A DNA stretch of 64,000 nucleotides, from assembly GCA_017883415.1 (NCBI GenBank), contig JADGNR010000001.1, positions 1-64,000 on the forward strand, in the 5' to 3' direction. Under the pieces are notes generated by a model. It did no database searches. It was not told the origin of the DNA and worked only from the letters and a program-made list of their open reading frames with translations. Origin of the DNA: Bryobacteraceae bacterium. Lineage in GTDB: Bacteria > Acidobacteriota > Terriglobia > Bryobacterales > Bryobacteraceae. The first letter of the stretch is position 1. The number at the start of each line of letters is the position of its first letter. Both the position numbers and the translations under genes were made by a program. Below, in pieces: positions 1-64,000 of this stretch.

Positions 1-393
1 CCGGAGCGGAAGGACCTCTGGGAATTCCGCTGGGAGCACGCTCAGGGGCGCATCGCGGCGCGGCGGGGAAACAAGGCGGAGGCGCAGAAGCACGTGGCGG
101 CGGCCAAGGCGATCCTGGATCGGAGCCCGAAGATGAATCCGCCGCAGGAGATGTTCTACCACTACCTGGCGGGCTACGTGGCGCTCTACGGCGGCGACCA
201 CAAGAAGGCGTTGGAGGAGTTGCAGCAAGCGAACCAGAACGATCCGTTCATCCAATGCCTGATGGGCCAGGCGTACGAGGCGGCGGGGGACAAGGAGAAG
301 GCCATGGAATATTACCGCAAGGCGACCGGCACGACTTCGCATAATCCTCCGGGGGCGTTCGCGCGGCCGTTCGCCCGGAAAAAGCTGGGCTGA
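1..393 (+). CDS. TPR-repeat protein, C-terminal part
   Basis: The frame is open from the first base of the window, so only the C-terminal 130 residues are present. The visible part has a helix-turn-helix repeat pattern typical of TPR units: residues around HYLAGYVALYGGDHKKALEEL and CLMGQAYEAAGDKEKAMEYYRKA (quoted in pieces: AGYVALYGGDHKKALEEL, MGQAYEAAGDKEKAMEYY) show the W/G/Y/A/P spacing of consecutive TPRs. TPR arrays are protein-protein interaction scaffolds. What the missing N-terminal part carries (protease, kinase or lipoprotein signal) cannot be told. The gene ends 23 bases before the next start and the following gene has its own promoter. Confidence 0.75.
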   Translation, partial: PERKDLWEFRWEHAQGRIAARRGNKAEAQKHVAAAKAILDRSPKMNPPQEMFYHYLAGYVALYGGDHKKALEELQQANQNDPFIQCLMGQAYEAAGDKEKAMEYYRKATGTTSHNPPGAFARPFARKKLG

Positions 394-404
394 CCGGCCG
401 CACG

Positions 405-410
405 TATAAT
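405..410 (+). promoter_or_regulatory. -10 box TATAAT giving a leaderless transcript
   Basis: A perfect TATAAT consensus ends six bases before the ATG at 417. Transcription normally starts about seven bases after a -10 box, which puts the start on or next to the A of the ATG. There is no Shine-Dalgarno sequence. No clear -35 element was seen. Confidence 0.7.
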
Positions 411-416
411 GTGGGG

Positions 417-1385
417 ATGCGATTTCCCCACGCTGCCCTCCACGCAAGATTCGGCCACTGCTCCCTGACGGCCGCGGCTCTGATTGCTACCGCGCTTTCG
501 GCGCAGACCTTCGACCCCAAGATGCCGGCCGCGGTGCCGCCGGTATCGGGCAAGGTAGTGGAAAGCGCCACGTTGCGCTACATCGACATCAAGACCGGCG
601 ACGGCGCCGCGGCCAAAGCCGGGCAGCAGTATTCAGTCAACTACACCGGCTGGCTGCGCGACGGGACCGAATTCGATTCCTCGATCGGCAAGAAGCCGCT
701 CGATTTCGTACAAGGGCGCCGGGACGTGATCGCCGGCTTCGACAATGGTTTCGAAGGGATGAAAGTGGGCGGCAAGCGCCGCGTGTTCATCCCCTATCAA
801 CTGGCGTACGGCGAGTTGGGCCGCGGAACCATTCCGCCCAAGGCCGAGCTGATCTTCGACGTGGAACTGGTGGAAGCGAAGGACGCCCCGCCGCAACCGT
901 CCGCCGCGGCGGAACTGCTGCTTCCGTTTTCCGAGATCGAGGCGCACGTCATGGCGCTGGCGAAGGCGGTGCCGGAGGAGAAGTATGCCTGGCGACCGGC
1001 CGCCGGCGTGCGCTCGTTCCGCGAGGTTTTCCTCCACATTGCGTACGGCAATCAGCTACTGCTGAACATTGCCGAGAACGCGCCCGAGCGGGACGTGTTG
1101 ATGAAGCAGATCGAGGAGCAGATGAAGCGCGAGGGCGCGGAGATGGATAAAGAGGGAGTCCTCAAAGCGTTGAGCGAGAGCTTCCGGGCGGCGCGAAGCA
1201 CGCTCGAGACGGCGCGGACCGGGGCTTTGAACCGCAGCGTGGATTTCTTCGGGAAAGCGACCACACGGCGCGGGGTGCTCACTTCGATGGACACCCATAT
1301 GGCGGAGCACCTGGGGCAGGCGATCGCTTACGCCCGCATGAACGGCATTGTGCCGCCATGGTCGGCGCAACCGCCGCAAGAGTGA
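417..1385 (+). CDS. FKBP-type peptidyl-prolyl isomerase fused to a DinB domain
   Basis: This 322-residue protein joins two domains that are normally separate. After an N-terminal signal-like stretch (LTAAALIATALSAQ, cleavage near residue 30) comes an FKBP domain at about residues 45-150 with the typical core VNYTGWLRDGTEFDSS, VIAGFDNGFEGMKVGGKRR and IPYQLAYGELG, which in the family forms the prolyl isomerase site. Residues 165-310 look like a DinB/DUF664 four-helix bundle, with histidines in REVFLHIAYGN and MDTHMAEHLGQA at the positions that bind metal in that family. An ATG start at 417 is preferred over GTG 411 because the TATAAT box predicts a leaderless message starting there. The protein is probably exported and folds or modifies an extracytoplasmic substrate; what DinB does here is unknown. 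Confidence 0.85.
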   Translation: MRFPHAALHARFGHCSLTAAALIATALSAQTFDPKMPAAVPPVSGKVVESATLRYIDIKTGDGAAAKAGQQYSVNYTGWLRDGTEFDSSIGKKPLDFVQGRRDVIAGFDNGFEGMKVGGKRRVFIPYQLAYGELGRGTIPPKAELIFDVELVEAKDAPPQPSAAAELLLPFSEIEAHVMALAKAVPEEKYAWRPAAGVRSFREVFLHIAYGNQLLLNIAENAPERDVLMKQIEEQMKREGAEMDKEGVLKALSESFRAARSTLETARTGALNRSVDFFGKATTRRGVLTSMDTHMAEHLGQAIAYARMNGIVPPWSAQPPQE

Positions 1386-1409
1386 GGGGCTGGGGGGAGG
1401 TGGCAAGAC

Positions 1410-1820
1410 ATGGTTCCCGATGCACCACAGTTTGAAGGCATCACGCCCTACCTGCATTACGACGACGCGGCGGCGATGGTCGATTGGCTCACCCGCGTGT
1501 TCGGATTCACGGAGCGCGGGCGGTGGCTGGACACGCAGGGCGCGCTTCGCAATGCCGAGCTGTTCGCCGGCAGCACGGAGATTTGGCTGGAGGGCGATGC
1601 GGAGTACTGGAACCAGAAAGGGCGGCGCCCCGAGGAGTGGATCGGGGTCTGGGTGGACGATGTGGATGCCATGTTTGCGCGGGTCGCAGCCGCCGGGATC
1701 ACGGTGGAACCGCCGGAGAACAAGTTTTACGGCATCCGCGTGTTCCAGGTCACGGACCCGGAGGGCTACACGTGGGGATTCATGGAACGTTGCGCTTACG
1801 TGGCGCGGTTCGAGGCGTAG
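1410..1820 (+). CDS. VOC (glyoxalase/bleomycin-resistance-like) family protein
   Basis: A single-domain 136-residue protein. The beta-alpha-beta-beta-beta pattern of the vicinal oxygen chelate fold is visible: ITPYLHYDDAAAMVDWLTRVFGF at the start, WIGVWVDDVDAMFARVAAAGI in the middle and FQVTDPEGYTWGFME near the end. Family members act as glyoxalases, dioxygenases or antibiotic-binding proteins and cannot be told apart at this level. The closing DPEGYTW(G)F motif supplies the usual C-terminal Glu region. A GGGGGAGG Shine-Dalgarno sequence lies upstream, and the gene begins 24 bases after the FKBP-DinB gene, so the two may be co-transcribed. It converges with the next gene with one base between the stops. 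Confidence 0.85.
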   Translation: MVPDAPQFEGITPYLHYDDAAAMVDWLTRVFGFTERGRWLDTQGALRNAELFAGSTEIWLEGDAEYWNQKGRRPEEWIGVWVDDVDAMFARVAAAGITVEPPENKFYGIRVFQVTDPEGYTWGFMERCAYVARFEA

Positions 1821-1821
1821 G

Positions 1822-2214
1822 CTAGAGCGCCGACTCCGCTTCGAGCGGATCGGGCTTCTGCAGCGTACACAGCAACTCGCGGGCCTGGCTTTCGAACTCC
1901 ACCGCTACCTGGACGCGGCACCAGCAGCAGCAGATCGGGGCCGAGCCGATGGGGAATGCCGTGGGGAATTCCGGATGATGCCCGTGTTCGTCGCAGGCCA
2001 CCAGGTAGTCGATCCCGGCCTCGTCCAGCGCGCCGCGCGCCATGCTCAGAACGAAGGTGTCGTCGGTTTCCAGCACGGTGACCAGCGTCAGATCGTGCTT
2101 CCATGCCGGTTCCGGCTCCGGTAACGGCGGTACTCCCGCCGCCAGCGGCACCCGGCAATCCGCGCATTCGAGGAACCCTTCGCGGTACTCGGTCAAGCAC
2201 TGCGGACAATACAT
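1822..2214 (-). CDS. Zinc-ribbon protein with DUF2007-like signal-transducing domain
   Basis: The 130-residue product starts MYCPQCLTEYREGFLECADCRVPL, a four-cysteine zinc ribbon (CPxC...CADC). The rest, beginning LTLVTVLETDDTFVLSMARGALDEAGIDYLV, matches the ferredoxin-like DUF2007 (putative signal transducing protein) pattern, where a region around EAGI is diagnostic. A second cysteine cluster, APICCCWCRVQVAVE, lies in the loop before the final strand and is unusual. The role is unknown in the family. The start ATG sits 16 residues before a convincing ribbon and no alternative is needed. The gene is divergent from HU, with a repeat-rich gap between them. Confidence 0.75.
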   Translation of the reverse strand: MYCPQCLTEYREGFLECADCRVPLAAGVPPLPEPEPAWKHDLTLVTVLETDDTFVLSMARGALDEAGIDYLVACDEHGHHPEFPTAFPIGSAPICCCWCRVQVAVEFESQARELLCTLQKPDPLEAESAL

Positions 2215-2321
2215 GCTTCACTTCCATGGACCGCGCCCGGTCCGACTACAGCATACACCCCGCGTCCGGGAATCGGGTACGGGAGTCGGAAAAGCCGGGC
2301 CGTAATCCGTCGATACGATGT

Positions 2322-2482
2322 CACCGCCGAGGCGCCGAGACGCCGAGGAAAACCAAGTCAGTCGGTTCTCCGCTTCCTCGGCTGGCGAGACAGACTGGCG
2401 CGTGCACTCAACAGGCATCGGCACCGAGGCGGCCGAGGCGCTCGGAAACCCGACCTTTCGGCGTCTCGGCGCCTCGGCGGTG
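2322..2482. repeat. 161-bp element with 24-bp perfect terminal inverted repeats
   Basis: The left arm (2322-2345) starts CACCGCCGAGGCGCCGAGAC and is the exact reverse complement of the right arm (2459-2482), which ends GGCGCCTCGGCGGTG. The arms are themselves built of repeated CGAG/CGCCGAG units. The interior contains further short GCCGAGG copies but no open frame. This makes up most of the 345-bp gap between the DUF2007 gene and HU; apart from the HU promoter nothing else was seen in that gap. The form is that of a REP/MITE-like non-autonomous element. No second copy was found in this window. Confidence 0.75.
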
Positions 2483-2516
2483 GAAAGGCCTTTGCGTGTA
2501 CGTGCCTCTCCGGTGG

Positions 2517-2546
2517 TTGACACCGGGCCTCGCGCTTTGATATTAC
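2517..2546 (+). promoter_or_regulatory. sigma70-type promoter for the HU gene
   Basis: TTGACA (2517-2522), a perfect -35 hexamer, is followed after 18 bases by TATTAC (2541-2546) as the -10. The predicted transcription start is near 2553, giving a leader of about 16 bases to the preferred GTG at 2569. Confidence 0.65.
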
Positions 2547-2568
2547 TCGCGGGCATTGAGTGTGCCCC

Positions 2569-2865
2569 GTGACGAAAAGAGAGCTTGTGGGAAAGATGGC
2601 GGTGGATGCGCGATTGACACGCGCGCAGGCGACGCGGGCCTTGGATGCGCTTCTGGAGGGGATTCGGACCAGCCTGGTGAGGGGAGACCGGGTGACCATC
2701 TCGGGCTTCGGCACCTTCGGGATCTCGCATCGCAAGGCGCGACGGGTGAAGAACCCGAGCAACGGCAGCGCCATCGAGATCGCCGCCCGGCGGGTGCCGC
2801 GCTTCGCGCCGGGGCTGGAATTGAAGTCGGCGATCGCCCGGCCCGGGGAGCTTAGGACGCAATAG
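2569..2865 (+). CDS. HU/IHF-family DNA-binding protein
   Basis: A 98-residue nucleoid protein. The start MTKRELVGKMA and the pattern LTRAQATRALDALLEGI are the helical dimerisation body of HU; RVTISGFGTFGISHRKAR is the hallmark strand turn, and KNPSNGSAIEIAARRVPRFAPG is the DNA-contacting beta arm, with the intercalating proline in the RNP/KNP position. The GTG at 2569 is chosen over a GTG nine bases upstream because family members begin MTKxEL. The protein bends DNA and helps shape the chromosome. A separate sigma70 promoter precedes it and a strong hairpin follows 28 bases after the stop. Confidence 0.9.
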   Translation: MTKRELVGKMAVDARLTRAQATRALDALLEGIRTSLVRGDRVTISGFGTFGISHRKARRVKNPSNGSAIEIAARRVPRFAPGLELKSAIARPGELRTQ

Positions 2866-2893
2866 CGAGTGCGGCGATCGACAATCGACCGGT

Positions 2894-2916
2894 GCGCCGC
2901 CGTACATTGGCGGCGC
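2894..2916 (+). terminator. GC-rich hairpin after HU
   Basis: GCGCCGCC (2894-2901) and GGCGGCGC (2909-2916) form a perfect 8-bp stem around a 7-base loop. No run of T follows, so intrinsic termination is plausible but not certain. A TATGCT hexamer at 2918-2923 directly after it could be the -10 for the next gene. Confidence 0.5.
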
Positions 2917-2941
2917 GTATGCTACGTCTGCAGGGCACACT

Positions 2942-3118
2942 ATGACCAATACGACAAAACTGAAACTGGCCTGGAAATACCGCAAGCAGCTCTGGAAATA
3001 CCGCGCGCTCGTCCGCCATCGCTGGGACATCGCGGCGCTGGCCGCCACCGGCGCGTTGATCGCGGTGCTGGCGCTCGCCAGCGGATCTTCGCCGCGCGCC
3101 ACGGCATCGAATGACTGA
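2942..3118 (+). CDS. 58-residue single-pass membrane protein upstream of NDH-2
   Basis: Translation of ATG 2942 to TGA 3116-3118 gives 58 residues. The first 29 are strongly basic and aromatic, with a short internal repeat (LAWKYRKQLWKYRAL), followed by a hydrophobic helix IAALAATGALIAVLALAS and a polar tail. The topology is a cytoplasmic basic amphipathic helix plus one membrane helix. The stop is followed with no gap by the GTG start of type II NADH dehydrogenase, so the two are very likely translated from one message. A role in anchoring or assembling the peripheral dehydrogenase is an inference from position. No known family was recognised. Confidence 0.7.
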   Translation: MTNTTKLKLAWKYRKQLWKYRALVRHRWDIAALAATGALIAVLALASGSSPRATASND

Positions 3119-4447
3119 GTGCCCAACCAAGAGCAGTCCAAGCCGCATTCCATCGCCGGCAGCGCCCATCGGGTGGTGATCGTGGGCGGCGGCTTCGGCG
3201 GCTTGCACGCGGCGAAATCGCTCGGCGGGGCGCCGGTTTCCGTGACGCTCATCGACCGGCGCAACTTCCACCTCTTTCAACCGCTGCTCTACCAGGTGGC
3301 CACCGGCGGGCTATCGCCGGGTGAAATCGCGTCGCCGTTGCGCGTGGTGTTGCGCAAGTACGCCAATGTCGAAGTGCTGCTGGGCGAAGTAGTGGATCTG
3401 GACGTCGAGAATCGGCGAGTGATCCTGAGTGACGCCCAGGTAGCGTATGACGACCTGATCGTCGCCACCGGCGCCACGCATCACTATTTCGGTAACGACC
3501 AATGGGCGGCGCTGGCGCCGGGGCTAAAGACGGTGGAGGATGCCACCGAGATGCGGCGGCGCATCCTGCTGGCCTTCGAGATGGCCGAGCGGGAGCCGGA
3601 CGCCCAGAAGCGGCGGGCGTGGCTCAACTTTGTGATCGTGGGCGGCGGGGCGACGGGCGTGGAACTGGCGGGCGCGCTGGGCGAGATTGCCAACGACACC
3701 CTGCGCTGGGACTTCCGCCACATCAATCCCGCCGACGCGCAGATCCTGCTGGTGGAAGGCGAGGATCGCGTGCTGCCGGTGTACCCGCCGGACCTCTCGG
3801 CCAAGGCCGAGCGGCAACTGGAAGCGCTGGGTGTGCGGTCGCTGCTCGGGGCGCGGGTCACGAATGTCGATGCCGAGGGCGTGACGGTGAAGACCGGTGA
3901 CCGGGAAGAGCACATCCGGGCGCGCACGGTATTGTGGGCGGCGGGGGTGCGCGCGTCGCGGCTGGGCAAGGTTTTGGCGGAACGCGCGGGGGCGCCGCTC
4001 GATCGCGCGGGCCGCGTGCTGGTGGCGCCGGACCTGAGCGTGCCGGGGCATCCCGAGATCCACGTGCTCGGCGACCTGGCCAATTTCCCCCATCAGACCG
4101 GCCAGCCCCTGCCCGGGGTGGCGCCGGTGGCCATGCAGCAGGGCCGGTATGTGGCGCGCCTGATTCGCGACAAAGTGCGCGGCCGGCCGGCCTCGCCGTT
4201 TCACTACTTCAATAAGGGCAACCTGGCCACCGTGGGACGCAATCGCGCGGTGGCGGAATTCGGCAAGGTGCACATCGCTGGTTTCCTGGCCTGGTTTCTG
4301 TGGGTCTTCGTGCACCTGATGTACCTGGTGGAGTTCGAGAATCGCCTGCTGGTGTTTGTCGAGTGGGTGTACAACTACATCACGCGCAACCGCGGAGCAC
4401 GGCTGATCACCAGGGGCGAGAATACGCGCACGCCCGACCGGTCGTAA
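3119..4447 (+). CDS. ndh: Type II NADH dehydrogenase (NADH:quinone oxidoreductase)
   Basis: A 442-residue single-subunit, non-proton-pumping flavoprotein that passes electrons from NADH to quinone at the membrane. The FAD dinucleotide fold is at residues 17-45 (VVIVGGGFGGLHAAKSL) with IDRRNFHLFQPLLYQVATG following, as in the family. The second, NAD-binding fold is VIVGGGATGVELAGALGEI near residue 170. AAGVRAS and HVLGDLANFP are the conserved FAD-contact regions. The C-terminus (FLAWFLWVFVHLMYLVEFENRLLVF, read in parts) is the amphipathic membrane-binding segment typical of NDH-2. The start GTG abuts the stop of the 58-residue membrane protein. Normal length, no anomalies. Confidence 0.95.
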   Translation: MPNQEQSKPHSIAGSAHRVVIVGGGFGGLHAAKSLGGAPVSVTLIDRRNFHLFQPLLYQVATGGLSPGEIASPLRVVLRKYANVEVLLGEVVDLDVENRRVILSDAQVAYDDLIVATGATHHYFGNDQWAALAPGLKTVEDATEMRRRILLAFEMAEREPDAQKRRAWLNFVIVGGGATGVELAGALGEIANDTLRWDFRHINPADAQILLVEGEDRVLPVYPPDLSAKAERQLEALGVRSLLGARVTNVDAEGVTVKTGDREEHIRARTVLWAAGVRASRLGKVLAERAGAPLDRAGRVLVAPDLSVPGHPEIHVLGDLANFPHQTGQPLPGVAPVAMQQGRYVARLIRDKVRGRPASPFHYFNKGNLATVGRNRAVAEFGKVHIAGFLAWFLWVFVHLMYLVEFENRLLVFVEWVYNYITRNRGARLITRGENTRTPDRS

Positions 4448-4513
4448 CTCCCCAACCTGCCATGGTGGGAAGTTTGTTACCTTCAAATGTAAACCTGCAT
4501 TTGAGGCCCAGAC

Positions 4514-5689
4514 ATGTCCTATCTCTCCATACGCGATCTCGATCTGAACGGGAAACGGGTTTTCATCCGCGTGGATTTCAACGTCCCGCTGCAAAAAAAC
4601 GATAAGGGCGAAATGGAAATCACGAGCGACAAGCGCATCCAGGCGTCGCTCCCCACCATTCAATACGCGCTCGACCACGGCGCCGGCGTCATCCTGGCAT
4701 CGCACCTGGGGCGACCCAAGGGCAAGCCGAATCCGGAGATGAGCCTGCAGCCGGCGGCGCGGAGGCTGCAAGAGTTGCTGGGCCGTCCGGTGAAGATGGC
4801 GCCCGATTGCGTGGGCCCGGAAGTGGAAGCCCTCAAGCCGGCGCCGGGCGAAGTGCTGCTGCTGGAGAATCTGCGTTTCCACCCCGAGGAGGAGAAGAAC
4901 GACCCGGAGTTCGCCCGGAAACTGGCCGCGCTGTGCGATGTCTATGTCAACGACGCATTCGGCTCGGCGCACCGCGCGCACGCTTCCACCGAAGGCATGG
5001 TGCGGTTCGTCCCGCAAGCCGCGGCCGGCCTGCTCATGGAGCAGGAGCTCAAATACTTGGGGATGGTGACCAGCCATCCGGAGCGGCCTTGCGTTGCCAT
5101 TCTGGGCGGAGCGAAGGTGTCGGACAAAATCGAAGTGATCCGGAACCTGGGCAAGGTTGTGGATACGCTGCTGATCGGCGGCGCCATGGCGTACACGTTC
5201 CTGAAGGCGCAGGGCCAGCCGACGGGCAAATCGCTGGTGGAGGAAGACAAGGTCGAGCTGGCGAAGACGCTGCTCGGCGAGTTGGGCGGGAAGCTGGTCC
5301 TGCCGGTGGATCACGTGGTGGTGTCGGAGATCGCCGCGGGCGCGGCTAACGAAGCGGTCGAGACCATCCCCGATGGCAAGATCGGAGTCGATATTGGGCC
5401 GCAAACCGTGGCGAAATTCTCAAAAGTGATCGCCGGAGCCAAGACCGTGATCTGGAACGGGCCCATGGGCATCTTCGAAAAGCCGCCCTTCGACCGGGGC
5501 ACGGTGGCCGTGGCCAAGGCCGTGGCCGATTCGGGCGCGACTTCCGTGGTGGGCGGCGGCGATTCGGAAAAGGCCATCAAGGCGGCGGGCGTAACCAGCC
5601 GGATCACGCACGTCTCTACGGGTGGCGGAGCGTCCCTGGAGTTTCTGGCGGGGATCCAGTTGCCTGGTGTGGCCGCGTTGCATCGGTAG
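4514..5689 (+). CDS. pgk: Phosphoglycerate kinase
   Basis: A 391-residue glycolytic enzyme that transfers phosphate between 1,3-bisphosphoglycerate and ADP in the cytoplasm. The signature [11 protein letters not shown] is at residues 17-27, substrate-binding arginines and histidine in ASHLGRPKG, then [14 protein letters not shown] and [16 protein letters not shown]. The nucleotide domain shows [35 protein letters not shown] and [11 protein letters not shown]. Length and motif order match the bacterial enzyme. It is not next to gap, tpi or eno here, so it stands alone between NDH-2 and a convergent small gene. Confidence 0.97.
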
Positions 5690-5708
5690 GACGCCGCGCC
5701 GCGGCGTC
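5690..5708. terminator. Nine-base-pair palindromic hairpin after pgk
   Basis: GACGCCGCG (5690-5698) pairs perfectly with CGCGGCGTC (5700-5708) and begins one base after the pgk stop codon. It can serve as a terminator for pgk. Read on the minus strand, the same stem-loop lies 15-33 bases after the in-frame TGA that ends the 29-residue gene, which matters for the selenocysteine question raised in the findings. Confidence 0.55.
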
Positions 5709-5723
5709 ACAGGATTGCGACAT

Positions 5724-5813
5724 TCAAGTGGAGACGCCCAGGCGCGGCAGCACCCATTTCATGAGCACTATATACGCCAGGAAGATGAGGACGAAGGGTA
5801 CGTAATTGGGCAT
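5724..5813 (-). CDS. 29-residue single-pass membrane peptide (possible UGA-recoded protein)
   Basis: Translation from ATG 5813 gives MPNYVPFVLIFLAYIVLMKW followed by VLPRLGVST and then TGA. The first 21 residues form one hydrophobic membrane helix; the tail is short and basic. If the TGA were read through, the next residues are MSQSC and the frame stays open for about 30 more codons into the 3' end of pgk on the opposite strand. A cysteine five residues after the UGA (U-M-S-Q-S-C) and a strong stem-loop starting 15 bases downstream fit a redox selenoprotein, but the plain reading is a very small membrane protein. No Shine-Dalgarno sequence was seen. The amino-acid composition, not homology, is the evidence that it is coding. 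Confidence 0.45.
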   Translation of the reverse strand: MPNYVPFVLIFLAYIVLMKWVLPRLGVST

Positions 5814-5856
5814 CTATCTACTAAGACGCAGAACAGAGGCAATAGGTGACAGAAGA

Positions 5857-5951
5857 GTGGGGCGGGCGCCCTCGCCCGCGGCAGGCCCCCTGGCCGGCCT
5901 TTCGGAAGGCGGACGAGGGCGTCCGCCGCGGTCCAGGGGGACCGCCACACC
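5857..5951. repeat. Compound palindromic repeat 3' of the GH31-like gene
   Basis: Several nested palindromes occur together: GGGCGGGCGCCCTCGCCCG, GGACGAGGGCGTCC and a CCCCCTGG/CCAGGGGG pair, flanked by GTGG and CCAC ends. It ends 17 bases before the stop of the minus-strand gene at 5969. No coding potential is visible. It resembles the other intergenic palindromic elements of the window in position but not in sequence; a partial GGGCGCCCTC match occurs near 57725. Confidence 0.5.
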
Positions 5952-5968
5952 AAGCGGCATGGAACGGC

Positions 5969-7474
5969 TCACCACGCCAGATTGATAATGCAGTCCTCGC
6001 CGGCCTTCACGCGCGCCCGTATGTGCAGATTCTTGTGCGCGGCGTCGTAGAACCAGGCGCCGTCCGCCAGCGCTTCCAGCCGCTCCGCCTGCTCGTACTT
6101 CCGGTCTTCGAACGCCACTTCCACCGGCCGCTCGACGTGGTGCACCACCCATTGGTAAGACCGCTCCGCCTTCGATTCGATCTCCAGGCGCACGATGTCG
6201 GCGGCGGGCGCGGCGTGAACCTGCGTATACTCGCCGGCGTCGCGCTCCAGCAGAAAGAACTCCGCCGCGAGCGTTGGAAAGTAGTGCAGCCCCATGGCGT
6301 CCCCCGAATTGAGGGGCACGATGGTGCCGTTGCGCGCGAACACCGGTAGCGCCGCGCTGTCCACGGTGATGCTGCGCCGCCCGGGCAAGACCTGGTTGGT
6401 TTCGAGGTTGGTCCAGATGCCCTGCGGCAGGTAGACCGGGCGCTGGTTCGCGGGCCCATACACCGGCGCGATCAGCATTTCGTCGCCGAGCATGAACTCG
6501 TCGGCGTGGCGCGCGCATTCCGGATCGTCGGGAAACTGGAAGGGCAGGGGGTGCCACACCGGATGGCCGTGGTCGCGCACCTCCACTTCGTAGATTTCAA
6601 AAAAACTGGCCAACTGCTTGCGAAACCCGCTCAGTCCCACCGTGCCCGCGGTCACCTGGGGCGCCAGCGATCCGAGCTGCCGCGCGCGGCGCAGCAGGTC
6701 GGGCGGCGCGTGGGCGTAGGGGGCCAGGTCGAACACCGGCTCGGGGGCCGCCGAAATGGCGCCTTGGACCAGCCGCAGGAGCGATGCGCGCAGCGTGGCC
6801 CAGGTGCCGGCCCCTTCGGCGCCCTGCCGGGGAAGCGGCCCGGGAGACGCGGGCCCGCGCGCGCCGTTGTGTTCCTCGAAAATCTGTTTCGGGGCCGGCC
6901 CGTAATAGAAGAAATAGTCGACGCGCGGGGCGTGAATGCGGTAACGGTCGCGGGCGGTGAAGTCCATGCGGTACTCTCCGCCGCCGGCGTGATATTCGGC
7001 AAACCCGGCGGTCGACAGGAGGAACGGAACCTCGGCCGCGACCGCCTTTCCGCGCAGATCGAAGACCGGATCGGGGCGCGGGCCCAAACCGTAGAACCGC
7101 GCGCCGGGTGGCGCCTGGCGCTCCCACGCGAGACCCGAGCCATCCGCCTGCGGCTCGGAAAGATCCGCCAGCAGAGCCGCCCCGTCCGCGCGCCGCACGC
7201 GCAGCAGCAGGCCGTGCTTCTGAACGGCTACCTCGAGGAACCTCGTGCGCAAGCGCACCGCTCCCGGCGTATCGTCGATCTCTACCGGCACGCGCTCGCG
7301 CTCCGCCTCGGTGACTCCCGGCAGGGGCCCTTCGAGCGACCGGCGAAAGCGGAACGTGCTGGGGCTGATCCACACCAGCTCCGCGCCGCCCCGATCCGCC
7401 ACAAACTCGATGCGGTTGCCATGCGGGGCAAACGCGAGCAGCGTCGCCACCGCGGCCAGCGCCTGCGCCGGCAT
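5969..7474 (-). CDS. GH31-like protein lacking the catalytic core
   Basis: A 501-residue protein with the front and back of a glycoside hydrolase family 31 enzyme. Residues 1-20 look like a short signal peptide. The N-terminal galactose-mutarotase-like domain is followed by RFYGLGPRPDP and VDYFFYYGPAPKQIFEEHNG, which in GH31 leads into the TIM barrel. Here the text then jumps to a shortened segment and resumes at HPLPFQFPDDPECARHADEFMLGDEMLIAP and the C-terminal beta domains. The conserved WxDMNE nucleophile block and the acid/base aspartate region are not found. GH31 proteins are usually 650 residues or more, so about 200 residues of barrel are missing without a visible frameshift. It starts within the stop of the M24 peptidase gene (ATGA), so translation is coupled. 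Likely a pseudoenzyme or binding protein. Confidence 0.7.
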   Translation of the reverse strand: MPAQALAAVATLLAFAPHGNRIEFVADRGGAELVWISPSTFRFRRSLEGPLPGVTEAERERVPVEIDDTPGAVRLRTRFLEVAVQKHGLLLRVRRADGAALLADLSEPQADGSGLAWERQAPPGARFYGLGPRPDPVFDLRGKAVAAEVPFLLSTAGFAEYHAGGGEYRMDFTARDRYRIHAPRVDYFFYYGPAPKQIFEEHNGARGPASPGPLPRQGAEGAGTWATLRASLLRLVQGAISAAPEPVFDLAPYAHAPPDLLRRARQLGSLAPQVTAGTVGLSGFRKQLASFFEIYEVEVRDHGHPVWHPLPFQFPDDPECARHADEFMLGDEMLIAPVYGPANQRPVYLPQGIWTNLETNQVLPGRRSITVDSAALPVFARNGTIVPLNSGDAMGLHYFPTLAAEFFLLERDAGEYTQVHAAPAADIVRLEIESKAERSYQWVVHHVERPVEVAFEDRKYEQAERLEALADGAWFYDAAHKNLHIRARVKAGEDCIINLAW

Positions 7475-8643
7475 CAGAGCAGCAGCATCTCGCGCTGGAT
7501 CTCGCCCGTGACGCGCGCGTCTTTTTCGCCGATGAACATATTCACCTCGGAGCGGACGCCGAATTCCGGCAAATAAATCCCCGGTTCGATGGAGAAACAG
7601 GTCCAGGGCGCGACGCGGCGCTCGTCGTGGGTTTCCAGGTTGTCCATGTTGGCGCCGCTGCCGTGCACTTCCTGGCCGATGGAATGGCCCGTGCGATGCG
7701 TGAAATACTCTCCGAAGCCGCGGCTCGCGATCACCGCGCGGCAGGCATCGTCCACCTGGTATCCGCACAGCGGCTCGCCCGCGGCGCTGGCGTCTATCAC
7801 CCGCTTGATTGCGGCGTCGCGCGCGTCTTTCACGGTGTCGAATACGGTGCGCATGCGGTCCGGCGGTTTGTCGCCGCAGAACGCTGTCCAGGTGACGTCG
7901 TAGTAGACCGCGCCGGGCTGGTCGAGCTTGGCCCACATATCGATCAGCAGCCAGTCACCCTTGCGGATCGGGGTGGTATTCGCTTCGGTGGGTTCGTAGT
8001 GCGGGTCGGACGCGTTGGCGTTCACGCCCACAATCGGGCCGTGGTCGGTGATGAGGCCATCCTTGGCAAACCTCTCGCGGAAGAAGTTCTTCACTTCGAC
8101 TTCCTGTGGCGCGGCGCCCGCGCGCAAACGCTCCCGGACCATGGCGAACGCCTCGTGGCGGATGCGGTCGACGCGGCGGCCTGCTTCGAGGTGCATCTCC
8201 AGCGCTTCCGGCGTCCAGCGCGCCTCGAAGGACTGGATCAGCTCGGCCGAGCTCACCACCTCCACTCCCACGCTGCGCACCAGTTCCACCGTGCCGGCGT
8301 CCACCATGGAGACATAGGGAATGGCGCAGAGCGGGGAATACTGCATGGCCACGCGCGCCATCCCGGCGGTGAGCTTGCGCAGAGCGCCCACCTGTTCGGT
8401 CCAACTGGAGTAGGGAATCCGCGCGCCGGGCAGGTCGCCGAGCATGCCGCGCTCGATGCGGTGCACCATGCCCAGCGGCTCGCCTTGGGCCGGAATCATG
8501 TAATACCAGCGCCGCGTGGGAACGGTGGTGGTGGGCAGACCCAGGACCCGGTACGCCAGCGGGTCGCGCTGGTGGTGGTCGAAGAATAGCCACCCATCGA
8601 GCTTCTGGGCGCGCAGCTCTTGCTGAATTCGGTGGAGTTCCAT
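7474..8643 (-). CDS. M24-family metallopeptidase (Xaa-Pro aminopeptidase-like)
   Basis: A 389-residue cytoplasmic peptidase. The N-terminal creatinase-like domain (residues 1-155) is followed by the pita-bread catalytic domain. The five metal ligands of the family can be placed: Asp235 in WLLIDMWAKL, Asp249 in VYYDVTW, His320 in HRTGHSIGQEVHG, Glu353 in SIEPGIY and Glu366 in VRSEVNMF. Members remove N-terminal residues ahead of proline or act on related bonds. A TAGATT box eight bases upstream suggests a nearly leaderless transcript. The downstream GH31-like gene overlaps by four bases, so the pair is an operon. Confidence 0.9.
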   Translation of the reverse strand: MELHRIQQELRAQKLDGWLFFDHHQRDPLAYRVLGLPTTTVPTRRWYYMIPAQGEPLGMVHRIERGMLGDLPGARIPYSSWTEQVGALRKLTAGMARVAMQYSPLCAIPYVSMVDAGTVELVRSVGVEVVSSAELIQSFEARWTPEALEMHLEAGRRVDRIRHEAFAMVRERLRAGAAPQEVEVKNFFRERFAKDGLITDHGPIVGVNANASDPHYEPTEANTTPIRKGDWLLIDMWAKLDQPGAVYYDVTWTAFCGDKPPDRMRTVFDTVKDARDAAIKRVIDASAAGEPLCGYQVDDACRAVIASRGFGEYFTHRTGHSIGQEVHGSGANMDNLETHDERRVAPWTCFSIEPGIYLPEFGVRSEVNMFIGEKDARVTGEIQREMLLL

Positions 8644-8651
8644 GGTGGTTG

Positions 8652-8657
8652 AATCTA
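8652..8657 (-). promoter_or_regulatory. -10 box TAGATT for the M24 peptidase operon
   Basis: Read on the minus strand, TAGATT ends eight bases before the ATG at 8643, which predicts a transcript with at most one or two leader bases. A second candidate, TAGACT, lies just upstream of it. Confidence 0.5.
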
Positions 8658-8672
8658 CAGTCTACCTGGAAA

Positions 8673-8690
8673 CCGCCTCCGTGTAGGCGG
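8673..8690 (-). terminator. Hairpin after the kinase fusion gene
   Basis: CCGCCT and AGGCGG form a 6-bp stem with a 6-base loop, 33 bases after the stop of the upstream minus-strand gene, followed by GGTTT. It separates the kinase gene from the M24 operon. The T run is short, so this is a moderate candidate. Confidence 0.45.
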
Positions 8691-8722
8691 GCTAATTCGG
8701 TGACAAGCTACGGGATGAGGCT

Positions 8723-11476
8723 TCAGCGGGGCGCCTGCTTATCGATCGCGGCGCGGAGCGTTTCCAGAGCGTGCTTCTGGTACGGCTCCGCTTCGGGCCG
8801 CGAGAAAACCGGCGCCGCGGATTGGAGGTACTTCCTCGCTTCCTGGTAATCCCCGCTGCGGTAGGCGATCTCTCCCTGGGCCAGGGCCACGTTGGCGCTC
8901 CAGTCCGGCATCCCGGCAAGTTGGGCCACTGCCTTGGTATCGATCCCCTGCAAAAGCTGTGAGGCCTCCTGCAACTTGCCGCGGCCGATCCAACAGCTTG
9001 CCAGCGAATAGGCCGTGCCGCCGGTCAAGCCGGCGCGCGGGCCGAAGGCTTTGGTCGACGCCTCGAAGGCCTTGCGCGCGTTGGGCTCGCCCTGGGCGTA
9101 ATCGCCGGCGCGGCACTGCGCGAGCGCGGCATCGGTCAGCGTGGCGATGGCGAAAAAAGAGTTGGGCCCTTGCTTGTGGAGGGCCAGACTGTAGATCGCC
9201 AGGTCGTCGCGAATGGCGTCGTCCCAACGCCCCAGCGTGCCTTCGCATTGCGCCCGGGTGGTCAGCACTTGCATGGTGAGCTCGTGGTCCGCGCCCAGCC
9301 GGGCGACATACTCCGGATAAATGCTGCTGGTCTCCTGGATGGCCGCTTCGTTCTTTCCCTGGATCATGAACGCCTGCGCCAGGTTGAGACGAACCCGCAG
9401 CACGCTGGGGTTGTCCGGCCCGCCCGCTTTGGAAAATGCCTCAATCAGCTCCCGGAAGAGCCGCTCCGCTTTGCCGCCATCGCCCAGCCGGATGGAGGCG
9501 AAGGCGAGGCGCTGCTTCAGGGTCAGGCGCGCGCGCTCGTCGAATGCCGGCAGCTTCTCCGCGCGGTCGCTGGCCGCCTGAAACTGCTCGGCGGCCACCT
9601 TGGCGTTGTTGTCGATCAGGGCGATCATCCCCCGCGCCGACGCCAGCCAGACCGCCACATCTTCCCGGGGCTTGGGAATCCGGGCCATCCGCGATTCCTG
9701 CTCCGCCAGGATCGATCGCGCCAGCGGCGCCGCCCCGGTCTGGTAGGTTCGCGCTTCCATGGTGGCGCGTTGCAATTGCACCACGATGGCATCCTCCGAG
9801 AGCCCTCCCCCGGATTGGCCGAATAAAGCGGCGGCGCGCTCGTATTCCCCGCGGGCATCGGAAAAATTGCTGCGGTTGTCCAAGGCTTTGGCGATGGCCT
9901 GGTGCAGACGCGCGGCCACTTCCGGCGCGTCGCGGAACTGACGGTCGATATTGGGGGACGCCTGCTTGACGGCGTCCAGCAGCGTTTCATTCGCCTTGCC
10001 GCTCTGAAAGGGATCGCTGCGCCCCAGCAGATCGTCGGCCAGAAACTGATTGACACTCCCGGCGATGGCCGTCTGGCGGTTGGCCCGGTCCCGTTCCCGC
10101 AGCGCCGTCCGATAGAGCAGGAGGCTGGCCACCAAACCCGCCACCAGCAGCAGGACGGCAGCCGCCGCCCAGGGACGCCGCGCCTGCGCTGCCGCCCAGC
10201 GCCGCTCCGCCAATTGCGCCCGCTCCCGGGCGAGCGCCAGTTCACTCTGCTCGATCCGCCGGCGCTCCAGGCTCTCGATCCGCTCGATGAGCGCCGCCAC
10301 GCTGGGGAGCCGCTTGCCCGGATCTCCGCAGGCGGCGCTGGCGATGTCTTCCCGGATCAGCGGGTCCTCCACGCCGGCTTCCCATCCCGGCGAGAGCGGC
10401 TTGCGAAAATCGCAGACCGCCAGTTGATACAGCATCACCCCCAGGGCATATACGTCGGCCGTGGCGGTGGGAGTCTGTCCGGCAAGTACCTCCGGCGCCA
10501 GGTACATCAGCGTACCGGTCAAGCTGCTCGCTTCGGCGGGCCCGCTCTGCGTAAAGCCCAGATTGGTGATTCCCAGCTCGTTCAACCGCGCCGGCTCCAT
10601 CAGCGATCCGCTGCCGAAGTCCGCCACCTTGGTCTGCCAGCCGCCGTCCGGGCGCGCCGCCACCAGCACGTTGGCGGGTTTCAGATCCTTGTGCAGCACG
10701 CCCACATCGTGCGCCGCCGCCACGCCCTGCGCCACCTCCACCAGAATGCCCAACCGCGTGGCCCACGGGATGTTCCGCAACCCGCCCTGGCTCTCCGCCC
10801 ATTCCGCCAGGTTCTGCCCGCTGTATTCGCTTTCCAGGTAGAACGGCAGCGCGTCGAAATTCCATTCCAGAACGCGCACGAAATCCGGCCGCTCCCCGAG
10901 CGATTCCTTCAGCAGCCGCGCCAGAGTGACTTCGCGCTTCAGACCCTTCAGGCGCACCCCGTCGGAGGCGAATTTGAAAACCCGGGCCTCGCGGGTCTTG
11001 GGGTGTTCCGCCAGCCACACCTCGCTCGAGGCGGAAGCGTCCAGGTTGCGCACCAGGCGCCATTGGTCCCGCCCCGGCACGGAGTCACCGGCGCGGAAGC
11101 CGAGTTCGAGCGCCGGGGCGGCCACTCGTTTGTGCTGGACCGGTACTGCTAGCCGGTACCCGATCCGCGGAACCGTGAGCACGATCGGCGAATCGTCATC
11201 TCCCAGCGCCTTGCGCAGCTTGGATACTGCCGTGGCCAGCGAACCTTCCACCACGCTCACGCCGGGCCACACCGCCTCCAGCAGTTCTTCCTTGGTCACC
11301 ACTTCGCCCGCCCGCAACAGCAACTGGTAGAGCACCTCCAGCGGCTTCGATTCCAGGTCCACGGCGGCGCCTTTGACGCGCAACTCGCGGCTGAATTCGT
11401 CGAATTCGCATTGCGCGAAGCGCCACCGGCGGCCGGCGCCCTCCCAATCTCCCCCGACCAGAGCCCTGAGTCCCAT
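8723..11476 (-). CDS. Winged-helix / Ser-Thr protein kinase / TPR fusion
   Basis: A 917-residue one-protein signalling device. Residues 16-112 are an OmpR/CadC-type winged helix (KPLEVLYQLLLRAGEVVTKEEL, then VSKLRKALGDD and VPRIGYRLA). Residues 140-400 are a Hanks-type kinase: Lys168 in ARVFKFAS, catalytic loop HKDLKPANVL (262-271), DFGSG (286-290) and APE (327-329). The glycine-rich loop is poorly conserved (LDASASSEVWLAE), so activity could be weak. A membrane helix follows at 436-456 (AAVLLLVAGLVASLLLY), then a long C-terminal array of TPR-like helices that would lie outside the membrane. The design predicts an extracytoplasmic TPR sensor controlling a cytoplasmic kinase and DNA-binding domain. 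Phased CTTTAG repeats precede the start codon. Related fusions occur in Acidobacteriota; the target genes are unknown. Confidence 0.88.
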   Translation of the reverse strand: MGLRALVGGDWEGAGRRWRFAQCEFDEFSRELRVKGAAVDLESKPLEVLYQLLLRAGEVVTKEELLEAVWPGVSVVEGSLATAVSKLRKALGDDDSPIVLTVPRIGYRLAVPVQHKRVAAPALELGFRAGDSVPGRDQWRLVRNLDASASSEVWLAEHPKTREARVFKFASDGVRLKGLKREVTLARLLKESLGERPDFVRVLEWNFDALPFYLESEYSGQNLAEWAESQGGLRNIPWATRLGILVEVAQGVAAAHDVGVLHKDLKPANVLVAARPDGGWQTKVADFGSGSLMEPARLNELGITNLGFTQSGPAEASSLTGTLMYLAPEVLAGQTPTATADVYALGVMLYQLAVCDFRKPLSPGWEAGVEDPLIREDIASAACGDPGKRLPSVAALIERIESLERRRIEQSELALARERAQLAERRWAAAQARRPWAAAAVLLLVAGLVASLLLYRTALRERDRANRQTAIAGSVNQFLADDLLGRSDPFQSGKANETLLDAVKQASPNIDRQFRDAPEVAARLHQAIAKALDNRSNFSDARGEYERAAALFGQSGGGLSEDAIVVQLQRATMEARTYQTGAAPLARSILAEQESRMARIPKPREDVAVWLASARGMIALIDNNAKVAAEQFQAASDRAEKLPAFDERARLTLKQRLAFASIRLGDGGKAERLFRELIEAFSKAGGPDNPSVLRVRLNLAQAFMIQGKNEAAIQETSSIYPEYVARLGADHELTMQVLTTRAQCEGTLGRWDDAIRDDLAIYSLALHKQGPNSFFAIATLTDAALAQCRAGDYAQGEPNARKAFEASTKAFGPRAGLTGGTAYSLASCWIGRGKLQEASQLLQGIDTKAVAQLAGMPDWSANVALAQGEIAYRSGDYQEARKYLQSAAPVFSRPEAEPYQKHALETLRAAIDKQAPR

Positions 11477-11489
11477 AGGGTTAGCTTCC

Positions 11490-11516
11490 TTTAGATTTCT
11501 TTAGAGTTCCTTTAGT
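11490..11516 (-). promoter_or_regulatory. Three phased CTTTAG direct repeats (candidate winged-helix operator)
   Basis: CTTTAG occurs at 11490-11495, 11500-11505 and 11511-11516, that is with 10- and 11-base periods, one helical turn each. OmpR-family winged helices bind tandem half-sites with this spacing, and the next gene downstream encodes such a domain. On the minus strand the motif reads CTAAAG, and the copy closest to the gene overlaps a possible AAGGAAG ribosome site. The rest of the 235-bp divergent gap holds two ATTTTACA repeats (11580-11587 and 11645-11652) that may be promoter elements for the plus-strand gene. Confidence 0.5.
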
Positions 11517-11711
11517 GCGCCCCGGCGCGAATCGTGTCAGCATGCTTTCCATCCGGTGTGCGCTGTAATCGATTCGTGTATTTTACATGAACCGGTAAGC
11601 GGCTTCGCCGAAAAAGTGGCAAGAAAAAGAGGCAAGCCGGCGGCATTTTACACGTTGCGTAATGGGCCAGTTTGCGGTCCGGTACTTTCGTCCTGGTGCT
11701 GAGGGGGGACT

Positions 11712-14231
11712 ATGGGAAATCTCGGGTTTCGCGGTGATCACAAGGGTTGCTCGCAACGGCGTTGCCCGGGGCGAATTCAGTTATTCTTAGCGTGCGTTCT
11801 GGCCCTGGCGGGAGTTCGCGGCGCCAATGCCCAGTGCTACCGGTTTTCTAGCGGAACTGCGGCCAGCCTCACAATTAACATTACGAATCTTCCAGCGCCG
11901 ACGATTACCCCCGACGGTACGGGCGGAACATTCTATACGTATCAGCTCATTGCGGTGGCCGGAAACAGTGCCAGCCTGAGCATCGGTTCCACGACTTACT
12001 CTTTGTCTCCGCCAACTGTCGCCTTGATCCAGGTGGACTTCAACCCACTGGTCACCAGCCTGATCATGAACGTCAGCGGGATTGTGGGAACGTCGGCCGT
12101 GGCCGCGCAGATATCGCTGGCAGGCCCCACCAATCTGTTGCAGCCCGCTGCTCCTTTGCCGGCCGTGCTCCCGCCCGCTTCGGCGTGGACGATACTGGAT
12201 ATCCTGACCACCGCAGGGACTACGGGGTCGCCAACGTTCACCGTGGACTCGATAACCGGTTGCAGCGGCACGGTGACCCCAGGTGGTCCCGGAATTGCCG
12301 CGAGCGCCAATTCGCTCGCGTTTGCGTACACCATTGGCGGCGCCACCCCGGCCAATCAGAATGTGACCATCACCAGCACCGGCTCGGCATTCACATTCGG
12401 CGCCGCGGCCGCGGCCTTAACGGGCAGCAACTGGCTGCACCTGACGCCGGGCAGTGGAACTACGCCGGCAACGCTGACCGCTTCGGTGACCCCCACCGGG
12501 CTTGCGGCCGGCAATTATCGAGGCACGATATCCATTGTGGCCAGCGGCACGACCAATTCGCCCCTCAGCATCGATGTGGTCCTGACCGTGACTGGCGGGA
12601 GCGGAGGAGGGCCGGGCGCGGGCGGGCTGGCGATCACCGCGGGCGGCGTGCAGAATGCCGCCGGCTACCAGAACCTGCTGGCGCCCGGCGGCGTCTTCGT
12701 GGTCCTGGGCAGCGCCATGGGTCCGGCGTCTATCGTACTGGCCACGGCCCCCAACTATCCCACTTTGCTCTCCGGCACTTCCATCACCTTTACGCCGGTC
12801 TCGGGCGGCGCCGCCATCGATGCCAAAATGATCTACACGCTCGATCGCCAAGTGGCCGCCGAGCTTCCGTCATCGACCGCTCCCGGCACCTACGCCGTGC
12901 GGGTGACCTACAACGGCCAGACCAGCGCTCCGGAAAACGTCACCGTGGTGGCGCGCAGTTTCGGCATCGTGAGCATCAACAGCGGCGGGACCGGCCCGGC
13001 GCAATCGAATATCGCCAACGTCAACGGCGGCATCAGCCTGGTGCGTTTCACCAGCGGCAGCCTGGCGTTCAACGGACTGAATTTTACCCTTACCCCGGCG
13101 CACCCCGGCGACATTCTCACGCTGTGGGGCACCGGCGGCGGCGCCGACCCGGCCAGCGACGCGGGCACCAGCGGCGGCGATCAGACCGCGGCGGGGAATT
13201 TCGTGGTGACCGTGGGCGGCCGCCAGGTCACGCCGCTCTACGCCGGCACGTCGTTTGGTTTTCCGGGCCTGTGGCAGGTCAACTTCACCCTGCCCGCCGA
13301 TATCGCGCCCGATTGTTTCGCTTCCGTGCAGGTGAGCGCGGGCGGACAGACGAGCAACGCGGTGACCGTCGCCATCGCCCCCGCCGGCCAGAGCGCGTGC
13401 GTCAATGCGCAGTTGAGCCCGGCTGCGCTGGCCAGACTGGACGCGGGTGGCAGCATCGTATTCGGCGCGTTTGCAGCAGCCAAGGTCACGGCCGATACTT
13501 CGGCGGGCAAGGTGGTCCAGGAATCCGTGAGCGGCGAGTTCGCCCGCTTTACGGCCGCCGAGTGGGCCCTGCTCTTCTCGGGCCCAAGGTTCGACGCCTG
13601 CACCGTTTACGACCGAACTTACCCCGTCGGCGGTAAGGATCCTTCCAGCCCCGAGGCGTTTCTCGACGCGGGCGCGAATCTCCCTCTCAGCGGCCCCAAT
13701 GTGGCGTCCGGCGTGGCGTTGGCGACCGTTTCCACCCCGATCGGCCCGGCCTATGGCACCGCACCGGCCGTCGGCACCCTGGTTAACGGCAAGTACACGC
13801 TCACCGGCAACGGCGGCAGCCAGGTGGGCCCATTCAGCGCGTCCGTCACCTTCCCCACCAGCTTCACGGTAACGAATTGGGACTCGATTACGCAGATCGA
13901 TCGCACGCAACCGCTAACCTTAAACTGGACCGGCACCGGATTCGATCAGGTGGCCATTCTAGTCAATAGCGCCACACGGATTGGCTCGCTCAACCACATC
14001 GTTTCCGTCAACTGCACGGTACCCGCAAGTCCGGGCACCTACACCGTGCCGCGAGCCGCACTCGCTTTACTGCAACCGGTCGGCGCCAGCGGCGCCAACT
14101 TTGGCGGCCTGGCGGTGACTGGTATGTCGACTGCAACGCCCTTCACCGCAAACCTGGTGGGTGGCGGCACACTCGACTTCAGCGCATTTGCAGCCGACCT
14201 GCAAGTTACCAAGAACATCGCGGTCCAATAG
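11712..14231 (+). CDS. Secreted TIGR03437-type protein with BACON-like domain
   Basis: An 839-residue exported protein. A signal peptide covers about residues 1-40 (IQLFLACVLALAGVRGANA-Q). A beta-rich region to residue 190 is followed by a BACON-like Ig domain (ASANSLAFAYTIGG through GNYRGTISIVA). Residues 305-560 match the Solibacter TIGR03437 domain: GGVQNAAGYQNLLAPGGVFVVLGSAMGP, then VRVTYNGQTSAPENVTVV, DILTLWGTGGG and GLWQVNFTLPADIAPDC (each read in place). A Ser/Thr/Gly-rich C-terminal third looks like further beta domains. Function of the domain is unknown; its occurrence in large secreted Acidobacteriota proteins suggests adhesion or carbohydrate contact. The start is supported by GAGGGGGG eight bases upstream. 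Confidence 0.85.
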   Translation: MGNLGFRGDHKGCSQRRCPGRIQLFLACVLALAGVRGANAQCYRFSSGTAASLTINITNLPAPTITPDGTGGTFYTYQLIAVAGNSASLSIGSTTYSLSPPTVALIQVDFNPLVTSLIMNVSGIVGTSAVAAQISLAGPTNLLQPAAPLPAVLPPASAWTILDILTTAGTTGSPTFTVDSITGCSGTVTPGGPGIAASANSLAFAYTIGGATPANQNVTITSTGSAFTFGAAAAALTGSNWLHLTPGSGTTPATLTASVTPTGLAAGNYRGTISIVASGTTNSPLSIDVVLTVTGGSGGGPGAGGLAITAGGVQNAAGYQNLLAPGGVFVVLGSAMGPASIVLATAPNYPTLLSGTSITFTPVSGGAAIDAKMIYTLDRQVAAELPSSTAPGTYAVRVTYNGQTSAPENVTVVARSFGIVSINSGGTGPAQSNIANVNGGISLVRFTSGSLAFNGLNFTLTPAHPGDILTLWGTGGGADPASDAGTSGGDQTAAGNFVVTVGGRQVTPLYAGTSFGFPGLWQVNFTLPADIAPDCFASVQVSAGGQTSNAVTVAIAPAGQSACVNAQLSPAALARLDAGGSIVFGAFAAAKVTADTSAGKVVQESVSGEFARFTAAEWALLFSGPRFDACTVYDRTYPVGGKDPSSPEAFLDAGANLPLSGPNVASGVALATVSTPIGPAYGTAPAVGTLVNGKYTLTGNGGSQVGPFSASVTFPTSFTVTNWDSITQIDRTQPLTLNWTGTGFDQVAILVNSATRIGSLNHIVSVNCTVPASPGTYTVPRAALALLQPVGASGANFGGLAVTGMSTATPFTANLVGGGTLDFSAFAADLQVTKNIAVQ

Positions 14232-14388
14232 CCGCCGCCCATACCTGACCAGTTTGCCACCATCGATCCCGGCTGACGGGCCATTGGCCAGGCCCCTGCG
14301 CCGGCGCCGGCGGGCACGCCCGAACCGGCCGCCGCCTGTCTGTAACGGTAGCCTCCCCGGCTTCACTATCTGCTGAGGAGAAATCACC

Positions 14389-16761
14389 ATGAACGACGAC
14401 AAGACCGGCCGACCTCCATCGCCGGATTCCTACCCGGAAACCAAAGATCAGAACTTCCAGCTTGCGCTCAGAGAACTCCTGGCTGGGTATCAGCCCATCC
14501 TCGAGGAAGAACTGAAACGGGTCAAATCGCCGGAGCAAACGGAGGTGTCGGAGATCCGCGATTGCGAGGAAGAGCTGCAGCTCGCCAATCGCATCTTCGA
14601 GAGATTTGCCGCCGAGAAAGTGGCGCTCAGCTTTCTGCCGGAGGAAGCCCGCAAACTGGCCGGCGAAACTGGCGCCACGCGATGGTGTCTTCTGTACATC
14701 CGCTGTTGCCTGATCTTTGGCTGGCTGGTGTGCCGCGGCCCGCGGAGCTTCAAGGCCTGGTCGTACTATCTGCACCTGTACTGGATCTGCGTCCGCCGCA
14801 TACTGGGAACGCCCGTCGGCACTCCTCCGACGGCGGCCGAGCGTGAAGACTTCGCGTCGCTGGTCAAGTCCCTGGCCGAGGCTTTCAAGCCCTATCTTAC
14901 CGACCAACTGGCGACCGTCGAGTTCTCCGAGGGAATCCCCGGGGAAGTGCTCGCCGGCACGATCGACTGTTTCACCGGGGAGGCCGAGATCTGCCAGATC
15001 TTCCAGCGCCTGCTGAACACCGGCGCCACACGCGCCCTGTTGGGCGAAGCGGCCTTTAAGGAGCGCACCGGCGATCAGACGTTCTGGTTCTGCCGCTGCT
15101 GGTGCCTCTGTGCGCTCTGCCTGGGCTGCTGCCTGGCGCGCGTCCGCAGCGTGCGGGAGATAAAGCGTTGTCTCGTCTTCTACTCGCGCTGCCTGCGGGA
15201 CTGCTTCCGTCCCTTGATCTGCGATCTTACCAGTCCTGCCAATTGCGTTCAGGAAACCGCATTCCCCGGCGTGGGCGTCTTCCGCGGCGTCGAAATCACG
15301 GGCACTGCCGCGGGAGCGTTTTGCGACCACTATACGCTCGAATGGCGGCAGGGCATCGGTTTATGGCAAAGCGGCGGCATCGTATACCCCGGAGGCGCGG
15401 CCCAAGGCAGTTGTGGTGTTTTTGGCGGCGTCCTGGGATATCTGAAGACCTTTCCGCTGGTCGCTCCGGGACTGGTGGAGATTCGTTTGACGGTCTTCTC
15501 CAGCCAGCCCAATGTGGCTCCGTGCGTCCACACCATCTTCTTCGAGCTCCAGCGCAATCTGGTCTGGATCGAGGGCATCGAGGGCATCAACGCGGCGGTG
15601 CCGCCCGGCGTGTTCGATCCCTCGGCGCAGTTGGTGGATGGCGCGGGAAACGTGCGCTCCTTCGGCTCGGCGTTGCGCGTATTCGGGTCCGCCAGCGTGG
15701 GTGGCTGCAATGGACAGAACATCAAACGCTACACCCTCAGCTACCAGCAGGGCTTCACCACCACGACCGCCGGAGCTTGGACCCAGTTCTGGGAGGTCGA
15801 CTACAATACTCCGTTCCAGATCGACACCACGTTGAATCAGATCTTTCAAGGGGTGCTGACCAGCCAGTGGGAGGAGATGCCGTTTTGCTATGTCAACCCG
15901 CTCCCGTCTCCCCATGTACAGTGCGATGTCGCCAGCGATTATCTGAGCGAAGTGTATTGGAGCACGCAGGTTCCAGGGGGCCCCTTTGCCCTGCAATTTC
16001 CGGATCCTCCCGGACCGTATCCCGACGCACCGGCGGGCACCTGGAATTCCGCGCCCCTTGCGCTGCCCAACTGCCAAAGCGGCCCGTACACCTTGCGGCT
16101 CACGGTGGAGGACACCGGTGGCAACAAAACCGACGATCTCCAGCAGGTCTGGTTCGATAACAAGAACATTTACGGCGAGATTTCACAGATCAGCTCGGTT
16201 CCAGCCTGCACCACCATCGAGCTGTCCAGCTTCTCCGGGAATTCACCCGATTGCGGTAAGGCCTGGCCCGCGCCGCTGTTGGGCATCGCCTACGATGAAT
16301 ACATTCTGGAGGGGAACACCACCGCCCCCAGCGACAACTTTGGAGGATATTCGCTCGAGATCTACAAGGCGGGCGGCAGTTGGCACAGCATTCCCATTCC
16401 CGGACCGGCAGGGCACATCCCCTGGCCACCGGCCTCGCCGCCGCTGTCCTTCGTCGGGACCAATCGCATCGGCGACCCGGGCGTCCGCTGCGCCAATGCC
16501 GTCCCTCCTCCGGGACCCATCCCGCCCAAGACGGATGGGATCCTGACCATGTTGGATATGCGCCGGCTGGACGCGGTTTGCAACACCAATCCGCTCGAAT
16601 CGGATTTGGTTTTGCAGCGGGGCGAGTGCTGCGGCTTCATTATCCACCTCAGCGTGTGGGATACCTCGGTGTGCCCGAGCCTTGGGGGAGGCCGCCATCA
16701 AGCGGATATTTACTTCCCGTTCTGCATCTGCAACGACCTGCCCAATACGGCCGGAAAATGA
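14389..16761 (+). CDS. Cysteine-rich protein of unknown function with an internal duplication
   Basis: A 790-residue protein with no signal peptide and no family I can name. The N-terminal 60 residues are charged. Two related helical segments follow, about 70-139 and 203-275: the first has WCLLYIRCCLIFGWLVC and a run of aromatics, the second FWFCRCWCLCALCLGCCLA followed by VREIKRCLVFYSRCLRDCF. Cysteines recur every two to four residues, so one helix face would be lined with thiols. From about residue 280 the protein changes to beta-rich domains (VGVFRGVEITGT, LRLTVEDTGG, SLEIYKAGG) resembling Ig/PKD-like folds, with scattered cysteines. The leader GGAGAAATCACC before the ATG recurs before the gene at 17077. 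The next gene starts inside this stop codon (ATGA). Confidence 0.8.
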   Translation: MNDDKTGRPPSPDSYPETKDQNFQLALRELLAGYQPILEEELKRVKSPEQTEVSEIRDCEEELQLANRIFERFAAEKVALSFLPEEARKLAGETGATRWCLLYIRCCLIFGWLVCRGPRSFKAWSYYLHLYWICVRRILGTPVGTPPTAAEREDFASLVKSLAEAFKPYLTDQLATVEFSEGIPGEVLAGTIDCFTGEAEICQIFQRLLNTGATRALLGEAAFKERTGDQTFWFCRCWCLCALCLGCCLARVRSVREIKRCLVFYSRCLRDCFRPLICDLTSPANCVQETAFPGVGVFRGVEITGTAAGAFCDHYTLEWRQGIGLWQSGGIVYPGGAAQGSCGVFGGVLGYLKTFPLVAPGLVEIRLTVFSSQPNVAPCVHTIFFELQRNLVWIEGIEGINAAVPPGVFDPSAQLVDGAGNVRSFGSALRVFGSASVGGCNGQNIKRYTLSYQQGFTTTTAGAWTQFWEVDYNTPFQIDTTLNQIFQGVLTSQWEEMPFCYVNPLPSPHVQCDVASDYLSEVYWSTQVPGGPFALQFPDPPGPYPDAPAGTWNSAPLALPNCQSGPYTLRLTVEDTGGNKTDDLQQVWFDNKNIYGEISQISSVPACTTIELSSFSGNSPDCGKAWPAPLLGIAYDEYILEGNTTAPSDNFGGYSLEIYKAGGSWHSIPIPGPAGHIPWPPASPPLSFVGTNRIGDPGVRCANAVPPPGPIPPKTDGILTMLDMRRLDAVCNTNPLESDLVLQRGECCGFIIHLSVWDTSVCPSLGGGRHQADIYFPFCICNDLPNTAGK

Positions 16762-17114
16762 GCTTGCCGGTTCAATTGGCTCTTGCCGCCCTGGCTGGTT
16801 GGCGGGTAACGCACCTGCTGGCCAGCGAGGACGGCCCGGCCGATCTGATCTATCGCTTGCGGGCGTGGCTGGGAACCAGCTTCCCCGGCAAGCTGATGGA
16901 TTGCTTCTACTGCCTGAGCCTTTGGGTGGCGGCGCCCTTGGCCTGGTTCGTCGCGCACCGGGTTGTGGATGGGGTTCTGACCTGGCTCGCGTTGTCCGGC
17001 GCTATCTGCCTGTTGGAACGCTTGACTCGGGAAACACCCGAGTTACCCAAATTTCATTACGAAGGAGAAATCACCCATGTGCTGCGGCCAGAAAAGGGAC
17101 AACCTCAAGACTGA
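16758..17114 (+). CDS. DUF1360 family membrane protein
   Basis: A 118-residue protein with the DUF1360 pattern: LAALAGWRVTHLLASEDGP near the N-terminus, then FPGKLMDCFYCLSLWVAAPLAWFVAH, a CxxC pair leading into a hydrophobic helix, and a second helix (GVLTWLALSGAICLLERL). The family is small, uncharacterised and membrane-associated. Start ATG overlaps the TGA of the Cys-rich gene, giving translational coupling. Its 3' end overlaps the start of the next gene by 38 bases in another frame. The association with the Cys-rich protein suggests that all three gene products act together. Confidence 0.8.
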   Translation: MSLPVQLALAALAGWRVTHLLASEDGPADLIYRLRAWLGTSFPGKLMDCFYCLSLWVAAPLAWFVAHRVVDGVLTWLALSGAICLLERLTRETPELPKFHYEGEITHVLRPEKGQPQD

Positions 17115-17367
17115 CAATGTGGCCCGGAATCAGACGCTCATGCCAACCCGCCTGCCGGAGCCCCGCCACTCTGTTCCCGCCAACGCTCCGGCGATTGACG
17201 GCCCGCGGGCGATTGCCGTCCGCTACACCGAGACATCCCGCGTTGTCGTCGCGGGTCCAGCCACCGGGCGGCGTTACGAGTTTTCGGCCACGCATCCCTT
17301 ACAGATGGTCGACCCTCGCGATGCGGGTGCGATGTTGAGCACGCGCTTCTTTGCGCGGGAGGCGTGA
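17077..17367 (+). CDS. 96-residue protein, third member of the Cys-rich/DUF1360 cassette
   Basis: Begins MCCGQKRDNLKTDN, so it carries a cysteine pair at the extreme N-terminus. The second half, RAIAVRYTETSRVVVAGPATGRRYEF followed by ATHPLQMVDPRDAGAMLSTRFF (read in pieces), is a small beta-barrel-like pattern that resembles short proteins found near phage-like or cell-surface genes; the resemblance is from memory and weak. A good ribosome site (GAAGGAGAAATCACCC) shares 12 bases with that of the gene at 14389. The coding claim rests on the ribosome site, the overlap with DUF1360 and the position. Its stop directly touches the stop of the convergent YggU gene. Confidence 0.7.
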   Translation: MCCGQKRDNLKTDNVARNQTLMPTRLPEPRHSVPANAPAIDGPRAIAVRYTETSRVVVAGPATGRRYEFSATHPLQMVDPRDAGAMLSTRFFAREA

Positions 17368-17625
17368 TCATCCCAGCAGCCGTTCCAGATCCTGCTGCGG
17401 AATCCCTGCGATCTCCACTACCTTCATTCGCCCGGTAGCGCCGGTCACAATTCGCACGCGCGAGCGCGGCACACCCGCCAGTTCCGCGAAGAAGCGTACG
17501 CACTCCTCGTTGGCCTTGCCATCGACCGGCGGCGCCGCCAGGTCCAGCTTCCAGGCCTCGCCGAGGCGCCCCGCGATCCCCGTCCTCCTGGCGCGCGCAT
17601 GCACCTTTACCGTGATACGCGCCAT
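17368..17625 (-). CDS. DUF167/YggU family protein
   Basis: An 85-residue protein starting MARITVKVHARARRTGIAG, with the family core APPVDGKANEECVRFFAELAGVPRSRV and VTGATGRMKVVEIAG. The PPVDGKAN motif is diagnostic for DUF167. The fold is known; function is not. Its start lies 19 bases inside the end of the upstream ATP-binding protein gene, so both are on one transcript. It converges with the 96-residue gene with zero bases between the stops. Confidence 0.92.
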   Translation of the reverse strand: MARITVKVHARARRTGIAGRLGEAWKLDLAAPPVDGKANEECVRFFAELAGVPRSRVRIVTGATGRMKVVEIAGIPQQDLERLLG

Positions 17626-18803
17626 TCCACCTTGGCCCTCAAGTTCGCTACGCCCGCGGCCGCGCGCTGGTCCACCACATCGAACGCGATCGTGTCGTCC
17701 AGCCAGTCGTGGCTCGTGCCATCGGAATTTTGTGTGGCCACGGTCAGCGTATACTGCTGCGGAGTGAGCCAGCATTCGATATGGAAATCCACCTCCAACT
17801 CGTCGCCCGCCTGAAAATCGCCCAGGTGCGTCTGCTCGATGCGCGTGTTGGTGCCATACACCTCCATGCCGATACGCGTGCGAATGAGAATCCCCACCAT
17901 GGGGTCGGAGTTCGCCTGGAGAAAGCGCGCGCGTACCCGCACCGTCACCGGCTCGCCGCCCGCCACCGACGACACCGCCTCGCCGCGCCGGTTCAGAATC
18001 TCGACGCCCAGGATTTCGCTGGCCCGGTCGCCGTGCCGGAAACTGGCGCGCACGCGATCGTCTCTCCTGCCCTTCGGCTCCTCCCGCTGCAACACGAGCC
18101 CGATGTACCGATTGATCACGTCGTTGGGCGTGCCCTCGGCGGCGATGCGGCCATTGAGGAGCAGAATGGCGCGGTCGGAGAGCTGCTTCACCAGCCCCAG
18201 GTCGTGAGACACGAACAGCACCGTCACTTTGCGCTCGCGCAGCTCCTGAAATTTGCGCACGCAGCGGTTGGCAAACACGGCGTCGCCCACCGCCAGCGCT
18301 TCGTCCACGATTAGAATCTCGGGGTCCACGTGGATGGCCGTGGCGAAGGCCAGACGGACGTACATGCCGCTCGAATACTCCTTCACCGGCCGGTCGATGA
18401 ACTCGCCGATTTCGGCGAAGGCCTCGATGGAGGGCATGGCTTTTTCGATTTCGCCGCGGCTCAGCCCCATGATCTCGCCGTTGAGGCGGGCGTTTTCCCT
18501 CCCGCTGAACTCGGGGTTGAAGCCTGCGCCCAGCTCCAGCAGCGCGGCAATGCGTCCGCGCGTCACCACGCGCCCGGAGGTCGGCTGCAGAATCCCGCAG
18601 ACGATCTGGAGCAGCGTGCTCTTCCCGCACCCGTTGGGACCCACCAGTCCCAGCGTCTCGCCCTTTTCGACGTTGAAGCCGACATCGCGCAGCGCCCAGA
18701 AATCGGTATGCCGCGGCCGGCTGCCAGGGAGCAACTCCCGCAGCCGGTCCGACGGCCGCCGGTACAACCGATACAGCTTCGAAACCTTCTGTACGAGGAC
18801 CAA
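17607..18803 (-). CDS. Wzt-type ABC transporter ATP-binding protein with sugar-binding C-terminus
   Basis: A 398-residue protein. Residues 1-240 are an ABC ATPase: Walker A GLVGPNGCGKST, ABC signature VKEYSSGMYVRLAFA, Walker B EILIVDEALAVGD, and the switch histidine in FVSHDLG. This subtype matches polysaccharide and O-antigen exporters (Wzt/TagH/RfbE). Residues 255-398 form a beta-sandwich as in Wzt proteins that recognise the glycan end (VTVRVRARFLQ, ECWLTPQQYTLTVATQNSDG in parts). No Wzm-like permease is adjacent, so the partner must be elsewhere. The start is a TTG at 18803; a TAGAAT box ends five bases upstream and no other start fits. The YggU gene overlaps its 3' end. Confidence 0.9.
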   Translation of the reverse strand: MVLVQKVSKLYRLYRRPSDRLRELLPGSRPRHTDFWALRDVGFNVEKGETLGLVGPNGCGKSTLLQIVCGILQPTSGRVVTRGRIAALLELGAGFNPEFSGRENARLNGEIMGLSRGEIEKAMPSIEAFAEIGEFIDRPVKEYSSGMYVRLAFATAIHVDPEILIVDEALAVGDAVFANRCVRKFQELRERKVTVLFVSHDLGLVKQLSDRAILLLNGRIAAEGTPNDVINRYIGLVLQREEPKGRRDDRVRASFRHGDRASEILGVEILNRRGEAVSSVAGGEPVTVRVRARFLQANSDPMVGILIRTRIGMEVYGTNTRIEQTHLGDFQAGDELEVDFHIECWLTPQQYTLTVATQNSDGTSHDWLDDTIAFDVVDQRAAAGVANLRAKVEWRVSR

Positions 18804-18808
18804 ATCTG

Positions 18809-18814
18809 ATTCTA
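18809..18814 (-). promoter_or_regulatory. -10 box TAGAAT for the Wzt-type gene
   Basis: On the minus strand TAGAAT ends five bases before the TTG start at 18803. The match to consensus is five of six. It supports a leaderless or nearly leaderless message with a TTG initiator, which is unusual. Confidence 0.5.
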
Positions 18815-18897
18815 GCGGGACTGCCGCCGTTCCCGTAGGCCGCCGCGCGGAACTGGAACAGGGGCGGAGTTATGATGAAGGGGAAGGAAGTCCCGTC

Positions 18898-19116
18898 ATG
18901 ACGACACGCGAAGCGTTGCATCGACTCGTGGATGAGTTGCCGGACGATCGAGCGGAACTCGCGCGCGCGTTGCTCCAGGACCTCCGCGATGCCGCCGACG
19001 AAGACGGGCCGCCGCTCGACCCCGAGGCGCTGGCCTCTTTGGATCGCGGCCTCGCAGATGTTGCCGCGGGTCGTGTGAAGCCTCTCGCCGAATACGAGCG
19101 CGAACGCGGCCTGTGA
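18898..19116 (+). CDS. Antitoxin of a RelE/ParE-type toxin-antitoxin pair
   Basis: A 72-residue acidic protein beginning MTTREALHRLVDELPDDRAE. Short length, an N-terminal dimerisation-like helix (VDELPDDRAELARALLQDL) and a variable acidic tail, together with direct coupling to a RelE-like gene (GTGA overlap), identify it as the antitoxin. It belongs to the group of small addiction-module proteins that are not clearly RelB or ParD. It should bind the toxin and repress its own promoter; TATGAT at 18871-18876 is a likely -10 and GGGGAAGGAAG the ribosome site. Confidence 0.8.
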   Translation: MTTREALHRLVDELPDDRAELARALLQDLRDAADEDGPPLDPEALASLDRGLADVAAGRVKPLAEYERERGL

Positions 19117-19379
19117 ATTTTCGAGTCAGCGTCGCGCACGAAGCCGAAAAGATTCTTGATCGCCTCGACCGTTCCACTGAACAGCGTGTTCGGGCTCGCT
19201 TTGTGCAACTTGCTGCTGACCCTTTCGATCCTCGCCTGTCTGCGCCGCTCGCCGTCAGGACCGGCATCCGAAAGTCCCGCGTTGGCGGCTGGCGAATCCT
19301 ATTCACCGTAGATCGCGAAGCCAAATTGATCCATATCCTCACTGTCGATACCCGTGGTCAGGTCTACAAACACTCATGA
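19113..19379 (+). CDS. RelE/ParE-superfamily toxin
   Basis: An 88-residue protein with the RelE/ParE fold pattern: FRVSVAHEAEKILDRLDRSTEQRVRARFVQLAADP, then IRKSRVGGWRILFTVDREAKLIHILTVDTRGQVYK (read in parts). The final R..GQVYK(H) segment is typical of RelE members that cut mRNA on the ribosome; ParE members instead poison gyrase, and the two cannot be separated here. The start GTG overlaps the antitoxin stop. The stop lies three bases past that of the convergent ribbon-helix-helix gene. Confidence 0.85.
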   Translation: MNFRVSVAHEAEKILDRLDRSTEQRVRARFVQLAADPFDPRLSAPLAVRTGIRKSRVGGWRILFTVDREAKLIHILTVDTRGQVYKHS

Positions 19380-19655
19380 CGACCTCGGCCGGAAAGGTCC
19401 AAGGTCATCAAAGTCGAAATGGGACAGGTCTAGCGTTCCCGGCCGCCTTGAGCGGATTATCGGCAAGTCTACCTCTCGATCGCCGTACGTGTCGGAAGCG
19501 CCTGATCCGAGGTTGTCTTGAACTTCCTTTCTCACGGCTTCGACGATAAACTGCTCCACCGTAGCTCCGCGCGAAGCCGCCAATGCTTCGCTCTTCTGGT
19601 AAAGGGAGTCGGGAAGATTCACCGTGGTTTGCATAAAAGCGTCCGCTTTGTTCAT
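19374..19655 (-). CDS. Ribbon-helix-helix protein (CopG-like), orphan
   Basis: A 93-residue protein. The segment MQTTVNLPDSLYQKSEALAA followed by GATVEQFIVEAVRKEVQ is the strand-helix-helix of CopG/Arc-type DNA-binding proteins, many of which are antitoxins. A C-terminal tail ends in DLSHFDFDDLGP. There is no toxin gene next to it on the same strand; the RelE-like pair lies convergent and ends within six bases. Two starts are possible, the first ATG at 19655 or the ATG seven codons later (MQTTVNLP), which fits the fold better but has no visible ribosome site. Confidence 0.75.
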   Translation of the reverse strand: MNKADAFMQTTVNLPDSLYQKSEALAASRGATVEQFIVEAVRKEVQDNLGSGASDTYGDREVDLPIIRSRRPGTLDLSHFDFDDLGPFRPRSS

Positions 19656-19691
19656 CCTCCCATGGGACAGGCGGGCGCGGATTCTTCCGCC

Positions 19692-22145
19692 TCACTCATC
19701 CCGCAGCGCCACGCCGGGATCGATCCGCGCGGCGCGCCGGGCCGGCATCCAGCAGGCCAGCACGGCCACCATCGCCAGGATCGCCGGCACCAGCACGAAG
19801 GTTGCGGCGTCGCGCGCGCTGGTGGCGAACAGCATGCTCTCCACCACGCGCGATGCGCCCAGCGCGATTACGGTGCCGGCCGCGACGCCCACCGCCACCA
19901 GGCGTAGGCCCTCGCCGAGCACCATCCTGCGCACGTCGCCCGCGGTGGCGCCCAGGGCCATACGCACCCCGATTTCCCGCTCGCGCTGCTTCACCGAATA
20001 GGAGATCACGCCGTAAATGCCGACCGTCGCCAGCACCAGGGCGATGGCTCCGAATAGCGCCAACAGCCCCGCCGAAAGGCGCTGCGGCCACAGCGATTGG
20101 TCGATGATCGCCGGCACCGCGTCCGCGTCCAGCAACAGGTCGCGGTCGAGCGATTGCACCTCTTTCTGAACCGACCGTAGGACCGCGTTCGGGTCGCCCG
20201 CCGTCCGCACGTAGAGGACGGAGACCGGAAAGTAGTATTGGACCAGCGAGAGGTAGATCAGCGCCTGCGGCCGTTCGGCAATGGTCTGGTAGTTCGCATT
20301 CCGCGCCACGCCGATCACCTCCACCGGCGTGCGGTCCCCGGAAAACTGGATACGCTTCCCGACCGCGTCCTCGCCAGGCCAAAACAGCGCCGCGGCCGCT
20401 TGGTTGACCAGGGCCACGCGCCGCGTCGACGGCGTATCCATGGCGCTGAACTCGCGGCCGCGCTCGAGCGGAATGCCCACGGCGTGGAAGTATCCGGGCC
20501 ACACCACGCCCATCAGCGTGATCCGTCCCTCCCGCCCGGCGGCGCCGTCGGGGCCGGGCATCAGCACGGTGCGCGCCAGGGCGACCCGGAAGGGATAATC
20601 CCTCGCCAGGGTCGTCGAGATAACCCCCGGAACCGTCGCGGCGCGCGCCAGCGCACGCGCTTCGAAATCGCGCCCGCGCGCTTCGTCGTAGCCGCGGCTC
20701 CCCGCGTCGAACGCGATGGTGCCCAAGTGGGCCGCGTCGAACCCCGGATCGATACGGCCCGTCTGGCGCAGGCTGCGCACGAACAGGCCGGCGCCGACCA
20801 GGGCCACTAGGGAAAGCGTCACTTGCCCCATGACCAGCACCGCGCGCGGATGCCAACCGCCCGAGGCGCCCCGCCGCGTACCGCTGGCGCCCGTGCGCTC
20901 CTTGAGATCGACCGCCAGGTCGCTGCGCGTGGCGCCGAGCGCGGGCGCCAGACCAAAGAGGAGTCCCGTCACCAGCGAAACCACCGCCGTGTAGCCGAGC
21001 ACGCGGCCGTCCAGGTCCAGATGGAGGGCGGCGTAAACCAAAATCGGCGGGCGCATCGCCCACAGCAGGTCCCGCATCCAGCGCGCCAATAGAAGGCCCG
21101 CCGTGCCGCCCGCCACCGCCAGCAGCAGGCTCTCCACCAGCAATTGCCGCACCAGGCGCCAGCGGCTCACGCCTAATGCCAGCCGGATGGCAATCTCCCG
21201 GTTCCGCCCCGCGCCGCGCGCCAGCAGCAGGCCGGCCACGTTGGCGCAGGCAATCAGCAGCACCAGCGCCGAAACAATCATGAGGATCGCCCCGGCTTTG
21301 GCGATGGTCGGCCGCACTTGCGGCGCCAGCGCACTTTCTCCCAGCGCCATCAACTTTACCCGCCGCCCGGCGTTGTCCTCCGGATACTGCCGTTCCAGGT
21401 CCTGCGCGACCACTTGCATGGCCGCCTCCGCCTGCCGGATTCCCACTCCTGGTTTCAGCCTGCCGGCCATCCCGAACAGCAGGGCCCGGCGGCGGTTCAC
21501 CCACGCCGCGTTGGAATAGACCTGCTGGTACATCATCATGGGCACCCAGATATCGCTCGCGGAAAGCGTGTCCAGGCCGGCGAATCCCGCCGGGGCTACC
21601 CCCACCACGGTGTACGGGCGGCCGTTCAGCGTCAGGGTGCGGCCGGTCACCCGCGGATCTCCGCCAAAATGACTTTTCCAGAACCGGTCGCTGATCACCG
21701 CCACCGCGTAAGCTCCCGGAACCGCGTCCTCTTCCGGGAGAAATCCGCGCCCGATGACCGGCTTCACGCCCAGCGTGGAGAAGTAATTCCCCGAAACAAT
21801 CTCGCCCAGGATCAATTGCGGCGTGCCCTGTCCGGTAAGATTCAGGGACACCCCGCTGTAAAGGAAAAGGGAGGAGAACACCCGGTTCTGATCGCGGTAG
21901 TCTTGGAAATTGGGATAAGAACAATAGAGCAGCCCGGGATCCCGCGCGTCCAAAGTATATACCGCCGCCAGCGCGGCCTCGTCCGCAACCGGCAAAGGCC
22001 GCAGCAGAAGCGCGTTGATCAGCGTGAAGATCGTGGTGTTGGCCCCGATCCCCAATGCCAAGGACAGAATGGCAACCGCGGCGAAACCACGGTGCTTCGC
22101 TAACGCCCTGAGGCCGTAGCGCAGATCCTCAAGTATCCCCAACAT
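19692..22145 (-). CDS. ADOP-type ABC permease (MacB/FtsX-like)
   Basis: An 817-residue membrane protein made of two MacB-PCD/FtsX halves in one chain, the design called acidobacterial duplicated orphan permease. The first helix follows LRYGLRALAKHRGFAAVAILSLALGIGANTTIF; a second block of helices is near residues 270-430 (LMIVSALVLLIACANVAGLLLARGAGRNREIAIR). The C-terminal FtsX block ends IYGVISYSVKQREREIGVRMALGA and RRAARIDPGVALRDE. No ATPase gene is adjacent, as is usual for ADOPs. The substrate is unknown; MacB relatives transduce mechanical work to the periplasm. An AGGAAGG ribosome site precedes the ATG. Confidence 0.92.
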   Translation of the reverse strand: MLGILEDLRYGLRALAKHRGFAAVAILSLALGIGANTTIFTLINALLLRPLPVADEAALAAVYTLDARDPGLLYCSYPNFQDYRDQNRVFSSLFLYSGVSLNLTGQGTPQLILGEIVSGNYFSTLGVKPVIGRGFLPEEDAVPGAYAVAVISDRFWKSHFGGDPRVTGRTLTLNGRPYTVVGVAPAGFAGLDTLSASDIWVPMMMYQQVYSNAAWVNRRRALLFGMAGRLKPGVGIRQAEAAMQVVAQDLERQYPEDNAGRRVKLMALGESALAPQVRPTIAKAGAILMIVSALVLLIACANVAGLLLARGAGRNREIAIRLALGVSRWRLVRQLLVESLLLAVAGGTAGLLLARWMRDLLWAMRPPILVYAALHLDLDGRVLGYTAVVSLVTGLLFGLAPALGATRSDLAVDLKERTGASGTRRGASGGWHPRAVLVMGQVTLSLVALVGAGLFVRSLRQTGRIDPGFDAAHLGTIAFDAGSRGYDEARGRDFEARALARAATVPGVISTTLARDYPFRVALARTVLMPGPDGAAGREGRITLMGVVWPGYFHAVGIPLERGREFSAMDTPSTRRVALVNQAAAALFWPGEDAVGKRIQFSGDRTPVEVIGVARNANYQTIAERPQALIYLSLVQYYFPVSVLYVRTAGDPNAVLRSVQKEVQSLDRDLLLDADAVPAIIDQSLWPQRLSAGLLALFGAIALVLATVGIYGVISYSVKQREREIGVRMALGATAGDVRRMVLGEGLRLVAVGVAAGTVIALGASRVVESMLFATSARDAATFVLVPAILAMVAVLACWMPARRAARIDPGVALRDE

Positions 22146-22191
22146 CCACCACGTCCTTCCTGTATAACACGACGCTCCGTTCGGTGCCTGC

Positions 22192-22197
22192 TATACT
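22192..22197 (+). promoter_or_regulatory. -10 box TATACT for the GT-C operon
   Basis: TATACT ends nine bases before the GTG at 22207 and matches consensus at five of six positions. No ribosome site is visible, so a leader of two or three bases is predicted. Confidence 0.5.
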
Positions 22198-22206
22198 CGC
22201 AGTCCT

Positions 22207-24009
22207 GTGGCGCAGTTCCCATCGCTGGCTGGAGTGATCTTCGGCGCTGCCTTCACCATCGCCGTGTCGCTCTCCGCCGGCATGATCCTCCTGCGGCGGC
22301 TGCGCGTGACTTTCCTCCGTGGCGAAGCCGCCTTGTTCGCGTTCCTTGCCGGGTCCGCCTGCCTGAGTCTGGCCACCTTCTTCCTCTGCCTGATTCACCA
22401 GGCTCGCGCTGCCGTGTTCCTGGGCGGCGGAACGGTAGTGATCGCATGGGCGGCCTTTACCAGGGGCAGGGAAGCGCGGCCGAAATCGCCGCCCGCCATT
22501 CCACGGGCCTGGTTTTCCTTTTTCATAGTGGTTTTTGCCGCCTTTTTCCTGGTCTATTTCTTTAATGCTCTAGCCCCGGAAATCAGCCCCGATGGCAGCG
22601 GGTACCATTTGGGAAATGTCGCGCGCTATTGGCGGGAAGGTGGCTTCGCCTGGCAGTACCACAGCATTTACTCCCACCTTTCGCAAGGCCTGGAGATGCT
22701 ATTCCTGGTGGCATTTGCCTTTGGCCGCCATTCTTCGGCCGCACTGGTCCATCTCGCTTTTCAGGCCGCTCTACCCCTGCTCGTGGTGTGTTACGGCCGG
22801 CGTTTCGGCTTTCTTGCGCCAGCCGTCTTCGCGGCGATCCTGGTATATGCCAGCCCGGTAGTGGGCATCGACGGCAGCTCGGCTTACAACGATCTGGCGG
22901 TTGCAACGCTGCTTTTTGCAGTTTTTTATCTGCTTCAAGTTTGGGATGAGACACATAGTGGCAACGCTATCATCCTAATTGGCTTGCTGGCTGGGTTTGC
23001 TTGTGTCGTCAAGTATTCGGCCGGAGTTATACTACCTTTTGCCGCGTCGTTCGTCTGGTTCCGCTGTGCACCCCGGACGGCCCGCGCCAGGCTCGAAGCT
23101 TTGCTTCCTCTCTTGCTGGCATCCGCCATCCTGGTGGCGCCTTGGCTGCTGCGAAACTGGCTCTGGCTGGGCAACCCCGCAGCGCCGTTTCTCAATCGCT
23201 GGTTTCCCAATCCCTATTACCAGCCCGGCGAGGAGCACGAGTATCTCGCCGGCCTGGCCGACTACCCGCACGTGAAGTATTACTGGGAGATTCCTGTGCA
23301 ACTAACGGTCCTTGGCGGCCTTGTGCCCGGCATGGTTGGCCCGGTGTTTCTCCTAGCCCCGTTTGCGCTCCTGGCCTTGCGCCATCCGCACGGCCGGCGT
23401 CTGCTGATCGCGGCTGTCGTGTTTGCGATTCCGGCTTACTGGAATACCGAAGTCCGTTTCCTGATTCCCGCGCTGGCTCCGCTGGCTCTGGCGATGGGGC
23501 TGGCGATGGCGAACTCCTGGGGCGTCATGCCTGCGCTCGCCCTGTTTCAGGCGCTGGTATGCTGGCCCAGCGTGCTTCCCCTCTATTGCGACCAGTATGC
23601 CTGGCGCATCCGTTCCATCCCCGTCCGCGCCGCGCTCCGCCTGGAACCGGAACCGGTGTTTCTGGCGCGGCACATTCCGGGCTATGCTCTGAGAGCCGCC
23701 ATCGAACGGAGCGTCCCACCCGGGCAAAAGCTCTTCTCGTTTGCCGGCCGTCCCGAGGCGTATTTCGATCGCGAGATTATTGTGGGGTACGAATCGTCGC
23801 TGGGGAGCCGTCTCGAGAGAGCGCTTCGCTCGGCTGCCGCCCATGGTGCGCGGCGCGCGGCCACCAGCGAGCTGAAGGGCTGCGGCATCGCTTTCCTGCT
23901 GGTGGACGATGCCGATTCCGCGGCGCAAGATATGCACCAGTTCGCCAACCTGTGGGGCATCACCCAACTCGCCGAGGCCAATGGAACCCGCTTCTACCGC
24001 ATCGACTAA
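22207..24009 (+). CDS. GT-C-like polytopic membrane protein
   Basis: A 600-residue protein with about twelve hydrophobic helices between residues 10 and 440 and a soluble C-terminal part. After the second to third helix comes NALAPEISPDGSGYHLGNVARYWREGG, where the acidic residues are placed like the lumenal D/E motif of GT-C enzymes (ArnT, PMT, oligosaccharyltransferase types). YHSIYSHLSQGLEMLFLVAFA and PWLLRNWLWLGNPAAPFLN also resemble lipid-linked sugar transferases. Such proteins move sugars from polyprenyl phosphates to lipids or proteins outside the membrane. The substrate cannot be told. The start is a GTG with a close -10 box. The next gene starts inside its 3' end. Confidence 0.75.
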   Translation: MAQFPSLAGVIFGAAFTIAVSLSAGMILLRRLRVTFLRGEAALFAFLAGSACLSLATFFLCLIHQARAAVFLGGGTVVIAWAAFTRGREARPKSPPAIPRAWFSFFIVVFAAFFLVYFFNALAPEISPDGSGYHLGNVARYWREGGFAWQYHSIYSHLSQGLEMLFLVAFAFGRHSSAALVHLAFQAALPLLVVCYGRRFGFLAPAVFAAILVYASPVVGIDGSSAYNDLAVATLLFAVFYLLQVWDETHSGNAIILIGLLAGFACVVKYSAGVILPFAASFVWFRCAPRTARARLEALLPLLLASAILVAPWLLRNWLWLGNPAAPFLNRWFPNPYYQPGEEHEYLAGLADYPHVKYYWEIPVQLTVLGGLVPGMVGPVFLLAPFALLALRHPHGRRLLIAAVVFAIPAYWNTEVRFLIPALAPLALAMGLAMANSWGVMPALALFQALVCWPSVLPLYCDQYAWRIRSIPVRAALRLEPEPVFLARHIPGYALRAAIERSVPPGQKLFSFAGRPEAYFDREIIVGYESSLGSRLERALRSAAAHGARRAATSELKGCGIAFLLVDDADSAAQDMHQFANLWGITQLAEANGTRFYRID

Positions 24010-24961
24010 GGCCGCGCTCCTGCTGCTGGCGGCGCTCTTCGCCGTGACCGTGTATCGCGCGGCCACCGAGCCCGCTACCGCCGATGAGGCCTACTCCTAC
24101 GACCGCTTCGTGCGGCCTCCCATCGGCGAAGTGCTCGCCGCTTACGACCCCGGCAACCATCTGCTCTACACCCTGTTGGCCAAGCGCAGCATCGGGTTCT
24201 TCCGCCTTTCCGAATTCTCCCTGCGGCTCCCCAGCCTGCTGGCCGGCGCTCTCTACCTTTGGGCCGTCTGGCTTTTCTCGCGACGCATCCCCGGGCCGCG
24301 CGCCCTCTCGCTCGCCATGGCTGCCGCTCTGGCGCTCAACCCCTGGACGCTGGACCTGTATCGGAGCGCGTGGGGATACGGATTGCCGGTGGCGCTCGCC
24401 CTGTGCGCGCTCGATCTCATGCTCGCTCGGCCGCTGCCCCCGCGAAACCTGAATCTCGCCGCGGTCTGCCTGGGCTTGGCCGTGGCGGACAGCCCGCGGT
24501 TCCTGCTGCCCGCCGCCGCCCTTGCCGCCGTCGGCCTGATGGTTTTCCTGCGGCGCGGGCCGACGGCAGCCAGAGGGCTCGTCGTTTTCGCGGAGCGGTT
24601 CATGGTCCCTGCGGTCGCCACCACCTTCATCCTTCTGGTGCTGCTCCTGAGCCACGCGCGCAGCGCCGCTCGCCCGGGTGCCCCCACCCGCGCCGAAGAA
24701 GCCGGCGCCCGGTCGCTGGCGCAAGCGTTGCGAGCCATCGCCGGCCCGCGTCCGGTGCGCATCGCCGCCAGTCCATCGCTCGAGCCGCTCATGAATTTCT
24801 ACCGCGCGCGATATCGCTTAGGGAACTGGGAGCGCGTGGCGGTGAACTCGCCCGCCGCTTCCTTTGATTACTACGTGCTTGCACCCCCGGATGCCGCGTG
24901 GGCGGAACAGAAGCCCGCCCGCGTGCTCGCGCGCGCCGCCGGACTGGTACTGGCCCAATAG
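23981..24961 (+). CDS. Second GT-C-like membrane protein
   Basis: A 326-residue protein. Starting at ATG 23981 gives MEPASTASTKAALLLLAALFAV, a basic start followed by a membrane helix; the frame is open further upstream but there it is antisense-like composition inside the previous gene. DEAYSYDRFVRPPIGEVLAAYDPGNHLLYTLLAKRS is the periplasmic loop with acidic residue (DEAY) and the histidine typical of GT-C/PMT-like enzymes, and SEFSLRLPSLLAGALYLWAVW follows as in the family. Only seven or eight helices are present, so it is a short version. The two genes overlap by 29 bases and are one operon. Confidence 0.7.
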   Translation: MEPASTASTKAALLLLAALFAVTVYRAATEPATADEAYSYDRFVRPPIGEVLAAYDPGNHLLYTLLAKRSIGFFRLSEFSLRLPSLLAGALYLWAVWLFSRRIPGPRALSLAMAAALALNPWTLDLYRSAWGYGLPVALALCALDLMLARPLPPRNLNLAAVCLGLAVADSPRFLLPAAALAAVGLMVFLRRGPTAARGLVVFAERFMVPAVATTFILLVLLLSHARSAARPGAPTRAEEAGARSLAQALRAIAGPRPVRIAASPSLEPLMNFYRARYRLGNWERVAVNSPAASFDYYVLAPPDAAWAEQKPARVLARAAGLVLAQ

Positions 24962-24993
24962 GGCAGGCCGGAGCGTCCCCTGGCCCGCCTGCA
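24962..24993. terminator. Inverted repeat filling the gap between convergent genes
   Basis: GCAGGCC and GGCCCGCCTGC face each other around GGAGCGTCCCCT in the 32 bases between the stops of the plus-strand GT-C gene and the minus-strand M16 gene. The stem could end transcription from both sides. Its sequence is loosely like the GGCAGGCC arms of the larger repeat at 27943. Confidence 0.45.
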
Positions 24994-27705
24994 CTACTCC
25001 GCTTTCAACACCCGCACTTCCCCCAGCTTGAGCTCGCGCACCCCGGCTTCGATCTTTGCGCGGTCCCCCACCACCACCCAGATCAGATGGTTCGGCTGCA
25101 CTACCTTCTCCGCCGCCTTCCCGATATCGTGCAACGTCAGGGCGCGCACTTTCCCGGCATAGGTTTCGTAGTAATCCTCCGGGAGATCGTACTCCACCAA
25201 CTCCTGGATCGAGCTCAGCACCCGGTCGATGGTCTCGCGCGAGCCCGGCAGGCGCAGCGTTTCGCTGGCTTTCACCCGCGCCAGTTCCGCTTCGGTGGCC
25301 GGCCGGTCGCCCAAAATGCCGTGCAGTTCCTTGCTGACCTCGAGCAGCGATTCTTTCGTCTTGTCGGTTTCCACCGGCGCGTACACCAGGAACGGCCGCT
25401 GGCCCTGCGCGCCCAACAACAGGCTATACGCGCCGTAGGACCAGTGCTTGTCCTCGCGCAGGTTCATGTTGATGCGCGCGCCGAAGTCGCCTCCCAGAAT
25501 GTTGTTCATGCTCTCGATGGCGATTTCGGATGGGTTCTTCCTGGGCGGCGCGATGTTGCCTGCGAGGATCACCGACTGCTGCGCGCCCGGCCGGTCGAGC
25601 AGGTACACCACCGGGCGGTCCGCGACGGCGACGGCGGCCACGTTCTTCTTCGGCGTCTCCCCGGGCTGCCAGGAGGAGAACAGCTTTTCGAGCTTCGGCC
25701 GCATCTCGGCCAGCGTCGTATCCCCGACTACGATCAGCGTCGCGTGATTGGGCTTGAACCAGGCGGCGTGAAACTTCGCCATGTCCTCGCGCGTCAGCTT
25801 ACCGACGCTGGCGCTAGTGCCCGAGCCGGTCCAGGGCTCGGAATAGGCGTGACCCTTCCCGTAGATCAACTCGGGAAGCACGCGCAGCGCCATCCCGACC
25901 GGCTCCGTTTTTTCGCGCTCGATGGCGGCCAGTTGCTGCTTCTGCTCGCGCGCGAAGTCGGCCTGCGGAAACACCGGATTCAGCACCACGTCGGCAAGAA
26001 TCGCAAGCGACGCGTCGACGTTCTGCTTGAGCGCGGAGAGGCGCGCGCTGATGGTGTCCACGTTCGAGCCGAGATTCAAGGTGGCGCCGAGTTGCGCCAG
26101 TTGCTCGCTGATTTCGAGCGCGGTCCGCGTCCTGGTGCCCTCGTCGAGCAGGTTCGCGGCCAGGTTGGCGGCGCCCGGAGCCGCGAACTGGTCGGCGGCC
26201 CATCCGGAGTCCACCAGCAGGCCGAAGTTCACCAGCGGAATCTCGTGCCGCTCGGCCAGCACCACCTTCAAGCCATTAGCCAGCGTGAACCGCTCCAGTT
26301 TCGGCAGGCGCAGTTCGGGAGGCTGCCCGGTTTCGGGCGCCTTGCCGCGGTCCACGGTTGCGGTCGACTTCTGCGGATCGCCGAAGGGCCGGACCTCGAG
26401 CGCATACATGCCGTCGGCGAGCCATCGCCTGGCCGCCGCGTGAAGATTCGCGGGCGCCGCCTCGCGCACCCGCCGCAGCGTGACTTTGTACGCCGCCGGA
26501 TCGCCCAGGAAAACCTGGTTCATGGCCAGCACGTCCGACTTGCCGCCGAAGCCGCCGATGCGGTCCACCCCGCGGATGAAGCCGGCCAGGTGCTGCGTGC
26601 GCACCCGCGCGACTTCGCTCTCGGTCGGGCCGCCCTCGAGAAACCGCGCCATCTCTTCGGCGATCGCCTTTTCCACGCGCGCCAGGTCGATCCCCGGCGC
26701 CGCCGTAGCCATGATCTGGAATTGCCCGCCGATCTCGCGCGGATTCACGCCGCAGGCGACATCGGTCGCGATCTGATCGTCGTAGACCAGGCGTTTGTAC
26801 AGGCGCGAGGTGGTGCCTGCGGCAAGCACATCGCTCGCCAGGTCGAGATAGTCGAAATCCTCGCTGCCGAAAGCCGGGATGTTCCAGGTCTGGTAAATGC
26901 GCGCCTGCGGCACCCGGTCCTCGAGCGCGGCGCTGTGCGTCCCGCTCATCTTTGCGATCCAGGCGCGCGGCCGCGCCAGCGGCGGCCCGGGGGGGATTTC
27001 GCCAAAATACTTGTCCACCTTTTGCCGCACGGTATCCAGGGTCACGTCGCCGGCCACTGCCAGCACGGCGTTCGACGGCGCGTAATAGGTCTTGAACCAC
27101 TCCTGCACATCCGCCAGCGACGCGGCGTTGAGATCCTCCATGGATCCGATGGTGCTCCAGGAGTATGGATGGCCGCTGGGGTAGGTGTCGTGCTGGATCA
27201 GCTCGTCCGCCAGGCCGTAAGGCTCGTTTTCCCCCTGCCGCTTCTCGTTCTGCACCACGCCGCGCTGCAGGTCGAGCGTCTTCTGATCGATGGCGTTCAC
27301 CATGTAGCCCATGCGGTCGGACTCCATCCACAGCACGTAGTCCAGCGCGGAAACCGGAACGCTTTCGAAATAATTGGTGCGATCCTCGTTGGTGGTCCCG
27401 TTCAGATCGGTGGCCCCGATGCGCTCCATGGCGTCGACATACCGGCCGTGGAAATGCTCGCTGCCGCCGAACATCAGGTGTTCGAACAGGTGCGCGAAGC
27501 CGGTCTTGCCCGCCCGCTCGTTCTTCGAGCCCACGTGATACCAGATGTTGACCGCCACGATGGGCGCTTTGTGGTCTTCATGCACCAGCACCGTAAGCCC
27601 GTTCGACAGGACGAACTTCTGAAACGGGATGTCGATCTCCTGGGCGCAGGCCGCTGCCGGCAGAAGCAAAACCGCAAACAAGGTTGCAAGATGGACGCGA
27701 CGCAT
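24994..27705 (-). CDS. M16-family zinc peptidase with active and inactive halves
   Basis: A 903-residue exported protease of the insulinase/pitrilysin family. The ATG at 27705 is chosen because it is preceded by AGAGGA and begins a signal peptide (MRRVHLATLFAVLLLPAAACAQ); the longer frame upstream lies in non-coding repeat. The N-terminal half has the inverted zinc motif HLFEH in GFAHLFEHLMFGG, with the distal Glu expected near VQNEKRQGENE. The second half repeats the fold from LERFTLANGLKVVLAERHEIP but has no HxxEH, as in most two-domain members. These proteases clear peptides in the periplasm. It stands alone; convergent with the GT-C genes. Confidence 0.93.
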   Translation of the reverse strand: MRRVHLATLFAVLLLPAAACAQEIDIPFQKFVLSNGLTVLVHEDHKAPIVAVNIWYHVGSKNERAGKTGFAHLFEHLMFGGSEHFHGRYVDAMERIGATDLNGTTNEDRTNYFESVPVSALDYVLWMESDRMGYMVNAIDQKTLDLQRGVVQNEKRQGENEPYGLADELIQHDTYPSGHPYSWSTIGSMEDLNAASLADVQEWFKTYYAPSNAVLAVAGDVTLDTVRQKVDKYFGEIPPGPPLARPRAWIAKMSGTHSAALEDRVPQARIYQTWNIPAFGSEDFDYLDLASDVLAAGTTSRLYKRLVYDDQIATDVACGVNPREIGGQFQIMATAAPGIDLARVEKAIAEEMARFLEGGPTESEVARVRTQHLAGFIRGVDRIGGFGGKSDVLAMNQVFLGDPAAYKVTLRRVREAAPANLHAAARRWLADGMYALEVRPFGDPQKSTATVDRGKAPETGQPPELRLPKLERFTLANGLKVVLAERHEIPLVNFGLLVDSGWAADQFAAPGAANLAANLLDEGTRTRTALEISEQLAQLGATLNLGSNVDTISARLSALKQNVDASLAILADVVLNPVFPQADFAREQKQQLAAIEREKTEPVGMALRVLPELIYGKGHAYSEPWTGSGTSASVGKLTREDMAKFHAAWFKPNHATLIVVGDTTLAEMRPKLEKLFSSWQPGETPKKNVAAVAVADRPVVYLLDRPGAQQSVILAGNIAPPRKNPSEIAIESMNNILGGDFGARINMNLREDKHWSYGAYSLLLGAQGQRPFLVYAPVETDKTKESLLEVSKELHGILGDRPATEAELARVKASETLRLPGSRETIDRVLSSIQELVEYDLPEDYYETYAGKVRALTLHDIGKAAEKVVQPNHLIWVVVGDRAKIEAGVRELKLGEVRVLKAE

Positions 27706-27942
27706 GGGGAAGTCCTCTGGAGGAATGTACCATGAGCCGAAGCCGACACCACGATCGGCGCCAACCGGGTTACTCTGGAGCGTCGGACTGCCGCATATTT
27801 CAAGGGGCTGACATCGTCGCGTCGAGATCTGGACCGCGATGCTGGGAACCCCTTTCCGCGGCACGCATGCGGCAGGTGAGTCTGGCCATCCAGCGCGCAT
27901 TTGACCCGGACTCGCGACCGCGTAAACCGTAACGGTCGGTCA

Positions 27943-28107
27943 GTGGGGTAGGCCTCCAGGCCTGCCCCATGGCCCGAAGGGCCGCGGAAGGTGATGAAAG
28001 CCCGGCCGGTCGGCTCCACGTGGTTTCCGTGGCTTACGAGGGGCCTTCCACCGTGCCCCGCGCGCGGAGCGCGCCTTCGGCGCGGGGCAGGCCAGGAGGC
28101 CTACCCC
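27943..28107. repeat. 165-bp element with 26-bp terminal inverted repeats
   Basis: The left arm 27943-27968 begins GTGGGGTAGGCCTCCAGGCC; the right arm 28082-28107 is its reverse complement with 25 of 26 bases matching and ends GGCCTACCCCAC. The interior has more palindromes (GGCCCGAAGGGCC; GCGCGCGGAGCGCGC). The right arm ends two bases before the stop of the NifX-like gene. It is the main content of the 404-bp gap between 27706 and 28109; the remaining part 27706-27942 shows no gene I can support. The size is close to the 161-bp element at 2322 but the arms are unrelated. Confidence 0.75.
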
Positions 28108-28109
28108 AC

Positions 28110-28463
28110 CTAGTGGCAGAGGCAGACGCGCTCGCCGGAAGTGACGAGGCTTCCGGCCAAATAGCGGTTGACGGCTTCGTCGATGGAATGGGATCCTTCG
28201 ACGACCAGCGGCTCGATGCCATGCGCGGCGAGCGAATCGGCCGCCCCCTGCCCGATACCGCCGCAAATGACGGCCTGGGCGCCGCGCAGCATTTCGACGA
28301 AGCTCGCATGGTTGCCGCAGGTGTCGCTCGCGCGCGTGCGCCAGGCGCCCGACGTGATGCGCCCGTCCTCGATCTCGAGGAGCAGATACGAGGTGCTGCG
28401 GGCGAGGTGATCGCAGACGGAGACACCGTCGGCACTGGCAATGGCGAGGCAAATGGATGGCAT
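28110..28463 (-). CDS. NifX/NifB-type dinitrogenase cofactor family protein
   Basis: A 117-residue single-domain protein starting MPSICLAIASADGVSVCDHLARS. The ribonuclease-H-like fold of the dinitrogenase iron-molybdenum cofactor family is indicated by the start strand, the H near LARSTSYLLLEIEDG and the final GAQAVICGGIGQGAADSLAAHGIEPLVV. Many members outside nitrogen fixation are of unknown role, and there is no nif cluster here. Three cysteines (in CDH, CGNH and CLCH) could bind an Fe-S unit. ATG at 28463 is preferred to an upstream TTG because it matches the family start. The large palindromic repeat directly follows the stop. Confidence 0.85.
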   Translation of the reverse strand: MPSICLAIASADGVSVCDHLARSTSYLLLEIEDGRITSGAWRTRASDTCGNHASFVEMLRGAQAVICGGIGQGAADSLAAHGIEPLVVEGSHSIDEAVNRYLAGSLVTSGERVCLCH

Positions 28464-28600
28464 GATCAAGCCACTACCTTAACTCATGGCGCGCTTCGAT
28501 GCTGAAGCCCGCGGCAGCGCTTCTCCGCAATGCCCGAGGCGATCATACGGCGAGCGGCTCCTCATATTCCTGGGCCGTCAAAGCCGCGTGCTGTGCTACG

Positions 28601-28899
28601 ATGAACGCCAACAAACTCATGACGTTCCCCTCTCCTGTCCCGGAGATCCCCGCGGCCAACGTCGACAAAGCCGCAGCCTACTATGTCAACACGTTGGGCT
28701 TCACCTTCGATGGGGGGGACAACCAAGGCGGCATTGCAGGCATCTCAAGAGGGAATTGCAGACTGTTCAGCACCAATCTCCTTCCGAGAATCCTACGCCC
28801 GAGCCCGAGGACAAACCGTGGAAGCTACGCGAGTTTATGGCCGCCGATCTTGATGGCAACCTCATTCGTGTCTTCTATGATTTTCGGAGCGACATGTAA
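28601..28899 (+). pseudogene. Broken VOC/glyoxalase-family gene
   Basis: The first frame reads MTFPSPVPEIPAANVDKAAAYYVNTLGFTFDGGDNQGG (start region ATG 28601 or 28619), a typical VOC start, and stays sensible to CRLFSTN. The C-terminal half of the family, EDKPWKLREFMAADLDGNLIRVFYDF, is found in a different frame from about 28790 to 28899. A frameshift combined with loss of about 20-30 central codons explains both: an intact member would have around 120 residues. No second start or ribosome site serves the downstream part. The remaining 116 bases before the next gene show nothing. Confidence 0.7.
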
Positions 28900-29015
28900 G
28901 AGAACGACACATCGCGCAACGTCGGTCAGCGCTTATTCACATTGCCAACGTTCTACCGGCGTTGATGGCGTATTCGGAACTGACCGGTGGGCCGGCACGG
29001 TTGGTCAAACGGAGC

Positions 29016-30314
29016 TCACGCCGCCTGGGTCCGCCGCTTCGAGCCCACGAACCCGTAAAACATGATGTAGAGGTAGCAAACGGCCGGCAGCAGAAACGCC
29101 ACGTGCAGCCCGATCCGGTCCGCCAGCGCTCCTTCGACCATGGGAATGATGGCGCCGCCTACGATTGCGGCGATCATCACCCCCGAGCCCTTTCCCGTCA
29201 GCCTGCCCAAGCCGGCGATTCCCAGCGTGAAGATGCTGGGGAACATGATCGAGTTGCACAGCCCCACCAGCAGAATGCTCCACATCGCCAAGCTGCCGGT
29301 GGTCAGAATCGAGGTGGTCACCAGCGCGCACGCCACAATCGCGTTGATCCCCACCAGCGTCCCGGTATCCACCCGGCGCAGGACCGCCGACCCGATGAAC
29401 CGCCCCACCATCGCGCCGCCCCAATAAAACGACACGTACCGGGCCGCTTGCTGTGCGGTCAACCCGCCGATATCCGGCTGCATGAAGTAGTTCACCAGGA
29501 AGCTGCCGATGGCCACTTCCGCGCCCACATAAACGAAGATGCCCAACGCTCCCAGCACCAGGTGCCGGTGCCGCCACACGCTGTCGCCCACGACCTCGGT
29601 GTGATGGCTGGGGTCTTCGATCTGCGCCAGCGTCGGAAAACGGAACTTCGCGATCGCCAGGGCCAGCAGTGCCAGCAGAATCGCGATCCCCAGGTACGGA
29701 AGCTTCACCGTCGAGGCCTCCAGCAGGTTGTGTGCTTGCAACTGGTCCGGCGTCAGGGCCCTCAATTCCTGCGTGCTGCGCGTGGTCGCCGAGAGGATCA
29801 GAAACCCGCCCACCCAAGGACCAATCGTGGTCCCCAACGAGTTCAGCGCCTGCACCAGGTTGAGACGCACGGAAGCATGCTCCGGCGGTCCCAATACCGC
29901 CACATACGGGTTCGCGGAAACCTGCAACAGCGTCATGCCGGATGCCAACACAAACAACCCCGTCAGAAACGCCCCGTAGCTCGGTATGCTCGCGGCCGGA
30001 ATAAACAGGAGCGCGCCACAGGCCATCACGGCCAGCCCCAGCACGATGGTGCGGTGATACCCGATCCAGGAGATGATTTTCGCCGCCGGCATCGAAATCA
30101 GGAAGTAAGCGAGAAAGAACGTAAACTGAATCAGCATGGTCTGCGTGTAATTCAGTTCGAAAATAGCCTTCAGATGGGGCACCAGGATGTCGTTCAGTAC
30201 CGTTACGAAGCCCCACATGAAGAAGATCGAGGAGATCACGGCCATGGCGGGGCCGTAGTTTTGTCCCGTTGCCGCCTGCGGCGGAGCCTGCGCATTGAAT
30301 TCTGGAGTATTCAT
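29016..30314 (-). CDS. FucP-family sugar:proton symporter
   Basis: A 432-residue major facilitator with twelve membrane helices. The sequence AVISSIFFMWGFVTVLNDILVPHLKAIFELNY is the family signature of fucose and glucose/galactose permeases (FucP/GluP), including the Asn-Asp pair in the first helix that takes part in proton coupling. LLQVSANPYVAVLGPPEHASVRLNLVQALNSLGTTIGP, read in pieces, is the other conserved block. It brings L-fucose or hexoses into the cell. An alpha-L-fucosidase gene lies 16 kb away (46229), which makes fucose a reasonable substrate but is not proof. A TAGGCA hexamer seven bases before the ATG may make this message leaderless. Confidence 0.9.
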   Translation of the reverse strand: MNTPEFNAQAPPQAATGQNYGPAMAVISSIFFMWGFVTVLNDILVPHLKAIFELNYTQTMLIQFTFFLAYFLISMPAAKIISWIGYHRTIVLGLAVMACGALLFIPAASIPSYGAFLTGLFVLASGMTLLQVSANPYVAVLGPPEHASVRLNLVQALNSLGTTIGPWVGGFLILSATTRSTQELRALTPDQLQAHNLLEASTVKLPYLGIAILLALLALAIAKFRFPTLAQIEDPSHHTEVVGDSVWRHRHLVLGALGIFVYVGAEVAIGSFLVNYFMQPDIGGLTAQQAARYVSFYWGGAMVGRFIGSAVLRRVDTGTLVGINAIVACALVTTSILTTGSLAMWSILLVGLCNSIMFPSIFTLGIAGLGRLTGKGSGVMIAAIVGGAIIPMVEGALADRIGLHVAFLLPAVCYLYIMFYGFVGSKRRTQAA

Positions 30315-30368
30315 GGTCGAATGCCTATTCCGCCGGCGATCCCGGCGAAAAGGTGGCCTTTGGGGATG

Positions 30369-30869
30369 TTAACACTTCAGGCGGCTCCATTTGCACGCGC
30401 TGATCGCCTGGCCCACATGTCGTTGCGTGTGTTCGGCGATGTGGGTCAGCAGCCCGATCACCGTGGTCGGCAATCCCTTCCGTCCGACCGGGCGCGGCTC
30501 CTCCAGCGTGGCGGGATCAATCCCGCGTACCACGACCTCGGCTGCCTGCAGCGCTTCATCCAATATCGCGAGCAGTTCCTCGCGGCCCACCGCCAGCGGC
30601 TGCCCCTCTTCTCGTAGCGCGTCCATCTGCTCCGCGGTGAGCTCGCGGTTTTGCAGATAGCTCATCAGCCGCTCCGTGCTTCCCGCGATATGCCGGATAT
30701 GAAATCCCGCCGAGCCGAAGCCCGCAGGCGATGCCCAAAGCTGTTCCGGTGTCAGTCCCACCGTGAACTGCGCCAGGTCCTCGCGGGCCTGTTGGAAGGA
30801 GTAGAGGATGGGCGCGATCAGGGGGTGAACGCCGGGAATCGGGCCGCGCAGCCAGGGCTCGGGAGCCAT
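30369..30869 (-). CDS. DinB family protein
   Basis: A 166-residue four-helix-bundle protein. The three metal-binding histidines of DinB/YfiT proteins can be placed in GSAGFHIRHIAGSTERL and LTHIAEHTQRHVGQA. Family members include thiol-dependent transferases (mycothiol or bacillithiol S-transferases). The ATG at 30869 is directly preceded by TATTAT with six bases in between, which decides the start. It ends 54 bases before FucP starts on the same strand. MsrA lies upstream with 20 bases between, so DinB is either in that operon or driven by its own leaderless promoter. Confidence 0.88.
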   Translation of the reverse strand: MAPEPWLRGPIPGVHPLIAPILYSFQQAREDLAQFTVGLTPEQLWASPAGFGSAGFHIRHIAGSTERLMSYLQNRELTAEQMDALREEGQPLAVGREELLAILDEALQAAEVVVRGIDPATLEEPRPVGRKGLPTTVIGLLTHIAEHTQRHVGQAISACKWSRLKC

Positions 30870-30875
30870 ATAGCC

Positions 30876-30881
30876 ATAATA
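30876..30881 (-). promoter_or_regulatory. -10 box TATTAT for the DinB gene
   Basis: Read on the minus strand, TATTAT ends exactly six bases before the ATG at 30869. It lies between the msrA stop (30890) and the DinB start, so DinB can be transcribed separately without a leader. Confidence 0.6.
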
Positions 30882-30889
30882 GGCTGACT

Positions 30890-31429
30890 TCAGCGTCGCA
30901 GTTTGGCGGCGAATTTCTCGCGGAACTTCTTCACTTTGGGGGCCACCACGTAGGTGCAATAGGGCTGCTGCGGATTGTTGCGGAAGTATTCCTGGTGGTA
31001 ATCCTCCGCCTTGTAGAACGCGGCGGCGGGGCCGACTTCGGTGACGATGGGGTCGCGCCAGACGCGTTCGGCCGCCAACTCCCCGATCAACTGTTCGGCC
31101 ACGGATTGCTGCGCTTCGCTGTGATAGAAGATGACGGAGCGGTACTGCGTCCCCGCGTCGTTGCCCTGGCGGTCGCGCGTGGTGGGGTCGTGGATGGCGA
31201 AGAAGACTTCCAGGATCTCGCGGTAGGAGGTAACCTCGGCATCGAAGGTCACCTGCACCACTTCGGCATGGCCGGTGGCGCCGGTGCAGACCGCGCGGTA
31301 ATCGGGATTGGGTACCTTCCCTCCCATGTATCCGGATTCCACCGAGAGCACGCCCTCCATATTCTGGTAGACCGCTTCCAGGCACCAGAAGCAGCCCCCG
31401 CCGAGCGTCGCCGTTTCCTGAGTCGCCAT
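30890..31429 (-). CDS. msrA: Peptide methionine sulfoxide reductase A
   Basis: A 179-residue enzyme that reduces methionine-S-sulfoxide in proteins, using a catalytic cysteine. The motif LGGGCFWCLEAVYQ places the nucleophile at Cys13 with Cys16 next to it; the standard residue is cysteine, not selenocysteine. GVLSVESGYMGGKVPNPDYRAVCTGATGHAEVVQV is the second signature, and YHQEYFRNNPQQPYC the third. The ATG at 31429 has AGGAG seven bases upstream, so the six-codon extension is not used. The SIMPL gene ends seven bases upstream on the same strand, suggesting a SIMPL-msrA-dinB transcript. Confidence 0.96.
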   Translation of the reverse strand: MATQETATLGGGCFWCLEAVYQNMEGVLSVESGYMGGKVPNPDYRAVCTGATGHAEVVQVTFDAEVTSYREILEVFFAIHDPTTRDRQGNDAGTQYRSVIFYHSEAQQSVAEQLIGELAAERVWRDPIVTEVGPAAAFYKAEDYHQEYFRNNPQQPYCTYVVAPKVKKFREKFAAKLRR

Positions 31430-31436
31430 ACTTCTC

Positions 31437-32129
31437 CTATTGTGCAATCAATTGTACGGTGACGGTGACGGTGGCGCTCACGCCGACGGTTCCGGTCTGG
31501 ATGGGCGTGGGCGTAGCGGCGACGCCGGCGATGGCGTAGGGGGTGACCGCGGAGCCTTCCTGCGCGGAAATGACCGCTCCGGTCTTCGCGCCGAGGCCGG
31601 TGGCGATGGCGTTGGCATGGGCCAACGCCTGTTTGGCCGCCTGGGTGAGCGCCTGTTGCAGGACGGGATCGGCATTCTGCAAGCCGAAGCTCAAACCGCC
31701 CACGGAGTTCGCGCCCGCCAGATTGGCGGCATCGATGAGGCGGCCAACGAGGGAGAGATCGTTGCTCGTCACTTGCACCGTGTTGCTGGCGGTGTAGCCG
31801 ATCACCACGGGAGTCTGGGAGTTGGTGTAGCGCGGGTTGAGGGAATAGCCGATGGTCTGGATGGCGCCGCTCGCGCCCAGGACCTGCTTGAGGGCGCCGA
31901 TGACGGCGGTAGTGGCGGAGGCGTTCTGTTGCGCCGCATCCTGGGCGGTGGCGGCATTGGTGATCACGCCGGCGGTCAATTGCGCCTGGTCCGGATTCAC
32001 GGAAATGGTGGCCGTGCCGGTGGCCTGAATGCCGCCGCCGGCGGTAGTCTGGAGGGCGCGCGGCGCGGGCGTTTGCGCCAGGAGGGCGGCACAAGCCGCG
32101 GAAAGCAGAAGCAACGCGATTCTTGGCAT
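31437..32129 (-). CDS. SIMPL-domain (DUF541) secreted protein
   Basis: A 230-residue exported protein. Signal peptide residues 1-20 (MPRIALLLLSAACAALLAQT). The SIMPL domain begins GGGIQATGTATISVNPDQAQLTAGV and continues through SLNPRYTNSQTPVVIGYTASNTVQVTSNDL (read in parts) to ALAHANAIATGLGAKTGAVISAQEG, all matching DUF541. Members form large rings in the envelope; one is involved in oxidative stress. ATG 32129 is chosen because it starts the signal peptide and follows AAGAGGC. It is upstream of msrA, in line with an envelope or oxidative stress role. Confidence 0.9.
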   Translation of the reverse strand: MPRIALLLLSAACAALLAQTPAPRALQTTAGGGIQATGTATISVNPDQAQLTAGVITNAATAQDAAQQNASATTAVIGALKQVLGASGAIQTIGYSLNPRYTNSQTPVVIGYTASNTVQVTSNDLSLVGRLIDAANLAGANSVGGLSFGLQNADPVLQQALTQAAKQALAHANAIATGLGAKTGAVISAQEGSAVTPYAIAGVAATPTPIQTGTVGVSATVTVTVQLIAQ

Positions 32130-32210
32130 ATATGCCTCTTGCCCTAGTTTAGCGAAGCGACCGCAACTCCAACCGGGCAACTGGAGTTTAATAGATACAG
32201 AGGATAAACC

Positions 32211-33932
32211 ATGCGCTGGAGGGCACTTCCCGCGGTCCTATGTGTTGCCTTGTGCGCGGGCATCCCGGTCCACGCCAGGAAGAAGATCGCGGATCCGGCG
32301 GCGCAGTTCCACAAGCAGATCGCCAAGCAGGACCGCATCGCGCAGGCTCTGAACCGCCTGACGTTCGGCCCTGGTCCGGGCGACGCGGAGCGGGTGCGCG
32401 CCATGGGGCTGAAGAAGTGGCTCGACCGCGAACTCCACCCGGAGCGCATCGCCGAGAACCCCGTGCTCGAGGGAAAGCTGAAGGAGCTCGACAGCTTGCA
32501 GATGAGCGGGGAGGAACTGGTGCGCAACTATCCGGCGCCGCAAATCGTGCGTCAAATGGTGGCGGGGCAGATTCCGTTTCCCAGCGATCCGGACCGAAAG
32601 CTGCTGATCCAAAGGCAGGCGGCGCGACTGCAGCGGCAGCAGGGGCAGGGGAACGGCAATGCGCCACAGACGAAGGCCCTGGCCGATCTGCTGGCGCCGG
32701 AGCAGATCCGCGTGCTGCGCACAGGGGCGCCGCAGGAGCGGCTGGCGGCGTTTCAGGCGCTGTCGCGGGAGTGGCAGGACGACGTGATCGCCGCGCTTCC
32801 ACCGGCGCTGCGCCAGGGACTTATCCAGGTTGCGTCCCCCGAGTTGCGCCGCCGCATTTCGCTCGCCAACGGACCGGCGCAGGTGGTGGCGCAGGACCTG
32901 ATGGAGGGCAAGCTGCTGCGCGCCATTTACAGCAACCGGCAGCTCGCGGAGGTGCTCGCCGATTTCTGGTTCAACCATTTCAACGTGTACCTGGATAAGG
33001 GTGCGGACCACTACCTGGTGACGGCGTACGAACGCGATGCCATTCGCCCGCACGTCTTGGGCAAATTCCGGGAGCTGCTGGAGGCCACGGCGAAGAGTCC
33101 GGCCATGCTGTTTTACCTGGACAACTGGCAATCGGTGGGCCCTCACGGGCCGCAGGCGCGCGGGCCGAGGGTGCGGCGCGGCCTGAACGAGAATTACGGC
33201 CGGGAGCTGCTGGAGCTGCACACCCTGGGCGTGGACGGCGGCTACACCCAGAAGGACGTCACGGAAGTGGCGCGTTGCTTCACCGGGTGGACCATCAACC
33301 AGCCGCAGCGCGGTGGCGGTTTCACGTTCAACGCCCGCCAGCACGATAGCGGGGAGAAGGTGGTGTTGGGGGTGACCATCGCGGCCGGAGGCGGCATGGA
33401 GGACGGCGAGAAGGTGCTCGATATCCTGGCGCGCCATCCCTCGACTGCGCTTTTCATCGCGCGCAAGCTGGCGCAGCGTTTCGTCGCCGACGATCCGCCG
33501 GCGGCGCTGGTTCGCCGCATGGCGGAGGCGTTCCGCAAGACCGATGGCGATCTGCGCGCGGTGATGCAGGCCATGGTCGCCGCCAGGGAGTTCTGGAGCG
33601 TGGGGGCGTACCGGTCGAAAGTGAAATCGCCGCTCGAGATGGTGGCGAGCGCGGTGCGTGCCCTCAACGGCGATGTGGATTACGCCATGCCGCTGGCCAA
33701 CCAGGTGGCCCAGCTCGGCCAACCTTTGTACCGCAAAGTGGAGCCGACGGGGTATTCCAACTCGGGGAAGGACTGGATGAGTTCGGCCGGGCTGCTGGCG
33801 CGCATGAATTTCGCTTTGCAGTTGGCCGGCAACAAAGTGCCGGGAGTGAAGGTGGAGGCGGGGCCGGCGGCGCGGACCGACGATCCGCTGGCGGGAGTGC
33901 CGCTGGGCTCGCCCGAGTTTCAGAAGCACTAG
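32211..33932 (+). CDS. DUF1800 family protein
   Basis: A 573-residue exported protein. Signal peptide MRWRALPAVLCVALCAGIPVHA. The DUF1800 core starts at IAQALNRLTFGPGPGDAERVRAMGLKKWLDRELHPERI and contains ADFWFNHFNVYLDKG, ENYGRELLELHTLGVDGGYTQKDVTEVARCFTGWT and AFRKTDGDLRAVMQAM (read in pieces). Family members occur next to DUF1501 proteins in planctomycetes, acidobacteria and proteobacteria and are of unknown function. The DUF1501 gene follows after 89 bases, on the same strand, so they form the usual pair. The final residues GVPLGSPEFQKH are common in this family. Confidence 0.93.
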   Translation: MRWRALPAVLCVALCAGIPVHARKKIADPAAQFHKQIAKQDRIAQALNRLTFGPGPGDAERVRAMGLKKWLDRELHPERIAENPVLEGKLKELDSLQMSGEELVRNYPAPQIVRQMVAGQIPFPSDPDRKLLIQRQAARLQRQQGQGNGNAPQTKALADLLAPEQIRVLRTGAPQERLAAFQALSREWQDDVIAALPPALRQGLIQVASPELRRRISLANGPAQVVAQDLMEGKLLRAIYSNRQLAEVLADFWFNHFNVYLDKGADHYLVTAYERDAIRPHVLGKFRELLEATAKSPAMLFYLDNWQSVGPHGPQARGPRVRRGLNENYGRELLELHTLGVDGGYTQKDVTEVARCFTGWTINQPQRGGGFTFNARQHDSGEKVVLGVTIAAGGGMEDGEKVLDILARHPSTALFIARKLAQRFVADDPPAALVRRMAEAFRKTDGDLRAVMQAMVAAREFWSVGAYRSKVKSPLEMVASAVRALNGDVDYAMPLANQVAQLGQPLYRKVEPTGYSNSGKDWMSSAGLLARMNFALQLAGNKVPGVKVEAGPAARTDDPLAGVPLGSPEFQKH

Positions 33933-33939
33933 GGAAACA

Positions 33940-33967
33940 GGGGCCGGGGGCCAGGGGCCGGGGGCCA
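33940..33967. repeat. Two tandem 14-base GGGGCCGGGGGCCA units
   Basis: The unit GGGGCCGGGGGCCA occurs twice head to tail directly after the DUF1800 stop. No function is claimed. It is followed by a short hairpin at 33978. Confidence 0.6.
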
Positions 33968-33977
33968 GGGAATGGTC

Positions 33978-33990
33978 GGCCCTGCGGGCC
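33978..33990 (+). terminator. Small hairpin GGCCC/GGGCC before DUF1501
   Basis: A 5-bp perfect stem with loop TGC is followed by GGGCTTTCTTT. It may attenuate transcription between the DUF1800 and DUF1501 genes, or be without function; the stem is short. Confidence 0.35.
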
Positions 33991-34021
33991 GGGCTTTCTT
34001 TGGAGATGGGAGGGAACGGCA

Positions 34022-35266
34022 ATGACGACTCGTCGGATTTTTCTCCGTAATTCGGCAGTGGCGATGGTGGGGGCCGGAACCGCGCCGCTGTGGCTGACGC
34101 GGGCGCTGTATGCCGCCGATGCGCCGTCACCGCGCAAGAAGATCCTGGTGGCTATTTTCCAGCGTGGGGCCGCCGATGGCCTGAACGTGGTGGTGCCGCA
34201 CGGCGAGAAGGCGTACTACGACCTGCGGCCGACGATCGCCATCCCGCGGCCGGCGGCGGCCGCCGAGCGGCGCGAGGATGCCGCCATCGACCTGGATGGT
34301 TTTTTCGGTTTGCATCCTTCGCTCGCGCCGCTCAAGCCGCTGTTCGACCAGCAGCATCTCGCCATCGTGGATGCGGTGGGCTCTCCCGACCCCACCCGCT
34401 CGCACTTCGACGCGCAGGACTATATGGAATCGGGCACGCCCGGCCTGAAGGCGACAGCGAGCGGCTGGATGAATCGCGCGTTGGCGAAGGAGCAGGGGAA
34501 AGTGTCTCCCATGCGCGCCGTATCGCTGGGAACGGTGCTGCCGCGTGCCATTGGCGGCCCGCGTCCGGCCATCGCGCTGGCGAGCATCGGCGCCTTCCAG
34601 GTGCGCAACGCGGAGGCGGCGAAGCAGTTCGAGCGGATGTACCTGGAGAGCAAGGATCCGGTGCTCGTGGCCACCGGCCGCGAGACCTTCGAAGCGGTGG
34701 CGATGCTGCAATCGATCCAGAAGCAGCCGTATGCGCCGGCCTACGGGGCGGAATACCCGCGCGGGCGTTTCGGCGACAGCCTGCGGCAGATCGCGCAGTT
34801 GATCAAAGCCGACGTGGGTATGGAGATGGCGTTCGCCGATATCGGCGGCTGGGACCACCACGTCAACGAACTGGGCCCGCGCGCCTCGGAAGGACAGTTG
34901 GCGAACCTGCTGCGCGAGTACGGACAGGCGCTGAGCGCCTTCTGGCGGGACCTGGGCGACCGCATGGCGGACGTGGCCGTGGTGACCATGTCGGAGTTCG
35001 GCCGGACGGCGCACGAGAACGGCAATCGCGGCACCGATCACGGCCACGCCAATTGTATGTTCGTGATGGGCGGCGCGGTGAAGGGGGGCAAAGTCTACGG
35101 CCGGTGGCCCGGTCTCTCGCGCGAGCAACTGTACGAGGGCCGCGACCTGGCGCTCACCACCGATTTCCGCGACGTATTAGGCGAGCTGGTGGCGCGGCAC
35201 ATGGGCAACGCGACGCTGCAGGACGTGTTCCCCGGCTACGAGGCGCAGTTCCTTGGCCTGGTGTGA
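34022..35266 (+). CDS. DUF1501 family Tat-exported protein
   Basis: A 414-residue protein with a twin-arginine signal: MTTRRIFLRNSAVAMVGAGTA, where RRIFLRN fits the S/T-R-R-x-F-L-K pattern. The mature protein shows the DUF1501 sequence features of an alkaline-phosphatase-like fold: LVAIFQRGAADGLNVVVPHGE, SHFDAQDYMESGTPG, FADIGGWDHHVNE, VAVVTMSEFGRTAHENGNRGTDHGHAN (read in pieces) and DFRDVLGELVARHMG. The export route implies a folded, possibly cofactor-loaded protein. It pairs with the DUF1800 gene. A GGGAGGGAACGGCA ribosome region precedes the ATG. The function of the pair is unknown. Confidence 0.94.
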   Translation: MTTRRIFLRNSAVAMVGAGTAPLWLTRALYAADAPSPRKKILVAIFQRGAADGLNVVVPHGEKAYYDLRPTIAIPRPAAAAERREDAAIDLDGFFGLHPSLAPLKPLFDQQHLAIVDAVGSPDPTRSHFDAQDYMESGTPGLKATASGWMNRALAKEQGKVSPMRAVSLGTVLPRAIGGPRPAIALASIGAFQVRNAEAAKQFERMYLESKDPVLVATGRETFEAVAMLQSIQKQPYAPAYGAEYPRGRFGDSLRQIAQLIKADVGMEMAFADIGGWDHHVNELGPRASEGQLANLLREYGQALSAFWRDLGDRMADVAVVTMSEFGRTAHENGNRGTDHGHANCMFVMGGAVKGGKVYGRWPGLSREQLYEGRDLALTTDFRDVLGELVARHMGNATLQDVFPGYEAQFLGLV

Positions 35267-35287
35267 CGCGCAGGCGCGGCGCCACGT

Positions 35288-35293
35288 TATAAT
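35288..35293 (+). promoter_or_regulatory. -10 box TATAAT for tRNA-Leu
   Basis: A perfect TATAAT lies 28 bases before the mature tRNA 5' end. The expected -35 region (around 35265) has only a weak TGTGAC match. Confidence 0.6.
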
Positions 35294-35321
35294 TCGATCA
35301 ACGGCCTTCGATTCGGCCCAC

Positions 35322-35409
35322 GCGGATGTGGCGAAATTGGCAGACGCGCTGGATTTAGGTTCCAGTTCCTGTAATGGGAGTGTAGGTTCAAGTCCTATCA
35401 TCCGCACCA
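35322..35409 (+). tRNA. tRNA-Leu (anticodon UAG)
   Basis: The 88-base sequence starts GCGGATG and ends CATCCGC followed by ACCA, so the acceptor stem is perfect over seven pairs and CCA is encoded. The anticodon stem CTGGA/TCCAG encloses loop TTTAGGT, giving anticodon TAG at 35356-35358, which reads CUA and other CUN codons. A long variable arm (CCTGTAATGGG) and the T arm with GTTCAAGTC confirm a class II leucine tRNA. Confidence 0.97.
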
Positions 35410-35424
35410 ATACAGCTCATTAGC

Positions 35425-35691
35425 TTGCGACGACCTCCGCGCTACAACCGCGCCGTCGAAAACAACGAGCGCTTCCTCGTCGAGCGGAATGGAGAGCCCG
35501 CGGTGCTGATTCGGAGCGTGACCGATTACGTGAGGACTTTCGCCCCTCCCCCGGATTGGCTGGAAAAGTCATGGGGCAGTGCCACGCGGCAGGGACTCGA
35601 CAAACTGGCTACGAAAGAAATAGACGCCGAGATCACCCGATCCCGGCGCGAGCGGCACGCCCGCAAAGCCAAGTCTGAATCCGGTCGATGA
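35425..35691 (+). CDS. Phd-like antitoxin with a damaged N-terminus
   Basis: Reading from TTG 35425 gives 88 residues. From residue 13 the sequence NNERFLVERNGEPAVLIRSVTDYVRTF, then APPPDWLEKSWGSATRQGLDKLATKEIDAEI, matches Phd/YefM-type antitoxins whose partners are PIN toxins. The usual first 25-30 residues (the MKxISATEL-like DNA-binding part) are missing, replaced by LRRPPRYNRAVE. The frame begins 16 bases after the tRNA end, so the 5' part of the gene seems to have been lost at this junction. The toxin start overlaps the stop (ATGA). It may still neutralise the toxin but not bind DNA normally. Confidence 0.65.
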   Translation: MRRPPRYNRAVENNERFLVERNGEPAVLIRSVTDYVRTFAPPPDWLEKSWGSATRQGLDKLATKEIDAEITRSRRERHARKAKSESGR

Positions 35692-36095
35692 TTCGGGTCG
35701 TTATCGACACCAACATTCTGGTCTCCGCGCTGCTCCAGCCTGAGGGTCTCCGCGCTGCCGTACTGATGCTCGCCCTTTCCGGTGAGGTGCAGCTTTGCGT
35801 CTCCGATTCCGTCTTTGCCGAATATGACGAAGTGATCCGCCGTCCGCGCTTCAAGCGGTCAGCCGAGGTCATCGACAGCACGCTCCAGTCGATTCGAAAG
35901 CTGGGCCATTGGGTCAAGCCAGGCGCTCGTGTAGAGGAATGTACCGACCCCGACGACAATATATTCCTGGAGTGCGCCCAGGCTGCCGCAGCGGATTACC
36001 TCGTCACCGGCAATCAACGTCATTTTCCCGAACGATGGAAGAAGACCCGGGTGATCGGCGCCCGCGAGTGGATCGAACTCCGGATGGGGCAATAG
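35688..36095 (+). CDS. PIN-domain ribonuclease toxin
   Basis: A 135-residue VapC-like nuclease. The acidic active site can be placed: Asp7 in VVIDTNILVSAL, Glu46-type residue in FAEYDEVIRRPRF, and DPDDNIFLECAQAAAADYLVTGN near residue 90, where DxDD.I.L is the family pattern of the putative-toxin COG1569 group. These enzymes cut RNA and are held inactive by the upstream antitoxin. The start ATG overlaps the antitoxin stop. The length is normal and all catalytic positions look intact although the antitoxin is not. Confidence 0.9.
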   Translation: MIRVVIDTNILVSALLQPEGLRAAVLMLALSGEVQLCVSDSVFAEYDEVIRRPRFKRSAEVIDSTLQSIRKLGHWVKPGARVEECTDPDDNIFLECAQAAAADYLVTGNQRHFPERWKKTRVIGAREWIELRMGQ

Positions 36096-36149
36096 GTCCT
36101 GGCCGCCCCGGATGTATACTTTCAGGAAGCGGGATTCAGGAGATGCGCT

Positions 36150-37250
36150 ATGCGACGGATGTGCCTCGGGTTTGTGGGGTTCATGCTGTTAGTGACCGCG
36201 GGCATGGCCCAGCAAGGACCTTACAAAGTGCTCAAGACGGCCAAAGTGGGCGGCTTGGGCGGCTTCGACTACATCTATGCGGACGATGCCGGACGACGGC
36301 TGTACATTCCGCGCGGCGCGGTGCAGGGAGAGAACCCGATAGCAGCCCGGGTGACCGTCTTTAATCTCGATACGCTGGCGCCAGTCGGTGAAATTCCCAA
36401 TACCAGAGCCAATGGCGCGGCGGTCGATCTCAAATCCGGCCATGGTTTCGCCAGCAGCAAACCGGTGGCGATGTGGGATACCAAAACGTTGGCCTTCATC
36501 AAGACCATTGATGTCGACCCGAAGTGCAGCCCGGACGGCATTCTTGCCGACCCGTTTAACCAGCGCATCTACGTGTTCAGCCACCCGACGATGGACGCGA
36601 CGGTACTCGACGCGAAGGACGGCGCCGTGCTGGGCACGGTGGATTTGGGCGGCGCACCCGAGCAGGCGGCCACGGATGGCAAGGGACATGTGTATGTCGT
36701 CATCCAGGACAAGGCCAACGTGGCGGTGATCGACGCCAAGGCGATGAAGGTCGCCGCGCATTACGATTTCGGAGACAAGGGCAGCCGGTGCAACGGGCTG
36801 GCACTGGATGTGAAGAACCACGTGCTATTCGCGGCCTGCGGACAATCGGGAATCCCGGCAGTCACGCCCGCGCAGCCCATGATGGTGATTCTCAACGCGG
36901 AGGACGGCAAGATCATCGCATCACTGCCGCTGGCCGGCGGTTCCGATGGCGCGGTGTTCAATCCGGCTACGATGCAAGCGTTCAGCTCGCACGGCAACGG
37001 CACCATGACCGTCATCAGGGAAAACAGTCCGACCAGCTTCGCCGTGGAACAGGACCTTCAGACCATGGCGGGCGCCAAGACGCTGACGTTGGATACGAAG
37101 ACGAATCATATCCTGACGATGGCTGCCGAATACGGCCCGGCGCCGGCCGCGCCGCCCCCGGGAGGCGCGCCGCCACCGGGACGCGGCGGCCGCGCCCCAC
37201 GGGGCCCGATGCTGCCGGATTCGTTTTCGATTCTTGTGGTGGGTAAGTAA
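36150..37250 (+). CDS. Secreted YncE-like beta-propeller protein
   Basis: A 366-residue exported protein. Signal peptide MRRMCLGFVGFMLLVTAGMA-QQ. Repeats of the form VGGLGGFDYIYADDAGRRLYIP, VTVFNLDTLAPVGEIPNTRA and VAVIDAKAMKVAAHYDFG give the seven-bladed YVTN/YncE propeller pattern. It ends in a Pro/Gly/Arg-rich linker and a closing strand SFSILVVGK. The role is unknown; similar proteins bind periplasmic ligands or DNA. AGGAG seven bases before the ATG decides the start over an out-of-frame ATG just upstream. TATACT at 36115-36120 is a likely -10. Confidence 0.85.
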   Translation: MRRMCLGFVGFMLLVTAGMAQQGPYKVLKTAKVGGLGGFDYIYADDAGRRLYIPRGAVQGENPIAARVTVFNLDTLAPVGEIPNTRANGAAVDLKSGHGFASSKPVAMWDTKTLAFIKTIDVDPKCSPDGILADPFNQRIYVFSHPTMDATVLDAKDGAVLGTVDLGGAPEQAATDGKGHVYVVIQDKANVAVIDAKAMKVAAHYDFGDKGSRCNGLALDVKNHVLFAACGQSGIPAVTPAQPMMVILNAEDGKIIASLPLAGGSDGAVFNPATMQAFSSHGNGTMTVIRENSPTSFAVEQDLQTMAGAKTLTLDTKTNHILTMAAEYGPAPAAPPPGGAPPPGRGGRAPRGPMLPDSFSILVVGK

Positions 37251-37366
37251 CACCGCCGGGTGGCCGGCCTGGCTGCGCTGGGGCTCGGGCGAGTGCGGGG
37301 CGCCGCTGAGCGGCATGGAGGAACTGTCTCCCGGCCCGACCACGGGTCGGCGTGCGCCTTCGCCGC

Positions 37367-37393
37367 GGGTCAGGCCGGGAGGGGCCTACCTTA
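37367..37393. repeat. Partial copy of the GGCAGGCCAGGAGGCCTACC arm
   Basis: GGGTCAGGCCGGGAGGGGCC followed by TACCTTA resembles the right arm of the element at 28082-28107 and, as there, it touches the stop codon of a minus-strand gene. A decayed left arm may lie near 37258-37280 (GGGTGGCCGGCCTGGCTGC). The 143-bp gap 37251-37393 has no other feature. Confidence 0.5.
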
Positions 37394-37693
37394 CTACCAG
37401 CGCTTGCGACCGAAGCCGCCGCCACCGCCACCGGCGCTTCCGCGATCCGCCTTGGGGCGTGCCTCGTTCACGTTCAGGGTGCGGCCATCCAGATCCGTGC
37501 CGTTGATGGCAGCGATTGCCTTGTCGCCCTCTCCGTCGTTGGCCATCTCGACGAAACCAAAGCCGCGAGGCTGGCCTGTGTCACGGTCCGTGACGATGTT
37601 GACGCGATCTACAGTACCGTGGGTCTCAAACAACGCACGGACAGAATCTTCCGAAGCCCCAAAACTGAGGTTTCCAACGTAAATGTTTTTCAA
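37394..37693 (-). CDS. RRM-type RNA-binding protein
   Basis: A 99-residue protein with one RNA recognition motif: RNP2 is IYVGNL at residues 4-9 and RNP1 is RGFGFVEM at 43-50. The tail is glycine-rich (GSAGGGGGGFGRKRW), as in the cold-inducible RNA chaperones of cyanobacteria and other bacteria. It binds single-stranded RNA, probably during cold or stress. A good promoter 115 bases upstream predicts a leader of about 105 bases, long for this genome and fitting post-transcriptional control. Confidence 0.95.
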   Translation of the reverse strand: MKNIYVGNLSFGASEDSVRALFETHGTVDRVNIVTDRDTGQPRGFGFVEMANDGEGDKAIAAINGTDLDGRTLNVNEARPKADRGSAGGGGGGFGRKRW

Positions 37694-37807
37694 GTTATTC
37701 TTTTTCCTTTACTGATTTGAAGGCGGCTAATCGTGAAGTGGACGAACGTAGCGGAAACAACGCTAAAGAGGTCAGCCTCGAATTGGCAGGAGCATCAAAC
37801 CACAACC

Positions 37808-37836
37808 ACTATAGCACAGGCACGAGTGTGCTACAA
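37808..37836 (-). promoter_or_regulatory. sigma70 promoter for the RRM gene
   Basis: On the minus strand TTGTAG (37836-37831) and TATAGT (37813-37808) are separated by exactly 17 bases. The predicted start near 37801 gives a leader of about 107 bases. The same segment read on the plus strand contains TACAAT (37832-37837), so divergent transcription is possible. Confidence 0.65.
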
Positions 37837-37941
37837 TAGCAATATATTCAAGTTCTCCAGCCTTTAGATCCGAGCGCCGGCCAATCCGGGCAAAGGTTCG
37901 GTCCTGCAGCAGCCAGATCGTGGAAAGGAACGGTATCTTTT

Positions 37942-38262
37942 ATGTTGTACGACAGCACCAGGAACCTGCTGCAGAGTATTCTGCGGTCACTCGAAACGGG
38001 CGACCAGACCCGGTGGGACGATCATACGGAATCTGGAAATGCATGTCTTTACGAAATGCACCAGATGTCCGGGCCCCGGTACAAGGCATATCGATCCGAC
38101 AGTCTTCACACTAACTCCGGGGTGCAAAGCACGCTCCCCGGGAAATTGCACCGGGCCATGCCGCACGTAAGGACGATGGTGATTGCCATTCGGCATAAAG
38201 ACCAGATCCGGGCACTGGAGAGCGGGAAGGCGGCTCTGGCCGCGATGAATGCCGGGAACTGA
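37942..38262 (+). CDS. Hypothetical protein, 106 residues
   Basis: Begins MLYDSTRNLLQSILRSLETG and is predicted helical at the start, with a polar histidine-rich middle (WDDHTESGNACLYEMHQMSG) and a helical end (IRALESGKAALAAMNAG). GGAAAGGAA lies 14-22 bases before the ATG. No family was recognised. It lies in a stretch of four small unknown genes with somewhat less GC-biased codons than the neighbours, and the next gene follows after 8 bases. Confidence 0.6.
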   Translation: MLYDSTRNLLQSILRSLETGDQTRWDDHTESGNACLYEMHQMSGPRYKAYRSDSLHTNSGVQSTLPGKLHRAMPHVRTMVIAIRHKDQIRALESGKAALAAMNAGN

Positions 38263-38270
38263 GATTGCCC

Positions 38271-38513
38271 ATGAGCCAGTCGTTCACCTTCATCGACGTT
38301 GCCGGGAATCGGGCCCAATACACCGTCACCGATAAGGACCATCATAACGACTTCCGCTGGTCCACGGATCACGGCGATCATGGGGTTGCCGCGTCCTTCG
38401 AGGAAGCTCAGTATCGGGCCAGGACGGTACTAAAAAACAGCATGGAGGCAAACCGCCGATCCGACGAAGTCACTAGGATGGGTAAGTATGCCTTGCGCTG
38501 GCGATCCCACTGA
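38271..38513 (+). CDS. Hypothetical protein, 80 residues
   Basis: Starts MSQSFTFIDVAGNRAQYTVT at ATG 38271. The short beta-rich start (FIDVAGNRAQYTVTDK, FRWSTDHGDHGVAASFEEA) followed by one helix (AQYRARTVLKNSME) suggests a small alpha/beta fold. No family was recognised. It follows the 106-residue gene after 8 bases and is convergent with the next pair. Confidence 0.55.
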   Translation: MSQSFTFIDVAGNRAQYTVTDKDHHNDFRWSTDHGDHGVAASFEEAQYRARTVLKNSMEANRRSDEVTRMGKYALRWRSH

Positions 38514-38519
38514 GCCCCG

Positions 38520-38816
38520 TCACCCGAGCCACTTGTTCAATCCAATACTGCCGTCGATGTCCCGATGGAAGAATTTGAATTTGCGCCCGTCTTCCATTTC
38601 GAGCGTCATGGTCTGCCGGAAATGACCGGGCACGAAGTACGGGTCGCTGGGCGACCACACCAGACCGGAGATATGCTTGGACCCGGCCATGGAAGGGACT
38701 CCCGGTTTACTTTCCGGCTCGTCCTGGGTGATTTGGATGTCGTATTTCGCCTGTAGCTCATTCCCATCCGGGGCTGTGACCGTCCCGGTGCCTTGCAAGC
38801 GCTCCAATATTTTCAC
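38520..38816 (-). CDS. Hypothetical protein, 98 residues
   Basis: The conserved-looking part is LQGTGTVTAPDGNELQAKYDIQITQDE, GLVWSPSDPYFVPGHFRQTMTLEMEDGRKFKFF and a final DGSIGLNKWLG (read in parts), a beta-sandwich pattern. The start is uncertain: GTG 38816 follows the previous stop by seven bases and gives 98 residues, whereas the frame is open to 38963 but then overlaps the previous gene by 140 bases. No family was recognised. Confidence 0.55.
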   Translation of the reverse strand: MKILERLQGTGTVTAPDGNELQAKYDIQITQDEPESKPGVPSMAGSKHISGLVWSPSDPYFVPGHFRQTMTLEMEDGRKFKFFHRDIDGSIGLNKWLG

Positions 38817-38823
38817 GAGTGTC

Positions 38824-39114
38824 TCATTGGGTCGAAGCGCTCTGCCGGGGCACAAGCGGCCTGACCCTTCTCTTCCGCTCAAACTCTTTGTCGCTGCGGG
38901 CCGCGAATAAGTAGGCGGAATTGTGTCCACTTTCCCGGCGCCGTTCGATTTCCGCGTCCGCAAACTCCGCGTTTCCTTCGATTCTTTCGATCATGCCGTC
39001 TACTAAGATTGCGTGGACCATGCTTCCGTCCTTCTTGGCAAGAGACATCAGGGACGGACGGTTCGGCGGGCCCGCAAAACAATTTGCCGCACGGCTCTTG
39101 GTGGGAGATGCCAT
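38824..39114 (-). CDS. Hypothetical protein, 96 residues
   Basis: From ATG 39114 the protein contains MVHAILVDGMIERIEGNAEFADAEIERRRESGHNSAYLFAAR, read in parts, and a basic end KEFERKRRVRPLVPRQ. A TAGACT hexamer lies four bases before the ATG, which supports a leaderless message and this start; an internal ATG at 39048 is the alternative. No family was recognised. It is followed after seven bases by the 98-residue gene. Confidence 0.5.
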   Translation of the reverse strand: MASPTKSRAANCFAGPPNRPSLMSLAKKDGSMVHAILVDGMIERIEGNAEFADAEIERRRESGHNSAYLFAARSDKEFERKRRVRPLVPRQSASTQ

Positions 39115-39141
39115 CTTTAGTCTAGCACGTTGGAGCGTTGC

Positions 39142-40425
39142 TCAACGCGTCGCACGGTAACAGAAGACCGCGGCGGGCGGGCGTTGGGCGGCCTCGGCGG
39201 CGCTCCAGATGAGCGTGGAGGGGTCGCGGCCGAGGGCCAGGCGCACGGCGTCGTCGGCCACCATTCCGGGCCACGGAAAGCAGCGTACCCAGATCGGTCC
39301 CGCGGTGCGGCGGGCCAGGGCCAGGAGTTGCTCGGTGGGGGCGGCGCGCTCCTGGAATTGCGCTCGCTTTTTCGTCCAAAGATAGACCAGGTTGTGCGCC
39401 AGCATCACCGCCACCAGAGCGGCAATCATGCCGGGGCGCGCGGCCCATCGACCAGACACCTGCGCCAGCGCCAGTCCGAACAGGAACGCCAGGCCGGCGC
39501 TGGCCAGGTACGTCTGGCGGCTGGGGATCTGCGTCGAGTACGTCAGAAAGCTGTAGGGCACCAACGCAATGCCGATCCAGGCGAGAGCGTAGAGGGCGGC
39601 ACGCTGCAGCCGGCGGTCGCGCCAGAGGAGGAGGGGAATTGCCGCCGCCCATCCCCAGATCCAGAGCAGGCGGGCGAAGCTGCGCGGCCAGGTGATCCAG
39701 AACGGAGCGTGGAGGGAAAAGCTGCCGTCGCTGAAGCGGAACGAGTAAGCGCGGCCCGCGGCGATGGTTGCCACCGCCACAGCGCCGAGCGCCGCATAGG
39801 GGACCAGGCGCAGCAGCCAGCGCCGGTCAAGCGATGGAGCAACCAGCAGGAACAACGGCAGAAAGACGACCGCCGACTCTTTGGACAAGAGTGCCAGCGC
39901 GAACAGAATCACGCCGGCAAGGCGCCAAAGCCACCCCGGCTTGCGCGCCGCCGATTGCAGCCAGCAGCACAGCGCCGCCGCGCCGAAGAAGAACATCCAC
40001 AGCTCGCTAATGGCGCAGAACCACATGACGGCCTCCTGGTGGCCTTCGTGGACGGCGAACAGGAGGGCTGCCCCAAGCGCGGCGGGACGCAGGCGCGGCC
40101 AGGACCGGGCGACGAAATAGACCAGCCAGGTGTTGGCGATGTGCAGGGCCAGGCTGGCGGCATGGTAGGCCCACGGCGTGAGGTGGAACGCGCCCCACAG
40201 GAAGTACATGGTCCAATAACTGGTGGCCCGCACCCGGAAAATGGCGTCGTGAAACAGCGCGGGCAAGCCGCTCCACGAGCCATAGCGCTGCGCCATGGCG
40301 ATGTGCGAGTAGTCGTCGGCGATCAGAGGAATGCCGAGCAAGGGAGCGTAGGCGAGCGACGCGGCCACAGCCAGCAGCAACAACCGGGCCGCTTGCGGGG
40401 CGCCGCCGCCGCCGGATGGGCTCAT
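39142..40425 (-). CDS. GT-C/PMT-like polytopic membrane protein
   Basis: A 427-residue protein with about ten membrane helices. The first external loop reads LIADDYSHIAMAQRYGSWSG, where the DD pair matches the catalytic acidic position of protein O-mannosyltransferase-like GT-C enzymes, and the helix pairs LTPWAYHAASLALHIANTWL and ALLFAVHEGHQEAVMWFCAISELWMFF (read in parts) are as in that group. ATG 40425 is used because it overlaps the stop of the 51-residue gene (ATGA). The long upstream extension of the frame has antisense composition. Last gene of an RDD/51-aa/GT-C operon. Confidence 0.72.
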   Translation of the reverse strand: MSPSGGGGAPQAARLLLLAVAASLAYAPLLGIPLIADDYSHIAMAQRYGSWSGLPALFHDAIFRVRATSYWTMYFLWGAFHLTPWAYHAASLALHIANTWLVYFVARSWPRLRPAALGAALLFAVHEGHQEAVMWFCAISELWMFFFGAAALCCWLQSAARKPGWLWRLAGVILFALALLSKESAVVFLPLFLLVAPSLDRRWLLRLVPYAALGAVAVATIAAGRAYSFRFSDGSFSLHAPFWITWPRSFARLLWIWGWAAAIPLLLWRDRRLQRAALYALAWIGIALVPYSFLTYSTQIPSRQTYLASAGLAFLFGLALAQVSGRWAARPGMIAALVAVMLAHNLVYLWTKKRAQFQERAAPTEQLLALARRTAGPIWVRCFPWPGMVADDAVRLALGRDPSTLIWSAAEAAQRPPAAVFCYRATR

Positions 40426-40577
40426 GCGCTCAACTTGGCGGCCGGGCGCTGCCGGCGGAAGGATGGAAGCGCCTTGAGCGCCCGTGGGCCGGAGCGCCCG
40501 ATGTCGGAGCGGGTGAGGCCGTTGGGCCTGCCGGCCACATCGGCCAGCAGGTTCTGCTCGTCGAAGCGGATGTTCAT
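40422..40577 (-). CDS. 51-residue protein between RDD and GT-C genes
   Basis: Translation from ATG 40577 gives MNIRFDEQNLLADVAGRPNG followed by LTRSDIGRSG and a basic tail ending RRQRPAAKLSA. It starts six bases after the RDD stop and its TGA overlaps the start of the GT-C gene, so tight spacing on both sides argues that it is translated. The N-terminal half is acidic and helical, the C-terminal half is basic and disordered. No family was recognised. Confidence 0.55.
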   Translation of the reverse strand: MNIRFDEQNLLADVAGRPNGLTRSDIGRSGPRALKALPSFRRQRPAAKLSA

Positions 40578-40583
40578 CGTCAG

Positions 40584-41453
40584 TCAGCGCCGCCGGAACA
40601 CCTGGGATTCCAGGGCGCGCGGAGTAGGGAAGGTTCCGGAGATGTGGTCCTGCCAGGTGAGGCTCTCCTCGTCGGCCAGGGACCACAATAACCCCACCAA
40701 CGTGCACAGGCTCAAGCTGGCGCCGGCAAAGCGGAGCAGGCGCTGCTTGCGGTCCGGCGGAAAACCGTCGAAGGTGGTGAGGCGCAGGTGCGTCCAGTGC
40801 ATCCCCGCGGTCTCGGTATTGGCCAGGGCCCAGACCAGGCCGTATGTGAGGGCCACCACCACCAGCGCGCCTCCGAACATCACGAGATTGGTCTTGTTCA
40901 GCACGAAGTCACCGCCGCACAGGCGGAAGACCAGCAGGAACAGGCCGTAGCCGATCAACACCATGCTCCAGTCGAGCGCGGCGGCCACGGCGCGGTGCAG
41001 CGTGGTGGCGACGGTATCTTCGCAGTAGATCACCGCTTCTACCGTGGTGCGGAGCGTGCGCGGCCGGGCCTGCTGTCCGGGGAGAAAATCGAGCTTGCCC
41101 TGACCCTCCGGCGGGCGCGCGGCGCGGCGCGCGGTGAGATTCGGCGCCGGCCCGGCGGGCATCTCGCCCTTGGCGGGAGCGCTGGCGCGGGAACTCTGGA
41201 TGGGGATTACGTTCGAGGCCGGCCGCTCGTGAAACAGCCAGCCCTGCATGGCCCGCGGGTAGTTGGGAGCCACGTGCAACTGGACCGGCGGCGGCGCGGC
41301 CTCCCGCGGCGCCGGCATCGGTTGCGCCGCCAGCGCGCCGTCGGTGCGATAGGGGGAGAACTCCGCGCTTAGCGTGTCATCGGGTGTGCGGCCGCACTTG
41401 TGGCACCGGTGTGCCCCTTCGACATTACGCGAACCACAGTGATTACAGGTCAT
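40584..41453 (-). CDS. Zinc-ribbon plus RDD-family membrane protein
   Basis: A 289-residue protein. ATG 41453 starts MTCNHCGSRNVEGAHRCHKCGR, a four-cysteine zinc ribbon. A proline/alanine-rich linker (residues 25-145) leads to an RDD-like membrane domain from about residue 155, with helices WSMVLIGYGLFLLVFRLC, NLVMFGGALVVVALTYGLVWAL and LRFAGASLSLCTLVGLLWSL. In RDD proteins the first Arg and two Asp give the name; here the Arg is conservatively placed in LHRAVAAALDW. Function is unknown, perhaps transport. It leads the operon with the 51-residue and GT-C genes. Confidence 0.78.
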   Translation of the reverse strand: MTCNHCGSRNVEGAHRCHKCGRTPDDTLSAEFSPYRTDGALAAQPMPAPREAAPPPVQLHVAPNYPRAMQGWLFHERPASNVIPIQSSRASAPAKGEMPAGPAPNLTARRAARPPEGQGKLDFLPGQQARPRTLRTTVEAVIYCEDTVATTLHRAVAAALDWSMVLIGYGLFLLVFRLCGGDFVLNKTNLVMFGGALVVVALTYGLVWALANTETAGMHWTHLRLTTFDGFPPDRKQRLLRFAGASLSLCTLVGLLWSLADEESLTWQDHISGTFPTPRALESQVFRRR

Positions 41454-41506
41454 TTTAACTACAGTGGTCCGGAACCGCCCAGTTACGGCTGCGCCCGGAA
41501 GTGTGC

Positions 41507-41512
41507 TAACTT
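41507..41512 (+). promoter_or_regulatory. -10 box TAACTT for the LptD-like gene
   Basis: TAACTT ends exactly six bases before the TTG at 41519, the same spacing as in the other predicted leaderless genes. It matches consensus at four of six positions. It is the main reason to keep the TTG start. Confidence 0.4.
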
Positions 41513-41518
41513 TGCCGC

Positions 41519-43948
41519 TTGAGGCTCCTCGCAAAAAGCTCTCACACTGTTATTAGCACAAAGACACCGCTTTGTCACCAAGAATCTCCGCATGGTACGT
41601 ACGTTCTCATAATCACTCTAATGGCGGCGCTGGTCTCAGTCACCGCGGCCTCCGCTCAGAAGCCGCCGGCGGCGAAGGAACCTCCGCCCGCGATCCCGCC
41701 GGAAAGCATCGCCAAGGGCGACTGGTTTACAACTGCAATTACGCAGGAAGTGGAGGGCAAGGTGTACCGGCTGCATGGCACTCCCGCGGAGGTGGAAGAT
41801 TCGCGGATGCTCTTCCGCGCCGAGGAGATCGAGTGGAACAAGGAGACCCACGAAGTTCATGCCCGGGGCCATGTGTATTTCTACAATTTCGAGCGTCATC
41901 AGAAGATCTGGTGCAACGAGCTGGAGTACAACACCGAGGAAGAGACGGGCAAGTTCTACACCGTGCGCGGGGAGACGGCGCCGCGTATTGTGACGCGTCC
42001 GGGCATCCTGGCGGTGAACGCGCCATTTTATTTTGAGGGCGAGTGGGCCGAGCGGAAGGGCGAAAAGTACATCCTATATAAGGGATGGGTGACCAACTGC
42101 ACTTTTCCCAATCCGTGGTGGCGGCTGCGCGGGGCGCGGTTCGACATCGTTCCGGGCGAACGGGCCAAGGCGTACCGCAGCACGTTTTTCTTGCGGAAGA
42201 TCCCGCTGTTCTATACGCCGTTTTTCTACCACTCGCTCGAGCGGGAGCCGCGCAAGAGCGGGTTTCTGATTCCCAGCCCGGGGAACAGCACGGTCGGCGG
42301 AGTGACCGTCGGGCTGGGCTATTTCTGGGCCATCAACCGCAGCTACGATGCCACCTACCGCCTGCAGGATTTCACTTCGCGGGCCTATGCGCATCACCTG
42401 GAGCTGCGCGGCAAACCGAGCGAGCATACCGATTTCGACGCGTTCTTCTATGGGGTGCAGGACCGCGGGGCGCCCAACAGCGGGCCCAATCCGCTCACCT
42501 TCAGCGGGCTGAGCGTATACATCGTGGGCAAGGCCGACCTGGGCGGCGGCTGGATGGCGCGCGGCGCCCTCAACTATATCACCTCCTTCCGTTTCCGCCA
42601 GGAATGGACGCAATCGTTCAACGAAGCCATCGGTTCGGAAATTCACTCCTCCGGATTTCTGGGCAAGGACTGGTCCACGTACACCTTCGATGTGGTGCTG
42701 GCGCGCCTCGAGAACTTTCAGACCGCCGAAGTGGCGGTGCCCGATGCCGCCGGCGGGCAGCACTTCATCTCCAACGCGGTGACCATCCGCAAGCTGCCGG
42801 AGGCGGAACTGAGCAGCCGCGATCACGTGCTGTGGCGGGGCGTGCCGCTGTGGTTCTCCTTCGATTCCGAGGCGGGGCTGCTGTACCGCAACCAGCCGCT
42901 GTTCGACCAGAACAATCGGCTCGTGGACACGTTTGAGACCAGCCCGTTTACCAGCCGTCTGAACCTGGCGCCGCACCTGACCGGCGCCTTCCATTGGGGC
43001 AGCTTCCACCTGGTGCCCAGCCTGGGCTTCCGGGAGACGTTCTACTCCGAGGCGCAGGCGCCTGTCGCGGACCACTTCCGCGCGGTGGGAACCGATATCG
43101 TGCGCAGCGCGCGCGATTTTTCGCTCGACCTCATCTTTCCATCGCTCGAGCGGGTCTTCGCGCGGAAGACGATTTTCGGGGACAAGCTGAAGCACGTCAT
43201 CGAACCGCGCGCCACCTATCGCTATGTGACCGGCATCGGCGACGATTTCAACCGGTTCATCCGGTTCGACGAGAACGATCTGCTTTCCAACACCAACGAA
43301 GTGGCGCTCTCGCTCACCAACCGCATCTACGCCAAGCGCGGCGACGCGGTGCTGGAGATTTTCTCCTGGGAGGTGATCCAGAAGCGCTATTTCGATCCCA
43401 CTTTCGGCGGCGCGCTGCTGGCCGGGCAGCGCAACGTATTCGAAAGCACGGCCGATCTGACGGCCTTTGCGTTCCTGGTGGGACCGCGCAGCTCTTCTCC
43501 GGTCGTCTCGCGGATTCGCGCCAGCCCGGTGAACGGCCTGAGTTTCCAGTGGCAGGCGGACTATGACCCGCACCAGCACGGCATCGTGGACAGCACGTTT
43601 TCCATGGACTACCGCTGGAAGAAGTATTTTCTTTCGGCGGGGAACAACGAAGTGCACAACAACCCGGCGCTCACTCCCTCGGCCAACCAGTTCCGCGGCC
43701 GGGCTGGATTCGGCGATACCAACCACCGCGGCTGGAATGCGGGAATCGACGCGATTTACGACTACCGCCAGAAGGTCCTGCTCTACACCACCACGCAGGT
43801 AACCTACAACACCGATTGCTGCGGCTTGAGCGTGCAGTATCGCCGGATCCACGCGGGGATCCGCGATGAAAGTCAGTTCAGCGTCGCCTTTGCGGTGGCG
43901 AACATCGGGACCTTTGGGACGCTGAAGAAGCAGGACCGGCTGTTCTGA
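41519..43948 (+). CDS. LptD-like outer membrane LPS assembly protein
   Basis: An approximately 809-residue protein with a signal-like helix (VLIITLMAALVSVTAASA) near the start. Residues 55-165 form an OstA/LptD N-terminal beta-jellyroll (ITQEVEGKVYRLHGTPAEVED, EIEWNKETHEVHARGHVYFYN, in parts). The remaining 600 residues are rich in alternating aromatic strands (RAYAHHLELRGKPSEHTDFDAFFYGV, HVIEPRATYRYVTGI, LYTTTQVTYNTDCCGLSVQYRR, in parts), the LptD barrel pattern. LptD with LptE inserts lipopolysaccharide into the outer leaflet. No LptE is nearby. The initiation codon is uncertain because the only in-frame choices are TTG 41519 and ATG 41621, the latter leaving a very short signal peptide. 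Confidence 0.82.
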   Translation: MRLLAKSSHTVISTKTPLCHQESPHGTYVLIITLMAALVSVTAASAQKPPAAKEPPPAIPPESIAKGDWFTTAITQEVEGKVYRLHGTPAEVEDSRMLFRAEEIEWNKETHEVHARGHVYFYNFERHQKIWCNELEYNTEEETGKFYTVRGETAPRIVTRPGILAVNAPFYFEGEWAERKGEKYILYKGWVTNCTFPNPWWRLRGARFDIVPGERAKAYRSTFFLRKIPLFYTPFFYHSLEREPRKSGFLIPSPGNSTVGGVTVGLGYFWAINRSYDATYRLQDFTSRAYAHHLELRGKPSEHTDFDAFFYGVQDRGAPNSGPNPLTFSGLSVYIVGKADLGGGWMARGALNYITSFRFRQEWTQSFNEAIGSEIHSSGFLGKDWSTYTFDVVLARLENFQTAEVAVPDAAGGQHFISNAVTIRKLPEAELSSRDHVLWRGVPLWFSFDSEAGLLYRNQPLFDQNNRLVDTFETSPFTSRLNLAPHLTGAFHWGSFHLVPSLGFRETFYSEAQAPVADHFRAVGTDIVRSARDFSLDLIFPSLERVFARKTIFGDKLKHVIEPRATYRYVTGIGDDFNRFIRFDENDLLSNTNEVALSLTNRIYAKRGDAVLEIFSWEVIQKRYFDPTFGGALLAGQRNVFESTADLTAFAFLVGPRSSSPVVSRIRASPVNGLSFQWQADYDPHQHGIVDSTFSMDYRWKKYFLSAGNNEVHNNPALTPSANQFRGRAGFGDTNHRGWNAGIDAIYDYRQKVLLYTTTQVTYNTDCCGLSVQYRRIHAGIRDESQFSVAFAVANIGTFGTLKKQDRLF

Positions 43949-44045
43949 AAAAGCTATCAGCTATCAGCCGTCAGATTTCAGCTTGGCCGCCGTCCGCTTT
44001 TGGGCATGTAGCTGAAAGCTGATCGCTGAAAGCTGACAGCTATCT
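43949..44045. repeat. AGCTATCAGC/GCTGAAAGCT palindromic repeat between convergent genes
   Basis: AGCTATCAGCTATCAGC on the left and GCTGAAAGCTGATCGCTG, GCTGACAGCTATC on the right form a large imperfect inverted repeat with internal AGCTGA tandem units. It fills the whole gap between the LptD-like stop and the stop of the minus-strand gene and even overlaps the TAG of the latter. Similar AGCTGAAAGC repeats are common intergenic elements in many bacterial genomes. Confidence 0.7.
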
Positions 44046-45150
44046 AAAACACCGGGCAGGGGAGCACCCGCGTCCAGCGGTACTCGCGCAGGCCGTCGAT
44101 GGCCGTCCAGGTGGGGTGGTAACGCCCATAGGCGTCGTCGGCGGCGGTGTCCCCCCAACTCCCGTCGCGGTTCTGCGCGGAGAGCACGTATTCGATGCCG
44201 GTCTGGATGAGCGGGTCGCGGAATGTGAGGCCGAAGGCGCGCAGCGAATCGAGGTACTCGCCCATGGTCTCCGGGTCCTTGTCGGCGATGGCTTCGCGCA
44301 GGTTGCGCTGCAAGTGGTCGAACTCCTCCGGGAAACAGGCCGGGGAGACCCGCTCCTGGCTGTAGTCGTTGTAGGTGTAAACCACGTGGGTGGCGGTGTA
44401 GACGCCGGCGTAGTAATGGTCCTCGTTGCCCGCGGCGCGCTGCGGGTAGGGGCGCATCGTGGGGAGCCACTGCAGCACGTCCCGGTAATGCCGGCCCAGG
44501 GTGATTCCGGCCCGGTCGCCGGTGTAGGTGGCGATCAGCGCGTCCTGGTAAATATCGTAGCGGTCGCGCATGGTGAGCTGTGCGCCGCAACGGACGCAGC
44601 GCGCGGCCCCGCGCGCATTTTGCAGAAAGCAACGGGGGCACTGTTCCGGCAGGTCGGAGGGGGGCGGCTCGCGGACCGGGTCGAACCACAGGAAATCGAA
44701 CGGCGAAAAGCGGGCCGCGGCCGCGCGCAGCAGCGCCTGCATGCGCGCGTCGGGCACGCCCAGGTGCGTCGCGGCATCGGTGCCGAATACCAGGTAGGCG
44801 ATGTCGTCGGCGCGGGCTTTGGCGGGCGGCGCGGGATTGATGCGGCGCCATTCGAGCGCGCGCTCGTGCCCCATGCGCCAGGCCATCTCGCGCAGTTCCG
44901 GGTTGGACGATGTTGCGGCGATGTTGTAGAAGCAGGAGAGCAGGTCGTGGCCCCACTCGCGGAACACGGCGGGCTGGCGCGCGATCGCCTGGTAGATGAA
45001 GTTGAGCCCCCGCTGGATGGCGCGGTCGCGCTCCTCCACGGTGTAGGGCGCGCCGGCCCATAGGGGCGTGCCGCGCGCCGGAACGGCCGCGACCAGGGCG
45101 AGTATCGCGGCCGCCACCAGCAAGACGCAGGCCAGCGCGAACCGCATCAC
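44044..45150 (-). CDS. Exported alpha-toroid-like protein with an internal zinc ribbon
   Basis: A 368-residue protein. Residues 1-25 are a signal peptide or anchor (MMRFALACVLLVAAAILALV). The body is helical; near residue 170 a four-cysteine ribbon is inserted (CPRCFLQNARGAARCVRCG). The last part, TGIEYVLSAQNRDGSWGD and RYHPTWTAIDGLREY, matches the QW-type repeat of squalene-hopene cyclase and prenyltransferase-like alpha/alpha toroids, but no DxDD cyclase motif is present. It therefore looks like a toroid-fold protein that binds rather than cyclises. The ATG is inside the stop of kpsF (TGATG), so translation is coupled to a 3-deoxy-manno-octulosonate pathway enzyme. Confidence 0.65.
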   Translation of the reverse strand: MMRFALACVLLVAAAILALVAAVPARGTPLWAGAPYTVEERDRAIQRGLNFIYQAIARQPAVFREWGHDLLSCFYNIAATSSNPELREMAWRMGHERALEWRRINPAPPAKARADDIAYLVFGTDAATHLGVPDARMQALLRAAAARFSPFDFLWFDPVREPPPSDLPEQCPRCFLQNARGAARCVRCGAQLTMRDRYDIYQDALIATYTGDRAGITLGRHYRDVLQWLPTMRPYPQRAAGNEDHYYAGVYTATHVVYTYNDYSQERVSPACFPEEFDHLQRNLREAIADKDPETMGEYLDSLRAFGLTFRDPLIQTGIEYVLSAQNRDGSWGDTAADDAYGRYHPTWTAIDGLREYRWTRVLPCPVF

Positions 45151-46148
45151 TGCGGCCCCAGGAAAATATCGTGCAGGCGAACGAGGCCCAGCGCGCGCCC
45201 GGTCTCCTCGACCACCGGGAGAACGGAGATTTGCGAGGGGCGCCGCTCCATCAGTTCGAGCGCGTCGGCCAGGGTGGCGTCCGGACCGATGGTGACGGGC
45301 GTGCGCGTCATCGCGTCCGCGGCGCGCAGCCCGCGAATATCGTCGTGATTGGTGAGGGCGCGGCGCAGGTCGCCATCGGTCAGGAAGCCCGCCAGCGTGC
45401 CATCGGGCTCGACCACGCAGGCGCCGCCCATGGGCCGCCGGGTCATGGCGATGATGACCTCTTTCAAGGAGGCGTCGGGCGGGACCGTGGCCACCTCATC
45501 GCCGCCGTGCATGGCTTCGCGCACGCTGAGGCGCAGGTTGCGGCCAATCTGCCCGCCGGGATGGAAGCGCCCAAACTCCGCCGGCGTGAAATTGCGCGCG
45601 CACATCAGGGCGATGGCCAGGGCGTGGCCCAGGGCGAGCGCCGTGACCGCGCTGGCGGTGGGCGCCAGATTGTGCGGGTCGGCCTCGCGCTCCACCGACG
45701 CGTCGAGCAGCACGTCCAACTGCGCGGCCAGCGGCGAGGCGGCATGGCCCAGAATGCCAATCAGGGGCGAACGGAATTCGCGCAGCAGGGGCACCAGCGC
45801 CAGCAATTCGCCGGAGCTGCCGTGGCGCGAGATCAGCACTGTGGGATCGCCCGGCTGGTAGATGCCCAGGTCGCCGTGCACCGCTTCGGCGGGGTGGAGG
45901 AACACGGAGGCGGTGCCGGTGCTGCACAGCGTGGCGACGACGGTGCGCGCGATATGTCCCGATTTGCCCATCCCGGTGACCACCACCTTCCCGGGATGGG
46001 CAACAATGAGATCCACCGCGCGGATCAGTTCGCCGTCCAGGCGCTCAGCGGCGCGCCTAAGTGAGGCGGCTTCGATTGCCACGGCGGCGCGCGCTCGGGC
46101 GAGCCACTCCTGCTTTACCGCGGGGGATGACATCGGAACCTTCATCAT
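45147..46148 (-). CDS. kdsD: Arabinose-5-phosphate isomerase (KpsF/KdsD type)
   Basis: A 333-residue enzyme that converts ribulose-5-phosphate to arabinose-5-phosphate, the first step to Kdo for lipopolysaccharide. The SIS domain (residues 35-190) has KVVVTGMGKSGHIARTVVATLCSTGT with HPAEAVHGDLG and SRHGSSGELLAL; two CBS domains follow (VREAMHGGDEVATVPPDASLKEVI and ADAMTRTPVTIGPDATLADALE, in parts). All are in family order. The start is one of two adjacent ATGs at 46148/46145. In the family a Ser is common in S.SG; here it is RHGSSGE. LptD-like protein lies 1.2 kb away on the other strand, so this is a small envelope region. Confidence 0.92.
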   Translation of the reverse strand: MMKVPMSSPAVKQEWLARARAAVAIEAASLRRAAERLDGELIRAVDLIVAHPGKVVVTGMGKSGHIARTVVATLCSTGTASVFLHPAEAVHGDLGIYQPGDPTVLISRHGSSGELLALVPLLREFRSPLIGILGHAASPLAAQLDVLLDASVEREADPHNLAPTASAVTALALGHALAIALMCARNFTPAEFGRFHPGGQIGRNLRLSVREAMHGGDEVATVPPDASLKEVIIAMTRRPMGGACVVEPDGTLAGFLTDGDLRRALTNHDDIRGLRAADAMTRTPVTIGPDATLADALELMERRPSQISVLPVVEETGRALGLVRLHDIFLGPQ

Positions 46149-46228
46149 CGCACGGCGAGGGGCGCGCACCCGGGCCGCAAGCCTGCCTCTCCCCACTTGC
46201 GCTAGATTGGAAGATCCGGGGAGAACCC

Positions 46229-47536
46229 ATGACCAGAAGATCGTTGCTCGCCTTGAGCACCGCCGCCTGGGCCGGCCGCCGTCTGTGCGGGGAAGAGGCC
46301 GCGCCCTACCAGCCCGCCCCGCAGAACCTCCGCGCCCGCGAGTGGTTTCAGGACGCCCGGTTCGGCCTGTTCATCCACTGGGGAGTGTACAGCGTCCTCG
46401 GCAAGGGCGAGTGGGTCATGAACAACGACAAGATGACGGTGGCCGAGTACGAGAAACTTCCCGCGCGCTTCAACCCGGTGAAGTACGATCCCGCCCAATG
46501 GGTGTCGCTGGCGCGGCGGGCGGGGATGCGGTACGTCACCATCACCAGCAAGCACCACGACGGCTTCGCGATGTTCGGCACGAAGCAATCGAAATGGAAC
46601 ATCGTGGATGCCACGCCGTATGGAAAGGACGTGCTGCGGCCGCTCGCCGAAGAATGCCGGCGCCAGGGGCTGCGTCTTTTTTTCTATCACTCGCACCTGG
46701 ACTGGCACAGCCCGGACTACTATCCGCGCGGCCGGACCGGCCTCTCTTCGGGCCGGGCTGAAGGCGGCGATTTCAACCGCTATCTGGACTATATGGACGC
46801 GCAGTTGACCGAGCTACTCACCGGCTATGGCGACATTGCGGGCATCTGGTTCGACGGCATCTGGGACCGGCGCGATGCCGATTGGCGGCTGCGGCGCACC
46901 TACGATCTGATCCACCGGCTCAACCCCGCGGCGCTGGTGGGCAACAATCACCACCTTCCGCCTTTCGAAGGGGAAGACTTCCAGATGTTCGAGAAGGACC
47001 TGCCCGGCGGGAACACCACCGGGTTCAGCGGCGAATCGAAAATCGGCAACCTGCCGCTCGAAACCTGCGAGACGATCAACGGCGCCTGGGGCTACAATGC
47101 CACCGACCGGAACTTCAAGAGCACGGCGCAACTGATCCACTACATGGTGAAGGCGGCGGGCAACAACGCGAATTTCCTGCTGAACGTTGGACCCCAACCG
47201 GACGGGACCATCCAGGAGGAATTCGCGGCGCGATTGCAGGAGATGGGGGCGTGGTTGGGGAAGAACGGCGAATCCATTTACGGGACGCGCGGCGGCCCCA
47301 TCACGCCGCGGCCCTGGGGTGTGACCACGCAAAAGGGCGCGAGGACGTTCGTCCACGTGCTCGACTGGCCGGATGAGTTGCTGGCGCTGCCGCGCTTGCC
47401 GAAACCGGTGAAGAAGGCCGCCCTGCTGGCCGGCGGCCAACCGGTGACCCTCCGCGAGGTGGATGGCGGGCTGCTGCTCGATCTGCCCAAAGCCGGCCGC
47501 GATGCGATGGACACGGTGGTGGTGCTGGAGTCGTGA
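46229..47536 (+). CDS. GH29 alpha-L-fucosidase
   Basis: A 435-residue exported hydrolase that removes alpha-linked L-fucose. The leader MTRRSLLALSTAAWAGRRLC looks like a signal with a twin-arginine-like RRS start. The GH29 body begins WFQDARFGLFIHWGVYSVLGKGEWVM, followed by YVTITSKHHDGFAMF, with the nucleophile Asp in DIAGIWFDGIWD. NNANFLLNVGPQPDG and a C-terminal beta domain complete the family order. The start ATG 46229 is preceded by GGGGAGAA, and TAGATT (46203-46208) is a likely -10. The next gene starts within its stop codon. FucP-type transporter at 29016 could import the product. Confidence 0.95.
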   Translation: MTRRSLLALSTAAWAGRRLCGEEAAPYQPAPQNLRAREWFQDARFGLFIHWGVYSVLGKGEWVMNNDKMTVAEYEKLPARFNPVKYDPAQWVSLARRAGMRYVTITSKHHDGFAMFGTKQSKWNIVDATPYGKDVLRPLAEECRRQGLRLFFYHSHLDWHSPDYYPRGRTGLSSGRAEGGDFNRYLDYMDAQLTELLTGYGDIAGIWFDGIWDRRDADWRLRRTYDLIHRLNPAALVGNNHHLPPFEGEDFQMFEKDLPGGNTTGFSGESKIGNLPLETCETINGAWGYNATDRNFKSTAQLIHYMVKAAGNNANFLLNVGPQPDGTIQEEFAARLQEMGAWLGKNGESIYGTRGGPITPRPWGVTTQKGARTFVHVLDWPDELLALPRLPKPVKKAALLAGGQPVTLREVDGGLLLDLPKAGRDAMDTVVVLES

Positions 47537-48102
47537 TGACGAACCCACCTTTACTGGCGCGCGCGGGCGATTCCGTGCTGGCGATCATCGACGTGCAGGA
47601 GCGGCTGGCGGCCGTGATGCCCCCCGGCGCCCGCGCCGCCATGTTTGCCAACACGCGCATTCTGCTGGCGGCCGCAGCCCGGCTGGGGATACCGGTTCTG
47701 GTGACCGAGCAGTATCCCAAGGGACTGGGTTCCACGGCGGTGGAATTGGCGGAGATGCTCCCCGCCGGTACGCCGCGCATGGAGAAGACGTGCTTCTCGT
47801 CGGCCGGCGCGGAGGCGTTCTCGGCGGCCCTCGAAGCGAGCGGCCGGGCGCAGGTGATCCTCGCGGGCATGGAAGCGCACGTGTGCGTCCTGCAATCGGC
47901 GCTGGACTTGCGGGCGGTGCGCCCGGAGATCTTCGTGGTCGCCGACGCCTGCTGTTCGCGGAACCCGCAGAACCACAGCAATGCCATGGAACGTCTGCGC
48001 GCCGCCGGGGTGGTGGTGACCAATACCGAGTCGGTGGTGTTCGAGTGGCTGCGCGACGCCCGGCACGAGCAGTTTCGCGCGATCTCGGCGCTGCTGCGGT
48101 AG
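47536..48102 (+). CDS. Isochorismatase-family hydrolase
   Basis: A 188-residue cysteine hydrolase. The catalytic triad of the family is Asp in LAIIDVQERL (about residue 19), Lys in PRMEKTCFSS (about 83) and Cys in GMEAHVCVLQSALDL (about 117). The family includes nicotinamidases and isochorismatases; this subtype (YcaC-like) is broad. The ATG at 47536 is coupled to the fucosidase stop (TGATG); a GTG one codon upstream is equally possible. Coupling to a fucosidase is unusual and no pathway reason is apparent. Confidence 0.9.
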   Translation: MTNPPLLARAGDSVLAIIDVQERLAAVMPPGARAAMFANTRILLAAAARLGIPVLVTEQYPKGLGSTAVELAEMLPAGTPRMEKTCFSSAGAEAFSAALEASGRAQVILAGMEAHVCVLQSALDLRAVRPEIFVVADACCSRNPQNHSNAMERLRAAGVVVTNTESVVFEWLRDARHEQFRAISALLR

Positions 48103-48132
48103 GGCCGCAGGTTGTCCCAGTGGCCCTCGCGA

Positions 48133-48138
48133 TACAAT
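48133..48138 (+). promoter_or_regulatory. -10 box TACAAT for the 5'-nucleotidase gene
   Basis: TACAAT ends eight bases before the ATG at 48147 and matches consensus at five of six positions. No ribosome site precedes the ATG, so a very short leader is predicted. Confidence 0.55.
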
Positions 48139-48146
48139 AGGGCCTG

Positions 48147-49460
48147 ATGTTCCGGCGCACGATATTACTTGCCCTGCTGGTCTGCGTATCTCTTGCGGCT
48201 GAGATCCGCACGCTCACCATCCTTCACACCAACGATGTGCACGCGCGCCTGATGCCGCTCGATAATCACAACGGCGGCTTCGCGTATCTCGCCGCGGTGA
48301 TCCGGCGCGAGCGCGCCCACTGTACCGATTGCATCCTGCTCAACGCCGGCGACCTGGTGCAGGGGACCCCCGTTTCCACCATCTTTCACGGGCTGCCGGT
48401 GTACCAGATTGCCAACCTGTTCGACTACTCCGCCGCCACGCTCGGCAATCATGAGTTCGATTATGGCTGGCCGCAGGTGCGCAAGTTTATGGATACCGCC
48501 AAGTACCCGATGGTGACCTCGAACCTGGTCAACGCTGCGGGCCAACTGTTCACTTCCAAGCCGTATGCGATCCTCACGGTGAACAAGCTGCGCGTGGCCG
48601 TAATCGGCGCCATGACCGAGGACCTCAACATTCTTTCCACGCCCAAGCTGCTGGAAGACTGGCACACGCTGCCCGTAGTCGAGACCGTCCGGAAATACGC
48701 AGCCGAACTGCGCAGCCAGGCGGACCTGATTGTGCTGCTGGCGCACATCACCGGGCCCGAGGAACAGCGCTTCCTGGAGACTGTGCCGGAGATTCCGGTG
48801 ACCGTGAGCGGGCACATTCACAGCGGCCTGGCGCAGGCGATGTCGCGGGACGGCCGCGTCCTGGTGCGCGTGAAAGGCTACGGCGAAGAGCTCGGGCGGC
48901 TGGAATTGAAGGTCGATACCGAAAAGAAAGCGCCGGCCTCGTGGACCTGGAAACGCATCCCGGTGGACTCCACCAAGGTTGAGCCGGCGGCGGACGTGGC
49001 GCGCGAAGTGAAGCGCTGGGAGGACGAAGCTGCCGTGTTCGTGGACCGGCCGCTAGCCGTCTCCCAACGCAGATTCACGAAGGCGGAAGTGAAGCGCATG
49101 ATCGAGCAGGCCCTGCGCGAGGAAACCGGCGCCGACTTCGCCTTCATGAATCTGGGCGGGGTGCGCGATGTCGTGCCGCAGGGCCAATTGCTCGAGCGGA
49201 ATATCTGGAACATCATGCCGTTCGACAATCGGGTGGTAGTGGGGACCTTCAAGGGCCGGGATCTCCCGGCCGTCGTCACCGGCGGGCGGAAGGTGGAGCC
49301 GGACCGCGACTACACGCTGGCCGTGAGCGATTTCACCGCCGCCAACCAGTCGAGCGACGAGAACCTGAGCGCCACGGGGTTGAAATTTCCCAACGACGTA
49401 GGCCTGATGCGCGATCTGCTGTTGGACTGGTTCCGCAAGAAAAAAGTGATCGGCGACTAA
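48147..49460 (+). CDS. 5'-nucleotidase/2',3'-cyclic phosphodiesterase family protein
   Basis: A 437-residue exported metallophosphatase. Residues 1-18 form a signal peptide (MFRRTILLALLVCVSLAA). The metal-binding motifs are TILHTNDVHARL, LLNAGDLVQGTP, TLGNHEFDYGWPQ, VLLAHITGPEEQ and TVSGHIHSG in the usual order. The C-terminal 5'-nucleotidase domain has DFAFMNLGGVRD, NIWNIMPFDNRVVVGTF and YTLAVSDFTAA (each in place). The enzyme recovers nucleosides and phosphate from extracellular nucleotides. The promoter is close to the ATG. An ADOP permease gene follows after 39 bases. Confidence 0.94.
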   Translation: MFRRTILLALLVCVSLAAEIRTLTILHTNDVHARLMPLDNHNGGFAYLAAVIRRERAHCTDCILLNAGDLVQGTPVSTIFHGLPVYQIANLFDYSAATLGNHEFDYGWPQVRKFMDTAKYPMVTSNLVNAAGQLFTSKPYAILTVNKLRVAVIGAMTEDLNILSTPKLLEDWHTLPVVETVRKYAAELRSQADLIVLLAHITGPEEQRFLETVPEIPVTVSGHIHSGLAQAMSRDGRVLVRVKGYGEELGRLELKVDTEKKAPASWTWKRIPVDSTKVEPAADVAREVKRWEDEAAVFVDRPLAVSQRRFTKAEVKRMIEQALREETGADFAFMNLGGVRDVVPQGQLLERNIWNIMPFDNRVVVGTFKGRDLPAVVTGGRKVEPDRDYTLAVSDFTAANQSSDENLSATGLKFPNDVGLMRDLLLDWFRKKKVIGD

Positions 49461-49499
49461 CCATCCCCCCGGCGGCCCGTCCGAGCAGGGAGGGTACCC

Positions 49500-51920
49500 A
49501 TGGGAGATCTGTCTTTTTCCGCGCGCACGTTGCGCAAGAACCTGGGCTTCAGCGCCGTGGCGGTGGTCACGCTGGCGCTCGGCATCGGTGCCAATACGGC
49601 CATATTCAGCGTCGTCAAGGCGGTGCTGCTCAACCAACTTCCCTACCGCCAGCCCGACCGGCTGGTGACGGTGGCGGAAGGCGACCCCGGCGACGTGAAG
49701 CCGGTAACCGTGGATTTCACGACTACCTGGGACTGGCGCGCACGCAGCCACTCCTTCGACAGCTTGTCGTTATTCCGCGACGCCTCCGCTGCCATCGCGG
49801 AGGGCAGCGAGCCGGAACTGCTGCGCGGGCTGCGCGTCAACTACGATTACTTCGACACGCTGGGCGTGCGGATGTACCTGGGCCGCACGTTTCTCCCCGA
49901 GGAGGATCGCCCGGACCGCCGGCGTGAGATCATCCTGAGCCACGGGCTGTGGACGCGCCGCTTCGGCGCCGATCGGCACATCGTGGGACGCGCTCTGCGG
50001 CTCAGCGAATCGTCGTTCACCGTGGTCGGCGTCTTGCCGGCGGATTTTCGGCCGGTCGTCCCTCCCGGTACCAGCGAGCCACCCGAAATGTTCATGCCGC
50101 TCGGCTATGCGCTCTCCGAGCCCTCCGCTTGCCGCGGCTGCCAGCACCTGCACCTGGTCGCGCGGCTGAAACCGGGTGTGGCGGTGGCCACGGCGCGTGC
50201 CGAGCTGAACACCATCATGCGCGATATTGTGCGCGAGCATCCCGCCGAGTACAAACACGATTCCTCCGTCGTGGTGGCGCCCTTGCGCGACCAGCTTGTG
50301 GGGCGCGTGGAAACGGCGCTCTGGGTGTTGCTGGGCGCGGTGGGCTTCGTGCTGCTGATCGCCTGCGCCAACGTGGCCAACCTGCTGCTGGCGCGCGCTA
50401 CAGGCCGCTCCCGAGAGATGGCCGTGCGGGCCGCGTTGGGCGCCGGCGGCTGGAGGCTGGCCCGGCAACTGCTCACCGAGAGCCTGATGCTGTCCTTGTC
50501 CGGCGGAACGGCGGGTGTCCTGTTGGCGGTCTGGGGGACGGCGGCCCTCGCTTCCCTGGGCCCGCGGCAGATCCCCCGCGTCAACGAGATTCGCCTGGAT
50601 GCCGCGGTGCTCGCGTTCGCGTTTGCGGTCAGCCTGGCGACGGGTCTGTTGTTCGGCCTCGCGCCCGCCTGGCGCGCCTCGCGCATCGACCTGAACGAGG
50701 CGCTGAAGGGCCTGGGCAAGTCCACCGAAGGCCGCGCGCGCCATGGATTGCGCAACGTGCTGGTGACCGCCGAACTGGCACTGGCATTCGTGCTGGTGGT
50801 GGGGGCGGGCCTTCTCGGGAAGAGCTTCCTGCGGCTGATGCAGGTCGACCCCGGCTACGATGCGCACCACGTGCTGACCCTGACCACGTACGTCTACGGC
50901 GCGCGCTATCAGAAGCCGGAAGTGGAGCTCGGCTATTACAACCAGGTGATGGAGCGCCTGCGCGCCACGTCCGGTATCGAAGGCGCCGCCATGGTCAGCA
51001 CGCTGCCGCTGGCCGATTTCGATCGCCGCGGGTTCCACATCGAGGATCGCCGCCTGGCCAACGAATCCGAAGCGCCGTTCGCCGACGCGTACTCCGTATC
51101 GCCGGACTATTTCCGGGTGATGAAGATTCCGCTGCGGCGCGGCCGCATGTTCACCGATCGGGACGGGCCGGGAACTCCCCACGTGGCGGTGATCAGCGAA
51201 TCCTGCGCGCGCTCGCAGTTCCCCCGCCAAGACCCCATCGGGAAGCACATCCAGTTGGGCGGGCGGGACGAGAAGAAGCCGTGGCTGACCATCGTCGGGG
51301 TGGTTGGCGACGTGCGCCAGTACGGGCTTGACCGCGCCTCCGACATGGAAGCGTACATTGCGCAGGCCCAGGATCTCTCGTTCGGCTACTCGCTGGTGGC
51401 GCGGACCACGCTCGATCCGCGGCGCCTGGAACGAACCGTGCGCGCCGCATTCCTGGCGGTGGACAAGACGCAGCCGGTGTTTCGGGTGCAGCCCATGGAG
51501 ACCTACGTCGCCGCGACGCTGGCGGAGCGGACGTTCACGTTCGCCCTGCTGGGGCTGTTCGGCACGCTGGCGTTGGCGCTGGCCGCCGTGGGCATCTACG
51601 GCGTGATCTCCTACACGGTGAGCCTGCGCACGCGCGAAGTGGGCATCCGCATGGCGTTGGGGGCGGGGAAGCGCGACGTGCTGGGGATGGTGCTGCGGCA
51701 AGGGCTGGCGCTGGTGGGCATGGGCCTGGCGGCGGGCTTCTCCGCTTCGCTCGCGCTCACGCGCCTGCTCTCGAGCCTGCTGTTCGAGGTGCGGCCCACG
51801 GATGTAACTACGTCGGCTGTGGTGGCGGTGGTGTTAGCGGCGGTGGCGCTGCTGGCCAGCTATCTGCCCGCGCATCGCGCCGCGAAGGTGGACCCCATGG
51901 TCGCGCTGCGGTGGGAATAG
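49500..51920 (+). CDS. ADOP-type ABC permease (MacB/FtsX-like)
   Basis: An 806-residue member of the same family as the genes at 19692 and 61537. N-terminal MGDLSFSARTLRKNLGFSAVAVVTLALGIGANTAIFSV; a first periplasmic MacB domain with YFDTLGVRMYLGRTFLPEEDRPD; helices near VGFVLLIACANVANLLLARATGRSREMAVR; a second half starting LRNVLVTAELALAFVLVVGAGLL; end RAAKVDPMVALRWE (each read in parts). No ATPase partner is adjacent. It may be co-transcribed with the 5'-nucleotidase. The convergent cyclase stop follows four bases after its own stop. Confidence 0.92.
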   Translation: MGDLSFSARTLRKNLGFSAVAVVTLALGIGANTAIFSVVKAVLLNQLPYRQPDRLVTVAEGDPGDVKPVTVDFTTTWDWRARSHSFDSLSLFRDASAAIAEGSEPELLRGLRVNYDYFDTLGVRMYLGRTFLPEEDRPDRRREIILSHGLWTRRFGADRHIVGRALRLSESSFTVVGVLPADFRPVVPPGTSEPPEMFMPLGYALSEPSACRGCQHLHLVARLKPGVAVATARAELNTIMRDIVREHPAEYKHDSSVVVAPLRDQLVGRVETALWVLLGAVGFVLLIACANVANLLLARATGRSREMAVRAALGAGGWRLARQLLTESLMLSLSGGTAGVLLAVWGTAALASLGPRQIPRVNEIRLDAAVLAFAFAVSLATGLLFGLAPAWRASRIDLNEALKGLGKSTEGRARHGLRNVLVTAELALAFVLVVGAGLLGKSFLRLMQVDPGYDAHHVLTLTTYVYGARYQKPEVELGYYNQVMERLRATSGIEGAAMVSTLPLADFDRRGFHIEDRRLANESEAPFADAYSVSPDYFRVMKIPLRRGRMFTDRDGPGTPHVAVISESCARSQFPRQDPIGKHIQLGGRDEKKPWLTIVGVVGDVRQYGLDRASDMEAYIAQAQDLSFGYSLVARTTLDPRRLERTVRAAFLAVDKTQPVFRVQPMETYVAATLAERTFTFALLGLFGTLALALAAVGIYGVISYTVSLRTREVGIRMALGAGKRDVLGMVLRQGLALVGMGLAAGFSASLALTRLLSSLLFEVRPTDVTTSAVVAVVLAAVALLASYLPAHRAAKVDPMVALRWE

Positions 51921-51924
51921 GGGC

Positions 51925-52719
51925 TTATGGCGTCACCACGGCGATGGGCCGGATGGGCGACGCGGTGGCGCCGCGCAGCTTGAGGGGCGCCGCGATGAAC
52001 AGGAAAGTACCGATGCCCTCCCTGGCCAGTTCCTCCAGGTTGAGGCATTCGATGATGTGAATGCCTTGCTCCACCAGCAGGTGGACATGCACCGGCATGG
52101 CGGCGTCGGGGACCTTTTCGAATGCCACCGTATCGGAGCCGGCGGCGAATACCTCGCGGGCGCTCAACCATTGGGCGCCAGCCAGCGCGGGGCCGGGGCC
52201 GCGGACCTGCGAGATGAATTTCGCGGGATCGTTCCAATACACCGCCCACCCGGTGCGCAGCAGCACCACGTCACCGCGGCGGATCTCCACCTGCTGGGCG
52301 CGGGCGGCGGCCTCCAGATGGGCCGCGGTGATTTCGAAGTCTTCCGCGAGGGCTGCCACGCCGGCGTGGCGCGCGATATCGAGCAGGACGCCGCGCCGCA
52401 GGATGGGCGCGACCGTATCGATCGAGAATTTCTCGAGCCCGCCGCCATAGGATTGCAGCGATGCCACATCCGCGCCGCCGTGTAGCTTGCCGCCGCACGA
52501 GAAATGGCACAAGGCGTCGATATGCGTGCCCACGTGGCTACCCAGGGCGATGGCGTCGGCGGCGGCGCTGCTGCCGGCCGGGCCTACGTATTCCCCATGC
52601 TGCTTCACCAGGCTGAACAGATACGGCGGATGGGTGGGATGGTGCGGCATGCCCGTGAAATAGGGCTGCGCCAGGTCAAAGACCCGCGCCCCCGAGATAA
52701 GATCGACCAGTTCCGTCAT
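51925..52719 (-). CDS. Cyclase-family (kynurenine formamidase-like) metal hydrolase
   Basis: A 264-residue protein. The family zinc-binding motif HxGTHxDxxxH is present as HVGTHIDALCHF, and other motifs are FDLAQPYFTGMPHHPTHP, GVLLDIARHAG and VEQGIHIIECLNLEELA (in parts). Related enzymes hydrolyse N-formylkynurenine or other cyclic amides. The ATG at 52719 (MTELVDLISGARVFDLAQPY) is the family start; the frame upstream overlaps the divergent sugar kinase promoter. Convergent with the ADOP gene. Confidence 0.9.
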   Translation of the reverse strand: MTELVDLISGARVFDLAQPYFTGMPHHPTHPPYLFSLVKQHGEYVGPAGSSAAADAIALGSHVGTHIDALCHFSCGGKLHGGADVASLQSYGGGLEKFSIDTVAPILRRGVLLDIARHAGVAALAEDFEITAAHLEAAARAQQVEIRRGDVVLLRTGWAVYWNDPAKFISQVRGPGPALAGAQWLSAREVFAAGSDTVAFEKVPDAAMPVHVHLLVEQGIHIIECLNLEELAREGIGTFLFIAAPLKLRGATASPIRPIAVVTP

Positions 52720-52765
52720 CGGAGCCCACACCCGAAACGCATTGTGGCACACTTGCGGGAACGTG

Positions 52766-52771
52766 TACCAT
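52766..52771 (+). promoter_or_regulatory. -10 box TACCAT for the sugar kinase operon
   Basis: TACCAT ends exactly six bases before the GTG at 52778, and a weak TTGTGG (52742-52747) lies 18 bases upstream as -35. The arrangement copies that of the FKBP gene and predicts a leaderless transcript. Confidence 0.5.
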
Positions 52772-52777
52772 GTGAGC

Positions 52778-53698
52778 GTGTTCGGTGCGATTGAGGCGGG
52801 CGGGACCAAATTCGTGTGCGGCGTCGGGACCGGTCCGGACGACCTGGTAACCGCCAGCTTTCCGACTTCGGCGCCGGACGTCACCGTCGAGGCCATTGGC
52901 CGGTTCCTCGAGCGGCAGGCCGGCGCGGGGTTGGACGCCGTGGGCATCGGGTCGTTTGGCCCGGTCGACCTGGATCCCGCGTCGGCTACTTTCGGCTACA
53001 TCACCTCCACCCCCAAGCTGGAGTGGCAGCACTTTAACCTGGCCGGCGCGGTCGGGCGCATGCTCGGCGTGCCGGTGGGCTTCGACACCGATGTGAACGC
53101 GGCGGCGTTGGGCGAAGCGCGCTGGGGCGCGGGGCGGGAGATCCGCGACTTCCTCTACCTGACCGTGGGCACGGGCATTGGCGGCGGCGCGATGGCGCAC
53201 GGAGAGTTGCTGCACGGCCTGGTGCATCCCGAGATGGGGCACATCCCCATCCCTCACGACCGGGCGGCCGATCCGTATCGCGGCGGCTGCCCGTACCACG
53301 GCGATTGCCTGGAAGGACTGGCCTCGGGACCGGCCATGGAGGCGCGGTGGGGCATTCCCGCGCAGGAATTGCCGGCCGACCATCCCGGTTGGGCGCTCGA
53401 AGCTCACTACCTGGCGCTGGGCCTGGCCACGTGGGTCTGCACGCTATCGCCCCGGCGGATCATACTGGGCGGCGGGGTCATGCAGCAGCCCGCGCTGTTT
53501 CCCCTGGTGCGGCGGGAACTGGCGCACACCCTCAACGGCTATATACGAGCCGCCGAGTTGAGCGAGAACATCGACCTTTACGTGGTGCCGCCGCAGCTTG
53601 GCAACCGGTCCGGCGTGCTCGGCGCCCTGGTGCTGGCCGAGCAGGCCCACCGGAATTCGCGCGCGCGTATCGCGGCCAACGCCGTGGTGGAGGAGTAA
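52778..53698 (+). CDS. ROK-family sugar kinase (fructokinase-like)
   Basis: A 306-residue kinase starting VFGAIEAGGTKFVCGVG at GTG 52778 (phosphate-binding loop). The ROK zinc site is visible as HPEMGHI together with CPYHGDCLEGLASGPAMEARWG, whose CxYHGxCLEG form is typical of fructokinases that also take mannose. NLAGAVGRMLGVPVGFDTDVNAAALGEARWGAGREIRDFLYLTVGTGIGGG, read in parts, holds the catalytic Asp. It phosphorylates an imported hexose. The stop codon overlaps the start of the MFS transporter (TAATG), so uptake and phosphorylation are encoded as one unit. Confidence 0.93.
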   Translation: MFGAIEAGGTKFVCGVGTGPDDLVTASFPTSAPDVTVEAIGRFLERQAGAGLDAVGIGSFGPVDLDPASATFGYITSTPKLEWQHFNLAGAVGRMLGVPVGFDTDVNAAALGEARWGAGREIRDFLYLTVGTGIGGGAMAHGELLHGLVHPEMGHIPIPHDRAADPYRGGCPYHGDCLEGLASGPAMEARWGIPAQELPADHPGWALEAHYLALGLATWVCTLSPRRIILGGGVMQQPALFPLVRRELAHTLNGYIRAAELSENIDLYVVPPQLGNRSGVLGALVLAEQAHRNSRARIAANAVVEE

Positions 53699-55029
53699 TG
53701 GCGCTCAACTCGACCCTGGTAAAGAGCACCGTAGTGGCGGCCCTCGGCGGCCTGCTGTTCGGCTTCGATACGGCGGTGATTGCCGGCGCCACCAGCGCGT
53801 TGAGCGGTTTCTTTCATCTGACCCCGGGCGGCCTGGGACTGACGGTCTCCATCGCGCTGTGGGGCACCGTGGTGGGAGCGCTGGCGGCGGGCATTCCCGG
53901 CGATCGCTACGGCCGGCGCGACAGCCTGCGCGTCACGGCGATCCTGTACCTGGTCTCCGCCCTGGGCTGCGCCTTCGCCTGGAACTGGAGCATGCTGGTG
54001 TGCTTCCGGTTCGTGGGGGGCCTCGCCATTGGCGCATCCTCCGTGCTGGGGCCCATGTACATCGCCGAGATCGCGCCCGCGAAATGGCGCGGCCGCCTGG
54101 TGGGCTGTTTCCAGTTCAACGTGGTGGCGGGAATTCTGCTGGCCTATTTCTCCAATTACGTGGTCGGCCTGGCGGCGCCCGGCGCGGCGGAATGGCGCTG
54201 GAAGCTGGGCGTTTCGGCGGCGCCGGCGGCCCTGTTCTTCGTGATGCTGTTCCTGATCCCGCGGAGCCCGCGCTGGCTGGCCGAGAAGGGCCGAACGGCG
54301 GAGGCGCGCGCCGTGCTGGAGCAAATCGGCGAGGAAAGAGTAGACGAGGAATTGAACGACATCGTCGCCGCCGCGCAACTGGAGCGCCAGTACGGGCAGG
54401 AGCGGCTGTTCTCGGCCCGGAACCGGTTCCCGCTGTTCCTGGCGGTCTCCATCGCCATGTTCAACCAGCTCTCGGGCATCAACGCCATCCTCTATTACCT
54501 GAACGACATTTTCGCGAAGGCGGGATTCACCAAAGTCTCCGGCGACTTGCAGGCCGTGGCCATCGGCGCCACCAACCTGCTGTTCACCATGATCGCCATG
54601 TCGATCATCGACCGCGTCGGGCGGCGGACCCTGATGGCCATCGGCTCCGTGGGGACGGCTGCCTGCCTGGCGGGCGTGGCGGTGGTGTTCTGGATGGGCC
54701 GCCACGAAGGTCTGCTGGTGTGGCTGCTCATCGGGTTCATCGCCTCGTTTGCGTTCTCCCAGGGGTCGGTGATCTGGGTCTACATCAGCGAAGTGTTTCC
54801 CACGGCGGTGCGCGGCAAAGGGCAAAGCCTGGGCAGTTCCACGCACTGGATCATGAACGCGCTCATCTCCTGGGGATTCCCCATCGTGGCCGCATCGTCA
54901 AAAGCCGCGCCGTTCGTCTTCTTCTCCGCGATGATGGTGCTGCAGCTCATCGTGGTCCTGAGCGTGTACCCGGAAACCAAAGGCGTGAGCCTGGAGGACA
55001 TGGAGCGGAAGCTGGCCGCGGGCCGGTAG
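53698..55029 (+). CDS. MFS sugar transporter (XylE/GalP type)
   Basis: A 443-residue twelve-helix sugar:proton symporter. Sugar porter signatures are GGLLFGFDTAVIAGA in helix 1, GDRYGRRDSLR after helix 2, IAEIAPAKWRGRLVGCFQ, IPRSPRWLAEKG at the end of the first half, QLSGINAILYYLNDIF in helix 7 and VYPETKGVSLEDME at the end. These are the standard positions in XylE, GalP and GLUT proteins. Translation is coupled to the upstream kinase. The sugar is probably fructose or glucose, following the kinase. Confidence 0.95.
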   Translation: MALNSTLVKSTVVAALGGLLFGFDTAVIAGATSALSGFFHLTPGGLGLTVSIALWGTVVGALAAGIPGDRYGRRDSLRVTAILYLVSALGCAFAWNWSMLVCFRFVGGLAIGASSVLGPMYIAEIAPAKWRGRLVGCFQFNVVAGILLAYFSNYVVGLAAPGAAEWRWKLGVSAAPAALFFVMLFLIPRSPRWLAEKGRTAEARAVLEQIGEERVDEELNDIVAAAQLERQYGQERLFSARNRFPLFLAVSIAMFNQLSGINAILYYLNDIFAKAGFTKVSGDLQAVAIGATNLLFTMIAMSIIDRVGRRTLMAIGSVGTAACLAGVAVVFWMGRHEGLLVWLLIGFIASFAFSQGSVIWVYISEVFPTAVRGKGQSLGSSTHWIMNALISWGFPIVAASSKAAPFVFFSAMMVLQLIVVLSVYPETKGVSLEDMERKLAAGR

Positions 55030-55050
55030 GGACGCCACCCGCCAGACCCC

Positions 55051-55794
55051 TCAGATCCGCAGCCGGTCGCGGTAGGCCCGGCTCAGGGTGAGCTGCCGGC
55101 CGTCGCGCAGGATGACGGCGTAGTCGCCGCGAAACAGCGGGTGCAGTTCCTTCACCAGCCCCACGTTGACCATCGTGGAGCGATGGATGCGCGCGAAGCG
55201 GTCCGGGTCGAGCGCGGCTTCCAGGCGCGAGAGCGTTTCGCGGTACAGGTATTCCTCGGCGCCGGCGTGCAGGCGTACGTAATTGCCGGCGGCTTCCACC
55301 CAGTCGAGCTCGTCCACGCGCAGAAAGAAGACGCGGCCGCCGGAACGGATCACCAGGCGGTCCAGGTACCGTTTGCGTCCCCGCCATTCCTCCAGCACGC
55401 TGCGCAGGCGCGCGCCCAGATCGCCGGCCGAGCGTCGTTCATACTCCGTCCGGCCGCGGGCCAACGCCTTGGCGAAGCGGTCGCGGTCGAAGGGTTTCAG
55501 CAGGTAATCGAGGGCGCACACCTCGAATGCCTTGATCGCGTACTGGTCGAAGGCGGTCACAAAGATGATGACCGGCATCGCCGCGCGGTCCACCTGCTCG
55601 AGCACGGCGAAGCCATCCATCTCGGGCATCTGCACATCGAGAAATACCAGGTCGGGCGCCAGGTCGCGCACCGCCGCCACGGCCGACTTTCCGTCGTGAC
55701 ACTCGCCGGCGATCTCGATGTCGGGCTGGCCGGCCAGCAGGGTGCGAATGCGCTCGCAGGCCAGCGGCTCGTCATCCACGATCAGGATTCGCAT
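55051..55794 (-). CDS. LytTR-family response regulator
   Basis: A 247-residue regulator. The receiver domain has Asp8/Asp9, phosphorylation site Asp53 in LVFLDVQMPEMDG and Lys100 in YLLKPFDRDRF. From about residue 140 the LytTR DNA-binding domain follows: RLVIRSGGRVFFLRVDELDWVEAAGNYVRLH and ARIHRSTMVNVGLVKEL (in parts). Such regulators bind direct repeats and activate target promoters. Its start overlaps the end of the sensor kinase gene by 23 bases, and both are downstream of a cytochrome c gene. Confidence 0.95.
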   Translation of the reverse strand: MRILIVDDEPLACERIRTLLAGQPDIEIAGECHDGKSAVAAVRDLAPDLVFLDVQMPEMDGFAVLEQVDRAAMPVIIFVTAFDQYAIKAFEVCALDYLLKPFDRDRFAKALARGRTEYERRSAGDLGARLRSVLEEWRGRKRYLDRLVIRSGGRVFFLRVDELDWVEAAGNYVRLHAGAEEYLYRETLSRLEAALDPDRFARIHRSTMVNVGLVKELHPLFRGDYAVILRDGRQLTLSRAYRDRLRI

Positions 55795-56860
55795 GGGTCG
55801 CTTTCGCGTGCGCGGGAATGGTCAAGCGGGCCTGGAACCCGCCGTGCGGACCGCCGCCCAATTCCAGGCGGCAGCCGCTCCCGTACAGGTGTTCGAGCCG
55901 CGCGCGCGTGTTCGATAGCCCGAGGCCCTCGCGGATCTCGCCGGCCGGTCCCGGCCCATCGTCCAACACCTCCACCGTGAGGGCGCCCTGTTCGATGCGC
56001 GCCGCCACCTCGATGCGCCCACCGGCCGCGCGGGGCGCGATGCCGTGGCGGACGGCGTTTTCCACCAGCGGCTGGAGCACGAGATTGGGCACCAGCAGGT
56101 CGAGCGTCTCGGGGGAGATCCGGCGATGCACTTGCAGCCGGTCGCCGAAGCGGACCTGTTCGATTTCCAGGTACTTGTCCAGGTATTCCATCTCGCGTTG
56201 CAGGGTCACTTCCTGCACCCCGGCGCTATCGAGCGTGAGCCGCAGAAAATCGCTGAGACGGCTGATCATGCGGTCGGCGCCCTCCACATTACGATACATG
56301 AGCGCGGAAATGGCATGCAGGGTATTGAACAGGAAATGCGGCTGGAGCTGCATTTTCAGCACCTCCAATTGCGCCACCGCCAGCTCGGCCTCCAGGCGGC
56401 TGGCCTTCCATTCGCGCAGCCGGTATTGGCGATAGTACTCCATGGCGTGACGGATGCCGTACAAGACCCAGCAGGCCAGCAGATCGGAATGGAAGCGCGC
56501 GAGAAACAGCGATTGCACCATGCGCGGCGAGGTGCGGTACCCGATCCAGGGCAGGAGGCGCACGAAGAGGGCGAGATGCAGCAGCGCGAACCCCACGCCC
56601 GCGGCCAGCAGCAACGGCACGGCGTACCACCAGTTGGCGCGGCGCACCACCAGGCGTCCGGCTACCAGGAAAACCAGGGGGGTGAGGGCGGCCCACGGGT
56701 AGGCATCGATCAGCGCGTACAGGAAGGCCGGCTTCCACTCGACGTGCGCGCTGTAGGCGCGCGAAAGATAGTTCTGGCTGGCCGAAAAGAGCGCGAACAG
56801 CGTCCACGCGGCCCAGACGATGAGGGCCCGCGCGGCGATTCTGCCGGTTCGGGAAGCCAT
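55772..56860 (-). CDS. LytS/YehU-type sensor histidine kinase
   Basis: A 362-residue membrane kinase. Four to five hydrophobic helices fill residues 10-140 with no extra sensor domain. The His-kinase dimerisation motif is QLQPHFLFNTLHAISALMYRNVEGADRMISRLSDFLRLTL (read in parts), with phospho-accepting His in PHFLFNTL, as in the LytS family. The ATPase part has LVPNLVLQPLVENAVRHGI, VLDDGPG and GLGLSNTRARLEHLYG (N, G1 and G2 boxes). It is paired with the LytTR regulator. Its ATG directly follows the cytochrome gene stop with no gap. Confidence 0.95.
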   Translation of the reverse strand: MASRTGRIAARALIVWAAWTLFALFSASQNYLSRAYSAHVEWKPAFLYALIDAYPWAALTPLVFLVAGRLVVRRANWWYAVPLLLAAGVGFALLHLALFVRLLPWIGYRTSPRMVQSLFLARFHSDLLACWVLYGIRHAMEYYRQYRLREWKASRLEAELAVAQLEVLKMQLQPHFLFNTLHAISALMYRNVEGADRMISRLSDFLRLTLDSAGVQEVTLQREMEYLDKYLEIEQVRFGDRLQVHRRISPETLDLLVPNLVLQPLVENAVRHGIAPRAAGGRIEVAARIEQGALTVEVLDDGPGPAGEIREGLGLSNTRARLEHLYGSGCRLELGGGPHGGFQARLTIPAHAKATHANPDRG

Positions 56861-57634
56861 CTATAGCTGCTGCGGCGGCAGGCTCTGGGGCTTGGCCTGC
56901 CCGCGATGGCACGTCCAGCAGGTCACGGGACCCGTGCCGGGGAAGTTGTCCTGGTTGATGGTGCGCACCATTTTGAACATCTTCCGGGCGGTCTCCTTGG
57001 CGGGCTTGTCGTCTTTTTCGAATTCGTTCACCACGTGGCAGTGGTCGCACCGGACCCCCAGCCAGGTCGTGAGGTTGGTCATTACCAGGCGCAGCCGGGG
57101 AGCGGGCACTCCTTTCATGATCTGTATATTCTTATACACCTCTTCGGCGAGTTTCGGCGGCGCACTCGGTTCCCAACTGTTGCCGGGCCGGCGGTCGAGA
57201 ACGTGGGTATCTTCTTCTTCGGGAGAGTCGCCGAACTGGTGGCGTTCGACGAAGGTCAGCGTATTGCCGTCCGGCGACAGGCTCCAGCGATTGTTCAGTC
57301 GTAGTTCCTTGCCCGAGAAAACGGCCACGGAACGAACTACCAGCGTGGCGCCATCCCACTCCGTGTGGCTGGTCATCGGCGCGCCGTGCATCTGATTCTT
57401 GCTTTCCTGGCCAGCCGCGAATTTCAACGACTCCTCCTGCGTTTCCCCGCGCTCGACGTTACGGAAGGTCACGCCAAAATCCGGCCCCTGCTGATCGATC
57501 TTGATTCTCATATTGGCGTCGGGCCTGGTGGGGTGCGATTTTGCCGGGTTCAACTCCCACACGCCGGTAAAGTTGGGGGTGGTCTGGGCGATAGCCCAGG
57601 GAACGAGCGCGAGCCATAGAGCAAGTTTGGTCAT
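56861..57634 (-). CDS. c-type cytochrome of the reaction-centre-cytochrome-like family
   Basis: A 257-residue exported protein. Signal peptide MTKLALWLALVPWAIAQ. The N-terminal domain (FTGVWELNPAKSHPTRP to about residue 150) is a lipocalin-like beta region. The C-terminal 100 residues carry two haem-binding CxxCH motifs, CDHCH and CWTCH, with methionines (MKGVPAPRLRLVMTNLTTWLGV) placed as in the photosynthetic reaction-centre cytochrome subunit family, widespread in non-phototrophic Acidobacteriota. It may carry electrons or sense redox state outside the membrane. Start ATG 57634 is six bases after a CATACT box. The sensor kinase gene directly follows, so signal input by this protein is suggested. 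Confidence 0.85.
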   Translation of the reverse strand: MTKLALWLALVPWAIAQTTPNFTGVWELNPAKSHPTRPDANMRIKIDQQGPDFGVTFRNVERGETQEESLKFAAGQESKNQMHGAPMTSHTEWDGATLVVRSVAVFSGKELRLNNRWSLSPDGNTLTFVERHQFGDSPEEEDTHVLDRRPGNSWEPSAPPKLAEEVYKNIQIMKGVPAPRLRLVMTNLTTWLGVRCDHCHVVNEFEKDDKPAKETARKMFKMVRTINQDNFPGTGPVTCWTCHRGQAKPQSLPPQQL

Positions 57635-57640
57635 AGCGGC

Positions 57641-57646
57641 AGTATG
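57641..57646 (-). promoter_or_regulatory. -10 box CATACT for the cytochrome/LytSR operon
   Basis: On the minus strand CATACT ends exactly six bases before the ATG at 57634, the spacing seen at several other genes. It agrees with the consensus at four of six positions. Confidence 0.45.
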
Positions 57647-57780
57647 CGGGACCGCGGGCACCCCGCCAATGATTCTGGGGTGGACACGTCGTTTTCAGGT
57701 GTGGAGGCAGCGAATCAGGGGACGGGCGCCCTCATGGCACGCGCTTCCGCCTGCCAACCCGTGGCGATCCGTTTAGATTT

Positions 57781-57825
57781 CCGCGGTGGACAGACAAAGC
57801 GTCTGTCCCCACTGGGAACCCGCGG
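57781..57825. repeat. GGACAGAC palindrome directly 3' of clpP
   Basis: GTGGACAGAC and GTCTGTCCCCAC form an inverted repeat, flanked by outer CCGCGG at both ends. The element stops at the base before the clpP stop codon. It is a degenerate relative of the large GGGGACAGACG repeat at 59989-60063. The rest of the gap 57647-57780 shows no gene. Confidence 0.6.
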
Positions 57826-58446
57826 CTATCCCTTGATGGGCATGGGCGACAGATCGCGGCTGGCGATCACGCGATCGATCATGCCGTAACTCACCGCAGC
57901 GTCGGGCTCCATGATGTAGTCCCGATCCACGTCCTTGGCCACGCGCTCCACGGGCTGTCCGGTCGCCGCCGCCAGGCGGGCGTTCAGGATCTCGCGCATG
58001 CGCAGGATTTCGCGGGCGTAGATGTCGATATCGGCCGCCTGCCCGGCCAGACCCTGCATGGACGGCTGGTGGATCATGATGCGGGAATTGGGCAGGCTGA
58101 ACCGCTTGCCCTTGGTGCCCTCGGCCAGCAGAACGGCGGCCATGGAAGCGGCCTGGCCGACGCAGATGGTCACGATATCGGGCCGGATGAAGGCCATGGT
58201 ATCGAGGATTGCCAGACCGGCCGTGATGGAGCCGCCCGGAGAGTTGATGTAGATCGAGATATCCTTTTCCGGATCCTCGGCTTCGAGGAAGAGCAGTTGG
58301 GCGATGATCAGATTGGCGACCTGGTCGTCGATCGGCGTCCCCAGGAAAATGATGTTCTCTTTTAACAGCCGTGAATAAATGTCGTACGCGCGTTCCCCCC
58401 GCGAGGTCTGTTCGACCACCATGGGGACCAGGACGGATTGTCCCAT
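57826..58446 (-). CDS. clpP: ATP-dependent Clp protease proteolytic subunit
   Basis: A 206-residue serine protease subunit that assembles into a 14-mer barrel. The catalytic Ser is in [14 protein letters not shown] (about residue 99), His in [11 protein letters not shown] (about 124) and Asp in [14 protein letters not shown] (about 173). Length and the motif [14 protein letters not shown] match standard ClpP. clpX and tig, its usual neighbours, are not here, so it may be one of several clpP copies. GGAGG lies upstream of the ATG. A GGACAGAC palindrome follows the stop. Confidence 0.97.
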
Positions 58447-58503
58447 CGTGCCTCCGGATGATTTAGATTCGTTCGATTCGAGGACCGGGCAAGCCCGGCC
58501 GGT

Positions 58504-58980
58504 TCAGGCCCGTTTTGCGGAAACCGTCCGCCTGCTCTTGCGCTGCTTGGTCAGGGCAATGGACTTCTTCTTCTGATCCAGCGCCTTTGCCAGGTCCGCG
58601 ATGGTGTTCCGCCCCAAATAATCCATGATACGCGAACGAAGGGCCACCCAGCTATCGTGCATCGAGCAGGGCATGTCGTCGTTGCACTCGGCCAAGCCGC
58701 TGGCGCACTGCTGGTACGGCGCCAGGCCATCCAAGGCCTCGACAATATCCAGCAGCCGGATCTCGGTTGGTTCCACCCGCAAGGCGAAGCCCCCCGTGGG
58801 ACCCTTGCTGGAGCGCAGAAGGCCTTTGCGCGCCAGTTGTTGCAGAATCTTGGCCAGGAAGTGAGCGGGAATATCTTCCTGCTCCGCAATGTTCTTGACC
58901 ATGGCGTATTTGCCTTCGGGCACCTGAGCCAGGTGCACAAATGCGCGAATGGCGTATTCGGCCGAACGAGAATAAATCAT
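58504..58980 (-). CDS. Rrf2/IscR-type iron-sulfur transcription regulator
   Basis: A 158-residue regulator. The winged helix begins MIYSRSAEYAIRAFVHLAQ and includes AKILQQLARKGLLRSSKGPTGGFAL, the Rrf2 signature. The cluster-binding cysteines are Cys92, Cys99 and Cys105 (QQCASGLAECNDDMPCSMH), near the IscR positions 92, 98 and 104, with His108 as the fourth ligand candidate. Such proteins sense Fe-S, nitric oxide or redox state. A basic tail (KKKSIALTKQRKSRR) is extra. A perfect 18-base palindrome lies 20 bases before the ATG and is the likely self-operator. Confidence 0.93.
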   Translation of the reverse strand: MIYSRSAEYAIRAFVHLAQVPEGKYAMVKNIAEQEDIPAHFLAKILQQLARKGLLRSSKGPTGGFALRVEPTEIRLLDIVEALDGLAPYQQCASGLAECNDDMPCSMHDSWVALRSRIMDYLGRNTIADLAKALDQKKKSIALTKQRKSRRTVSAKRA

Positions 58981-58999
58981 CCTGTTTCCCCCGGTAAAT

Positions 59000-59017
59000 C
59001 GGAGTAAGGTTACTCCG
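59000..59017 (-). promoter_or_regulatory. Perfect palindromic operator CGGAGTAA-GG-TTACTCCG
   Basis: Arms of eight bases, CGGAGTAA and TTACTCCG, are separated by GG. It begins 20 bases before the Rrf2 gene and overlaps its probable -10 region (TAACCT read on the minus strand). Rrf2 regulators are homodimers that bind palindromes of about this size, so autoregulation is expected. Confidence 0.65.
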
Positions 59018-59201
59018 TTATCTTAAAATGTTCCGCTACCCGTACGCAAGCCCTTTATTTCTGCTTTTATACGCTTGCGGCGGCACCCGCGAAGCCGCGG
59101 GCGGCCTTTGTGCGCCCGGACACACCATTCGGGTCCGAAACTGCTTTCGCTTTCTTAGACGCGCCACCAGATGAAAAGGATACATTCATAGGGAGAACCG
59201 C

Positions 59202-59990
59202 ATGCTGCATCTGATGGAATCGTTGCCGGCCGGGTCGAGAATCCTCGATCTGGGAGCCGGCGGGGGGAGTTTTCCCGGCGCCAAACCCGGCTTGTGCCTG
59301 GTCCGGCTGGATTTGCAGGCGCCGGCCGCCGGATGTTCAGGATCGTACGTCCGCGCCGACGCCGCCCGCATGCCGTTCGCACCGGCTTCCTTCGACCTCA
59401 TCATCAGCAATCACAGCCTGGAGCATTTCTGCCATCTGGAAGAGACGGTCCGCGAAATCGGCCGGGTGATGAAGCCGGGTGGGGCCCTCTATGTCGCCGT
59501 TCCCGATGCCACCACCCTGACGGATCGCATCTATCGCTGGATGGGGCGGGGCGGGGGACACCTCAACCCGTTCCGCACCCCGGACGAGGTGGTGGGTTTG
59601 ATCGAGCGGCTGACCGGGCTTCCGCATCGCGCCACGCGCGAGTTGTACAGTTCGCTTTCCTTCCTGAACGCCCACAATTTCGTGGGCCGCCCGCAGAAGA
59701 AGGCCATCCTGTTCGCCTGCGGCAACGAGCGTTTTCTGGCCGTTTTCACGTGGATCCTGCGCTGGTGGGACCAGCGCTTCGGCACCCGGTTGAGCCGCTA
59801 CGGCTGGTCCTTCTACTTCGGCGGCTGGGGCGAGCCGGAAAGCCCCGAGCCGTGGGTGAATGTGTGCGTGCGCTGCGGGTCGGGCCACCCCGAGGCGTTG
59901 CTGCGGAAGGTGGGAGGGATCCAGAAGGCGGTGGGCGTCTTCCAAACCTACCGTTGCCCCACCTGCGGCGGCTTCAACCTGCTGTTCTAA
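59202..59990 (+). CDS. SAM-dependent methyltransferase with C-terminal zinc ribbon
   Basis: A 262-residue class I methyltransferase. SAM motif I is SRILDLGAGGGSFPGAKPG at residue 12, followed by VRADAARMPFAPASFDLIISNHSLEHF and REIGRVMKPGGALYVAVPD, the standard order for the Methyltransf_11 group. A C-terminal extension holds CVRCG and CPTCG, about 45 residues apart, that can bind zinc. The substrate is not known. The gene stop is inside the palindrome that separates it from the convergent dehydrogenase. No ribosome site is certain; GGGAGAACCGC lies just before the ATG. The 220-bp gap upstream holds the Rrf2 promoter region. Confidence 0.9.
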   Translation: MLHLMESLPAGSRILDLGAGGGSFPGAKPGLCLVRLDLQAPAAGCSGSYVRADAARMPFAPASFDLIISNHSLEHFCHLEETVREIGRVMKPGGALYVAVPDATTLTDRIYRWMGRGGGHLNPFRTPDEVVGLIERLTGLPHRATRELYSSLSFLNAHNFVGRPQKKAILFACGNERFLAVFTWILRWWDQRFGTRLSRYGWSFYFGGWGEPESPEPWVNVCVRCGSGHPEALLRKVGGIQKAVGVFQTYRCPTCGGFNLLF

Positions 59991-60063
59991 AAAGGGGACA
60001 GACGCATTTTCTCCGGCCCTGCTGCGCGCGGCGAGTGGGAATAAATGCGTCTGTCCCCTTTTT
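59989..60063. repeat. Perfect 21-bp inverted repeat (GGGGACAGACGCATTT family) between convergent genes
   Basis: AAAAAGGGGACAGACGCATT (59989-60008, plus one more T) is the exact reverse complement of the 21 bases at 60043-60063. The loop is 33 bases. The repeat supplies the last bases of the TAA of the methyltransferase gene and the TAA of the iron-dehydrogenase gene, and the A/T runs at the outer ends make it a natural bidirectional terminator. Confidence 0.8.
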
Positions 60064-61219
60064 AGAGCGCACGGGCGACGATTTCGCCCAGTTCCTCCGG
60101 CGTCAAAGCCACCGGGTTGCCTTTCATGCTGCTGGCGTGCGCCGCCTTTTCCACCACGCGTGGGATGTCGGCCGCAGCGACGCCGTAGGCGCGCAAGGGC
60201 GGAATCTCCAGCCGGCGGCAGAGTTGTGCGATCCATTGGACGCCATCTTCCGCCGTGGCCTGCGGTTGGCCGGTGAGAAGCCGCGCCACCTCTTCATATC
60301 GCCCCAGAGCCGGGCCGGCGGCATCGCGCGCGCGCAGGGCCTGGACGTTGATCGCTATCGCATGCGGCAGCACGGCTGCGCATACGGCGCCGTGCGGGGC
60401 GGGGAACATGCCGCCGATCGGAGCCGCGAAGCCGTGCACCGCGCCCAGCCCGGCATTGGTCAGCGCCAGGCCGCCGAGCAGGCTGGCCCAGGCCATATCG
60501 CAGCGCGCGGTGCGATTTTGCCCGTTCTCCCAGGCCCGCGGCAGAGCGCCGGCGGCGCGCCGGATGCCCTCTTCGCAAAACAGGTCGGTCATGGGGTTGG
60601 CGCGCTTCGAAACATAAGGCTCGATCAACTGCGTTAGCGCGTCGAGGCCGGTGGAGGCGGTGAGCGCCGGCGGCAGGTCGAGCGTCAATTCGGGATCGAC
60701 CACCGCCAGGCGCGGCAGCAGGAAAGGGCTGCGCAGGCTCGCCTTGACGCCTGCGGGCGATGCCAGCACGGCGTTGCGCGTGACTTCCGAGCCCGTGCCG
60801 GCGGTGGTGGGAACGGCGATGAACGGCGCCGAAGGGTGTTCGAGCGGCTGGCCGCGCCCGATCACTTCCAGGTAGTCCAGCGGTTCTCCGGGGTTGGTGA
60901 GGAGGGCCGCCAGCGCCTTGCCGGCATCGAGGGCGCTGCCGCCGCCGATGGCGACCACCATCTCGCAGCGCTCGCCGCGCGCCCGTTCCGCGCCGCCCGC
61001 AATGAGGGCGATGGTGGGCTCGCCCGCGACCGCAAACGGCACGCAGGCAATACCGGCCGCTTGCAGGCCGGCGAGGAACGGCCGGGCGCGGCCGGGCGAC
61101 GCTCCCGTTACCACCAGCGCGCGCCGGCCCAGGGCCGCGGCTGCCGGCGCCACTTCCCGCGCCGCGCCTTCGCCGAACACGATGCGCCGGGCGGTGGCGA
61201 ATTCAAAAGGAGGAGCCAT
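60062..61219 (-). CDS. Iron-containing alcohol dehydrogenase/maleylacetate reductase-like
   Basis: A 385-residue type III dehydrogenase. The start [19 protein letters not shown] (ATG 61219) is the family start; the longer frame overlaps the previous gene. The nucleotide-binding loop is [17 protein letters not shown], and [16 protein letters not shown] follows. Metal ligand positions are in [16 protein letters not shown] (Asp), [13 protein letters not shown] (His) and [16 protein letters not shown] (His). The family acts on alcohols or lactaldehyde-type carbonyls; the VHGFAAP(I)GG form is close to maleylacetate reductases and 1,3-propanediol types. It overlaps the monooxygenase-like gene by 17 bases. 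Confidence 0.9.
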
Positions 61220-61523
61220 ACCAGCCCTGGTCGGCCGGAAAGACGTTGTGGTAGCTGACACGGGTGCGCGGCTCCGCCAGCATGTCCGTCACCTTCGCGG
61301 CCCAGGCCTGGTAGTGCGCCGTCTCCTTGTGCTGCACCGTCGCTTCCTGGTTGCGGTAGACCTCCAGCAGCAGGAAGCGCGCGGGGTCGTCGGCCTGCTG
61401 GATGACGTCGAAGCGCGCGATGCCGCGTTCCTTCACGCTGTGGCGCGCGTTTTCCATCGCGGCTTGTTTGAAGGCCTCGATGTGCTCCGGCTTGACGTGA
61501 ACGTGCACGTGAACGATGAGCAT
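61203..61523 (-). CDS. Antibiotic biosynthesis monooxygenase (ABM) domain protein
   Basis: A 106-residue dimeric alpha-beta barrel protein. [71 protein letters not shown], read in parts, gives the conserved start strand, ARFDV and the EVYRNxxA..H..T.HY signature of ABM/LsrG proteins. LsrG members act on phosphorylated autoinducer-2; others are monooxygenases. The gene is cotranscribed with the iron dehydrogenase, an arrangement that suggests joint degradation of an aldehyde or ketone. It follows the ADOP permease stop by 13 bases on the same strand. Confidence 0.9.
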
Positions 61524-61536
61524 AGGACGGGCTCCC

Positions 61537-63912
61537 TTATTCGCGGCGCAGCGCGACCATGGGATCGGTGCGCGCCGCGCGAACGGCGGGGTGCAGGGCC
61601 GCCGCGCATCCCACTGCCGCCACCACCACGCTGGCCGCGAGGAACGTCCATGGATCGTCCGGGGCCACGCCGTAGAGCAGTTTCTCGAGCGCGCGCCGGC
61701 CCACGTAGGCCAGCGCCCAGCCCAGCGGAATGGCGCACGCGATGCGGAGTGCAGCCTCCTTCAACACCAGGCGCACCAGGCGCGCCGGGGTGGCGCCCAT
61801 GGCCACGCGAACGCCGAACTCGGGCGTGCGCCGCGCCACCGCGTACAGGCTCACGCCGAACAGGCCCGCGGCGGCCAGCAGCAGCCCCACCGTGGCCAGC
61901 CCGCCGGTGACCTGGGCCGCCAGTTCCTCGTCACTGCGCGCGTTGCGCATGAACTGCCGCATGGTGACCATTTCCAAGGTCAGATAAGAGTTCTCCGGGC
62001 GATGCAGGAATGTGCGCACGGCGCTCGCCAGCAGGGTGGGATCTTTGCGCGAGGCCAAAAAAAAGGTCAGGTCGGTGGTAGGCATCTGCGCGAACGGGTA
62101 GTAGAGAAACGGCTCGATTTTTTCGCGCAGCGTACTCGATGGGCCGGCCTCTACCACGCCCACGACCTGCCGGTCCTTGCCGCTCGCCTTGACCCAGGCG
62201 CCCAGCACCGGGCGATCGCTCAGGAAGCGGCGCGCGAAGGCGGAATTGACCATGATCACAGGAGTGGCAGCGGGGCCGTCGGACTCGGCAAAGGGGCGCC
62301 CGGCCAGAATGCGCGCTCCGGTGGTGGCGAAATAGCTCGGGCCCACCTGGTTGAAATGAAACTGGAGCTTCGGCTGGCCGGGCAGCTCCACGTCCTCGAT
62401 GGCGGCCCAGCCCGAGCCGCTGAGCATGGCGCGGCGCGCCCAGGCCACACGCTCCACGCCCGGCAACCCGGCGAGGCGCGTGCCCAGCGCATCCACAAAC
62501 GCCGCCTGGCCAGCGTCCACTTTCAACGATCCATAGACAATCAGAAGACTGCTGTCCGGGTCCATCGCCGGACGGATGGCCGAGATGTTCTGCAAGCTGC
62601 GCCACAGGAGGCCCGCCGAACAGGTGACGCCGGTGACCAACGCCATCTGCGCCACCACCAGCACCCCCAGCCAGCGCGACGTTCCGGTGGTGCGGCTTCC
62701 GGAAATCGAGGGCACGATGCGCCGCTTCCAGGCATCGCTCCAGGGTATCAGGGCGCCGATGAGCGCCACCCCCAGCAGGGCGGCGGAGCTGAACAGGAAG
62801 GTCCGCGCGTCGAGCCGGATGCCGTAGTCGGTATAGCGGTCGCCTCCGTAGAACAGGGCCGGCGCGATGGAGATCAACCACGCCGCCAGCAGCAGGCCGA
62901 GCGCTGTCCCTACGCCGCTGAGCAGCAGGGTTTCGGTGAGGTGCTGGCGCGCCAGCACGCCGCGGCCCGCGCCCAGCGCCAGGCGGATGCCGGTTTCGTG
63001 GCGGCGGCTCTCGTTATCCACCAGGCGCAGGTTGGCCAGGTTGGCGGCGGCAATCAGAATCAGCAGCACCACCACGCCAAGCATCACTGCGTTAGCTTCC
63101 AGTTTCTGCCAGAGGCTGTTCTCGGTGAACGGCAGGATCTTGGCTTTGCGCCCCGGCGCCGGTGCGCGGCCGTCCTTTTCCATCTGCCGCAGAATGGCCT
63201 CCCACTCGGCGGTGGCCTGCTCCATCGTCACGCCGGGCCGCAGCCGCCCCAGCAGTTCGTAGTCGGTGAAACGCAGGCTGTTGGGGTTGGCCATGCCCAG
63301 GGTACCGAAGTAAGTCTGCGAGGGCGCAAACAAATCCACCAGCATGCCGCGGTTGGGCCCGGTGAAACCCGCCGGCAGCACGCCGAGGATGCGCAAGGAA
63401 GACTGGTTCACCGGCAGGATGCGCCCGATCGCGTTGGGGTCGCCGCCTAGCGCCGTCTTCCAATAATGGCTGGAAATCACCACCGTGCCATCGCGGCCCT
63501 TGCCGCCGTGGAACACCTCGCCCATCAGCGCGCCGACGCCGAGCACGTCGAAGTAGTTGTCCGACACGTTGGCGGTGATGGGGAAATCGTCGCGGTCGGG
63601 CAGCTTCACGCGCGGCCCGCGCCGGCTCTCGGCCGAGACCCCGGTGAACGAGCGCGTGCGCGAAGCCAGCGCCTGGTATTCCACCCAACTGTCCATGTCG
63701 CCCCGCTGCTCGCGCGTGGTGACGCTGATGCGGGTCAGTTGGTGCGGTTCGCGGACCGGAACGTCGCGCAGCGCGTAGGCATCGAGAATACTGAACGCGG
63801 CCGTGCTGAAGCCGATGGCCAGGCCCAGCGAGACGACGGCCAGCGCGGTGACTCCGGGCTTCCGGGTCAGCGCCCGGACGGCCGCGCGAAGATTCCGCGG
63901 CAGGGTAATCAT
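61537..63912 (-). CDS. ADOP-type ABC permease (MacB/FtsX-like)
   Basis: A 791-residue protein, the third ADOP of the window. It begins [20 protein letters not shown], then [23 protein letters not shown], a MacB periplasmic domain with [19 protein letters not shown], central helices ([35 protein letters not shown]) and a C-terminal FtsX block ending [14 protein letters not shown] (each in parts). A TACTAT box is seven bases from the ATG. The substrate is unknown. Confidence 0.92.
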
Positions 63913-63919
63913 GTACTAA

Positions 63920-63925
63920 ATAGTA
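63920..63925 (-). promoter_or_regulatory. -10 box TACTAT for the ADOP/ABM/dehydrogenase operon
   Basis: On the minus strand TACTAT ends seven bases before the ATG at 63912, a five-of-six match. It predicts a leaderless or single-base leader for the operon that continues into the monooxygenase and dehydrogenase genes. The last 75 bases of the window show no supportable gene. Confidence 0.5.
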
Positions 63926-64000
63926 GCGCGAAGCAGGCGCTCACCGGCCCCTGATACTCCCGGGCGGGAAGTACCACAGCATCATGCCTCTCCCGATGCG

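Follow-up and report, generated by a model that had tools for sequence, protein, structure and literature searches.

Conserved DUF1360 and CCG-type small proteins as the constant part of a bacterial gene cassette with an exchangeable large partner

Several described systems come close, in one respect or another, to the three-gene locus considered here. DUF1360 (PF07098, phage phrog_781) is a family of membrane proteins with no assigned function, which appears in one of the open-access papers searched, as a table entry only. In two phages, Microbacterium phage A3Wally and Gordonia phage Sixama, a DUF1360-type gene stands downstream of the terminase gene and immediately before the portal gene (L085:5986-6270 and L086:4998-5291), and neither of the proteins described below as P1 and P3 was seen as its neighbour; DUF1360-type genes of phages are also found at L075-L084. 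Systems of C-terminal sorting, namely type IX CTD, exosortase/PEP-CTERM and sortase/LPXTG, combine diverse large proteins, a common C-terminal element and a constant membrane component; the substrates of type IX CTD, PEP-CTERM and LPXTG systems carry N-terminal signal peptides together with known tags or transpeptidases. Type VI PAAR-RHS operons and extracellular contractile loci form another point of comparison, and copper-storage Csp proteins, which are Cys-lined four-helix bundles, a further one.

The window (the whole stretch of 64,000 nucleotides that was analysed) carries three plus-strand ORFs of 790, 118 and 96 codons' worth of protein, which an earlier note on this DNA had described as tightly linked; the arrangement is as stated, the first two ORFs overlapping by ATGA at 16758-16761 and the last two by 38 bases at 17077-17114. 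The products are named P1 (the 790-aa protein), P2 (the DUF1360 protein) and P3 (the MxCCGQ protein), and the features are collected in Table 1. Judged by comparison of their products, the three ORFs are genes, because each is conserved as a protein across phyla.

Table 1. Positions of the cassette genes, their leaders and the parts of P1 in the window
Feature	Position	Strand	Basis
P1, 790 aa, 36 Cys, large protein of the cassette, no apparent signal peptide	14389..16761	+	homologues, alignment, AlphaFold2
P2, DUF1360 small membrane protein, invariant EDGP and CxxC	16758..17114	+	PF07098 in 22/22 aligned members
P3, 96 aa, MxCCGQ-type, variable Pro-rich linker, small conserved C-terminal domain	17077..17367	+	29-member alignment
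P1 leader GGAGAAATCACC, ribosome site	14377..14388	+	sequence read directly; exact 12-mer
P3 leader GGAGAAATCACC, ribosome site, within P2	17064..17075	+	exact 12-mer; P3 starts inside P2 in 24/30 loci
P1 helical Cys repeat 1 (residues about 17-140)	14437..14808	+	hhalign, AlphaFold2
P1 helical Cys repeat 2 (residues about 149-274), invariant CRCWC.C motif	14833..15210	+	hhalign, invariant Cys lists
P1 tandem Ig-like beta domains	15211..16758	+	AlphaFold2 strands from residue 277, Foldseek, weak Big_3_2 match
P1 C-terminal beta hairpin (residues 735-785)	16591..16743	+	profile scan; HMM and hhalign matches

The leader GGAGAAATCACC had been read as a translation signal shared by P1 and P3. It is exact at both sites and occurs nowhere else in the window (expected number 0), and none of the relatives fetched has the 12-mer; what recurs among them is a GGAG-type ribosome site. 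The leader is therefore a ribosome site and not a conserved signal, and the idea of a 12-base shared control element was rejected. A search of the cassette region for RNA elements gave none, and a promoter scan was uninformative. Convergent with the cassette and abutting the P3 stop lies a small minus-strand gene (17368-17625), DUF167/YggU-like by eye.

P1 combines a Cys-dense helical half with a beta-rich remainder. Twenty of its Cys residues fall within the first 290 positions, and many of the 36 are invariant in the family. The related helical segments first proposed at residues 70-139 and 203-275 do represent a true duplication by profile comparison (hhalign 99.1%, E=1.5e-18, score 107, against a highest score of 17.3 among 20 column shuffles), with repeats longer than proposed, extending over residues about 17-140 and 149-274. 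AlphaFold2 modelled the whole protein with pLDDT 80.6 and pTM 0.61, and the helical half as a 273-aa construct with pLDDT 84 and pTM 0.84; in the whole-protein model, strands forming tandem beta domains begin at residue 277, which confirms the beta-rich C-terminus. Foldseek returned no match of the helical half to solved structures in the PDB (best E 0.35) or to viral models (best E 0.75), and for whole P1 only generic tandem Ig/cadherin-type folds, while Pfam gave a weak Big_3_2 match. The predicted Ig-like domains, of the type found in surface proteins, agree with the earlier suggestion of a cell-surface structure. Inspection and hydropathy revealed no apparent N-terminal signal sequence, and only in some members does the Cys-rich helix at residues 232-250 reach borderline hydrophobicity.

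Assignment of P2 to DUF1360 holds, with a Pfam score of 24.3 bits (cut-off 21) and the CxxC present as reported; all 22 aligned members also match phrog_781, and the P2 of the window has one hydropathy segment over threshold (residues 69-87). P3 does start with MCCG, and its 29-member alignment is invariant at CCG, G60, Y67, F69, D82 and F92; neither Pfam nor PHROG holds a family for it. P3-like C-terminal domains also occur apart from P2 and from any large partner (L109:5826-6182, L110:609-989 and L058:4461-4805), and in two of these the CCG start is missing.

One scan of bacterial genomes found relatives of P1 in 38 loci from several phyla, with best segments 34-66% identical. Two loci (L028 and L035) end at a sequence edge and were excluded, leaving 36 complete ones. 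In 29 of the 36, across phyla, P1 is directly followed by P2 and then P3, which bears out the view of the three genes as a conserved linked unit; P3 is present in 30, L021 having P3 only, and neither gene is found at the remaining six (L005, L010, L012, L025, L026 and L027). No P3 was detected at E<0.01 anywhere in seven P1 genomes (L005, L010, L012, L025-L028). The gaps between P1 and P2 are mostly below 45 bases, and the apparent conservation of the P2 tail partly reflects overlapping coding, because in 24 of 30 loci the start of P3 lies within P2. There is no fourth gene common to the P1 loci. Additional cassettes were found in genomes G316 and G649.

The cassette is rare, P1 being present in 2 of 297 Acidobacteriota genomes in a phylum-wide sample. 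The P1 tree, made by a quick method and with some forks open, mixes phyla, its starred branches forcing at least five changes for Pseudomonadota and at least four for Acidobacteriota, and therefore suggests horizontal spread of the cassette among phyla. P1 was found in no plasmid, phage record or viral contig searched, and P3 relatives in no plasmid or viral contig; a phage or plasmid origin was rejected on these grounds. Cultured hosts of P1 are Pelomonas sp. Root1444, Albitalea terrae, Neoroseomonas soli and Massilia glaciei. Around these loci two further observations can be recorded. In a Burkholderiales genome a 445-aa protein is encoded directly downstream of P3 (L073:61-1398, minus strand). 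Proteases without an evident signal peptide, of protealysin-type M4, papain-like C1 and, by eye, S1-like kinds, recur near P1 or P2-P3 loci (L027:1-1026, L101:8773-9957, L104:5319-5999, L104:4221-5204, L100:8266-8815 and L034:11092-12556).

A search of genomes with the P3 profile recovered P2+P3 pairs without P1. In every one of the nine P1-less loci with an intact pair and upstream sequence present (L054-L057, L105-L108 and L111, from Acidobacteriota, Verrucomicrobiota, Gemmatimonadota and Burkholderiales), another large ORF of 463-801 aa stands immediately upstream, that of L055 being cut at the contig end and that of L054 apparently split from a short upstream ORF. BLAST separates these stand-ins into three groups or more: L106, L108 and L111 with the partly related L055, L057 and L107; L056; and L105. 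The L054 partner was placed with L106, L108 and L111 by eye. None of the nine has an obvious signal sequence by inspection and hydropathy, and all lack the helical Cys domain of P1 and have fewer Cys (7-27), with P2 and P3 kept. Three further P3 cases are incomplete: the contig of L103 starts within P2, the P2-P3 pair of L104 is broken, and in L102 P3 is decayed.

At the level of sequence, then, the constant part of the cassette is P2+P3 plus some large protein, and P1 is one of several partners. The notion that the three products act together is upheld as far as the conserved linkage goes, and is to be amended in that P1 is not an essential partner, since P2+P3 accompany other large proteins. 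A thiol-rich complex as the defining feature of the locus is not borne out, because the pair occurs with these other proteins and P1 occurs in seven genomes without any P3.

Some of the partners resemble P1 at their C-terminal ends. All loci together supplied 254 ORFs of 400 aa or longer, which were scanned with a profile of P1 residues 735-785, the last fifty or so. P1 proteins scored 60-95 bits, followed only by L056 (14.9), L111 (14.1), L106 (13.9) and L108 (12.2), against 1.2 bits for the best unlinked protein and 4.1 for the best of 450 shuffles; all four matches lie near the C-terminal end, with HMM and hhalign matches at the same terminal position. L106, L108 and L111 are one family, and the clear hairpin matches thus come from two independent families only. 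Five of the nine partners score too low (L054, L055, L057, L105 and L107), L054 and L055 being next among the linked ORFs and within noise. A hairpin common to P1 and two independent partner families is supported by these comparisons, and its presence in the remaining partners is no more than suggested. The hairpin is likewise retained in P1 proteins from loci that lack P2 and P3.

It is attractive to hypothesize that the cassette is a horizontally spread handling module, in which a constant P2+P3 pair serves a swappable large partner, probably recognised by its C-terminus; we rate this a little short of an even chance. As we infer them, the direct binding, handling role, location and Cys chemistry of the cassette proteins would fit together as follows. 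P2, the small membrane protein, and P3, a soluble and adaptor-like protein with an N-terminal CCGQ tag, would form the constant module, and the large partner, of which P1 is one, would be synthesised in the cytoplasm, no signal peptide being apparent. P3 would bind the C-terminus of the partner and deliver it to P2 at the inner membrane, where docking, assembly or export would follow. In the case of P1, the Cys-rich helices might then bind metal or form disulfides, and the Ig-like domains would make an extended structure, probably at the surface or extracellular. Three findings speak against this reading: P1 keeps its C-terminus in the seven genomes without P3, so P2+P3 are not always needed; the C-terminal profile scores too low in five of the nine partners, its clear matches coming from two families only; and DUF1360 is a broad family, present also in phages, so its presence does not specify function. 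The P1-only genomes, in which P1 does without the pair, keep our confidence below one half.

A bolder form of the handling hypothesis, which we consider improbable though worth stating, is that P2+P3 are the core of an unrecognised, horizontally spread Gram-negative export or display pathway for large folded cargo without signal peptides, recognised by its C-terminal hairpin, with P1-type proteins as one cargo class. If the pair does handle interchangeable signal-less proteins, environmental bacteria of several phyla would have an undescribed means of bringing large proteins to the envelope or beyond it. DUF1360, a conserved membrane family long without assignment, gains a defined partner set and a testable role. 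Since cultured hosts exist, the idea is directly testable.

Other readings of the same loci were weighed against the handling module. In one of them the large protein would be the cargo of a type VI or extracellular contractile injection apparatus, or a part attached to its spike, and P3 and P2 would load it; the absence of signal peptides would then be accounted for. In genome G677 (L103:3-4136 with L112) a type VI locus with TssK contains, in this order, the end of P2, P3, a PAAR gene that overlaps P3, and an RHS gene (PAAR, RHS and TssK confirmed by Pfam). In G644, of NC10 (L102:5076-10905 with L113), the neighbour of P3 is an extracellular-type locus encoding sheath, tube and an eCIS_core protein, a linkage that involves a decayed P3 only. 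A type VI sheath gene or an extracellular-type sheath match is present in 28 of 38 P1 genomes, by our own count and with no matched background, and in Burkholderiales a match to the extracellular-type sheath is seen in five of the eight P1 genomes, compared with 65 of 399 genomes across the order (Fisher p=0.005); P1 genomes may, on the other hand, simply be larger. Neither sheath was found in 10 of the 38, cultured Pelomonas sp. Root1444 included, many genomes being incomplete, and the surroundings of the other P1 and partner loci examined contain no injection-system genes. Physical linkage to such genes in most loci was accordingly rejected, L103 and the decayed P3 of L102 being the sole cases, and the link to contractile injection, which we think rather unlikely to be the explanation, is a lead that is only suggestive. 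Three observations on the genomes concerned may be added. The decayed P3 of G644 also stands beside a papain-like protease; an NtrC-like regulator upstream in L102 is 73-78% identical to one upstream of the intact P1 cassettes L014 and L101; and the genome of the window itself (G000) has several type VI sheath (TssC) matches on contigs C95, C234 and C525 and none on the contig of the window.

A common layout of immunity genes places a small membrane protein right behind a large one, and P1 and its stand-ins might accordingly be membrane-active toxins with P2 as membrane immunity protein and P3 as adaptor. The large proteins contain segments with abundant W, C and hydrophobic residues, and one genome has PAAR-RHS neighbours; both observations point that way. 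Here, however, the large partner switches from one family to another and P2 and P3 remain the same, the reverse of polymorphic toxins, in which immunity varies with the toxin; P1 is also found without P2 and P3, no toxin family matched in Pfam or NCBIfam, and PADLOC returned nothing, which leaves this reading distinctly improbable. Barely better placed, and still quite unlikely, is a complex in which the P1 helices bind copper, zinc or a cluster and the P2 CxxC and P3 CCG exchange metal or disulfides: the abundant and often invariant Cys of P1 and the invariant motifs of its two neighbours are what one would expect, yet the partners that replace P1 lack its helical Cys domain and P2 and P3 are retained, and P1 matched no metal-binding family or fold. 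Handling of exchangeable partners fits better than a fixed thiol complex because of these same partners. That three unrelated genes are neighbours by chance would be in keeping with P1 and P3 each occurring without the other in some genomes; it is next to impossible given the same adjacent order in 29 of 36 loci across phyla and the overlapping P2 and P3 frames, and the conserved linkage has already refuted it.

The handling module can finally be set beside the systems described at the outset. P2 belongs to DUF1360 and has its EDGP-like segment and CxxC. With type VI and extracellular contractile loci the likeness consists of one P2-P3 pair directly before PAAR-RHS and one P3 remnant at a border; the other cassettes lack such neighbours, and ten P1 genomes lack both sheaths. 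Csp proteins recall P1 only in the idea of a Cys-dense helical bundle, whereas the helical part of P1 is duplicated, fused to Ig-like domains and without a sequence or fold match to solved structures. The resemblance to C-terminal sorting is one of working principle only: a common C-terminal element on diverse substrates is clear in four partners of two families and too weak to call in five, and, in contrast to the sorted substrates, the cassette proteins have no apparent signal peptide; there is no further conserved gene, and the cassette does not qualify as a sortase-type system. Pfam, NCBIfam, PHROGs, PADLOC and PDB sequences hold no usable family for P1 or P3, and limited searches of these libraries and of the open-access literature returned no described system of such composition, in agreement with the earlier note. 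As far as could be found, the combination of P2 with P3 and P1-type proteins is therefore an undescribed set, one that may represent an unrecognised way to handle or display large proteins in soil and water bacteria of several phyla.
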